In this document: positions 1 to 30,863 of the stretch, piece after piece
How positions within the stretch are numbered: the stretch's first letter is position 1
How the letters are laid out: each line of letters starts with the position of its first letter
IMG/VR virus record: IMGVR_UViG_3300025630_000034
Location: 1-30,863 of that record
DNA from: a virus
Direction: 5' to 3' (one strand)
DNA: 30,863 nt
Made by a program: the position numbers and the translations under genes
Notes under the pieces: model-generated
What the model saw: the letters and a program-made list of their open reading frames with translations, nothing else
What the model was told of the DNA's origin: nothing
Database searches by the model: none

Positions 1-2
1 AG

Positions 3-77
3 CTAGACATGTTGTATCTCAATCTATCAGGCACTTCTGCTCCAACCCTTGCAAGTATATATACCAAAGGAGAATAG
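3..77 (+). CDS. 3' end of an upstream plus-strand gene (partial)
   Basis: An open frame enters from the left edge and stops at TAG 75-77, giving about 24 residues that end in Thr-Lys-Gly-Glu. The function cannot be read from so little. Support for reality is contextual: its last codons and stop (AAA GGA GAA TAG) form the Shine-Dalgarno site of the gene starting at 84, six bases downstream. The same Lys-Gly-Glu-stop arrangement is seen at the minus-strand junction near 27980. A second frame (from base 2 to 121) is also open, so the choice of frame is an inference. Confidence 0.42.
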   Translation, partial: LDMLYLNLSGTSAPTLASIYTKGE

Positions 78-83
78 GAAGAG

Positions 84-296
84 ATGCAGACCACAGATGG
101 AATGACACCCTTAACGGATGAAGAGGATGTGTTCTTCTGCTACCTAAACCTGTGTATAGTCTACGCTGGTAGATTAATTTTTTATAATCAAAAGTTCCCA
201 GACTATTATATGAAGGGGTGGGTTGAGAACCGGCACGACAATTACCTGTCAGAGTTCTTTGATATTAAGATTTCCACCTTGGACCAAACCACTTGA
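84..296 (+). CDS. hypothetical 70-residue protein, plus strand
   Basis: Unrecognised small protein. The ATG is preceded by AAAGGAGAATAGGAAGAG, which closely matches the start sites of the minus-strand phage genes, so the start is well supported. Residues about 16-36 are rich in Phe, Leu, Tyr and Val with one Arg, and could be a short membrane or buried helix, but this is not convincing as a transmembrane segment. The N-terminus is acidic. It runs opposite to the late genes and its last 32 bases overlap the 3' end of the DUF1353 gene. It probably belongs to a separate plus-strand (early or middle) operon. Confidence 0.6.
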   Translation: MQTTDGMTPLTDEEDVFFCYLNLCIVYAGRLIFYNQKFPDYYMKGWVENRHDNYLSEFFDIKISTLDQTT

Positions 297-645
297 CCGC
301 CTTACTAATCGCGACCCTCTTCATGAAGGGAACCCCTAAGTCCTCGAGCATTTCGGTAAAGACCTGGTGCACCCTCTTGTGAGGGCGAGACTTTCTCTCG
401 CAGTATACGTCATGTATAACGGAGGCTTCGCGATAGTCTCCCGTCAATGGACTACCAATGATTGACCAAAAGAGCTTAGGGATACTAGCTCCGTTTATCT
501 TCTCACCCTTGCGAGCCACCCATAGCTTGCCATACTTGTCTCGATAAGAGAAGGGGGCTAGTAACTGAGCTGACTTGTCAATCCCTTTCTCCCTCAATAA
601 CTTTATCTGTACCTGCCCGTTAAACTTACCGTTCTTTTTTTTCAT
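265..645 (-). CDS. DUF1353-family phage protein
   Basis: A 126-residue protein carrying the DUF1353 signature: a Lys-Ile-Asn-Gly-Ala-Ser-Ile-Pro stretch, a Phe-Trp-Ser-Ile-Ile-Gly segment, then Gly-Asp-Tyr-Arg-Glu-Ala-Ser and a Val-Ile-His-Asp-Val-Tyr-Cys motif. The biochemical role of the family is not established; members are common near phage lysis and tail genes. The ATG at 645 overlaps the TGA of the M15 peptidase in an ATGA junction. An in-frame TTG at 657 would add four residues but lacks that logic. It is the last gene of the minus-strand late module. No terminator is visible between it and the converging plus-strand gene. Confidence 0.85.
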   Translation of the reverse strand: MKKKNGKFNGQVQIKLLREKGIDKSAQLLAPFSYRDKYGKLWVARKGEKINGASIPKLFWSIIGSPLTGDYREASVIHDVYCERKSRPHKRVHQVFTEMLEDLGVPFMKRVAISKAVKWFGPRWKS

Positions 646-1046
646 GATTGTATCCAACTTTCATCCTTACCATAAGGACTAACATGAACAAAACCTCTGC
701 CCTTGTGCCAGTAGACCTCGCCTACTACTAGCTTCTTCAAGTCCTCGTATAATAATTGTATCTCGAGTTTAGAACTATAGCAATCAACAGCGAAGATAAG
801 ATGACCATCCTCTGTGAATCGCCACACGTGATAGCTATTCTCGCTACCACCTATCTCTTCATTGTAAGCAGGGCTGCGGTACCCACTCGTAATAACCAAG
901 GGTACTCCCAAGTAATCCCGACAAGCTTGCATGTAGTGCATAGCTGCTATAGCTACGGGCGCCAGCCTCTCAGGAAACAAGTCAACAGGAGAGTGTATCA
1001 CCTCCTGTATTGTGAAATTCCTGGTACGTAGGTTTTGCCAGTTCAT
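642..1046 (-). CDS. M15-type zinc peptidase (putative endolysin)
   Basis: A 134-residue protein of the Peptidase M15 (D-Ala-D-Ala carboxypeptidase/endopeptidase) type, expected to cleave peptidoglycan cross-links for host lysis or entry. The sequence shows Ser-Gly-Tyr-Arg-Ser-Pro near residues 54-59, Ser-Tyr-His at 71-73, Phe-Ala-Val-Asp at 85-88 and Phe-Val-His-Val-Ser at 119-123. His73, Asp88 and His121 are the likely zinc ligands. The gap between the first two ligands is about eight residues longer than in the usual SxHxxGxAxD arrangement. There is no signal peptide, so a holin would be needed for a lysis role, and none is recognisable here. The weak ribosome site suggests coupling to the gene upstream. 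Confidence 0.85.
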   Translation of the reverse strand: MNWQNLRTRNFTIQEVIHSPVDLFPERLAPVAIAAMHYMQACRDYLGVPLVITSGYRSPAYNEEIGGSENSYHVWRFTEDGHLIFAVDCYSSKLEIQLLYEDLKKLVVGEVYWHKGRGFVHVSPYGKDESWIQS

Positions 1047-1048
1047 GG

Positions 1049-1450
1049 TTAAAGTGTAAACCCAAGGGTCATAACAACTCCTTGTGGTGGGGTCGTAGAC
1101 ACTGCGTCAATATCAATACGAAGGATGTCACCCTCTGCGACATCGTCATTCGCGACATCAATAACAGCTGCGGCTCCAGTAGAACTGTCTGTCTCGCCTG
1201 TCTCCACTATCACTACCGTTGAAAGCATGTCTGCCGCCTGAGTTACGTTGTGTATCTGTATATCTGTAGAGCCTGTTGTTCCCGCTGTGATCACAGCGAA
1301 TGCAACATAGGAGAGGTTCGCACCATCAAGGGTGTCAGGCACTCTGTAGTAGTACTTGCCGTCTCCAGTAGTTACATTCGTTGTGTAATCTATTACTGTA
1401 AAGGTTTCTCTTACGTTAGTCTGAGGTCCCTTGCTTCCCACTAGTGCCAT
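1049..1450 (-). CDS. small tail-fibre-like protein, paralogous to a fibre C-terminus
   Basis: A 133-residue Thr/Val/Asp-rich protein with no signal peptide. Its second half aligns by eye with the last ~125 residues of the 1839-residue fibre at 3194-8713: both have an Ala-Gly-Thr-Thr-Gly block followed by an Asp-Ile-x-Ile strand, then Gly-Asp-Ile-x-x-Ile-Asp-Ile-Asp and a Val-x-Thr-Thr turn. It is therefore probably a free-standing copy of a fibre head or tip domain, for example a tip cap or decoration. The start has a strong AAAGGAGAAAAAG site lying inside the preceding gene, which it overlaps by 35 bases. Confidence 0.75.
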   Translation of the reverse strand: MALVGSKGPQTNVRETFTVIDYTTNVTTGDGKYYYRVPDTLDGANLSYVAFAVITAGTTGSTDIQIHNVTQAADMLSTVVIVETGETDSSTGAAAVIDVANDDVAEGDILRIDIDAVSTTPPQGVVMTLGFTL

Positions 1451-1628
1451 TCTTTTTCTCCTTTACCTTAGGCTTGGCTTTCTTTTCTGGCTCTGGATTA
1501 GGGTTGAGCAAGATCTCGAAAGCTCTTATCAATAAGCCACACTCTTTGTATGGTCTTGTGCAAAGATAGTCATAAGCTAGTTTAACTAAATTTGCAGGTA
1601 TCTGTATCATTGGTTGTTTCTGTTCCAT
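1416..1628 (-). CDS. conserved-type small phage protein (70 residues)
   Basis: A small protein with an N-terminal helical part (Ile-Pro-Ala-Asn-Leu-Val, then a Tyr-Leu-Cys-Thr-Arg-Pro-Tyr-Lys-Glu segment) and a Lys/Pro/Glu-rich disordered tail. The 'YLxTRPYxE' pattern recurs in short phage proteins between tail and lysis genes, by my recollection; their role is unknown. The start is firm: AAGGAGAATAGAATAGA precedes the ATG, part of a 21-base block repeated exactly at 20286-20306. Its 3' end overlaps the next gene. Confidence 0.65.
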   Translation of the reverse strand: MEQKQPMIQIPANLVKLAYDYLCTRPYKECGLLIRAFEILLNPNPEPEKKAKPKVKEKKNGTSGKQGTSD

Positions 1629-1646
1629 TCTATTCTATTCTCCTTA
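1626..1646 (-). promoter_or_regulatory. strong translation-initiation block (copy 1)
   Basis: The start site of the 70-residue gene at 1416-1628. The same 21 bases occur at 20286-20306. Related shorter forms (AAGGAGAATA then 3-7 bases, then ATG) precede the genes starting at 22459, 27978 and 28261 on the minus strand and at 84 on the plus strand. Confidence 0.7.
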
Positions 1647-1655
1647 CCCCCTATT

Positions 1656-2732
1656 CTACACCATTAATACCTTTGGTACAAAGGTTGGAGCTCCACCGGA
1701 GTCTGTCTCCTCTGCGCCAATAGTATAGAAAGTACCAGGGCTACTAATATTATTATACGTTGTTAGCAGCCAGTTCGCACTCCTCGCAACACCGCTGAGT
1801 CTTATCTCGTCTAGTGTCCCATCGAAATCATCGCCACTGTTTCTAGTGCCGAAACTCATTTGAGTACCAAAGTAACTAATGGACCCGGAGATATTATAAC
1901 TATCTTTTTCATCACCATCCACATACAACTTAGAAGTTGATCCATCCCACGTAGCAGCGGCATGATACCAAGTGCCTGTATTAATATTACTCATTGCATA
2001 AGTTAAATTAGTCCAAGGGTTCCCGTTGATCCCAATGGAAGGTCTTAGGTAACTATTCCAAAACCAAAGCCCGTAGCCCTTGTTGGTTGAATCACCTCTA
2101 CAATAAAGCAGCACATCATTGCCCTTATTATCAGTATTAAACCAAACCTCAAAGCTTAAGGCGGAGGTTGGACACAAGTATGTATCAACACCTGTATCGA
2201 AAATTATATTATCAGTACTACCATTGAAATCAAAACCACCACCTAATACACCAGCAGCACTTGTAGCACTTGAACTAGCCGTTCCTTCATTAACCTGTTG
2301 AGAAGTACTACTAACTACATTCTCAGCACTAGATTCCCCAAGGTGATACACCCCTAGGAAGTCACTGTCCCAAACATTGTATGTCCCATACGTATCACTG
2401 TCACTAGGTTTCGTAGCACTGCCATTCCCGTAGTATATATAGAAATCAGTATCGCTACTACTGGAAAGAGTGCCATCTGTTGTGAAGTAGATCTGCCCAG
2501 TCTCAGCACCAGTGTCTACCGTATACATCTCACAGGCAACACGAGTATTACCATCAGATTTGCAAACTCTTATATCTCCACCATCGGACTTGACGTTAGA
2601 CCAGAAGCCGTGGCTGGTTCCAATGTCAGAGAGGTCTACCGCAATGGGGAAGTCAGTTAAGTCACCAGGGACTTTAGTATTGTCAATCGTAAGCTTTAAC
2701 CTATACGTCCAACTGCCATCAAACCAAGCCAT
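1656..2732 (-). CDS. DUF2341 + LamG/concanavalin-like adhesin
   Basis: A 358-residue protein with two recognisable parts. Residues ~1-125 look like DUF2341: a Trp-x-Tyr-Arg start, a 'DFPIAVDLSD' strand, and a Tyr-Ile-Tyr-Tyr-Gly-Asn-Gly segment followed by a Trp-Asp-x-Asp-Phe-x-Gly-Val-Tyr-His-Leu link. Residues ~160-345 look like a LamG/concanavalin A-type sandwich (Phe-Asp-Phe-Asn-Gly-Ser, Ser-Phe-Glu-Val-Trp-Phe, Thr-Trp-Tyr-His-Ala-Ala-Ala, Tyr-Val-Asp-Gly, Gly-Thr-Leu-Asp-Glu-Ile-Arg-Leu-Ser). Such folds bind glycans, so the likely role is host-surface recognition at the tail. No catalytic site is evident. TAA of the upstream gene directly abuts its ATG. Confidence 0.85.
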   Translation of the reverse strand: MAWFDGSWTYRLKLTIDNTKVPGDLTDFPIAVDLSDIGTSHGFWSNVKSDGGDIRVCKSDGNTRVACEMYTVDTGAETGQIYFTTDGTLSSSSDTDFYIYYGNGSATKPSDSDTYGTYNVWDSDFLGVYHLGESSAENVVSSTSQQVNEGTASSSATSAAGVLGGGFDFNGSTDNIIFDTGVDTYLCPTSALSFEVWFNTDNKGNDVLLYCRGDSTNKGYGLWFWNSYLRPSIGINGNPWTNLTYAMSNINTGTWYHAAATWDGSTSKLYVDGDEKDSYNISGSISYFGTQMSFGTRNSGDDFDGTLDEIRLSGVARSANWLLTTYNNISSPGTFYTIGAEETDSGGAPTFVPKVLMV

Positions 2733-3191
2733 TTAACACGTCTCTCTTACCACCACTGTTCCATTGAGTGTAACCTGTACTCTCTCTATACCATCCGCCG
2801 CTAAGAAGACTAAGTACTTAAGCCCAAGTGTATCTAGTGAAGTAGGGTTAACCTTAACTGGTCCACCCATTGCTGTTTCTAAAGCATTAAACTTATCCAG
2901 TAAATCTTGCTCTCTGTTTGGAGGATCAACCCAGTCTTTCATTATCCTTCCACTAAGGAAAGCTTCAACCTCAGTCTCGCCATCGTACTTGACTTGGATA
3001 GCTTGAGTAGCAGGGGTTAAAGCACCACTCTCTTGAATTATCCAAACAGGAATATCATGGCGCTCCATTGTTTTACCGCCATCAAGTTGAACTACTACAC
3101 CGCTGTTCGTCTCAGCCCTAGAGCTCGCCCCAATCTCACTTACATTCCCTGTTATTTCAGTCACTATTTGTTGTCTAGTCTTTGTTGCCAT
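2733..3191 (-). CDS. hypothetical tail-associated protein (152 residues)
   Basis: Not a family I recognise. The N-terminus is a polar helix (Arg-Gln-Gln-Ile-Val-Thr-Glu-Ile), the middle is mixed, residues ~100-115 could form a helix, and the C-terminus is beta-rich (Val-Gln-Val-Thr-Leu-Asn-Gly-Thr-Val-Val-Val). It lies between the giant fibre and the LamG adhesin, two bases after the former's stop and directly abutting the latter, so a role as fibre accessory or connector is inferred only from position. Confidence 0.6.
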   Translation of the reverse strand: MATKTRQQIVTEITGNVSEIGASSRAETNSGVVVQLDGGKTMERHDIPVWIIQESGALTPATQAIQVKYDGETEVEAFLSGRIMKDWVDPPNREQDLLDKFNALETAMGGPVKVNPTSLDTLGLKYLVFLAADGIERVQVTLNGTVVVRETC

Positions 3192-3193
3192 TC

Positions 3194-6100
3194 TTAACTC
3201 TCCCTTACTGCCATATATACAGTTAAACCTTTTGCTGCTGTTGTGTGAACAGAGTCAATATCTATTGTTATTATATCCCCTACTGATAAAGACGTGGTTG
3301 TCAAATCCGGCTTCGTTGTAGCAGTGGTCGTCGTCTTCTCCGCTGAATCGAAATCTAATTTATTGGTAGTCATGATACTTGTGCCACCAATACTTATATC
3401 TACAACCATTGTACCTGTTGTACCAGCTGTAGAGTTAGTTGCATATAAATAGAATGGAGAGCTATCACTCTGTAAGATCGTACCTGCTATTGGAGAGACA
3501 AAGTCTCCAGCTATATTGGTTGCAGCCGCACAGTCTGTATCTTTCTCTACAAGGTTGAACGTGAGCCATCTAATGTTTCTCTTTGAATCTTGGAACCCAT
3601 CAGGGGTCAATGCTCTCGTAGCATCAGTACCAGTATCTGTCTCAGCAGCTGTTGCAAGCTCAACTTTACCAGCAGTAGTGGTACTAGCAGCACTAACAAC
3701 TGCATCTACATTACCAGTCGTAACAGTTCCTACAGTTGTGATATTAGCTTGAGTAAAATGCTCATTAGCATCAAAATTAGCAGCCGCATCGTGGTCCACT
3801 ACAAAGTCCATATCACCAGTTGCGTCTTGGTAAGTGATCGTAATCCCCGTGTGCGTACCAGTCGCGTTTGAAATCAACTCCCCTGCATAGTCCTCTACTT
3901 GTTCTTGGCTGAGCGTAGCAGTTATATACCCACTATCGTTTGTCCATTGAGAAATATTACCCGACTTATTTGTAAATGTATCAGTCGTATCTCTACCTAC
4001 AAGAGTGTCTGTTGCTGATGGAAGGGTTAGCGTATAGTCAGAAGCGAGAGAAGCTGCTGTTGTTAATCCTATGCTATTCGTTCCATTTGCTGTGTCTTCA
4101 AACAATTTAACTGTAGCCTGTGAACCAGACCAACCTAGGAACTCATAAGCCCCTGCACCTTTTGACTGAAAAGCAAGCCCGACATTTGTATCGCTTCCGT
4201 AAGAGTAAAGTATAGGGCTACTCCCTGTTACACTATTTCCTATTTCGAGATAGTTTACCGCAGAAGTGTTTTTGTGAAACATCAACAGCTCATTACCTGA
4301 ATCATCAGTTATCCCGTTATGGTGATCAAATGAGATATTAAATCCGTTTGTATCTAAGTCCCCTCCCAGTTGCGGTGTAGTATCTTCAATTATATTAGAG
4401 ATACCGCCAACACTAATGGCTTCGATCTTGTCGTAAATATCTTTCTTGGTAGGAACCTCTAACGAACCACTCCAACCCGCTCCATACGCTTCATCCGGCA
4501 CTGTTACATCGCCAGAAAAAGCTCCTGTCCCAGTAACATCAAGAGCCGCTACTGGTGAACTGTTCTGAATACCCACATTCCCATCCGACTTGATATAAAT
4601 ATCTGGATTAGTTGTTGCATTGTTTACATATAACCCTAAACCATGACTGGTATTTGTACCAATTCCAAAGGAATCTTCTCCAGTACCATCAGTTGCGAAG
4701 AACTGGCCCACCCAGCCGGTACTTGTATAGAAAGTTGCAAGTGTTGGATCTGTTGAAGTTGCTGCGTTTTGCTTTGCGTAAAAAGGAACTGAGCCTGAAG
4801 AAGTTACAATATCTAAACCAGCAGCAGGAGAAGCATTATTAATCCCTACAAATTCCGTGTTTGCTTCAATCGTCACTTGTGGTGTTGCGAAGGCGCTATC
4901 ATTAGACAGTAAGATTAAATCCCTAGTTGTCCCAGTACCATTTTTAGCCGAAATAATTCCACTAGTACCAGTTGGACCATAGGTTCCATTTTTAAATGAC
5001 CCTAACCAAATCACACTGGAATTGTCAACGTCATTAGTTTCTTGAACAGTATAAGCAAGGTCAGAACCAGCAGCTTGACCATCTAAAACTATCTGCCCTT
5101 GAGCATAATCTGCGTGCGCCCATAAAGGAACAGCATGATCGTGACCCGCTGCATCCATCGTATCTGAGTCAGCTGTAATCTCAACTTGACCAAGAGTGTT
5201 AGAAGCTTGATTGACAGAGAGCTTCAAGTCCTTATCAAGGTTGAAGACTGCGGTTCCTCCGTTATCTTCAAACCGTAAATAGTTACCAGTGTAAGAAGCG
5301 ATTGAACGACCAAAGATTATATCGTCACCAACGACAGCTGGGAATACATTTAAAGCGCCACCAATATCAGTAGGAATACCCACAAACAGTCTATCGTTTG
5401 TAGGATCCCATGTTAAAGCTGCTTCAGATTCTGTACCACCACCACTAACTGTATAAACAAGCTCACCAGCATCAGCACCACTACGACCGCCACCGCCTAT
5501 TACACTCAGTACATCATCATTGTCAATCTTTCTAAATTCAGCTGCTGATGTATCCCAATAAACCCACTTATCACCAGATGCTACACCTGTAAATTCAGTT
5601 AGTAAATCTGCATCATAAATCAATGGGTGCTCAGAACCAATAACTCCTGCCGTCCAAACGTCTGCGCTCTCATCCCAATATAAGGCTGAATTAGTACTAG
5701 TACCACGTTCAACTTCAATCCCCACATCAGCTGAAGGAACCCCCGCCTCATCATCATTTAAGACAATTGTATCTGTATCAAAGTTAACTGTTGTTGCCTT
5801 AACTTCAAAGGTTCCACCTTCTGAATAAAAACTCTCGCATCTTAAATCTGCATAATCAGTGTCTGCATTGTTCCTAACCTGCATCTCACCTGAGCTTTCA
5901 ATCAATTGAACCTTGGTTATTAACCCAACCTGTAAAGCTCCATGTGCCCAAATGTCACCAGCCTCACCAGTTGTTCCAACCTGTAAAGTATTACCTGCTG
6001 TCGTGAATGTAAATGCATCTTCACCTGTAAAGTTAGTTCCATCTGCGTAAACTACATGACCGTTAGTCACACTTGAACCTGCAAGGTAATCAACCTCACT

Positions 6101-8713
6101 ATTAGTAGCTGTTACATCAGTGATATGAGATAAAACTGGCTGCACATTAACCCAAGCACTACCACTCCAGCGGATCATATCACCACTAGTAGCACTAGTA
6201 ATAGTTACATCACCTACATCATTTAATTCAGCAGGAGTTCCAATCGTAAACCAAGCACTACCGTTATAAGCACGAAGTACATCTGTATCCGTCTGGTAAT
6301 AGAGGGACCCCTCTGCCATGTTAGTAATACCACTCTCTAAACCTGAAGCTATATTAGCTAAACGTAAACCTGAATTTAATGCTCCCTCAAAGGCGATCAC
6401 ATCGGAGAATAAAGTATCCGACTGACGCACTTGACCAGTCCCATTACCTTCAATCCATAAATCATCATTGGTATCTTTACCTGTAACCCAACCACCACCT
6501 GACTTTGTACCAATCGTAGTACTACCTAAATCTGTATCTAAAGCTGTCGAGATTCCACCAATTGCATTAGTCAAACCAGTAACTGACAGACCACCACTAC
6601 CAATAGTCACTGCACCACTATCATCATAAGTGGGAGCATTAGTCCCACTCTGAATCAAGTAACCAGTGGTGTTATCGAAACGAACGATTGAATGATCTGC
6701 TACTGAGACGCCGCCACTATAAGCTACATCACCAACTCCATCTAAGCGAACATTACCAGAACCCTCATCTACTAAATTAAGAGCCGCAGGGGTAGTAAGA
6801 TCTGCTTGTGCTTTAAACTTAATCGTATCAACACTGCTAACAGATTCATCATTAACCAATTCAACAGCATCAATCGCACGACCACCAATTGCAGTCAATA
6901 AATCATTCTGATCAATCTTCTTATGCTCACCGGCTGTTGAATCATAGAAGCAAAACCAGTCACCAGTAGCCGGAGCAGAATCCTCTGTTAACTCACTGAA
7001 CCTTAAGCCAAGTGTATTCCCGGTTTTAATTAAACCCTCACCTGCTGTGATCTGGCCAGCACCAGAGAATTGAGCGAATACTAAAGCAGTAGTATCAACT
7101 ACGATTGGATCGTTAGTCGTTAACACCCAGCCTGAATCTGCGTTAGTTGTACCTTCTGCTACAAATGTAAATGCGCCTGCAGTAACCTCTGCATCTGTAT
7201 CAAAATCAGTTGCCCTTGTTGGTGCACCACTTGCGTTAACTGTATAGATTCCATTCTCAGGACCGCTACTTTGGTCCTTAATTAAAATTCGATCGTTAGT
7301 TGCTAATACAACTCCATCAATCGTATCTCCATTTTCAAAGTCAGTAGCTAAAGTACCAGCCGCTGTAGTTGCGACTCTTACTGAATCTTTTACATCCAAT
7401 CCAGATGCAACAGCATCTACATATGCTTTAACGGACTGTTGTGTTGGTACTTTAGTAGCACTATCAGAACTAAGATCATCTTCATCTAATACCCAGCCAT
7501 TCCCAGAAACATCAGTGTCTGCGTTATAGGTAATGTCCGCCGTATCACTTAAAGCTGTGGAAGCACCTGTTACCTCTGTGCCAATCGTAAGACCCGTGAT
7601 GTTCGCAGCATCTATGTTTGTAGCACCCTGGTCTGTCGTCCAATCAATATGCTCGTTTGCTACATAGTTAGTAGCCGCATTGTGATCGACGACAAAATCC
7701 ATATCACCCGTTGCGTCTTGATATGTAACGGTAATGCCTGTATGAGTGCCAGTTCCAGCTGACATCAAAGCACCCGCATAATCCTCAACCTGCTCTTGGG
7801 TTAAGGTCGCCGTGATATAACCAGAGTCATTCGTCCACTGAGAGATATCTCCTGATTTGTTGGTTAGAGTATCTGCACTACTAGCTGTTATGAAAGCTGA
7901 GGTTGCATTGCTGTAATTTGATAAGTCATTATCGACAGTGAAATCAATCTTATCTGTACCGTCTAGCGCGATAGCAAGAAGGCTGCTAGTGGAGTTCAAT
8001 TTATAAAGCTCTAGGTCAACACCTGTCTTCTGCTTGAAGATACCAGTACCTGCTGTACCTACGTTGCTAGCAGTGTTAGACTCACCGCCTACAGAAAGAG
8101 CTTCAATCTTGTCATATACCGCATTCTTAGTAGGAACCTCTAGGGAACTATCCCAACCCACTCCGTAAGCCTCATCGGGAACCGTTATATCTGTGCTTGA
8201 AGCCAACACCCCTGAGCCTATGACCGCGGCGTCTATGTTTAAATCTGTTCCGTCATACCATATAGCAGCGTCGCTACCTTCACCGAAGTATAGCTGAGCA
8301 TCATCGTTTAATATGTGCAAGTCACCAGTACTGCCGATCTTCAACCTGTCGTCAACAGCGGTTGCGTCATGAAAGACTAGCTCATCTGAAGTGTTCGATT
8401 TTATCGAATAGTTCGTTGAACCAAGGAGCTTAAGTATTGTATCTGTGGCACCGCCTGCATCAAGACTGACAACTCCTGTTGAGTCATAGCTGAAGCCAGA
8501 GTTCCCGCCGAAGGAACCATTGTCATTGAACTGGACGTGTCTATTACTACCACCTGGTGCGGTAGACCCGCCACTAGATACGGTAACCGATCCGTCACCG
8601 TTATCCGTAACCGTTCCGTTGGGAAACTTTATCGTCGAGACGCCGTATACATTAGGAGTTCCATCAGGTTCTGTTACGTTTAGACTTGTTGAGCTAGCGC
8701 CAACTAAGGACAT
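3194..8713 (-). CDS. giant tail fibre protein (1839 residues)
   Basis: A very long Ser/Thr/Gly/Asp-rich, Cys-poor beta protein without signal peptide or membrane segment, typical of a trimeric phage tail fibre that contacts the host. It is built from shuffled modules: 'RFDN/QFND...GYL' strand repeats, 'KIDxxDxLxxIGG' repeats, and two pairs of long duplications at the two ends of the protein (annotated separately). The N-terminal ~40 residues (Thr-Glu-Pro-Asp-Gly-Thr, Gly-Asp-Gly-Ser-Val-Thr-Val) may attach to the virion. Residues ~1711-1839 are a distinct C-terminal domain that is also encoded alone at 1049-1450. The ATG overlaps the upstream stop as TAATG. No intramolecular chaperone Ser-Asp or Asp-Glu autocleavage motif was identified. 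Confidence 0.85.
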   Translation of the reverse strand: MSLVGASSTSLNVTEPDGTPNVYGVSTIKFPNGTVTDNGDGSVTVSSGGSTAPGGSNRHVQFNDNGSFGGNSGFSYDSTGVVSLDAGGATDTILKLLGSTNYSIKSNTSDELVFHDATAVDDRLKIGSTGDLHILNDDAQLYFGEGSDAAIWYDGTDLNIDAAVIGSGVLASSTDITVPDEAYGVGWDSSLEVPTKNAVYDKIEALSVGGESNTASNVGTAGTGIFKQKTGVDLELYKLNSTSSLLAIALDGTDKIDFTVDNDLSNYSNATSAFITASSADTLTNKSGDISQWTNDSGYITATLTQEQVEDYAGALMSAGTGTHTGITVTYQDATGDMDFVVDHNAATNYVANEHIDWTTDQGATNIDAANITGLTIGTEVTGASTALSDTADITYNADTDVSGNGWVLDEDDLSSDSATKVPTQQSVKAYVDAVASGLDVKDSVRVATTAAGTLATDFENGDTIDGVVLATNDRILIKDQSSGPENGIYTVNASGAPTRATDFDTDAEVTAGAFTFVAEGTTNADSGWVLTTNDPIVVDTTALVFAQFSGAGQITAGEGLIKTGNTLGLRFSELTEDSAPATGDWFCFYDSTAGEHKKIDQNDLLTAIGGRAIDAVELVNDESVSSVDTIKFKAQADLTTPAALNLVDEGSGNVRLDGVGDVAYSGGVSVADHSIVRFDNTTGYLIQSGTNAPTYDDSGAVTIGSGGLSVTGLTNAIGGISTALDTDLGSTTIGTKSGGGWVTGKDTNDDLWIEGNGTGQVRQSDTLFSDVIAFEGALNSGLRLANIASGLESGITNMAEGSLYYQTDTDVLRAYNGSAWFTIGTPAELNDVGDVTITSATSGDMIRWSGSAWVNVQPVLSHITDVTATNSEVDYLAGSSVTNGHVVYADGTNFTGEDAFTFTTAGNTLQVGTTGEAGDIWAHGALQVGLITKVQLIESSGEMQVRNNADTDYADLRCESFYSEGGTFEVKATTVNFDTDTIVLNDDEAGVPSADVGIEVERGTSTNSALYWDESADVWTAGVIGSEHPLIYDADLLTEFTGVASGDKWVYWDTSAAEFRKIDNDDVLSVIGGGGRSGADAGELVYTVSGGGTESEAALTWDPTNDRLFVGIPTDIGGALNVFPAVVGDDIIFGRSIASYTGNYLRFEDNGGTAVFNLDKDLKLSVNQASNTLGQVEITADSDTMDAAGHDHAVPLWAHADYAQGQIVLDGQAAGSDLAYTVQETNDVDNSSVIWLGSFKNGTYGPTGTSGIISAKNGTGTTRDLILLSNDSAFATPQVTIEANTEFVGINNASPAAGLDIVTSSGSVPFYAKQNAATSTDPTLATFYTSTGWVGQFFATDGTGEDSFGIGTNTSHGLGLYVNNATTNPDIYIKSDGNVGIQNSSPVAALDVTGTGAFSGDVTVPDEAYGAGWSGSLEVPTKKDIYDKIEAISVGGISNIIEDTTPQLGGDLDTNGFNISFDHHNGITDDSGNELLMFHKNTSAVNYLEIGNSVTGSSPILYSYGSDTNVGLAFQSKGAGAYEFLGWSGSQATVKLFEDTANGTNSIGLTTAASLASDYTLTLPSATDTLVGRDTTDTFTNKSGNISQWTNDSGYITATLSQEQVEDYAGELISNATGTHTGITITYQDATGDMDFVVDHDAAANFDANEHFTQANITTVGTVTTGNVDAVVSAASTTTAGKVELATAAETDTGTDATRALTPDGFQDSKRNIRWLTFNLVEKDTDCAAATNIAGDFVSPIAGTILQSDSSPFYLYATNSTAGTTGTMVVDISIGGTSIMTTNKLDFDSAEKTTTTATTKPDLTTTSLSVGDIITIDIDSVHTTAAKGLTVYMAVRES
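3758..3973 (-). repeat. fibre module B, copy 2 (72 codons)
   Basis: The C-terminal copy of the 216-base module at 7649-7864. Amino-acid changes are conservative (for example Gly-Asp to Gly-Asn near the start) while many third bases differ, so the copies have diverged under selection for protein sequence. Confidence 0.88.
4403..4501 (-). repeat. fibre module A, copy 2 (33 codons)
   Basis: Same 99-base length as 8084-8182 with only a few amino-acid changes (in the Gly-Trp linker and the Lys-Asp/Asn-Ala position). It lies N-terminal to module B copy 2, so the order A then B is kept in both copies. Confidence 0.85.
7649..7864 (-). repeat. fibre module B, copy 1 (72 codons)
   Basis: In the N-terminal part of the giant fibre. 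It runs from Thr-Asn-Lys-Ser-Gly-Asp through Gln-Trp-Thr-Asn-Asp-Ser-Gly-Tyr-Ile and Asp-Ala-Thr-Gly-Asp-Met-Asp-Phe-Val-Val-Asp to Ala-Asn-Glu-His. Same length (216 bases) and mostly the same residues as 3758-3973. Confidence 0.88.
8084..8182 (-). repeat. fibre module A, copy 1 (33 codons)
   Basis: Val-Pro-Asp-Glu-Ala-Tyr-Gly...Ser-Leu-Glu-Val-Pro-Thr-Lys...Tyr-Asp-Lys-Ile-Glu-Ala...Ser-Val-Gly-Gly. It lies N-terminal to module B copy 1. Confidence 0.85.
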
Positions 8714-9078
8714 TAAGCAAGCTCCTCTACCACCATTGTTACTGTCCCAGCTGCGACGGCAAAGTAACTACCGGAGATAGAGTCTGTGTCTAGTGCAGCG
8801 TTCTCGCCCCAGGCCGTTGGACTCGTTTCATAGAAACGCTCTCCACTTGCCTTTAGTTGAACCCCTTCTGCTACAGTCTGCGAATCGTTCTCTAAGATAT
8901 AGATCGTCGCCGCACCTGTGTTCTGAAGGTTCACTTGCCTTGTCGCCCCGCCAAGGGTTCTACCTGTAACCGCTGCGTCTAACAGGGTGTCTAGTGTACT
9001 TGGAGTGGTGGTCACAGTTACTGTGATACCTCTTCGAGAACCTAGTCCTAGTCTACTGTGATTTGTTTTTCTACTCAT
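8713..9078 (-). CDS. small beta-rich virion protein (121 residues)
   Basis: A basic N-terminal arm (Ser-Arg-Lys-Thr-Asn-His-Ser-Arg) leads into a Thr/Val-rich beta domain with 'VNLQNTGAATIYI', a Gly-Glu-Arg-Phe turn and a C-terminal 'YFAVAAGTVTMVVEE' strand pair. This pattern is typical of small phage surface or fibre-base proteins with a jelly-roll or Ig-like fold, though no named family can be assigned. It ends in a TAATG junction with the giant fibre gene, so the two are probably made in a fixed ratio and may interact. Confidence 0.65.
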   Translation of the reverse strand: MSRKTNHSRLGLGSRRGITVTVTTTPSTLDTLLDAAVTGRTLGGATRQVNLQNTGAATIYILENDSQTVAEGVQLKASGERFYETSPTAWGENAALDTDSISGSYFAVAAGTVTMVVEELA

Positions 9079-9101
9079 AATTCTATTTTACCTCAATTTA
9101 T

Positions 9102-9524
9102 TTACACTAACTGAGCATCCAGCTCTGCAATTTTTGCTAGTAATTTATCAGCTAAAGTTGCCGTTAAAGCTGAAGCCCCATCCTCTTTACTCTTCTCCAC
9201 CCTCGCCTTAATCATTGCCACCGTTGCTTTCGTCGCCTTGAAAGATTTGTCTGTCAAAATATTTGCAACGAAGATGCTCTCATTTGCCCAACTGTTTAGT
9301 TCAGCCTCCTCTTCAGGAAACTCTTTTGCTAAAAGCTCAAGAATGTTAACCTCAAGGCTCAGTTGCTTTAGTGGGTCGTGAGCTTCAACAACAGTCTTCG
9401 CTGTTGAAAGTTGACTCTTTGAAGGTTCACCTTCCCAAGAGACCTCTCCTCGACTATTGACACCTACCACCGGTAGCCCTGCGTCCCTTAGTTCTTTACC
9501 CAATACTGATACGTTATATGTCAT
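9102..9524 (-). CDS. hypothetical protein, possible fibre accessory/chaperone (140 residues)
   Basis: The first ~50 residues hold a small beta unit (Leu-Gly-Lys-Glu-Leu-Arg-Asp-Ala-Gly-Leu-Pro, Gly-Glu-Val-Ser-Trp). The rest is a long Ala/Glu/Lys/Leu helical region. This size and layout resemble short proteins that follow phage fibre genes and act as assembly factors (XkdW-like in general appearance), but I cannot assign a family. Its ATG overlaps the stop of the 546-residue fibre in an ATGA junction, which supports functional pairing with that fibre. Confidence 0.6.
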   Translation of the reverse strand: MTYNVSVLGKELRDAGLPVVGVNSRGEVSWEGEPSKSQLSTAKTVVEAHDPLKQLSLEVNILELLAKEFPEEEAELNSWANESIFVANILTDKSFKATKATVAMIKARVEKSKEDGASALTATLADKLLAKIAELDAQLV

Positions 9525-11161
9525 ACTTCAATCTCCGCTACTAACCCACTCTGGCTCCAGCCCCCTGTTTGAGCTGCCCAAAACTGCATATTATTGGAAC
9601 CGTTAGATTTTTCTACCCACTGTAAGTAGTGGTACCCAGCGCTAGGGTATCCACCATAGCTGGCAAGCGCAGTACTGTGTACACTTACTGCCGTAGTATT
9701 GCTTACTCCCCTGAATAGCTGGGCATGATTCGCATTCGTCGCATCCAAAGCAATCCCAGCAAACCCATCCGAAGCAGCGTTGTCAGCTCTTATTACAGCA
9801 AAGAGGTCGGCTTTAACCGCTCTCGCCACTGGAAGAATGAATTCGACACGAGTTTCTCCAACTGTTGTCGTTGCATTTGCGGCACGTATCGTCGTACTAC
9901 TATAGCTCCAATTACCAGCGTCACCGTCCGCAAAAAGTCTCCTCGGAAGAGGTCTCTCTAAGTCTGACAACAGCCAACTATTGTCTGTCTGCTGCGTCTC
10001 TCCACTTGAACTCGTTGTTCGCCCCGTCCCAAGTAGTCGTCGAGTTGCGTCGCCCGACTTGACATAAATGCCATTCTGTAAAGTTATAGCTGTCGCCCTA
10101 TTTGTATCATCCGTCCAGTCAAGAGCCTCTAGAGCTAACGTCCCGTTATTGTTATAGCCAAAGATGTCAAAGTTAGTGTCAGTCGTAGATGGTACTGCGA
10201 CGGAAACCTCAGAGAAGCCTATATCTACCCAGTCAGAGCCGTCATACAAAGCTATACGATCACCCTTATATGGTGTGAAATAGACAGTTGTCTTTGCTGT
10301 CTGGTCTGTCGTGCTAACAGCTTCTCCCGACTCAAGTGTTAAACGTCCTGCTCGAGGGAGGTTAACAACTGCTATAGAAGATGAGGCAACCGCAACCCTC
10401 CACCCTGTCCCGGATGTCAAGCTACTAACTAATGTCCCTTTATAATGAGCGCTCCCAGCACTTAGAAGTAAATCACTTGCCACCCCGTTAATTCTCTCGC
10501 CACTCGCAGCTTGCTTCAACGTTACTGCGCTTAGGTCAGTCGCGTCACCAGCTGTCAGTTCAAAAGAAGATAGATCATCCGGATCATCTATTAACGTGAT
10601 CTCGGTAACGCTTGATCCAACTATATACTTCCCGCCATTCTCAATAGTAAAGTTTGTTGTCTTGCTCTCCCATCCAGTCTTATACGTGGCATCTCCATGG
10701 AGAGCTAGGTTTTGTGTACCTGCTGTCGGTTCAATCGCAAGCCCCCCTGTCCCTGCAGTACTGTTCGTCGCCCCCGTCATGTCAACCACTCCAGTTGGAT
10801 CTGTAACTAAGGTGCTGTAGTTACCTGTTGTAATAACTTCAGACGCTGTGGAGGTTCCAGACCCATACTTCAACTTACCCGTGCTAGTTGTAGTGATAGT
10901 TATATCTCCACCGGTTGTCTCTGAATCAATGTCATCAACCTGGATGCCACCTTGGAATCTCTGCAAAGCTGTAGCGATAGACTCAACGCCTGCTTGCAAG
11001 CCCTGGTCTATGATCCAGTTCATCGCCGTGATCAAAGGGGTCAATACAGTTGTATTGTTCGTGTTCTCAGTTGCAGCCTCTACCGTCTCACCATCGTTAA
11101 CGGTGATGAGGTCTGTAGTTTGTGGCTTACCACTTGTTACGTCAGTCTTGTTTGTTGCCAT
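9521..11161 (-). CDS. tail fibre / receptor-binding protein (546 residues)
   Basis: A Thr/Ser/Ala-rich beta protein. A helical N-terminal part at ~35-70 (Leu-Ile-Thr-Ala-Met-Asn-Trp, Ile-Ala-Thr-Ala-Leu-Gln-Arg-Phe) could trimerise or attach to the tail. Residues ~75-260 are repetitive strands. A compact region at ~285-400 (Tyr-Lys-Gly-Asp-Arg-Ile-Ala-Leu-Tyr-Asp-Gly, 'NFDIFGYNNNGTLALE', Asp-Arg/Asn-Arg-Ala-Thr-Ala-Ile-Thr-Leu-Gln-Asn-Gly) matches a domain I associate with many phage fibres. A C-terminal sandwich follows, likely the receptor-binding tip. Its ATG forms TAATG with the 1307-residue ejection protein. Confidence 0.78.
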   Translation of the reverse strand: MATNKTDVTSGKPQTTDLITVNDGETVEAATENTNNTTVLTPLITAMNWIIDQGLQAGVESIATALQRFQGGIQVDDIDSETTGGDITITTTSTGKLKYGSGTSTASEVITTGNYSTLVTDPTGVVDMTGATNSTAGTGGLAIEPTAGTQNLALHGDATYKTGWESKTTNFTIENGGKYIVGSSVTEITLIDDPDDLSSFELTAGDATDLSAVTLKQAASGERINGVASDLLLSAGSAHYKGTLVSSLTSGTGWRVAVASSSIAVVNLPRAGRLTLESGEAVSTTDQTAKTTVYFTPYKGDRIALYDGSDWVDIGFSEVSVAVPSTTDTNFDIFGYNNNGTLALEALDWTDDTNRATAITLQNGIYVKSGDATRRLLGTGRTTSSSGETQQTDNSWLLSDLERPLPRRLFADGDAGNWSYSSTTIRAANATTTVGETRVEFILPVARAVKADLFAVIRADNAASDGFAGIALDATNANHAQLFRGVSNTTAVSVHSTALASYGGYPSAGYHYLQWVEKSNGSNNMQFWAAQTGGWSQSGLVAEIEV

Positions 11162-14100
11162 TACCTAAATTTCCCTTCTTTAAACTGCTTCTGTAAGAGC
11201 TTAGGGATCTCATCCCGCCTTGCTCCCTCCATTATCCTACGTGCCTGCTGCTTAGTCAAACGCCCTCGGTCTATATCCTCAAGGAGTCTGAACTTTAATT
11301 TCTTTTCAATCAACTCGTAAGCCTTCTGTCTATTGTCATATATAGCAGCTTTCCTTGGGTCTGCTGTCCTATACTTCCCATAGCTACTCTTCATTGCTTG
11401 TCGCCTTGAGAACTCTGCTTGCGCTGTTGGGCTGTCTTTCACCGCTTCCCTTGGGTCAATGCCTAGTTTGGCATACTTCTCTCCCCTCTTATACTTAGCC
11501 AGTTCTTCGTTTATGTCAGACCGCTTCATCCTTTCCGCCTTTGTGAAAGCGCCTTGTCTTGAAGATGCCGCAATAGGCTCTGTTATCCAGCGAGGTGGAA
11601 GCTTCCCAAACTGCTTATTCGTATTAGGGTCAAGGATAGCAAGTGGCTCACCAGCGGCAGCCAACTTAACAGCCTCGCCAGTGCCCTTCACTACATTCGA
11701 TGCGCCTGGTCTCAAGAAGTCCAGAAAGGCTCCCGTAGGGTCCCGTCCCTCCATGAAATTATCAAAAGAATATTTATTGGCCAACGGAATAAAGTTCTCA
11801 AGCATTTGATCGCCAAACTCTTGAACGTAACTTGCCGCGCCCGCAATCCCGTACCCTGCCAAAGAAGCAAAGTAAACCCTAAGAGCCACGGTCGGCGCAA
11901 TCTCTAGAGCAAGGGCTCTCGTAAAGTTCTGCGCAGCGTTCCCGAAGTCGCGGCCAACTTCACCAACTGTTCGATCCAATAGTATGTTTGCGTTCTTGAT
12001 CTGGAAAGATTTAACAGGGTAGAAGAAGTTCTTCCCGACCTTCGTACTCGCAAGACTTGCCTTATCCCCTTTGGACAGAACCTGCCCTCCAACATTTCTA
12101 GCAGCAGAAAGCACCGTGTTCAAAGTCTTTGCGGTGAATTTTTTATTGCTCGCAAAGTCAGTAAGTATCTCCACCCGGTCTTCAGGGGCTACCCAGTTCT
12201 CGAGAAACCTCTCGAAGTTTGTAGTCCCGGTCCCCTTCTTCAGCTTAAGTTCAGCGTTTCTTCTCAACCACTTGTGTGCAGTGTTTAGGGTTAAGCTTGC
12301 TTCCATTTGGTTAGCCTTATGGAAAGGAAGTAAAACCATTCTGTCACTAATAACCTGCAACGCACCCTCGTTTGTTTCAAGGTCATTTAAAACTTTAAAG
12401 TTAAGGTCCGAAGTTTTCAACCTGCCACTCCCTGGTCTAACGTAGTCTAACATTGCCGCAAAAGTTTCTGACAGACCAAAGCGACTCATGTTACGAGGAA
12501 CGGACGTCAACTGAATAGCTGTAGTTTGCCCACTGGAAAGTAAACCTGCGTTAACCATTGTGTTCCACACCTTCCAGAAAGAGTTGTACTCGCCAGGGGT
12601 GTAAGCTTCTGTCAGAGCTTTCATAGCCTGTATGCCCTGGAGCTCTGTCAGCTTACCAGACTTCCTACCCATCAAGATCTTCTCTGTTATCAAGTCCGCG
12701 ACAGACTTGCTCTTCTTCAGGTCCTGCCCTTTAAACATTCTAGCCAAGGATAACTGAGTACCCGTACTCTTCAGATGACTATCTAGAGCAACCAAGTTGT
12801 CCTCGTAAAGATCTAACATCTTCTCTGGAATTTTTTTAATTTGCCTTTCACCAACAACTCTTTGCATGATACTGTCTTCAGTTTCGACGGAAGTCTCTAG
12901 TTGATCTAGCACCTGTTGCAGGTAAGACTCTCGCTCTTCACGAGTGATGATCCCCTCCTTCTCCAGCTCTTTAAGATACTTGTCTGGGCGAACTCTTTTA
13001 CGTGGAGCATAGTTTTGAATGCGATCAGGTACATCTACTCCCGCTGCCCTTAACGAAGTATGAATCTCTCCAAGCACCTCCTCATTTGCTAGAGCAACTC
13101 TCCTTTCCAGGTCAGTAAAGCCGTCCCACTCCCCGTTTTGCAAGGCTTTTTTGTCTAGCTTCTTGTAGACTTGCCTGAACTGCTTAAAGCTCAGCCCCGT
13201 TAGATCTTCAACTTTTTGCTTGTACAGGCGACTCGTGATGGCTGGGGTGTTCATTGCCGCGTTATAGTCATTGGCAATGTCTTCCGCCCCAATCTTCTTC
13301 AAGAAGGTCACGGCATCAGACCCAGCCCGGTAGACAGTCATTCCTTTTTCTACCATCTTCCCGAGAAACGATTGAGCCGAAGCTCCCTCGAATTCTTTTT
13401 GAACCATTGCTTCCTTTTGAAATTTACCTGGCTTCTCCTTCTTCTGAGCTTGAAGCTTCCGCAGCTCAACATCTTCTTCAACCGTCTTAACGACAGCCTT
13501 GTACTGCTCAGGGTCCGCATCCCTGAGACCACGGACATTCTCAATAATCTCCCTCTCAGTCTCAGTCATTGGCAAGTTCTCTTTGGAGTTGTCAATATAC
13601 TTCTGCAGAGTATCAACCTCTTCGGTCATCTGCTCCATCGCCTGCTCTTTCTGCTTAATGCCAAGGGACTCATCTAAAGCATCAAGAGTATTCTTGTGCC
13701 TCATCTCTAACTGGCGAGTGGTATTGTCTAGTTGGCTTAACGACTCTTGTGCCATTGAAGCGTCCTTCTCCCACTCCACAGACTCAGCTTGACGTTTAAC
13801 TAAGCTCTCCTCTTTAGATCTAATCTTGCCGTCTAGAGATTGAAGCTCTTTCTCCAAAGCTTTAATCTGCTCAGGTCTCTGCTTGGCATTACGCTTAGAC
13901 TTAATACCCTTCAGCCTCTTGACTTCTTTCTGAGCCTTAGTCTTAGCTACCTTCAGCTCCTTAACCTCTTCCCTGCGAGTCGCGACAGTCTCTTTCAGCT
14001 CCTTGATACGAGTCTGTGCTTCATCTAATCTAGTTTGAACCTCTGCCTTTTGCCCTCTAACACCTTTGATTTGAGCGTTAACCTCGTCCAGTCTAGCCAT

Positions 14101-15084
14101 AGTTTCTCTTGCCATTGCCGCGTCTTCTATGTCAGCAGGCTTGTTTTTTAAACTAGCGATATCCTGCTTGCGAGTCTCAATAGCTTCAGCCGCCTCACTA
14201 GCAAGTTGTTGACGCTGATCAAGCTGTTGCTTCCTAGCTTTCAACACCTGTATATCTCTCTCAGAAACAGGCTTACCTTCCACCTGTACCATGTCAGCTT
14301 CAGCAGCCTTAGCTTCATTTAAACTCTTGAACCTTCTACGGCTCATGTTCTGCATTTGTTGAACACGCCTTTGCCCCGAGGCTTGTACTCTTTGAGCTAC
14401 GCCTTCTAGGGTTTTCCCTATAACTCTCTTGCCAACGCTTGCACCCATGTGCAACCCCTTGCCAAGGACTCCACCAACTAGACCAGCCCCCGTGCCCATC
14501 GCAGTCTGTTTACCAATCTCTCCAACGTCTGCCCTGGTTGTCGGGTCTAAGTCCAGCTGCCTAGAGGCTCCCTCTAAGAGACCTAAGGCTCCACCCTCAA
14601 GAGCTCCGACCCCCATCATCGTGAAGAGTCCTGTCCCCGCGGCTGCACTGAGTGGAGCTACGGCTGAATACTTCCCTAAACCAAAGGGGATTCCAAAAGC
14701 TAGTTCAGCAGGGGTGCCACCTTCTGCCATCATTTGCTGTAGGTGTGGCTTCTCTTTAAATAAGTTCTCCACAGCCGTGTCGGCTCTAGTCCCAGGCTCC
14801 GTATAAAACCCTTCAGGCACAGGGCTTGTAAGCTCCATAGCTTTCAAAGCCAAAAGATTGCGAAGCAGGGCTCTCTCCTTCTCTGCTTCAAAGGCTTCGT
14901 CATCTTCACCTAAACTCTTCAGGGCCGCCTCGATATTAGCTTCAAGACTCAGTGCTCCTCTTGCGGCACCGCCACTCACGTCCTGTACAAGATCTGCAAT
15001 CCCAGCCGTGAAACCTACTCCGGCTCCCTCTTTAGCTAAGTCTGCATACTCTGAGATCCCAAGTTTGTAGGGTTCGGTTGCCAT
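11161..15084 (-). CDS. large internal virion / DNA-ejection protein (1307 residues)
   Basis: The third gene of the ejection block. Residues ~120-215 are Ala/Gly-rich hydrophobic segments capable of membrane insertion. Residues ~236-556 are a long charged coiled coil full of Lys/Glu/Gln heptads. A helical region follows, with an 'NYAPRKR' element near residue 690 and a Trp-Lys-Val-Trp...Gly-Leu-Leu-Ser-Ser-Gly-Gln-Thr segment near 840-865. A further hydrophobic stretch (Val-Ala-Leu-Arg-Val-Tyr-Phe-Ala-Ser-Leu-Ala-Gly) lies near 1060-1090, and the tail is Lys/Arg-rich. This fits a protein ejected to span the periplasm, like T7 gp16 or P22 gp16/gp20 in role but not demonstrably homologous. No lytic transglycosylase motif was recognised. 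TAATG junctions flank both ends. Confidence 0.75.
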   Translation of the reverse strand: MATEPYKLGISEYADLAKEGAGVGFTAGIADLVQDVSGGAARGALSLEANIEAALKSLGEDDEAFEAEKERALLRNLLALKAMELTSPVPEGFYTEPGTRADTAVENLFKEKPHLQQMMAEGGTPAELAFGIPFGLGKYSAVAPLSAAAGTGLFTMMGVGALEGGALGLLEGASRQLDLDPTTRADVGEIGKQTAMGTGAGLVGGVLGKGLHMGASVGKRVIGKTLEGVAQRVQASGQRRVQQMQNMSRRRFKSLNEAKAAEADMVQVEGKPVSERDIQVLKARKQQLDQRQQLASEAAEAIETRKQDIASLKNKPADIEDAAMARETMARLDEVNAQIKGVRGQKAEVQTRLDEAQTRIKELKETVATRREEVKELKVAKTKAQKEVKRLKGIKSKRNAKQRPEQIKALEKELQSLDGKIRSKEESLVKRQAESVEWEKDASMAQESLSQLDNTTRQLEMRHKNTLDALDESLGIKQKEQAMEQMTEEVDTLQKYIDNSKENLPMTETEREIIENVRGLRDADPEQYKAVVKTVEEDVELRKLQAQKKEKPGKFQKEAMVQKEFEGASAQSFLGKMVEKGMTVYRAGSDAVTFLKKIGAEDIANDYNAAMNTPAITSRLYKQKVEDLTGLSFKQFRQVYKKLDKKALQNGEWDGFTDLERRVALANEEVLGEIHTSLRAAGVDVPDRIQNYAPRKRVRPDKYLKELEKEGIITREERESYLQQVLDQLETSVETEDSIMQRVVGERQIKKIPEKMLDLYEDNLVALDSHLKSTGTQLSLARMFKGQDLKKSKSVADLITEKILMGRKSGKLTELQGIQAMKALTEAYTPGEYNSFWKVWNTMVNAGLLSSGQTTAIQLTSVPRNMSRFGLSETFAAMLDYVRPGSGRLKTSDLNFKVLNDLETNEGALQVISDRMVLLPFHKANQMEASLTLNTAHKWLRRNAELKLKKGTGTTNFERFLENWVAPEDRVEILTDFASNKKFTAKTLNTVLSAARNVGGQVLSKGDKASLASTKVGKNFFYPVKSFQIKNANILLDRTVGEVGRDFGNAAQNFTRALALEIAPTVALRVYFASLAGYGIAGAASYVQEFGDQMLENFIPLANKYSFDNFMEGRDPTGAFLDFLRPGASNVVKGTGEAVKLAAAGEPLAILDPNTNKQFGKLPPRWITEPIAASSRQGAFTKAERMKRSDINEELAKYKRGEKYAKLGIDPREAVKDSPTAQAEFSRRQAMKSSYGKYRTADPRKAAIYDNRQKAYELIEKKLKFRLLEDIDRGRLTKQQARRIMEGARRDEIPKLLQKQFKEGKFR

Positions 15085-15692
15085 TAAAGATCTCCGTGTT
15101 TCTCTAACAGAGCTTCATATTGCAACCCTAGATCAGAGCCTTCCCCACCAAATAAACCTCCGATACTATCGAAGACATTCTGGAACATGTTCTGCTGGGA
15201 CTGCCCTTGATCAAACTGTTTCATCGCACTGAGCAAACCAAAGTTGTCTTGTGCTCTAGCCTTACCGTAAGCCTCAGAAGCTTTAACTCTGTACTTACCA
15301 GCGATCTCTGACTTCCTCAACTCATTTGCGAGCTTCAGCACGTCTGGCTGCTTCTCAAAGAACTTGCCATACATATCAGGTAACTTGTCTACATTAGTGT
15401 AATCTATATTGTCCCTCATCATCTGGAGTTTGTTTGCTTGCTGTTGCAATCCCAGCTTCTCTAGAGCGCTCAACCCTTCTGCATCCGATGCCGCCAACAC
15501 GTCATTGATCTGTAGCCCTAGATTCTGCTTAGCATAAGACGCGCGCCCCGCATTTCTCCTTGCTGTAGCTATAGAGCTTAACCCCCCAAGCATTCCCTTC
15601 ATTCGGTTGTAACTTCTCTCTTGTGTATACTGTCTGTCCAAAGCTCCTTGAGCTCCGGCGACATTTGCTAATACATCTATTTTCTTTGACAT
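15084..15692 (-). CDS. putative ejection / internal virion protein (202 residues)
   Basis: An Ala/Gln/Leu-rich helical protein with a Met-Leu-Gly-Gly-Leu-Ser-Ser-Ile patch near 35 and a Phe-Asp-Ser-Ile-Gly-Gly-Leu-Phe-Gly-Gly segment near residues 172-182. Size, composition and position between two other candidate ejection proteins suggest an internal virion protein comparable in role to P22 gp7 or T7 gp14. No sequence motif proves it. It starts in a TAATG junction with the 387-residue gene and ends in another with the 1307-residue gene. Confidence 0.65.
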   Translation of the reverse strand: MSKKIDVLANVAGAQGALDRQYTQERSYNRMKGMLGGLSSIATARRNAGRASYAKQNLGLQINDVLAASDAEGLSALEKLGLQQQANKLQMMRDNIDYTNVDKLPDMYGKFFEKQPDVLKLANELRKSEIAGKYRVKASEAYGKARAQDNFGLLSAMKQFDQGQSQQNMFQNVFDSIGGLFGGEGSDLGLQYEALLEKHGDL

Positions 15693-16855
15693 TATCCTAA
15701 CAACCCTCCTACTCCACCTATAATCGCACCAACCGGTCCACCAGTTGCAAAGCCTGCGAGAGCACCAGTTGCTGCTCCCCCTAAGTTCAAACCACCCTCA
15801 TCTCCACCAGGTCCAGCACCTGGCATCACATCTACAGGGGAAGAAAGTAAAGCTGTTCTAAGCCCTTGTTGTTGAAACCTGTTCGCTATGTTCTGTTGCT
15901 GTAATGTTGCTGCCATTTGAGCCGACTGAGGGTCAGTAAATAACCCTGCCGCTCCTGGGCTCATGATGCCGGACTGGTAATTACGTAAAGCCTGCGCCTG
16001 GCGACCAGCTCGCCCAGTGAGCATCTGTTCCTCTCTGCCTGCAAGTTCACCCATTGCCTGAGTTAAGAACCTAGACTGAGCCTTACCAGCAGTGTCTGCG
16101 ATAAACCCTGGAGCAAAGGAACTCTTTGATGTACCAGACCCCACCAGCTCACCAAGTGCTGATCGAGTTGAGTCTCTATAAACATCAGAGAACTCGTCCA
16201 TATAACGAGCCTTCATTTCGTCAAGACTTTTCTGTTGACTTGGAAGCAACCCTTGTTGGTTAAAACCTTGACTGAGCATACCTTGCATGCCACCAATCCC
16301 TGTCATCCCAAGGGATCTTAAAGCGTCCAATAATCTTTCCGACTCACCACCCATTTGCACCCCGCCAGGAGTGAACTGCTGTTCCGCACGAATGCGACCA
16401 TCATCTACTGATAGACCTTCAAACTCTCCACGCTTAATAGCTTTACGAAAACCTTTACTATCTCTGAACCTAAGGTTGTTAGCCTTGCGTTCAGCTGTAC
16501 TTGGATCTACACCCTTGTTGATCAAGTATTTCTTAAATGCTTCTTTCTTCAGGTCCCGCCCAGGGATCTTCTGAGCTTGCGTTACTTGAGCCCCACCAGG
16601 ACCGTAACTCGCCGTACCATATAAAGACTCTAAACCACCCCCGAAACGATCCAGGTCATCAAGAGCTGCTTGCATCATCTCTGGAGTAAACATCCCCGTT
16701 GCAGTTGGAGCTACTCCTGGTTGCATCATTGAAGTCATGGCTGGTCCGGCCACTGCCATTAGTTGATCCAAAGGTAGTCCACCTCCCACTGCCCCTCCGG
16801 TAGATGGCTGCGGTAAATTCTGTTGCGCCCAAGCTTCGTATGACGGTGATGACAT
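15692..16855 (-). CDS. putative ejection / internal virion protein (387 residues)
   Basis: An Ala/Gly/Gln/Met-rich protein. The N-terminal ~90 residues are Gly/Pro/Met-rich and probably flexible. The middle (~100-160) is basic (Lys-Lys-Glu-Ala-Phe-Lys-Lys-Tyr). The ~200-330 region is helical. The last ~30 residues form a glycine zipper (Gly-Ala-Ala-Thr-Gly-Ala-Leu-Ala-Gly-Phe-Ala-Thr-Gly...Ile-Ile-Gly-Gly-Val-Gly-Gly), a feature of membrane-inserting phage ejection proteins. It lies directly downstream of the tail nozzle gene. The start uses TTGAGGT, a moderate ribosome site. Confidence 0.68.
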   Translation of the reverse strand: MSSPSYEAWAQQNLPQPSTGGAVGGGLPLDQLMAVAGPAMTSMMQPGVAPTATGMFTPEMMQAALDDLDRFGGGLESLYGTASYGPGGAQVTQAQKIPGRDLKKEAFKKYLINKGVDPSTAERKANNLRFRDSKGFRKAIKRGEFEGLSVDDGRIRAEQQFTPGGVQMGGESERLLDALRSLGMTGIGGMQGMLSQGFNQQGLLPSQQKSLDEMKARYMDEFSDVYRDSTRSALGELVGSGTSKSSFAPGFIADTAGKAQSRFLTQAMGELAGREEQMLTGRAGRQAQALRNYQSGIMSPGAAGLFTDPQSAQMAATLQQQNIANRFQQQGLRTALLSSPVDVMPGAGPGGDEGGLNLGGAATGALAGFATGGPVGAIIGGVGGLLG

Positions 16856-16869
16856 ACCTCAATTATAGT

Positions 16870-18516
16870 TTATTGTTTACCCATTGGCAAATATCGGAAC
16901 ACAATTTTGTGTATAAATGGAGATGCTGCATCATTGCTTCGTACTCTACATTTCAAGATCTTCCCGATATTATTCGTGGGCGTGAACTCTATCCTCTTCA
17001 AAGGTTGCCCGGCAAAGGACGAGTACTTAGACGTGCCGTACACCGCAGACCCAAACAGGGACTGGCCTGTAGTGGATATCGTTAACCTGTCATACCCAGA
17101 TCTATCGTCCTCCCACATGTGGTAGAACTCAAGCAACCCTTCTGTATCGCTAGGGTTACTGTAGTAAATTATAATCTTCTTAATATCCTTGTTGTTATCT
17201 AGGTTCCCAAAGTCTAGCGGAGAAAGTTGATACCACATGTCGATAGGCTCCCCATCATAATCAAAGCCCGAGTTAGTTTGATAGATCTTATTCCTACTCA
17301 CTATCAACATCTCATTGGTTGCTCTATCAACAAAGCTGTCAACGAAATGGAAGTCATCACCAAAGCCTACGTCTAACCCCCACTCCTCGTCCTCATTGGA
17401 GTCCGCATAGTCATAGACATGTTTCTTGTCAGGGAAAGATTTAGAAGGCGCTGACGGGAGCCACAGGTGCAGCTCGCCCTTAATAAAATGGTTGACCAAC
17501 CTACCCCTTTTGAACTGCTCAAGCGTGACGGACTCAAAGTCAGGGAAGATCTTACTAGATATCCCTCTCGGCTTGACGTCTTGGAAGTTCTCTGTACTTA
17601 GGAAGTGATAAACCGTACCAAAGTTAGACACAAAGAAGATGTCATTGTCCCCTTTAGGGGCGACAAGTCTATGGTGCGGACATCCAACCTCCCGGTTTAA
17701 ACACTTCATCTGAATCTTAGGAGTAGGGTACCCATTGCCTGGAGGGAAAATACCTGTAACAACATGTATCTCTCGCTCACAAAGGACTATTAAATACTCA
17801 TTATTAACTGTATGTATAGATGTTATCGGCGACCTAGCATCTAAATCTAACCAGAAAGCAATGTTGATATTACCAGAGTTATTTGAACCAAAGTCATCAT
17901 AGTCAAAGAACTTACTAAAGTACAGGCGATAAGGACGCAAGGAATCTCCTGACAACACAGCCCTGTTCTGATAGAACGCACCAAACTTAGGGTACCCAAT
18001 GTCCGTACCTAAAGTTGTAGGGTTCGCCTGTGTCGCGTTATTAGACTCGTCAAGCAAGGTGTTATTCTCCACGTTAAAGGTTGGAGGCCACGGTATATCA
18101 GCGGCAACGCCGTTGGTAATTAGCTTAGGGTTATTCACCCCATCAACAAAGATCCCCTCACCATGTGTAAGTTCGAAAAAGAAAGGGTCCCCATCGGAAG
18201 TTAGAGTTGTGTCTATCACCGTATGGAACCCATTCTCAGAATTCACAAGCTTCATCTCGGGGTAACTAGCTGTTATATAGTAGTTCGTTCCATCTTGATC
18301 AGAGTAATTAAAATGATTCTCTAGTCGAGTGTCTATCCCATACTCTGGGAATTTGTCAGTCCAGCCTAGCTTCTTGGCTAGCCCGAACTGTTTAGTTATC
18401 TCAAAGTTCTGAGCCGAAGGTGTCTGACCATAGATCAAACTATTCTCGTCATCTCGAGTATTACGCCCTCTGAAGAAGTCATAAGCAAAGGACTGGGTTG
18501 TAGCTAGATCTGTCAT
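16870..18516 (-). CDS. tail nozzle / hub protein, P22 gp10-like beta-propeller (putative)
   Basis: A 548-residue beta-rich protein rich in aromatic and Asp/Asn residues. It shows repeated blade-like segments, including Ala-Phe-Tyr-Gln-Asn-Arg-Ala-Val-Leu-Ser-Gly (~180), Tyr-Arg-Leu-Tyr-Phe-Ser-Lys-Phe-Phe-Asp-Tyr-Asp-Asp-Phe (~195), Tyr-Leu-Ile-Val-Leu-Cys-Glu-Arg-Glu-Ile-His (~240) and Asp-Ile-Phe-Phe-Val-Ser (~285). The 'YQNR...RVYFS...D(Y)DDF' arrangement is typical of short-tail nozzle proteins that extend the portal-adaptor channel. Location right after the adaptor and before the ejection genes agrees. It starts in a TAATG junction with the Gly/Pro-rich gene. Confidence 0.75.
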   Translation of the reverse strand: MTDLATTQSFAYDFFRGRNTRDDENSLIYGQTPSAQNFEITKQFGLAKKLGWTDKFPEYGIDTRLENHFNYSDQDGTNYYITASYPEMKLVNSENGFHTVIDTTLTSDGDPFFFELTHGEGIFVDGVNNPKLITNGVAADIPWPPTFNVENNTLLDESNNATQANPTTLGTDIGYPKFGAFYQNRAVLSGDSLRPYRLYFSKFFDYDDFGSNNSGNINIAFWLDLDARSPITSIHTVNNEYLIVLCEREIHVVTGIFPPGNGYPTPKIQMKCLNREVGCPHHRLVAPKGDNDIFFVSNFGTVYHFLSTENFQDVKPRGISSKIFPDFESVTLEQFKRGRLVNHFIKGELHLWLPSAPSKSFPDKKHVYDYADSNEDEEWGLDVGFGDDFHFVDSFVDRATNEMLIVSRNKIYQTNSGFDYDGEPIDMWYQLSPLDFGNLDNNKDIKKIIIYYSNPSDTEGLLEFYHMWEDDRSGYDRLTISTTGQSLFGSAVYGTSKYSSFAGQPLKRIEFTPTNNIGKILKCRVRSNDAASPFIHKIVFRYLPMGKQ

Positions 18517-19028
18517 TACCTAGTGTAGCCAGTGGTTGACTGAGGTCCACGAGCTGCAAACATAGGGTTGTCTGCTAGGAACTCCTTCGCGCCACCGTAA
18601 CCTAACTCCTTAATTCTTCTCTTACCTTTCTTGCCAAACTTGCCAGTGTTAAAGAACTTGCCGCCGAAGTCATACTGATCATACTCTGGGTTAGAAACAC
18701 TCGCAGCTTTAGGAGGGAAGAGCCCACCTGTATCTGTCCCTTCATAAGGTTGAGCGCCGCCAAATGCACCGCCGCCTACTGGGGCTTGAGCCGTTGGTCG
18801 AGAGATTGGAATCGGAGCACCTGCGTAACCAGACGCAGCGCCTTGTTCTGGGTAACCAAATGGTAACCCCGCTGTGCCAACCGGGGCGCCATGCATAGGT
18901 CCGAAGGAAGTGATGTTAGGACTAAAGGCGCCCCCTGTTACTGGTTGGTCAAACAGTCCACCGAACCCGCCGCCGAAGCGAAAGTCCTGGTAAGGAAAGC
19001 CGTAGGGATTGTAAGGATTGTATCTCAT
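18516..19028 (-). CDS. Gly/Pro/Tyr-rich tail-associated protein (170 residues)
   Basis: Unrecognised. Residues 1-110 are low-complexity Gly/Pro/Phe/Tyr/Ala (Asn-Pro-Tyr-Asn-Pro-Tyr-Gly-Phe, Gly-Gly-Gly-Phe-Gly-Gly-Leu-Phe), probably disordered. Residues ~128-148 hold a basic patch (Lys-Phe-Gly-Lys-Lys-Gly-Lys-Arg-Arg-Ile-Lys). It is coupled to both neighbours: ATGA overlap with the adaptor upstream and TAATG with the nozzle downstream. A minor tail or plug-like protein that travels with the adaptor-nozzle complex is an inference from position. Confidence 0.62.
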   Translation of the reverse strand: MRYNPYNPYGFPYQDFRFGGGFGGLFDQPVTGGAFSPNITSFGPMHGAPVGTAGLPFGYPEQGAASGYAGAPIPISRPTAQAPVGGGAFGGAQPYEGTDTGGLFPPKAASVSNPEYDQYDFGGKFFNTGKFGKKGKRRIKELGYGGAKEFLADNPMFAARGPQSTTGYTR

Positions 19029-19717
19029 AACGTTCTGTCCGCGTAGTTGTAGTTCATTCGGAACCTATTCCAGCCTTTGCGCTTATAGGTATGTTTGTTC
19101 CTCTCGAAGAACTTTTGTTTTTGTGAATCAAACTCTTTGAAGTAGCTCTGCCACTCAGGGTCGCCATCTGCTTTACGCAGGTAGGCGTACATCCCGCTCT
19201 GCAAAGCTAACAGAGCAGAGTCGGGAAGTACGATAGTGTCAGTGATATTGCTTGCTGTGATATAAGGAACTATCTGTTGATAGGAAACAACTAAGGTATA
19301 GACTTGGGTGGGCACCGGTAGGATATACACCTTCCCCCCCAAGACATACCAATACTGTGGATCGTTACTTTGAAACGTCTTGAGCTTATAGTCTTCTGCT
19401 TGCTCTGGACTTATCAAAGCCATCTTCAACAGAGAGGTCTCTCCGCTCTTCTTATACTTAATCCACTTAATAACATTAGAGTCCCAAGTGTCTGACGGTG
19501 AGGTTAGCTCACCATTTGCAACAGTCGTAGAAACTTCTTCTATCTTCTCTGTTGCGTCTATATCAAAGCTGTCCTGAATGAAATGCTGAATCGCTTTCTT
19601 TGCAGCTTGAACTCCCTGTAAAGCATCGCCACTGTTCTCACCTACGGCTGTAGCCCCTAGTGGAGTGGCTCCATACTCAGCTCTGGCCGAGTTTAAAATG
19701 TCGAGATATGTTGCCAA
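19025..19717 (-). CDS. head-to-tail adaptor protein (putative)
   Basis: A 230-residue protein whose N-terminal helices (Tyr-Leu-Asp-Ile-Leu-Asn-Ser-Ala-Arg, Ala-Lys-Lys-Ala-Ile-Gln-His-Phe), central beta part (Tyr-Trp-Tyr-Val-Leu-Gly-Gly-Lys-Val-Tyr-Ile-Leu-Pro) and C-terminal helices (Leu-Leu-Ala-Leu-Gln-Ser-Gly-Met-Tyr-Ala-Tyr-Leu-Arg-Lys-Ala-Asp-Gly-Asp) follow the plan of short-tail phage adaptors such as P22 gp4 and T7 gp11. It binds below the portal and above the nozzle. The start is a TTG at 19715-19717 inside the preceding gene; Met-Ala-Thr-Tyr-Leu-Asp is a plausible adaptor beginning, and no better ATG lies nearby. The overlap with the 203-residue gene is 41 bases. Confidence 0.72.
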   Translation of the reverse strand: MATYLDILNSARAEYGATPLGATAVGENSGDALQGVQAAKKAIQHFIQDSFDIDATEKIEEVSTTVANGELTSPSDTWDSNVIKWIKYKKSGETSLLKMALISPEQAEDYKLKTFQSNDPQYWYVLGGKVYILPVPTQVYTLVVSYQQIVPYITASNITDTIVLPDSALLALQSGMYAYLRKADGDPEWQSYFKEFDSQKQKFFERNKHTYKRKGWNRFRMNYNYADRTL

Positions 19718-20288
19718 TCGGTTCCGCCTTTGTAGGTTTCACGCCTTCTTCTTCTTCGCGACGTTTCTCTATCTCTTCCATTATACCTTCATATTGGATC
19801 TTTGTTAACTTCTTCTGCTTAGGAATATCAACTTTTGCTTCTTCAAGCGCAGCTTCAAACTCTCCATATTCAACAAGTTGTTCGATAACCCACAATGGGA
19901 AAGCGAAATCATTGTCCGCTCTCTCTCTTCTGATGTCCTGTATATCTGGCTCGTAGTGTATACTGCGCGGCTTAAGACCACTGCGCTCTATCTTATACTC
20001 AGCCATGAACCTCTCCCAGTCTGAGTCTGAATTAAACTTATGAGTCAATACCCTAAAGACTGGCATGCCATTGTTCCAACAAAGCTTTACTGGATCTGGC
20101 TGTCCCCTCCAGACTATCTCCCTAAAGTCTGTACTCTCTGCCTTAAAAGACAAATGATCACAGGAGGTGAGGACGACTTCTTTCAGTCCGTTCCCTGGCT
20201 CTGTGATCTCTCCTGTTTGAAAATCTCTTTTCGCGTGTTTTATATCTGAATTAAGTCTCAGTGAACTGTTCTTAGTTACAAATGGCAT
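19677..20288 (-). CDS. hypothetical virion-module protein (203 residues)
   Basis: Not recognised. The N-terminal ~110 residues are mixed and beta-rich with several Trp and Cys. Residues ~125-145 are helical (Trp-Val-Ile-Glu-Gln-Leu-Val-Glu-Tyr-Gly-Glu-Phe-Glu-Ala-Ala-Leu-Glu-Glu-Ala). A charged coiled segment (Met-Glu-Glu-Ile-Glu-Lys-Arg-Arg-Glu-Glu-Glu-Glu) sits near 169-180. It is the first gene after the post-capsid terminator and has a very strong start (AAGGAGAATAGAATAGA then ATG), identical over 21 bases to the start at 1628. It could be a head-completion protein, by position only. Confidence 0.6.
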   Translation of the reverse strand: MPFVTKNSSLRLNSDIKHAKRDFQTGEITEPGNGLKEVVLTSCDHLSFKAESTDFREIVWRGQPDPVKLCWNNGMPVFRVLTHKFNSDSDWERFMAEYKIERSGLKPRSIHYEPDIQDIRRERADNDFAFPLWVIEQLVEYGEFEAALEEAKVDIPKQKKLTKIQYEGIMEEIEKRREEEEGVKPTKAEPIGNISRHFKLGQS

Positions 20289-20306
20289 TCTATTCTATTC
20301 TCCTTA
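20286..20306 (-). promoter_or_regulatory. strong translation-initiation block (copy 2)
   Basis: A 21-base block containing the ATG of the 203-residue gene, an A/G/T-rich spacer and an AAGGAG Shine-Dalgarno core. It is identical to 1626-1646. It sits just downstream of the post-capsid terminator, so any transcript that reads through is well translated. Confidence 0.7.
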
Positions 20307-20321
20307 TGTCTGTTCTGTTCT

Positions 20322-20349
20322 AAAAAAAGGGGGAGGCTTTCACCTCCCC
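20322..20349 (-). terminator. rho-independent terminator after the capsid gene
   Basis: On the minus strand a perfect 7-bp GC-rich stem (GGGGAGG/CCTCCCC) closes a six-base loop TGAAAG, which can also be read as a T-G pair around a GAAA tetraloop. A C and seven T follow. It lies about 20 bases after the capsid stop and before the next gene, so it should cut transcription after the most abundant virion protein and let only part continue into the tail genes. Confidence 0.9.
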
Positions 20350-20368
20350 GGGCCGTAGTAATCTATTC

Positions 20369-21592
20369 TTAGTATCTTACGAGGTTAGATCTGTGTCCAA
20401 GTAACCAAGGGTTCTTAACACAAACACTGTAAGTTACACTGAACATTCTAGCTTCGTTGTCTCCACCGTAAATCGCTGGTTGCTCTTCTAACATACGAAG
20501 AACTCTAAGCTCAATAAGGTCTTGACGTGGAACGTAAACGATCTCGTTATCTTCCAAACCATCAGTTACCTTGAAGTTAAGAAGGATACCGTTAACGTAA
20601 GCTTGACTAGAGAACGAACCAAGAGTCGTTCCGTTGAAAGCTTGAGAAGGATCTCTAAGCATTCTAACGTTCTTGTTCAAGTCTCCAAGAGTTGCCTCTG
20701 TACAGTATACGTCACAAGAAGCTGAGCTCATGTTACGTTCAGTGTCAGTTACCTGATTGAACGCGCCACGACTACGAAGTTCGATAACGTCTGTCTCAAG
20801 AGTGTCCTCGCTTACAGTTGCTGAACCAGAAGATGCTGTGTACAAACCTCTAGCGTTAGCAAGAGTAAGTACTCCACCAGCGGAAGAGTTATTACCAGCT
20901 TGTATTGTATTACCATTACGAGCTGCTGCTCCATCTCCTGCTACACGGAAGTCTTTCCATCCTCTAAACTCAAGGATCTTAAGAGCCTCAGGCGTATTGT
21001 TAGCCATCTGGTTCTCAAAACTGATCTCATCTAGGTAATGAGTGATCTGACCGTTCTTCTGTGGGTTGCCTAATCTTACTGTGTAAGAGAAGTTAGAAAT
21101 GTAGTTGTAGTCAGAAGTCGCATAAGATACGTCTGATTGAGCTCCAACATCACCACCTATAGGTGTGTTTCTAATTAATCTTATCTTCGGTGTGCCCGTT
21201 GCTGTATAGGTTAGGGTTGAATCAGTACCTTGGTCTACAGTTACTGTAGCCGTAGAGGTTCCTGAATCCCAGTCCGTTACATTGAAACGGCAAGTGCCAT
21301 CTCCGAACATGATCTGAGTTACACCAGGGACAACAGAATAAGGGTTAGTTAAACCAGATGTTGCTAGTTGAAAAGAGCCATCGCCCGACGTGTGAGTCGC
21401 TGCAATCTCTACCTTCTCAACCTTCAAAAACTGATCAAACCATTCTATTCTAGTTGATGTCTCTGGAACCGCTTTCATGTAGTCTGTGAAAAGCGGCACG
21501 TTCACGTTAGCTGTCTTGATAAGGTCTTGCATGACCTCTACCTTGGCTGCTAGTGAATCAAAAGTTGCTGCGTTGTTTTGTGCTAATGCCAT
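20369..21592 (-). CDS. major capsid protein, SU10/DUF5309-like HK97 fold
   Basis: A 407-residue protein in the right place after portal and scaffold. Features that fit the SU10-type major capsid family are an N-terminal helix, a Trp-Phe-Asp-Gln strand near 50, an 'NYISNFSYTV' strand near 165-175, a following long helix (His-Tyr-Leu-Asp-Glu-Ile-Ser-Phe-Glu-Asn-Gln, then Leu-Lys-Ile-Leu-Glu-Phe-Arg-Gly-Trp-Lys-Asp-Phe), an 'ANARGLY' segment, and a C-terminal Gly-Gly-Asp...Tyr-Ser-Val-Cys-Val-Lys-Asn-Pro-Trp. Residues ~68-145 are a Thr/Val/Gly-rich beta stretch that looks like an inserted domain. The start has an AGGAGAA site, and a strong terminator follows the stop. Confidence 0.83.
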   Translation of the reverse strand: MALAQNNAATFDSLAAKVEVMQDLIKTANVNVPLFTDYMKAVPETSTRIEWFDQFLKVEKVEIAATHTSGDGSFQLATSGLTNPYSVVPGVTQIMFGDGTCRFNVTDWDSGTSTATVTVDQGTDSTLTYTATGTPKIRLIRNTPIGGDVGAQSDVSYATSDYNYISNFSYTVRLGNPQKNGQITHYLDEISFENQMANNTPEALKILEFRGWKDFRVAGDGAAARNGNTIQAGNNSSAGGVLTLANARGLYTASSGSATVSEDTLETDVIELRSRGAFNQVTDTERNMSSASCDVYCTEATLGDLNKNVRMLRDPSQAFNGTTLGSFSSQAYVNGILLNFKVTDGLEDNEIVYVPRQDLIELRVLRMLEEQPAIYGGDNEARMFSVTYSVCVKNPWLLGHRSNLVRY

Positions 21593-21628
21593 AATTTTGT
21601 TCTCCTATAACTAAAGTATCATAACTAC

Positions 21629-22459
21629 TTAGTTTTTGCTAGAGAGACTACTTAAAAGTTGTAGTGCCTCAGCCGCTGTAGGCTTGTGACCAGCTGCTTT
21701 TTTCTTCTGATACTCTGCCATTGGATTATCTGGTTGTGCTATGTTCTGAGGTTGCTCATTAACAGCGTTCTCCGCCAAGCCTAACCCTGATGGTTGTGCC
21801 TGTGTTTGAACTTGACCAGACTGTATCATTGGGGCTATATAGGTTTGAGAGAACTCATTCCAGTGGTGCTCCTTTAAAGACGAGGTCTCCTGTGGTGTAA
21901 GCATTCTGCCTAGCTTCTGTTGAGCGCCAGCCTCCATAGTTCTCCATATATAATCAGCAGACTTCTGCAGCATAGTATTCTCTGTTAAGTTTATACCCAA
22001 AGACTCCAACTTATCTGTCATCTGTTTGACGTATCCTGTCTTAACTTCTTGGTTCTTTGCAACGACAGTCTGAACGTAGTGTTCAGCCTCTTGCTTTTTC
22101 CTTGCCTCTTCAACTAGTTCAGCCCTGAGCTCTTCCTTAATCTCCTTAAGCTGACTCTTCGTAAGGAACTCTTCCTCACCCTCACCTAGCTCACCCTGAG
22201 CGGCTTTAGCCTGTTGCTTCTGCACCATTCTCTCAGCTAGCTCTTCAACGATATCATCGTACCCATCTTCTCCAAAGGATGGTTCAACCGGTTGTGGTTG
22301 AGCGGCAGGCTCGCCAAAGTTCATACTTAAATCAACGGCTGGCTTCTCCTCTACTGCCGACTGTTCTTCAACCGCCGACTGCTCTTGAGCTGGTTGCTCT
22401 TGAACCTCTTGCTCTTGTACTACTTCTGCTTCTGTATTTACGTTCTGTTCTTCTGTCAT
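21629..22459 (-). CDS. capsid scaffolding protein
   Basis: A 276-residue, highly charged Gln/Glu/Ala-rich protein that should act as the internal scaffold for procapsid assembly. Residues 1-80 are acidic low complexity with short tandem repeats (Glu-Glu-Gln-Ser-Ala-Val units). Residues ~98-140 are a predicted coiled coil (Leu-Lys-Glu-Ile-Lys-Glu-Glu-Leu-Arg-Ala-Glu-Leu). A helical domain follows at ~150-215. The C-terminus is basic (Tyr-Gln-Lys-Lys-Lys-Ala-Ala-Gly-His-Lys) and then helical, as in scaffolds that dock to the capsid protein. No protease motif was seen. It directly precedes the capsid gene, and the start has TTAAGGAGAATAGAC before ATG. Confidence 0.85.
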   Translation of the reverse strand: MTEEQNVNTEAEVVQEQEVQEQPAQEQSAVEEQSAVEEKPAVDLSMNFGEPAAQPQPVEPSFGEDGYDDIVEELAERMVQKQQAKAAQGELGEGEEEFLTKSQLKEIKEELRAELVEEARKKQEAEHYVQTVVAKNQEVKTGYVKQMTDKLESLGINLTENTMLQKSADYIWRTMEAGAQQKLGRMLTPQETSSLKEHHWNEFSQTYIAPMIQSGQVQTQAQPSGLGLAENAVNEQPQNIAQPDNPMAEYQKKKAAGHKPTAAEALQLLSSLSSKN

Positions 22460-22470
22460 GTCTATTCTCC

Positions 22471-22734
22471 TTAAACTAATTCAAAGCCTTGCAGCTTGTT
22501 TACTATTTGTACTACTTGTGATTTCCTATGGTACTCTGCCTTAACCACCTCTTCGTCATTGGGGTTAACTGGCACAGCTATAGCCTTAGACCTAAGCCAT
22601 TGCATAACCGCCTCCCACTCTTGTGGCATGCGATCTATAATCTTGTTGACCGAGACCTTGACCTTATCCTCTAAATCCTCGGGAGGTTTAAAGTCCCCAG
22701 TCCTATGCGTCCGCGTTTTTCTCTTCTGTTCCAT
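22471..22734 (-). CDS. hypothetical small protein between portal and scaffold (87 residues)
   Basis: A Lys/Glu/Val-rich protein with a basic N-terminus (Lys-Arg-Lys-Thr-Arg-Thr-His-Arg), a helix at ~20-50 containing Trp-Glu-Ala-Val-Met-Gln-Trp-Leu, and a second helix at the C-terminus. Family unknown. A strong GAGGAGAACAGA site precedes the ATG. The scaffold gene follows after 11 bases. Small proteins here are often assembly cofactors, but nothing in the sequence confirms this. Confidence 0.65.
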   Translation of the reverse strand: MEQKRKTRTHRTGDFKPPEDLEDKVKVSVNKIIDRMPQEWEAVMQWLRSKAIAVPVNPNDEEVVKAEYHRKSQVVQIVNKLQGFELV

Positions 22735-22745
22735 TCTGTTCTCCT

Positions 22746-25097
22746 CTAATATTGCGCGGGCTGAGAACCAGGTTCACCCTGTTGTGCTCTCTCTATTGCA
22801 GCTTGTTGCTGCGCCGCTATTCTCTTCTGTTCTTCTTCTTCTCGCATGATCTGTGCTTGATCTTTAAGTAAATCTCTTAGGGCTACATCGTTCGCTCTAG
22901 CCAACATCATAAGGACTCCATCGAAGTCCATCTTCTGTATAGTCTCTGATGGGAAGTTACCAACGGACTCTAGGAACATAAGCAAGTTCTGTCTCGCAAG
23001 CTCCTTACTAACCGTAGTCATAGACCCTGTCACAACAACGTCACTGTCTGAGACAGGAGCCGTCAACATCTGATAGAACAATTTCAAAGAAGGTGGTGGC
23101 ACCTCTTTTGTATCCTTGAACGTAAGCTCTTTAATCTTAATCTCAAGCTCTAACTGTTGAGCTTCAGCTCTCGCCTGAGCTCTGCGCCCTTCCTCTTCCT
23201 GGATATAAGTTTGATAAGCCATCTCCATCTTATAATCAGTGAACTCAAACTCTTTAGGCTCCTCGCCCTCTGCTCCAGGAGCAGGCGGGAACATTCTCAT
23301 CGCCATCATCTCGATAGCCTCTTCGTCAGGCGTGATGTCAATCTCACTATCAGCAAAGTTATAAAGCTGCTCTATCTGTGCTGCCATAGATTGAACCTCT
23401 TGAAGGATACGCATATCCTCAAGTCTCTCCTGTTGAACCTTCTTATAGAACTGATCGTAATGACCTTGGATACCAGAGTAATTAAGTAGTCTTTGGAACA
23501 ATGGATTCTGAGCTAGAACCTGCTCTAGGGACTGGTCTTGGTCAAGTGGCTGTTCACTTGTACCCATTAGAGACTCCGCCGCCATAGTGACTTGCTCTCT
23601 TAAAATTAACTGTGTCGTATTGATTCGAGTTGACGTACTTGGTCTAAGGAACTTCTCATCATAGTTGCCAGCCGCCTCAACGATATTCATCTGTGCGCCA
23701 CTGTAACTCTCCTTGATCTCAGTCGCCGTCTTACGCCCCTGGTGCATAGACCCTGACTGACCCTTGCTATAACCAACACCCTCTTCAAATGTCTTGTCTA
23801 GATACTGCAACACATCAAGGGATGCGTTCATACCTGCGATCATGCCAGGCCCAAAGAGTGATTCAACCTTGTGCTTATATAAAGCACCAGGCTCAAAGTC
23901 AGGCATGTCAACCTCATACTCGTCAAGCAGAGCACTAGCTCCGTCCATCAAGTTCTTAGGTGGGTCACCAAGCATAGCTCCTGTTCTGCAGATACCACTA
24001 AGCATCTGGTTAGCTGTGTATTGGTGCGATAAGAATGGCATCAATGGACCTTGTTGATAGAACACACCTGGCATGTTCGTACCAAAGGAACCAAATAGTA
24101 GACCGTGCTCATAAGGGCTAACGTTCTCAGTCGCCTTAAGTACATAGACTCTCTGTCTCTCCATGTTGTTGTCATCAATAAAAGGCTTGATCAAGCAAGT
24201 CAAGTACACGTTCTTAGCTGTGAACGAGTTCTCTCCATCTTGAATATATATAGAAGGGCAGAAGAGTTCGTGAACTCTAACCCTGCCGAAAGGTACGTTG
24301 TTCTCCTGGTGCTCCTTAACTCTAGTACTGCCAAGGGCTTGAGAGTAATCAGATGCCTCACCAGCTGTCTGAGGCTTAATAGCCTTGATAACCTCTTGAT
24401 CTAGGTCTGGTCTGTTCGCCAGATCTTGGTAGTTCACGTCATGATACTGAACAAGATTGCTCTTGCGCCAGTCATCGGTGATAGGGTACAAGCCACATCG
24501 CCCAACACCTGGCACGAACGGCTCCACCACATGATCAGAGTTGTTATAGAAATGACCTAGGACACTATTACCATAGCTGATGCTCTCTGCCATGTTCGTC
24601 TTATAACGATCCTTGAAGTTGAACCTCTGGTTCTCTGTCTTGATAATGTCTACCCATGCGTCATTGACGAACGGTAAGAACTTCTCCAAGCCAGTGTTGT
24701 AAAAGTATTCGCTAAACCCACGCTGAAGATCCAACCAGTCACCATTGGATGGGAACGATAGGTTAGACATGTGAGTCACGTAAGTGCGGAACGCCTTAAC
24801 CATCATAGGCATATACAAACCACTGAACTCATCAGCCTTGTTAGGACTCTCAAGTTGATCTAACTCAGCACCTGTCAAGCTCTCAACCGTGCCGTCGTTA
24901 AGACCGTAGTCTCTATAACTACCCCTGTAAAGCTCATCGTCTAAGAACTCCTGCTTTAAAGCACAGTCCATTTGCCAGCGTCTGTAATCAAACTGCTCCC
25001 TGATAAACGCCTTCTCTGTTATACCCACTATGAACGAGTCGAACAAGTCCTTTTGTTTCTCGTCTAAATTATTGATATCAAGTGCTTGTTTAGCCAT
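22746..25097 (-). CDS. portal protein (783 residues)
   Basis: The dodecameric channel through which DNA is packaged and to which the tail binds. N-terminal clip and stem features are Tyr-Arg-Arg-Trp-Gln-Met-Asp near 40, and Gly-Leu-Tyr-Met-Pro-Met-Met-Val-Lys near 93. The central region has Gly-Pro-Leu-Met-Pro-Phe-Leu-Ser-His-Gln, 'GDPPKNLMDGAS' and a Gln-Gly-Arg-Lys-Thr-Ala-Thr-Glu-Ile motif near 460, which is characteristic of portals of short-tailed phages. Residues ~625-660 form a charged coiled coil, and the last 30 are Gln/Glu/Ala-rich. The length is at the large end for portals, close to P22 (725). It starts with AGGAAGG in a TAATG junction with the 145-residue gene. Confidence 0.88.
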   Translation of the reverse strand: MAKQALDINNLDEKQKDLFDSFIVGITEKAFIREQFDYRRWQMDCALKQEFLDDELYRGSYRDYGLNDGTVESLTGAELDQLESPNKADEFSGLYMPMMVKAFRTYVTHMSNLSFPSNGDWLDLQRGFSEYFYNTGLEKFLPFVNDAWVDIIKTENQRFNFKDRYKTNMAESISYGNSVLGHFYNNSDHVVEPFVPGVGRCGLYPITDDWRKSNLVQYHDVNYQDLANRPDLDQEVIKAIKPQTAGEASDYSQALGSTRVKEHQENNVPFGRVRVHELFCPSIYIQDGENSFTAKNVYLTCLIKPFIDDNNMERQRVYVLKATENVSPYEHGLLFGSFGTNMPGVFYQQGPLMPFLSHQYTANQMLSGICRTGAMLGDPPKNLMDGASALLDEYEVDMPDFEPGALYKHKVESLFGPGMIAGMNASLDVLQYLDKTFEEGVGYSKGQSGSMHQGRKTATEIKESYSGAQMNIVEAAGNYDEKFLRPSTSTRINTTQLILREQVTMAAESLMGTSEQPLDQDQSLEQVLAQNPLFQRLLNYSGIQGHYDQFYKKVQQERLEDMRILQEVQSMAAQIEQLYNFADSEIDITPDEEAIEMMAMRMFPPAPGAEGEEPKEFEFTDYKMEMAYQTYIQEEEGRRAQARAEAQQLELEIKIKELTFKDTKEVPPPSLKLFYQMLTAPVSDSDVVVTGSMTTVSKELARQNLLMFLESVGNFPSETIQKMDFDGVLMMLARANDVALRDLLKDQAQIMREEEEQKRIAAQQQAAIERAQQGEPGSQPAQY

Positions 25098-25534
25098 TAA
25101 ACCTTCCTATTACATAATACATCAAGTGTTATATCTGTGAGGTTAGTTGCTGTTCCTGCCACTGTATACTTCACTCGGATATAACGCCCAATGTTTACCT
25201 CGGGGAAGTACAAGACCTGGCGTAGATTCGTAGATGTATGGGTGTCACTAGGTAGGGTAAGGTTACCTGCCACCTGCGTGAACTGTGTTGCGGTTGTCCC
25301 GTCCGCTGCGGTTAAAGTCAAGGTCGTTGTCTTATGTGCGTTCGTGAACGCCTTCTCGCTACTCTGCTCGATCCAAACGTCAAGCAAGTCCGAGGAAGTA
25401 CCGGACTGTGAAGGCATAGAAAGCACAAAAGCAAAGTCTCGATAGTCCTTAGTGTCAAAGACCGGTGAACTGTAAAAGGTCCCAGTGGTACTGGGATCGA
25501 CAGCGTTCAATAATGTTGTTGTGATGTCTGCCAT
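25097..25534 (-). CDS. small beta-rich virion protein (145 residues)
   Basis: A Thr/Val-rich protein with a probable beta-sandwich: a 'FDTKDYRDFAFVLSM' edge, 'LLDVWIEQSS', several Thr/Leu strands, and a C-terminal Tyr-Ile-Arg-Val-Lys-Tyr-Thr-Val. It resembles small phage head decoration or stalk proteins in general shape only. The ATG at 25534 is immediately preceded by the T-run of a terminator, so there is no Shine-Dalgarno site; no alternative start with a good site was found. Its stop overlaps the portal ATG (TAATG), suggesting coupled expression with the portal. Confidence 0.68.
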   Translation of the reverse strand: MADITTTLLNAVDPSTTGTFYSSPVFDTKDYRDFAFVLSMPSQSGTSSDLLDVWIEQSSEKAFTNAHKTTTLTLTAADGTTATQFTQVAGNLTLPSDTHTSTNLRQVLYFPEVNIGRYIRVKYTVAGTATNLTDITLDVLCNRKV

Positions 25535-25567
25535 AAAAAAGGGTGAGGGCCACCGTAGCGACCCTCA
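25535..25567 (-). terminator. rho-independent terminator with UACG tetraloop
   Basis: On the minus strand TGAGGGTCGC pairs with GTGGCCCTCA (10 bp including two G-T wobbles) around TACG, giving a C(UACG)G loop, one of the very stable UNCG tetraloops. CCC and six T follow. The last T directly abuts the ATG of the 145-residue gene. It should partly stop transcripts from the packaging genes before portal and capsid genes. Confidence 0.88.
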
Positions 25568-25582
25568 TGTCGGGGGGACTAA

Positions 25583-26155
25583 TTAACTAGTCGTATCTGC
25601 TTTCACGATATCGTAGTTAAGAACTAGAACAAATGCTCCAGCAGTTAAAGCTGCTGTTGCGATTGTAATAGTAATATCTCTCTCGTCAGTTGTGATCTCA
25701 GAGATGTTTGCTGCTGCGCCAGTTTGGATGATCGCCACAGGACCTGCTGCGCCGATAGTACCATAAGCCGTTGCCGCTTTGATACCAGCTGCGTCATCTG
25801 TAGGGATGTTGATCGCTACAGTAGCCGAGCCACCGGAAGTCATAGCGGTTGTATTATAGATGTAACCACCTGTAACAACTGCGCCCAAAGGAAGCTTAGG
25901 ACCACGTAGGGTTACGTCGCCAATTGCTCCACCGTCAGTAGCAAAGTCATAGTACCACTTGCCTCTAAGACCTAGCTCAAGTACGTCACCACCATGACTG
26001 ATAGCTGGCGTCTTGTTAGCTGTGTCCAGACCTGTTGCGATTAATTCGCCGCTTAGTCCAACTGACTTAATGCCACCAGAGGTAGCTGTTAAACCCGCTT
26101 GACCGTCAGTAGTAAAGTCATAAGGGATTGAATTTTTCTTAGTAATTGATGCCAT
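25583..26155 (-). CDS. beta-rich virion protein, possible head decoration (190 residues)
   Basis: A Gly/Ala/Thr/Ile-rich protein. After a short N-terminal arm it has Trp-Tyr-Tyr-Asp-Phe-Ala-Thr-Asp-Gly-Gly-Ala-Ile-Gly near 67-79, 'VTLRGPKLPLGAVVTGGYIY' near 81-100, then Gly-Gly-Ser-Ala-Thr-Val-Ala-Ile-Asn and a C-terminal Ile-Thr-Ile...Phe-Val-Leu-Val-Leu-Asn-Tyr strand pair. This pattern is found in small phage structural proteins near capsid genes, whose exact role I cannot name. The start is well supported by AGGAGAA. A terminator follows 15 bases after its stop, so it may be expressed with the terminase block. Confidence 0.7.
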   Translation of the reverse strand: MASITKKNSIPYDFTTDGQAGLTATSGGIKSVGLSGELIATGLDTANKTPAISHGGDVLELGLRGKWYYDFATDGGAIGDVTLRGPKLPLGAVVTGGYIYNTTAMTSGGSATVAINIPTDDAAGIKAATAYGTIGAAGPVAIIQTGAAANISEITTDERDITITIATAALTAGAFVLVLNYDIVKADTTS

Positions 26156-26171
26156 TGTTAATGTTCTCCTA

Positions 26172-26199
26172 AAAATAGATTAACACGCCGTGTATTCAA
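26172..26199 (-). promoter_or_regulatory. weak candidate promoter with palindrome in its spacer
   Basis: In the 52-base gap after the terminase gene the minus strand has TTGAAT, a 16-base spacer, then TATTTT (four of six consensus bases each). The spacer contains the 11-base palindrome ACACGCCGTGT (26183-26193). It could give separate control of the 190-residue protein, but the match is weak and may be chance. Confidence 0.3.
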
Positions 26200-26207
26200 T
26201 GTCTATA

Positions 26208-27794
26208 TCAGCGTCGAAAATGTCGCTTGCGACTCTTCTTCTTCTTAACTCTACCTGCCTTCCGCTCCGTGTAGCTAACCATCTCGAGCAAAGCAGGGAA
26301 ATCATAAATAAAACGATAGCCCCACGCATCAAATAAATGATCATATAGTCCGTCCTTATATGGGTCTAAGTGATATGTGTTCGCCTTAGTCCCTCGCTTC
26401 TTAGCATAAACGTACCCATGCTTAAAGCCCTCTACCATTACCCCCTTAATTACCGTACCGTCTACCCTATAGTAATGACCCAAGTCAGGAGCTATCAAGA
26501 TACCAGGTGTACCACCCTTCATCTTGTTCATCAAGATCTTAATCACCCTTGCCCTGTCACCCGGGTTTGTTCGCTGACAACTCACTGGCAACTGGAAGTG
26601 ATTCTCCAACACGTCCTTTGCAGGGGCACCAACCCCCTGACCACTAATAGCCTCACCAGCTGGGTCACAAGAGATGTTAAAGTTCGTGACACCAGGGAAC
26701 TTCTCCGCCAATGCAGGGTTGACAATGTCTACTAAGAACGAATCCAAGTCAACATCCTCGCCAAGGATAGCTAAATGTACTACGCACCTACCCAATGAAT
26801 CCTTCTCGTGAGCAACCATACTAGGGAAATGACCACCAAAGTCGAAGCCTAAACCAATAGGGTTTGCCCTATCTGGAGTGCGATGCTTCTCATAAGGTAA
26901 ACAGTAAGTGTCAAACTGAAACTCCGGGAATACCGGCTTACCCTTCGGTAATGTCCACTCCAAACAATACTCAATCCGCCACGCAAGCTCACCTACCTCA
27001 CGACGCTTAGCCTCTGCCCACTCCTCTGTTCTCTGGTCTGGATGTGCATCATAACGAACCGATAACACGTAGTCACCGTTCTGATTCTCATGACTCCACA
27101 CACCCTCCATGTGCTCCTTGTGAGTCCCGTCCTCTACACTCTTAACTAAATCCTCGTAATGAGTGTCAGGGTTAGGGGTAGATGTAATGATCATCTTAGT
27201 CTTACCCTTCTTAATCAAAGGACGCGCCGTCTTCAAGATCAGATCCTGGTTCTCTAGAAAGCCAAACTCATCAAACCATAACTCAGTACCCGTCATACCA
27301 CGAGCCTGATCCTCACCACTTGGGGTACCTACTATTAAAGAGCGAACCTCACTATCAGGATGATCAATACTCATCCGCTTAATCGACTTCTTACTGAAAT
27401 CAGGCCAGGGAAACCGGTCATCTAATTGGCTCAAGATGAACACCATCCGCTTAGCAATCACATCCTCTACCTGACTCTCACGCTGTGACATGAACACTGA
27501 CCTGCTATAAGGCTTGAACAACAAGTTGTAAACAAACCTCGCAGCTACTGCCCAAGTGAAAAACATCTGACGACCCTTCACTACTATAGTAGTGTCGTGG
27601 TCCTCAACTGCTCGATGAAACTCATGCAAGTACGCGAAAGGAGTGAACGGCTTCACCGGATCATCTATGTCCGATTCGTCCGCCGTCCACACCATATCCG
27701 TGTAGAAACGCCATGGGTCCTTACGCCACTGCTGAAACTTAGCAATGACAAACTCGGGCGTTACCTCTTCATCTGTCCAATTAGGATTCCGCAC
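26208..27794 (-). CDS. terL: terminase large subunit
   Basis: A 528-residue ATP-driven DNA packaging motor with nuclease. The ATPase half shows a degenerate Walker A (Lys73-Gly-Arg-Gln-Met-Phe-Phe-Thr80), Walker B Leu-Trp-Phe-Asp175-Glu176, and a coupling motif Ile-Thr-Ser-Thr206-Pro. The RNase H-like nuclease half has Gly-Phe-Asp318-Phe-Gly, Ser-Cys-Asp377-Pro-Ala-Gly, and a Tyr-Asp-His-Leu-Phe-Asp489-Ala-Trp-Gly-Tyr motif, so the acidic metal-binding residues are present. The C-terminus is strongly basic. Start is GTG at 27794 without a clear ribosome site, overlapping the 65-residue gene by 14 bases, so translation is probably coupled. Confidence 0.95.
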   Translation of the reverse strand: MRNPNWTDEEVTPEFVIAKFQQWRKDPWRFYTDMVWTADESDIDDPVKPFTPFAYLHEFHRAVEDHDTTIVVKGRQMFFTWAVAARFVYNLLFKPYSRSVFMSQRESQVEDVIAKRMVFILSQLDDRFPWPDFSKKSIKRMSIDHPDSEVRSLIVGTPSGEDQARGMTGTELWFDEFGFLENQDLILKTARPLIKKGKTKMIITSTPNPDTHYEDLVKSVEDGTHKEHMEGVWSHENQNGDYVLSVRYDAHPDQRTEEWAEAKRREVGELAWRIEYCLEWTLPKGKPVFPEFQFDTYCLPYEKHRTPDRANPIGLGFDFGGHFPSMVAHEKDSLGRCVVHLAILGEDVDLDSFLVDIVNPALAEKFPGVTNFNISCDPAGEAISGQGVGAPAKDVLENHFQLPVSCQRTNPGDRARVIKILMNKMKGGTPGILIAPDLGHYYRVDGTVIKGVMVEGFKHGYVYAKKRGTKANTYHLDPYKDGLYDHLFDAWGYRFIYDFPALLEMVSYTERKAGRVKKKKSRKRHFRR

Positions 27795-27978
27795 TAGGTT
27801 GCTCTGCTTGTAGCGCCTCGATCTCTTCCTTCTTCTCTAACTGCATTAGATCTAAAGTCAACTCATTTGCGTTACAATGACCGCCCATGATTATATAACC
27901 CTCTATCTCTGAAGGAGGTACTATCTCTTTTACCTTCTCCATATCTATCTCCAATGCTTTACGTACTATTCTCGCCAT
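27781..27978 (-). CDS. hypothetical small protein before terminase (65 residues)
   Basis: Short protein with a basic start, Ile-Val-Pro-Pro-Ser-Glu-Ile-Glu-Gly-Tyr-Ile-Ile-Met-Gly-Gly in the middle, and a Glu/Lys/Gln-rich helical tail. Family unknown; it is too short and lacks a helix-turn-helix to be called a small terminase. Strong AAAAGGAGAATAAG site, which also encodes the last codons and stop of the gene upstream. Confidence 0.65.
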   Translation of the reverse strand: MARIVRKALEIDMEKVKEIVPPSEIEGYIIMGGHCNANELTLDLMQLEKKEEIEALQAEQPSAES

Positions 27979-27979
27979 C

Positions 27980-28261
27980 TTATTCTCCTTTTATATTTGA
28001 TTGCGCTGATCTAATTATCCAGTCCTCTGCTAACATGTCCGTTTGACTCGCAAGCCAAGGGACGCATCCTTTAGGGGCATCTGGATTATCCCCCTCTAAA
28101 TCGTTCGTCACGATATAAATATAAGGTAATGTCATTTTGCTATGTTCATCAGGAACCTGCAACATAATGTAAATTCCTTTACCGTTCCATCCTTTTCTAT
28201 ATGCCGTTGCACTATAGTTCTTAAGCTCATTAAGAACTGTACCAAAATCTACTGTCTCCAT
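27980..28261 (-). CDS. DUF2829 / MW1434-like protein (93 residues)
   Basis: Residues ~20-85 carry the DUF2829 pattern: Ala-Tyr-Arg-Lys-Gly-Trp-Asn-Gly-Lys-Gly-Ile-Tyr-Ile, a central Leu-Pro-Tyr-Ile-Tyr-Ile-Val strand, and Val-Pro-Trp-Leu-Ala-Ser-Gln-Thr-Asp-Met-Leu-Ala-Glu-Asp-Trp near the end. The family is widespread in phages and bacteria and its function is not settled; some members are annotated as type I toxins (MW1434 type). No antitoxin RNA is evident here. Start has AAGGAGAATAAG before ATG. It sits among packaging-cluster accessory genes. Confidence 0.85.
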   Translation of the reverse strand: METVDFGTVLNELKNYSATAYRKGWNGKGIYIMLQVPDEHSKMTLPYIYIVTNDLEGDNPDAPKGCVPWLASQTDMLAEDWIIRSAQSNIKGE

Positions 28262-28287
28262 CTTATTCTCCTTATTACAGCCATCTA

Positions 28288-28575
28288 CTAACTCTGGTCA
28301 TCGGCTGCGTCCTTGACCACATACTTCACACTACTAGCCAGCTGCACATGATGCATCTCATCATGCGCCTCCTGTGCCACTCCCTGACTAGGAAACGTAT
28401 ACTCCACCTGAGCCAACACTAAACCGCTCTTCGATTGTAATGTCTCAAATACCTTCCAGTTACGCATCAGCACTGGCTCAGTCCTCGCTGTACGACTGCC
28501 CTTATACCTGCCACGTAAACGACTACTCGCGTTTAGAAACTCCTCACGACTTACCTCTACCATACCTTCCACCAT
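28288..28575 (-). CDS. hypothetical protein (95 residues)
   Basis: Not recognised. The chosen ATG at 28575 follows an AGAAGGAG site at good spacing and overlaps the upstream gene by 19 bases. A longer reading from 28671 adds 32 residues but has only a weak site and overlaps that gene by 115 bases. The protein has an Arg-rich region (Ser-Arg-Leu-Arg-Gly-Arg-Tyr-Lys-Gly-Ser-Arg-Thr-Ala-Arg), a Trp-Lys-Val-Phe-Glu-Thr-Leu segment and a His-rich stretch (Ala-His-Asp-Glu-Met-His-His-Val). Confidence 0.6.
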   Translation of the reverse strand: MVEGMVEVSREEFLNASSRLRGRYKGSRTARTEPVLMRNWKVFETLQSKSGLVLAQVEYTFPSQGVAQEAHDEMHHVQLASSVKYVVKDAADDQS

Positions 28576-28877
28576 GGACGCTCCTTCTCTGGTACAACTC
28601 CGCCTAACGTGTACGACACAGCCGCTCTCTCTATTACCTGCCAAGTAGACAGGCACATCCCTCCTCGACATGACTCACCGATATCCTTGGTTAGCGCCCA
28701 GTAAAGGTCTCGCAACTCCTCTGGATGAAGGTGACTAATTTCCGCTTGTCTACTATGAACTTGATGGTCGAAAAAGCTCACCCCTAACTCCAAGTACATT
28801 TCGTAAACCAACCCCTTAACCGCTTCGTCGTCCATACGATCCATGTAACGACCCATTAACTCTCTTACTCTATCCAT
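28557..28877 (-). CDS. hypothetical protein (106 residues)
   Basis: Unrecognised mixed helical protein with repeated Met-Asp-Arg/Met-Asp-Asp at the start, Tyr-Glu-Met-Tyr-Leu-Glu-Leu near 26-32, and Glu-Glu-Leu-Arg-Asp-Leu-Tyr-Trp-Ala-Leu near 53-62. Three His and two Cys are present but not in a clear zinc pattern. Its ATG overlaps the stop of the 55-residue gene within the bases AATGGATAG, the same junction type as at 29442-29449. Confidence 0.6.
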   Translation of the reverse strand: MDRVRELMGRYMDRMDDEAVKGLVYEMYLELGVSFFDHQVHSRQAEISHLHPEELRDLYWALTKDIGESCRGGMCLSTWQVIERAAVSYTLGGVVPEKERPWWKVW

Positions 28878-29037
28878 TCTCTACAACCTCTTGAATTAAT
28901 TCCTTAATATACTGGTTTACCAACCTGTCGTGAGTTATTTCCTCGCGAGCCGCCCGTTTTCCTTCCTTAAAAGCCTCATCCCAAACCCTCCTTATCATCT
29001 CCTGTATCGCCACCTTATCTCTTATTTCTTTTTCCAT
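28870..29037 (-). CDS. small charged helical protein (55 residues)
   Basis: Begins Met-Glu-Lys-Glu-Ile-Arg-Asp-Lys and reads through to TAG at 28870-28872. It is Glu/Lys/Arg-rich and almost wholly helical, with Ile-Arg-Arg-Val-Trp-Asp-Glu-Ala-Phe-Lys-Glu-Gly in the middle and a Leu-Ile-Gln-Glu-Val-Val-Glu end. It fills an otherwise empty 137-base gap, has an AAGGAAGAAGA site, overlaps the metallopeptidase-like gene by 23 bases and ends in the ATGGATAG overlap with the next gene, so I consider it real. Function unknown. Confidence 0.68.
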   Translation of the reverse strand: MEKEIRDKVAIQEMIRRVWDEAFKEGKRAAREEITHDRLVNQYIKELIQEVVENG

Positions 29038-29449
29038 TCTTCTTCCTTTTCTCTAGATGCTCCCATATACGATTCGTAATCTCCCCAACTAAGTATTGAA
29101 CGAAGTAACATTGGGGCTCCTGGATGTTCATATCAAAACAATCACCTACTATTCGCTCTAACCGCCAGCTCGCATGCACCGCCTCGTGTGCAACTAATGC
29201 AGCCAATGCAGCACCACCACGCTTTTCATCTGGACGAAACTCCATTAATATATGCTCGCCGTAAGATGACACCAATGCATCTGGTCTCACTGTTATATCA
29301 CAAGGTTGACGCACTAACTCATCCTCCCCAACAGCCTTGCTGAAAAACTTCCCAATCCTCTCCTCATCATCTGAATAAACCACATGAATTGAAACTGGAT
29401 AAATCTCCGGTAATAAACTGAAGCCTAAGAACCCTCTCGCTCTATCCAT
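29015..29449 (-). CDS. HExxH metallopeptidase-like protein (144 residues)
   Basis: Contains Leu-Val-Ala-His88-Glu89-Ala-Val-His92-Ala-Ser-Trp, a clear HExxH zinc motif, followed about 19 residues later by Glu111-Pro-Gln-Cys-Tyr-Phe-Val-Gln-Tyr-Leu, where Glu111 could be the third ligand. Small phage proteins with this layout are usually annotated as putative metallopeptidases with unknown substrate. The C-terminus is very basic. I chose the ATG at 29449: it follows GAGGAGAA and overlaps the upstream stop. The longer reading from 29515 would lie inside the previous gene. No signal peptide, so it acts in the cytoplasm or virion. Confidence 0.75.
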   Translation of the reverse strand: MDRARGFLGFSLLPEIYPVSIHVVYSDDEERIGKFFSKAVGEDELVRQPCDITVRPDALVSSYGEHILMEFRPDEKRGGAALAALVAHEAVHASWRLERIVGDCFDMNIQEPQCYFVQYLVGEITNRIWEHLEKRKKNGKRNKR

Positions 29450-29627
29450 TCTCTTCGTTCTCCTCTCTTGCCAACTCGTCCAAGGACTCATTACGGATGG
29501 AAACCACTGTGTCACTAGGATTCACCTTGATCATGTCCTCCTGGATCTCTACCGATACATGCCCCGGAATCGTTATCTGCATCTCCCCGTCCTTTATACC
29601 TATGAATATTGACTCGTCACCCATCAT
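29442..29627 (-). CDS. hypothetical small acidic protein (61 residues)
   Basis: An acidic protein with a beta-rich first half (Ser-Ile-Phe-Ile-Gly-Ile-Lys-Asp-Gly, Met-Gln-Ile-Thr-Ile-Pro-Gly-His-Val-Ser-Val-Glu-Ile) and a Glu-rich helical end. Unknown family. Its ATGATG start overlaps the TGA of the upstream gene (ATGA junction) and its stop overlaps the next ATG, so it is locked into the operon. Confidence 0.6.
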   Translation of the reverse strand: MMGDESIFIGIKDGEMQITIPGHVSVEIQEDMIKVNPSDTVVSIRNESLDELAREENEENG

Positions 29628-30328
29628 CCTATCAACCTCGGGGGCTCGTCACCCTCCAATACCTCTGCATGAAAACGACCCGGGTTCAACAACAACTCCT
29701 TGTATGCCTGTCCAGGACTGATCTCTATGTCCACCTTCTCCTTCAACTCACCCTTCAACTGCGCCTGAAGCTTCACCATATCCGTAAACGTCTTCACCGC
29801 ATCACGACCCTGAACCTCATCATCACGAATCGCCTGCAACGCCTTCATCTGTAACTCCTGGATTAAAGGCTCTAAACGCTCCTCACTACTGCTCTCAGTA
29901 TAACTAACTAACTCCAACTCACGCTGCATTGCCTCCAATGGAACTGAGGCTACACGCTGACGAAGTGGCTGCCAACGGTTCTCCTTAGCTGCACCCAATA
30001 CAATAGGATCACCATCACCACATAAGTACCGAGATAACTCCTGCCACCAACGCTTCTCCTGGTAAGGGAAACGCTTAGGTGCCTGACGGTCTAACTCACT
30101 GATCAACGCTGTAAAACCCTGCTCGCAAAAACGGTTCCGCTGACCTGCGTCTAACTCATGACGCTCACGAAACACACTCCAGCACTGGTCTACAACGGGT
30201 AACAGTTGACAAGCAACGCTGATAGCATGACCATGGGTTGCCGGATACGAAAGCAACTTGTCCAACATTGCGCTATCACCCTCACCCTTTGCCTTTAATG
30301 CCTTAGCCGTAGCGTAGTACTCACTCAC
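29624..30328 (-). CDS. packaging-cluster protein, candidate small terminase (234 residues)
   Basis: An alpha-helical protein: an N-terminal helical region to ~50, aromatic segment Lys-Arg-Trp-Trp-Gln-Glu-Leu-Ser-Arg-Tyr-Leu near 92-102, a long charged helix region at ~125-195, and a C-terminal segment Met-Val-Lys-Leu-Gln-Ala-Gln-Leu-Lys-Gly-Glu-Leu-Lys-Glu-Lys-Val-Asp-Ile-Glu-Ile followed by an acidic tail. The C-terminal half recalls small terminases (oligomerisation helices then a strand), but no definite DNA-binding helix-turn-helix is visible. The role is inference. Start is GTG at 30328, overlapping the upstream stop by eight bases. Confidence 0.6.
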   Translation of the reverse strand: MSEYYATAKALKAKGEGDSAMLDKLLSYPATHGHAISVACQLLPVVDQCWSVFRERHELDAGQRNRFCEQGFTALISELDRQAPKRFPYQEKRWWQELSRYLCGDGDPIVLGAAKENRWQPLRQRVASVPLEAMQRELELVSYTESSSEERLEPLIQELQMKALQAIRDDEVQGRDAVKTFTDMVKLQAQLKGELKEKVDIEISPGQAYKELLLNPGRFHAEVLEGDEPPRLIG

Positions 30329-30677
30329 TCTCTGCTAACACCTCTTCTGCCATCTCACGCTGCCATTGTAGGGGAAACCCTAGCGGATCAAACTCCTCGC
30401 CCCTTGCCAACATTTGATGCAAATCTGTGTGGAATCCCATGCGCTCACGGCACATAGCCTTATACACTCCCAACGGCACCTCGTCTGGGTCGAAAAGCTT
30501 TCCACCAACGGGTTTCCCAGGAGCTAATGGCACCCCGGGGATCGCCGATCCGTACGTCATAAACACATACTCCATCACCTTAGGCTGAGAAATATCATGC
30601 ACTTTTGACAATTCGCGGATCTTTTCCACAACCACCCCTCTTACAACTACGTTAAACGCTTTCTTTTTGTCTTGCAT
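30321..30677 (-). CDS. ribbon-helix-helix-like regulator (118 residues)
   Basis: Residues ~6-45 fit a ribbon-helix-helix fold: a strand Ala-Phe-Asn-Val-Val-Val-Arg, a helix Val-Val-Glu-Lys-Ile-Arg-Glu-Leu-Ser-Lys, a turn with Asp-Ile-Ser-Gln-Pro, and a second helix Lys-Val-Met-Glu-Tyr-Val-Phe. The remaining ~70 residues are not recognised. Such proteins bind DNA as dimers; this one may regulate the late operon or take part in packaging. I start it at ATG 30677 because a promoter (TTGACT/TACGAT) lies just upstream; the longer reading from GTG 30716 would begin inside that promoter. There is no Shine-Dalgarno site at 30677, consistent with a leaderless message. Confidence 0.7.
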   Translation of the reverse strand: MQDKKKAFNVVVRGVVVEKIRELSKVHDISQPKVMEYVFMTYGSAIPGVPLAPGKPVGGKLFDPDEVPLGVYKAMCRERMGFHTDLHQMLARGEEFDPLGFPLQWQREMAEEVLAESE

Positions 30678-30683
30678 ACTGCA

Positions 30684-30712
30684 ATCGTAACACAATTGAA
30701 ATATAAAGTCAA
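30684..30712 (-). promoter_or_regulatory. sigma70-type promoter for the late operon
   Basis: On the minus strand TTGACT (30707-30712), a 17-base spacer and TACGAT (30684-30689). The first matches the -35 consensus in five of six bases and the second the -10 in four of six, at ideal spacing. The expected transcription start falls on or next to the A of the ATG at 30677, six bases after the -10. Confidence 0.68.
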
Positions 30713-30775
30713 CCACTATATGTCTCTTACCTTTGTAACTCTTATATCCAAGTTAAAAGATATTAAAACATGTAG

Positions 30776-30784
30776 CGAAACACT
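30776..30784 (+). repeat. 9-base direct repeat, copy 1
   Basis: CGAAACACT. The second copy is 67 bases downstream at 30843-30851. Possible regulator-binding sites upstream of the late promoter, or chance in AT-rich DNA. Confidence 0.4.
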
Positions 30785-30842
30785 AAGATTACGTAGTGAT
30801 GCAATTAGGTATATTAACATGAAACAATATGTGAAATGATAT

Positions 30843-30851
30843 CGAAACACT
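30843..30851 (+). repeat. 9-base direct repeat, copy 2
   Basis: CGAAACACT, identical to 30776-30784. It may be one of a longer series continuing beyond the window. Confidence 0.4.
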
Positions 30852-30863
30852 CCCATGTAAGAG

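Follow-up and report, generated by a model that had tools for sequence, protein, structure and literature searches.

A three-gene block in a 30,863-base virus record, analysed here at its full length (the window), raises the question of whether its products form an ejection module and whether the giant among them is a distinct trans-envelope conduit, as a first-pass annotation had proposed. The three open reading frames, of 387, 202 and 1307 codons, lie where that annotation placed them, on the minus strand together with all assignable genes of the window. The first encodes a 387-aa protein (15692..16855), the second a 202-aa protein (15084..15692) and the third the 1307-aa giant (11161..15084), proposed to be a gp16-type ejection protein.

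Other IMG/VR contigs represent the same virus, matching the window at 99.96-100% identity, and the longest of them has 41,986 bases. In this sister record, the first 580 and the last 706 bases are repeats of one another (90-95% identity, ~115 bases separating the matching blocks), from which we infer that the genome is almost complete, ~41 kb long and either terminally redundant or permuted, with strain variation. The ~41-kb virus also encodes a RecT protein, a DUF3799 nuclease, a helicase and a primase-helicase.

Genes in the window are arranged in the order large terminase, portal-like protein, scaffold and head (both probable, assigned by position only), head-tail adaptor, a 170-aa protein, tail nozzle, the 387-, 202- and 1307-aa proteins, a 546-aa protein, two small genes and an 1839-aa protein. 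The adaptor (19025..19717, minus strand) belongs to the SU10_adaptor family (Pfam PF24175, E 1.2e-13, above the cut-off), and no tape measure or sheath match was obtained among the proteins scanned; together these results point to a short tail. Directly upstream of the block, the tail nozzle/hub (stabilisation) protein (16870..18516, minus strand) matches phrog_376, a tail protein (7.9e-9), as well as a "phage stabilization protein" in tblastn (3e-6), and appears to be a distant relative of other podovirus nozzles. Its structural model, built from 23 sequences, is poor (pLDDT 35), and the resulting Foldseek list, in which tail-complex chains of T7, P22 and other podoviruses are mixed with beta-propellers, is used as supporting evidence only. 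Searched against IMG/VR, the nozzle alignment retrieved 58 loci, three from this virus and the others distant and lacking a homolog of the giant, and it had no match in genomes; the portal, head and TerL proteins, used as bait in IMG/VR, recovered copies of the same virus only. Judged by eye from its sequence, the portal C-terminus looks short and T7-like, lacking long helices such as P22 and SU10 have, and a short portal C-terminus goes with a stacked internal core in phages (PMC8954989).

On the downstream side, the 546-aa protein (9521..11161, minus strand) is a probable tail-fibre or appendage gene product, as it follows the giant immediately and is coupled to it by TAATG; it has no Pfam domain above the cut-off. 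The 1839-aa protein (3194-8713) has fibre-type matches. It also has patches in common with a nozzle-adjacent protein of Pelagibacter phage HTVC115P, reaching 73% identity over 26 aa, which suggests exchange of fibre modules. Adjoining the fibre gene is a 358-aa protein (1656-2732) with a DUF2341 and a lectin-like Laminin_G_3 domain, and the same end of the window encodes a 134-aa M15 peptidase (642-1046), likely the endolysin, and a DUF1353 protein (265-657).

The block has an adaptor and a nozzle upstream and a fibre-type gene downstream. In T7, SP6, phiKMV, P-SSP7 and HTVC019P, ejection genes likewise come after the tail tube B/nozzle gene and before the fibre genes. An excerpt of PMC10386132 gives the order tube B, ejection genes, fibres as a general rule, and describes ejection genes as hard to place owing to divergence and mosaicism. 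The TAATG junctions noted in the first-pass annotation are present between the 387- and 202-aa genes and between the 202- and 1307-aa genes, and a further one joins the giant to the 546-aa gene, whereas nozzle and 387-aa genes are separated by a 14-nt gap. Since TAATG also occurs outside the block, at 8713, 18516 and 25097, the overlap is a habit of this genome and not a mark of the block. The protein sizes do not fit as well as the position: compared with the published ranges for gp14, gp15 and gp16 (181-240, 431-982 and 609-1337 aa; PMC8954989), only the giant falls within range, and this misfit of the 387/202/1307 pattern counts against an ejection module.

The glycine zipper ascribed to the 387-aa protein is real and occupies its extreme C-terminus, making this protein a putative membrane-entering ejection protein in the role of T7 gp14, P22 gp7 or SU10 gp22. 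Its residues 310-384 align with positions 249-317 of the SU10 gp22 family in local hhalign (Prob 54.8, E 1.2e-4), a score reached by none of 50 full and none of 50 local shuffles. The match is limited to the C-terminal 75 residues, and Gly-rich convergence is a possible cause. In SU10, the five proteins gp20-24 are found in virions and are absent from release intermediates, according to an excerpt of PMC9509320. The 202-aa protein has no Pfam or PHROG match, and its weak hhalign alignment with residues 186-226 of T7 gp15 (E 0.009) is not counted as homology.

Residues 240-560 of the giant contain 50% E/K/R/D/Q and only 14 Pro+Gly, and their heptad score is matched by none of 300 local shuffles; the strongest stretches are 285-315, 325-434 and 437-512, so that the coiled coil, estimated earlier at ~320 residues, is real with a length nearer 230 residues (~285-512; 13549..14232, minus strand). 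Three other parts of the giant show no such signal, residues 901-1307 coming nearest (30 of 300 shuffles by mean score). Its ends had been described as membrane-like, and hydrophobic peaks are present there, with best 19-residue Kyte-Doolittle means of 1.05 at 128, 1.41 at 152 and 1.45 at 1058 (residues 1058-1076; 11857..11913, minus strand). However, these peaks are moderate: 9 of 38 non-ejection phage proteins (40 comparison proteins minus two with internal stops) reach 1.41, and hydrophobicity was rejected as proof of an ejection role. More telling is the Gly+Ala richness of the N-terminal segment (residues ~121-220; 14425..14724, minus strand), 38% over 100 residues, a level reached by 2 of the 38 controls; among 18 ejection proteins, known as such or assigned by position, 10 reach it. 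It is this richness, rather than hydrophobicity, that sets the N-terminus apart. The C-terminus is basic and ends in KEGKFR. An AlphaFold model of residues 545-1307 alone is all-helical, though unusable (mean pLDDT 43, pTM 0.24).

The three proteins of the block contain no cysteine in 1,896 residues, as against 47 cysteines in 7,941 residues for the 26 other genes of the window. A similar scarcity is seen in the ejection proteins of nine phages, with 3 cysteines in 21,498 residues and 30 of 33 proteins having none at all, although for some of the 33 the assignment comes from annotation and place only. In a set of other virion and packaging proteins, picked by the authors, there are 151 cysteines in 22,868 residues (0.66%). 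Scaffold proteins are equally poor in cysteine (1 in 2,634 residues, nine proteins), and Cys-free fibre proteins occur in HTVC019P (491 aa) and Privateer (520 aa). Because scaffolds are alike in this respect, freedom from cysteine fits an ejection role but was rejected as proof of it. A full-text literature search, judged by its listings, returned no paper on the cysteine poverty of ejection proteins.

Collectively, the position of the block, the SU10-type adaptor, the nozzle kin, the gp22-like glycine-zipper tail, the absence of cysteine and the short-looking portal C-terminus argue that the phage is podovirus-like, with a short tail, and that the block is very probably its module of ejection (internal virion) proteins. 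Position, partner genes and composition thus give good support to the earlier description of a three-gene ejection block.

Pfam and PHROG searches found no muramidase domain in the giant, in agreement with the first-pass annotation. The same Pfam search recovered the SLT domain in T7 gp16 (1.7e-31) and SU10 gp20 as positive controls. Six of the eight ejection proteins scanned, some of which are assigned to ejection by position only, had nothing above the cut-off (phiKMV gp37, SU10 gp24, SIO1 gp26, the A24 giant, LUZ24 gp50 and P22 gp16), so the absence of an enzyme domain is ordinary for ejection proteins. Consistent with this, gp16 of P22 and Sf6 is without a hydrolase (PMC8954989). No wall-cutting domain was found in the scanned virion-side genes of the window. 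That such an absence is common is a warning against taking it as a novelty.

A tblastn search of 50,697 phage records gave no homolog of the giant at E<=0.1, and residues 560-1307, searched on phages at E<=10, gave a best E of 4. In IMG/VR the only matches were further contigs of this virus; GTDB genomes gave none, Pfam and PHROGs weak matches only, and the PDB no match of note. A phmmer match of Mx8 gp57 to residues 141-239 (E 7e-4) was rejected, as 364-403 of 500 shuffles equalled it with the Mx8 gp57 query. Local hhalign against 29 single candidates and nine family alignments gave no firm whole-length match to an ejection protein for any block member, and no firm ejection-family match for the giant. 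By these searches, the block appears to be fast-diverged, its giant having no relative that is detectable by sequence, copies of this virus aside. The claim that the giant is distinct stands in so far as no sequence relative was found; against it, the layout, with a Gly/Ala-rich N-terminus, a long helical middle, a KSF-like motif followed by a hydrophobic segment, and a basic C-terminus, resembles that of T7-type gp16, and lack of an enzyme is usual.

This resemblance leads to a sharper form of the ejection reading, namely that the giant is a true but very diverged T7-type gp16 homolog that lost its transglycosylase and gained a coiled coil, which we hold tentatively as somewhat short of an even prospect. 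Its main support is the KSF-like motif VGKNFFYPVKSFQIKNANILLDRT (residues 1016-1039; 11968..12039, minus strand), which resembles QFKSFTIKSLNSKFLR of T7 gp16 in a stretch common to T7, SP6 and phiKMV. A gp16 motif block derived from T7/T3/K11-like, SP6, phiKMV and BcepC6B sequences, with the giant left out, scores this window highest in the giant. The motif lies 292 residues from the C-terminus with a hydrophobic segment at +41, much as in gp16 proteins, and the basic C-terminus is a further likeness. However, the window scores only 6.4, a value equalled by 97-124 of 500 shuffles, while genuine members, each omitted in turn, score 14-35. Motif, C-terminal distance and hydrophobic segment jointly recur in 7-28 of 2000 shuffles, under conditions set post hoc after the match had been seen. 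Scanned as a DNA pattern over the IMG/VR viral contigs, the motif occurs in 44 stretches, of which 25 lie in gp16-type frames, two in contigs of this virus, one in a long but unrelated frame and 16 in frames that are short or closed. Both the giant and T7 went into the pattern, so that it matches the two jointly by construction. A T7/SP6/phiKMV profile gives the giant 2.8 bits, below SU10 gp24 and the 387-aa protein, and blastp, phmmer, hhalign and profile search detect no homology with T7-type gp16. As the support from the motif is weak and was obtained post hoc, homology to gp16 counts as a lead and not as a result. A KSF-like window is also present in BPP-1 bbp10, a 2052-aa giant (6187-12345 of the BPP-1 locus), 186 residues from the C-terminus with a hydrophobic segment at +35 (score 10.5); this hints that a C-terminal motif of gp16 type is more widespread.

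The size of the middle protein admits a different arrangement of the module, a reduced ejectosome in which gp15 is gone and the 202-aa protein is a remnant or adaptor, the coiled coil of the giant (~230-320 residues) combines periplasmic tunnel and inner-membrane hub in one chain, and the virion has no muramidase. The arrangement is allowed because the middle protein has 202 aa against 431-982 aa for gp15 (PMC8954989) and because the coil is absent in T7 gp16 and phiKMV gp37; we consider it unlikely. The giant might instead belong with SU10 gp24 and the Grimontviridae giants (1304-1529 aa, last in the ejection operon), an assignment that is decidedly doubtful. It draws on the adaptor family in common, the gp22-like tail of the 387-aa protein, the size and place of the giant and a weak hhalign match to the gp24 family (E 0.004). 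But this match covers Gly/Ala-rich sequence only and is accompanied by no other similarity, and the charged helical stretches lie elsewhere in gp24. The SU10-type gp24 giants, despite the common adaptor family, are also without a C-terminal hydrophobic peak, a difference that weighs against the ejection reading as well.

Two further roles for the giant lie outside a conduit. That it is a tail-tip or fibre-associated structural protein and is not ejected is very improbable: it adjoins appendage genes, and the Cys-free fibre proteins named above exist, yet it precedes the fibres, contains a coiled coil and gives an all-helical, though poor, model for residues 545-1307, whereas fibres are beta-rich as a rule. 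Scarcely any weight is given to a "polyvalent" effector-type protein carried in for a post-entry role, which a large, multi-segment helical protein without a homolog might suggest, as no LPD or enzyme domain was found by Pfam and the resemblance to "polyvalent" proteins noted in the first-pass annotation was not confirmed; an LPD38 (Pfam PF18857) search, with no match in 15 records nor in 14 controls, decides nothing.

As an ejection module, the block may act along the lines known for T7, P22 and DEV (PMC8954989; an excerpt of PMC10925440). The three proteins would be packed with the DNA, exit first via portal and nozzle, and form a trans-envelope channel, in which the 387-aa protein would enter the outer membrane via its glycine zipper, and the giant would span the periplasm and the inner membrane. 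The Gly/Ala-rich N-terminal part of the giant and the hydrophobic segment near 1058 may touch the membrane, its coiled coil may oligomerise into the tunnel or brace it, and its basic C-terminal part may face the cytoplasm or the DNA. Local opening of the wall would come from another factor, or be needless as in P22. Of the proposed distinct trans-envelope conduit, the ejection part is supported, and the distinctness is unproven. Ejection proteins diverge fast and are often assigned by size and place; with this block, the set comes to include a lineage for whose giant the phage records searched gave no relative, and the size pattern of the block raises a testable question, whether the coiled coil of a giant can replace gp15.

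A comparison with known systems shows that the block combines features of several. Like gp14-gp15-gp16 of T7 and the corresponding genes of SP6 and phiKMV, it lies between tail tube B and the fibre, and like T7-type gp16 (1318/1337 aa) its giant is of equal length, with putative membrane-like segments at both ends, a basic C-terminus as in T7 gp16 and possibly the KSF motif. Unlike T7, it has a middle protein of 202 aa instead of the 747-aa gp15, and the N-terminal SLT domain of T7 gp16 was not found in its giant; T7 gp16 and phiKMV gp37, in turn, are without the long charged helical stretch. Escherichia phage SU10 (Kuravirus), for which the Pfam family of the adaptor is named, similarly has consecutive Cys-free ejection genes (gp20-gp24) with a giant (1473 aa) last and with gp22 resembled by the C-terminus of the 387-aa protein. 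In SU10, however, there are five ejection genes, one being the separate SLT transglycosylase gp20, they do not directly follow the nozzle, and gp24 cannot be aligned to the 1307-aa giant. P22 gp7-gp20-gp16 shares a distantly related kind of nozzle upstream, a gp16 lacking a hydrolase (PMC8954989) and a glycine-rich tail in gp7, but differs in size (229/471/609 aa, gp16 having 609 aa) and in the two other genes between nozzle and ejection genes. In the Grimontviridae (Cronobacter phage A24, Proteus phage Privateer), the operon also ends with a Cys-free giant, of 1306-1529 aa, annotated in Privateer as a virion protein by mass spectrometry; their block has more genes, their injection protein has a basic tail rather than a glycine zipper, and their giant cannot be aligned to the 1307-aa giant. 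Sulfitobacter phage phiGT1 has two internal virion proteins, one with an annotated muramidase domain, and no giant, but it has the same order of portal, scaffold, head, tube A, tube B, internal virion proteins and fibres, together with an annealing-protein recombination gene.
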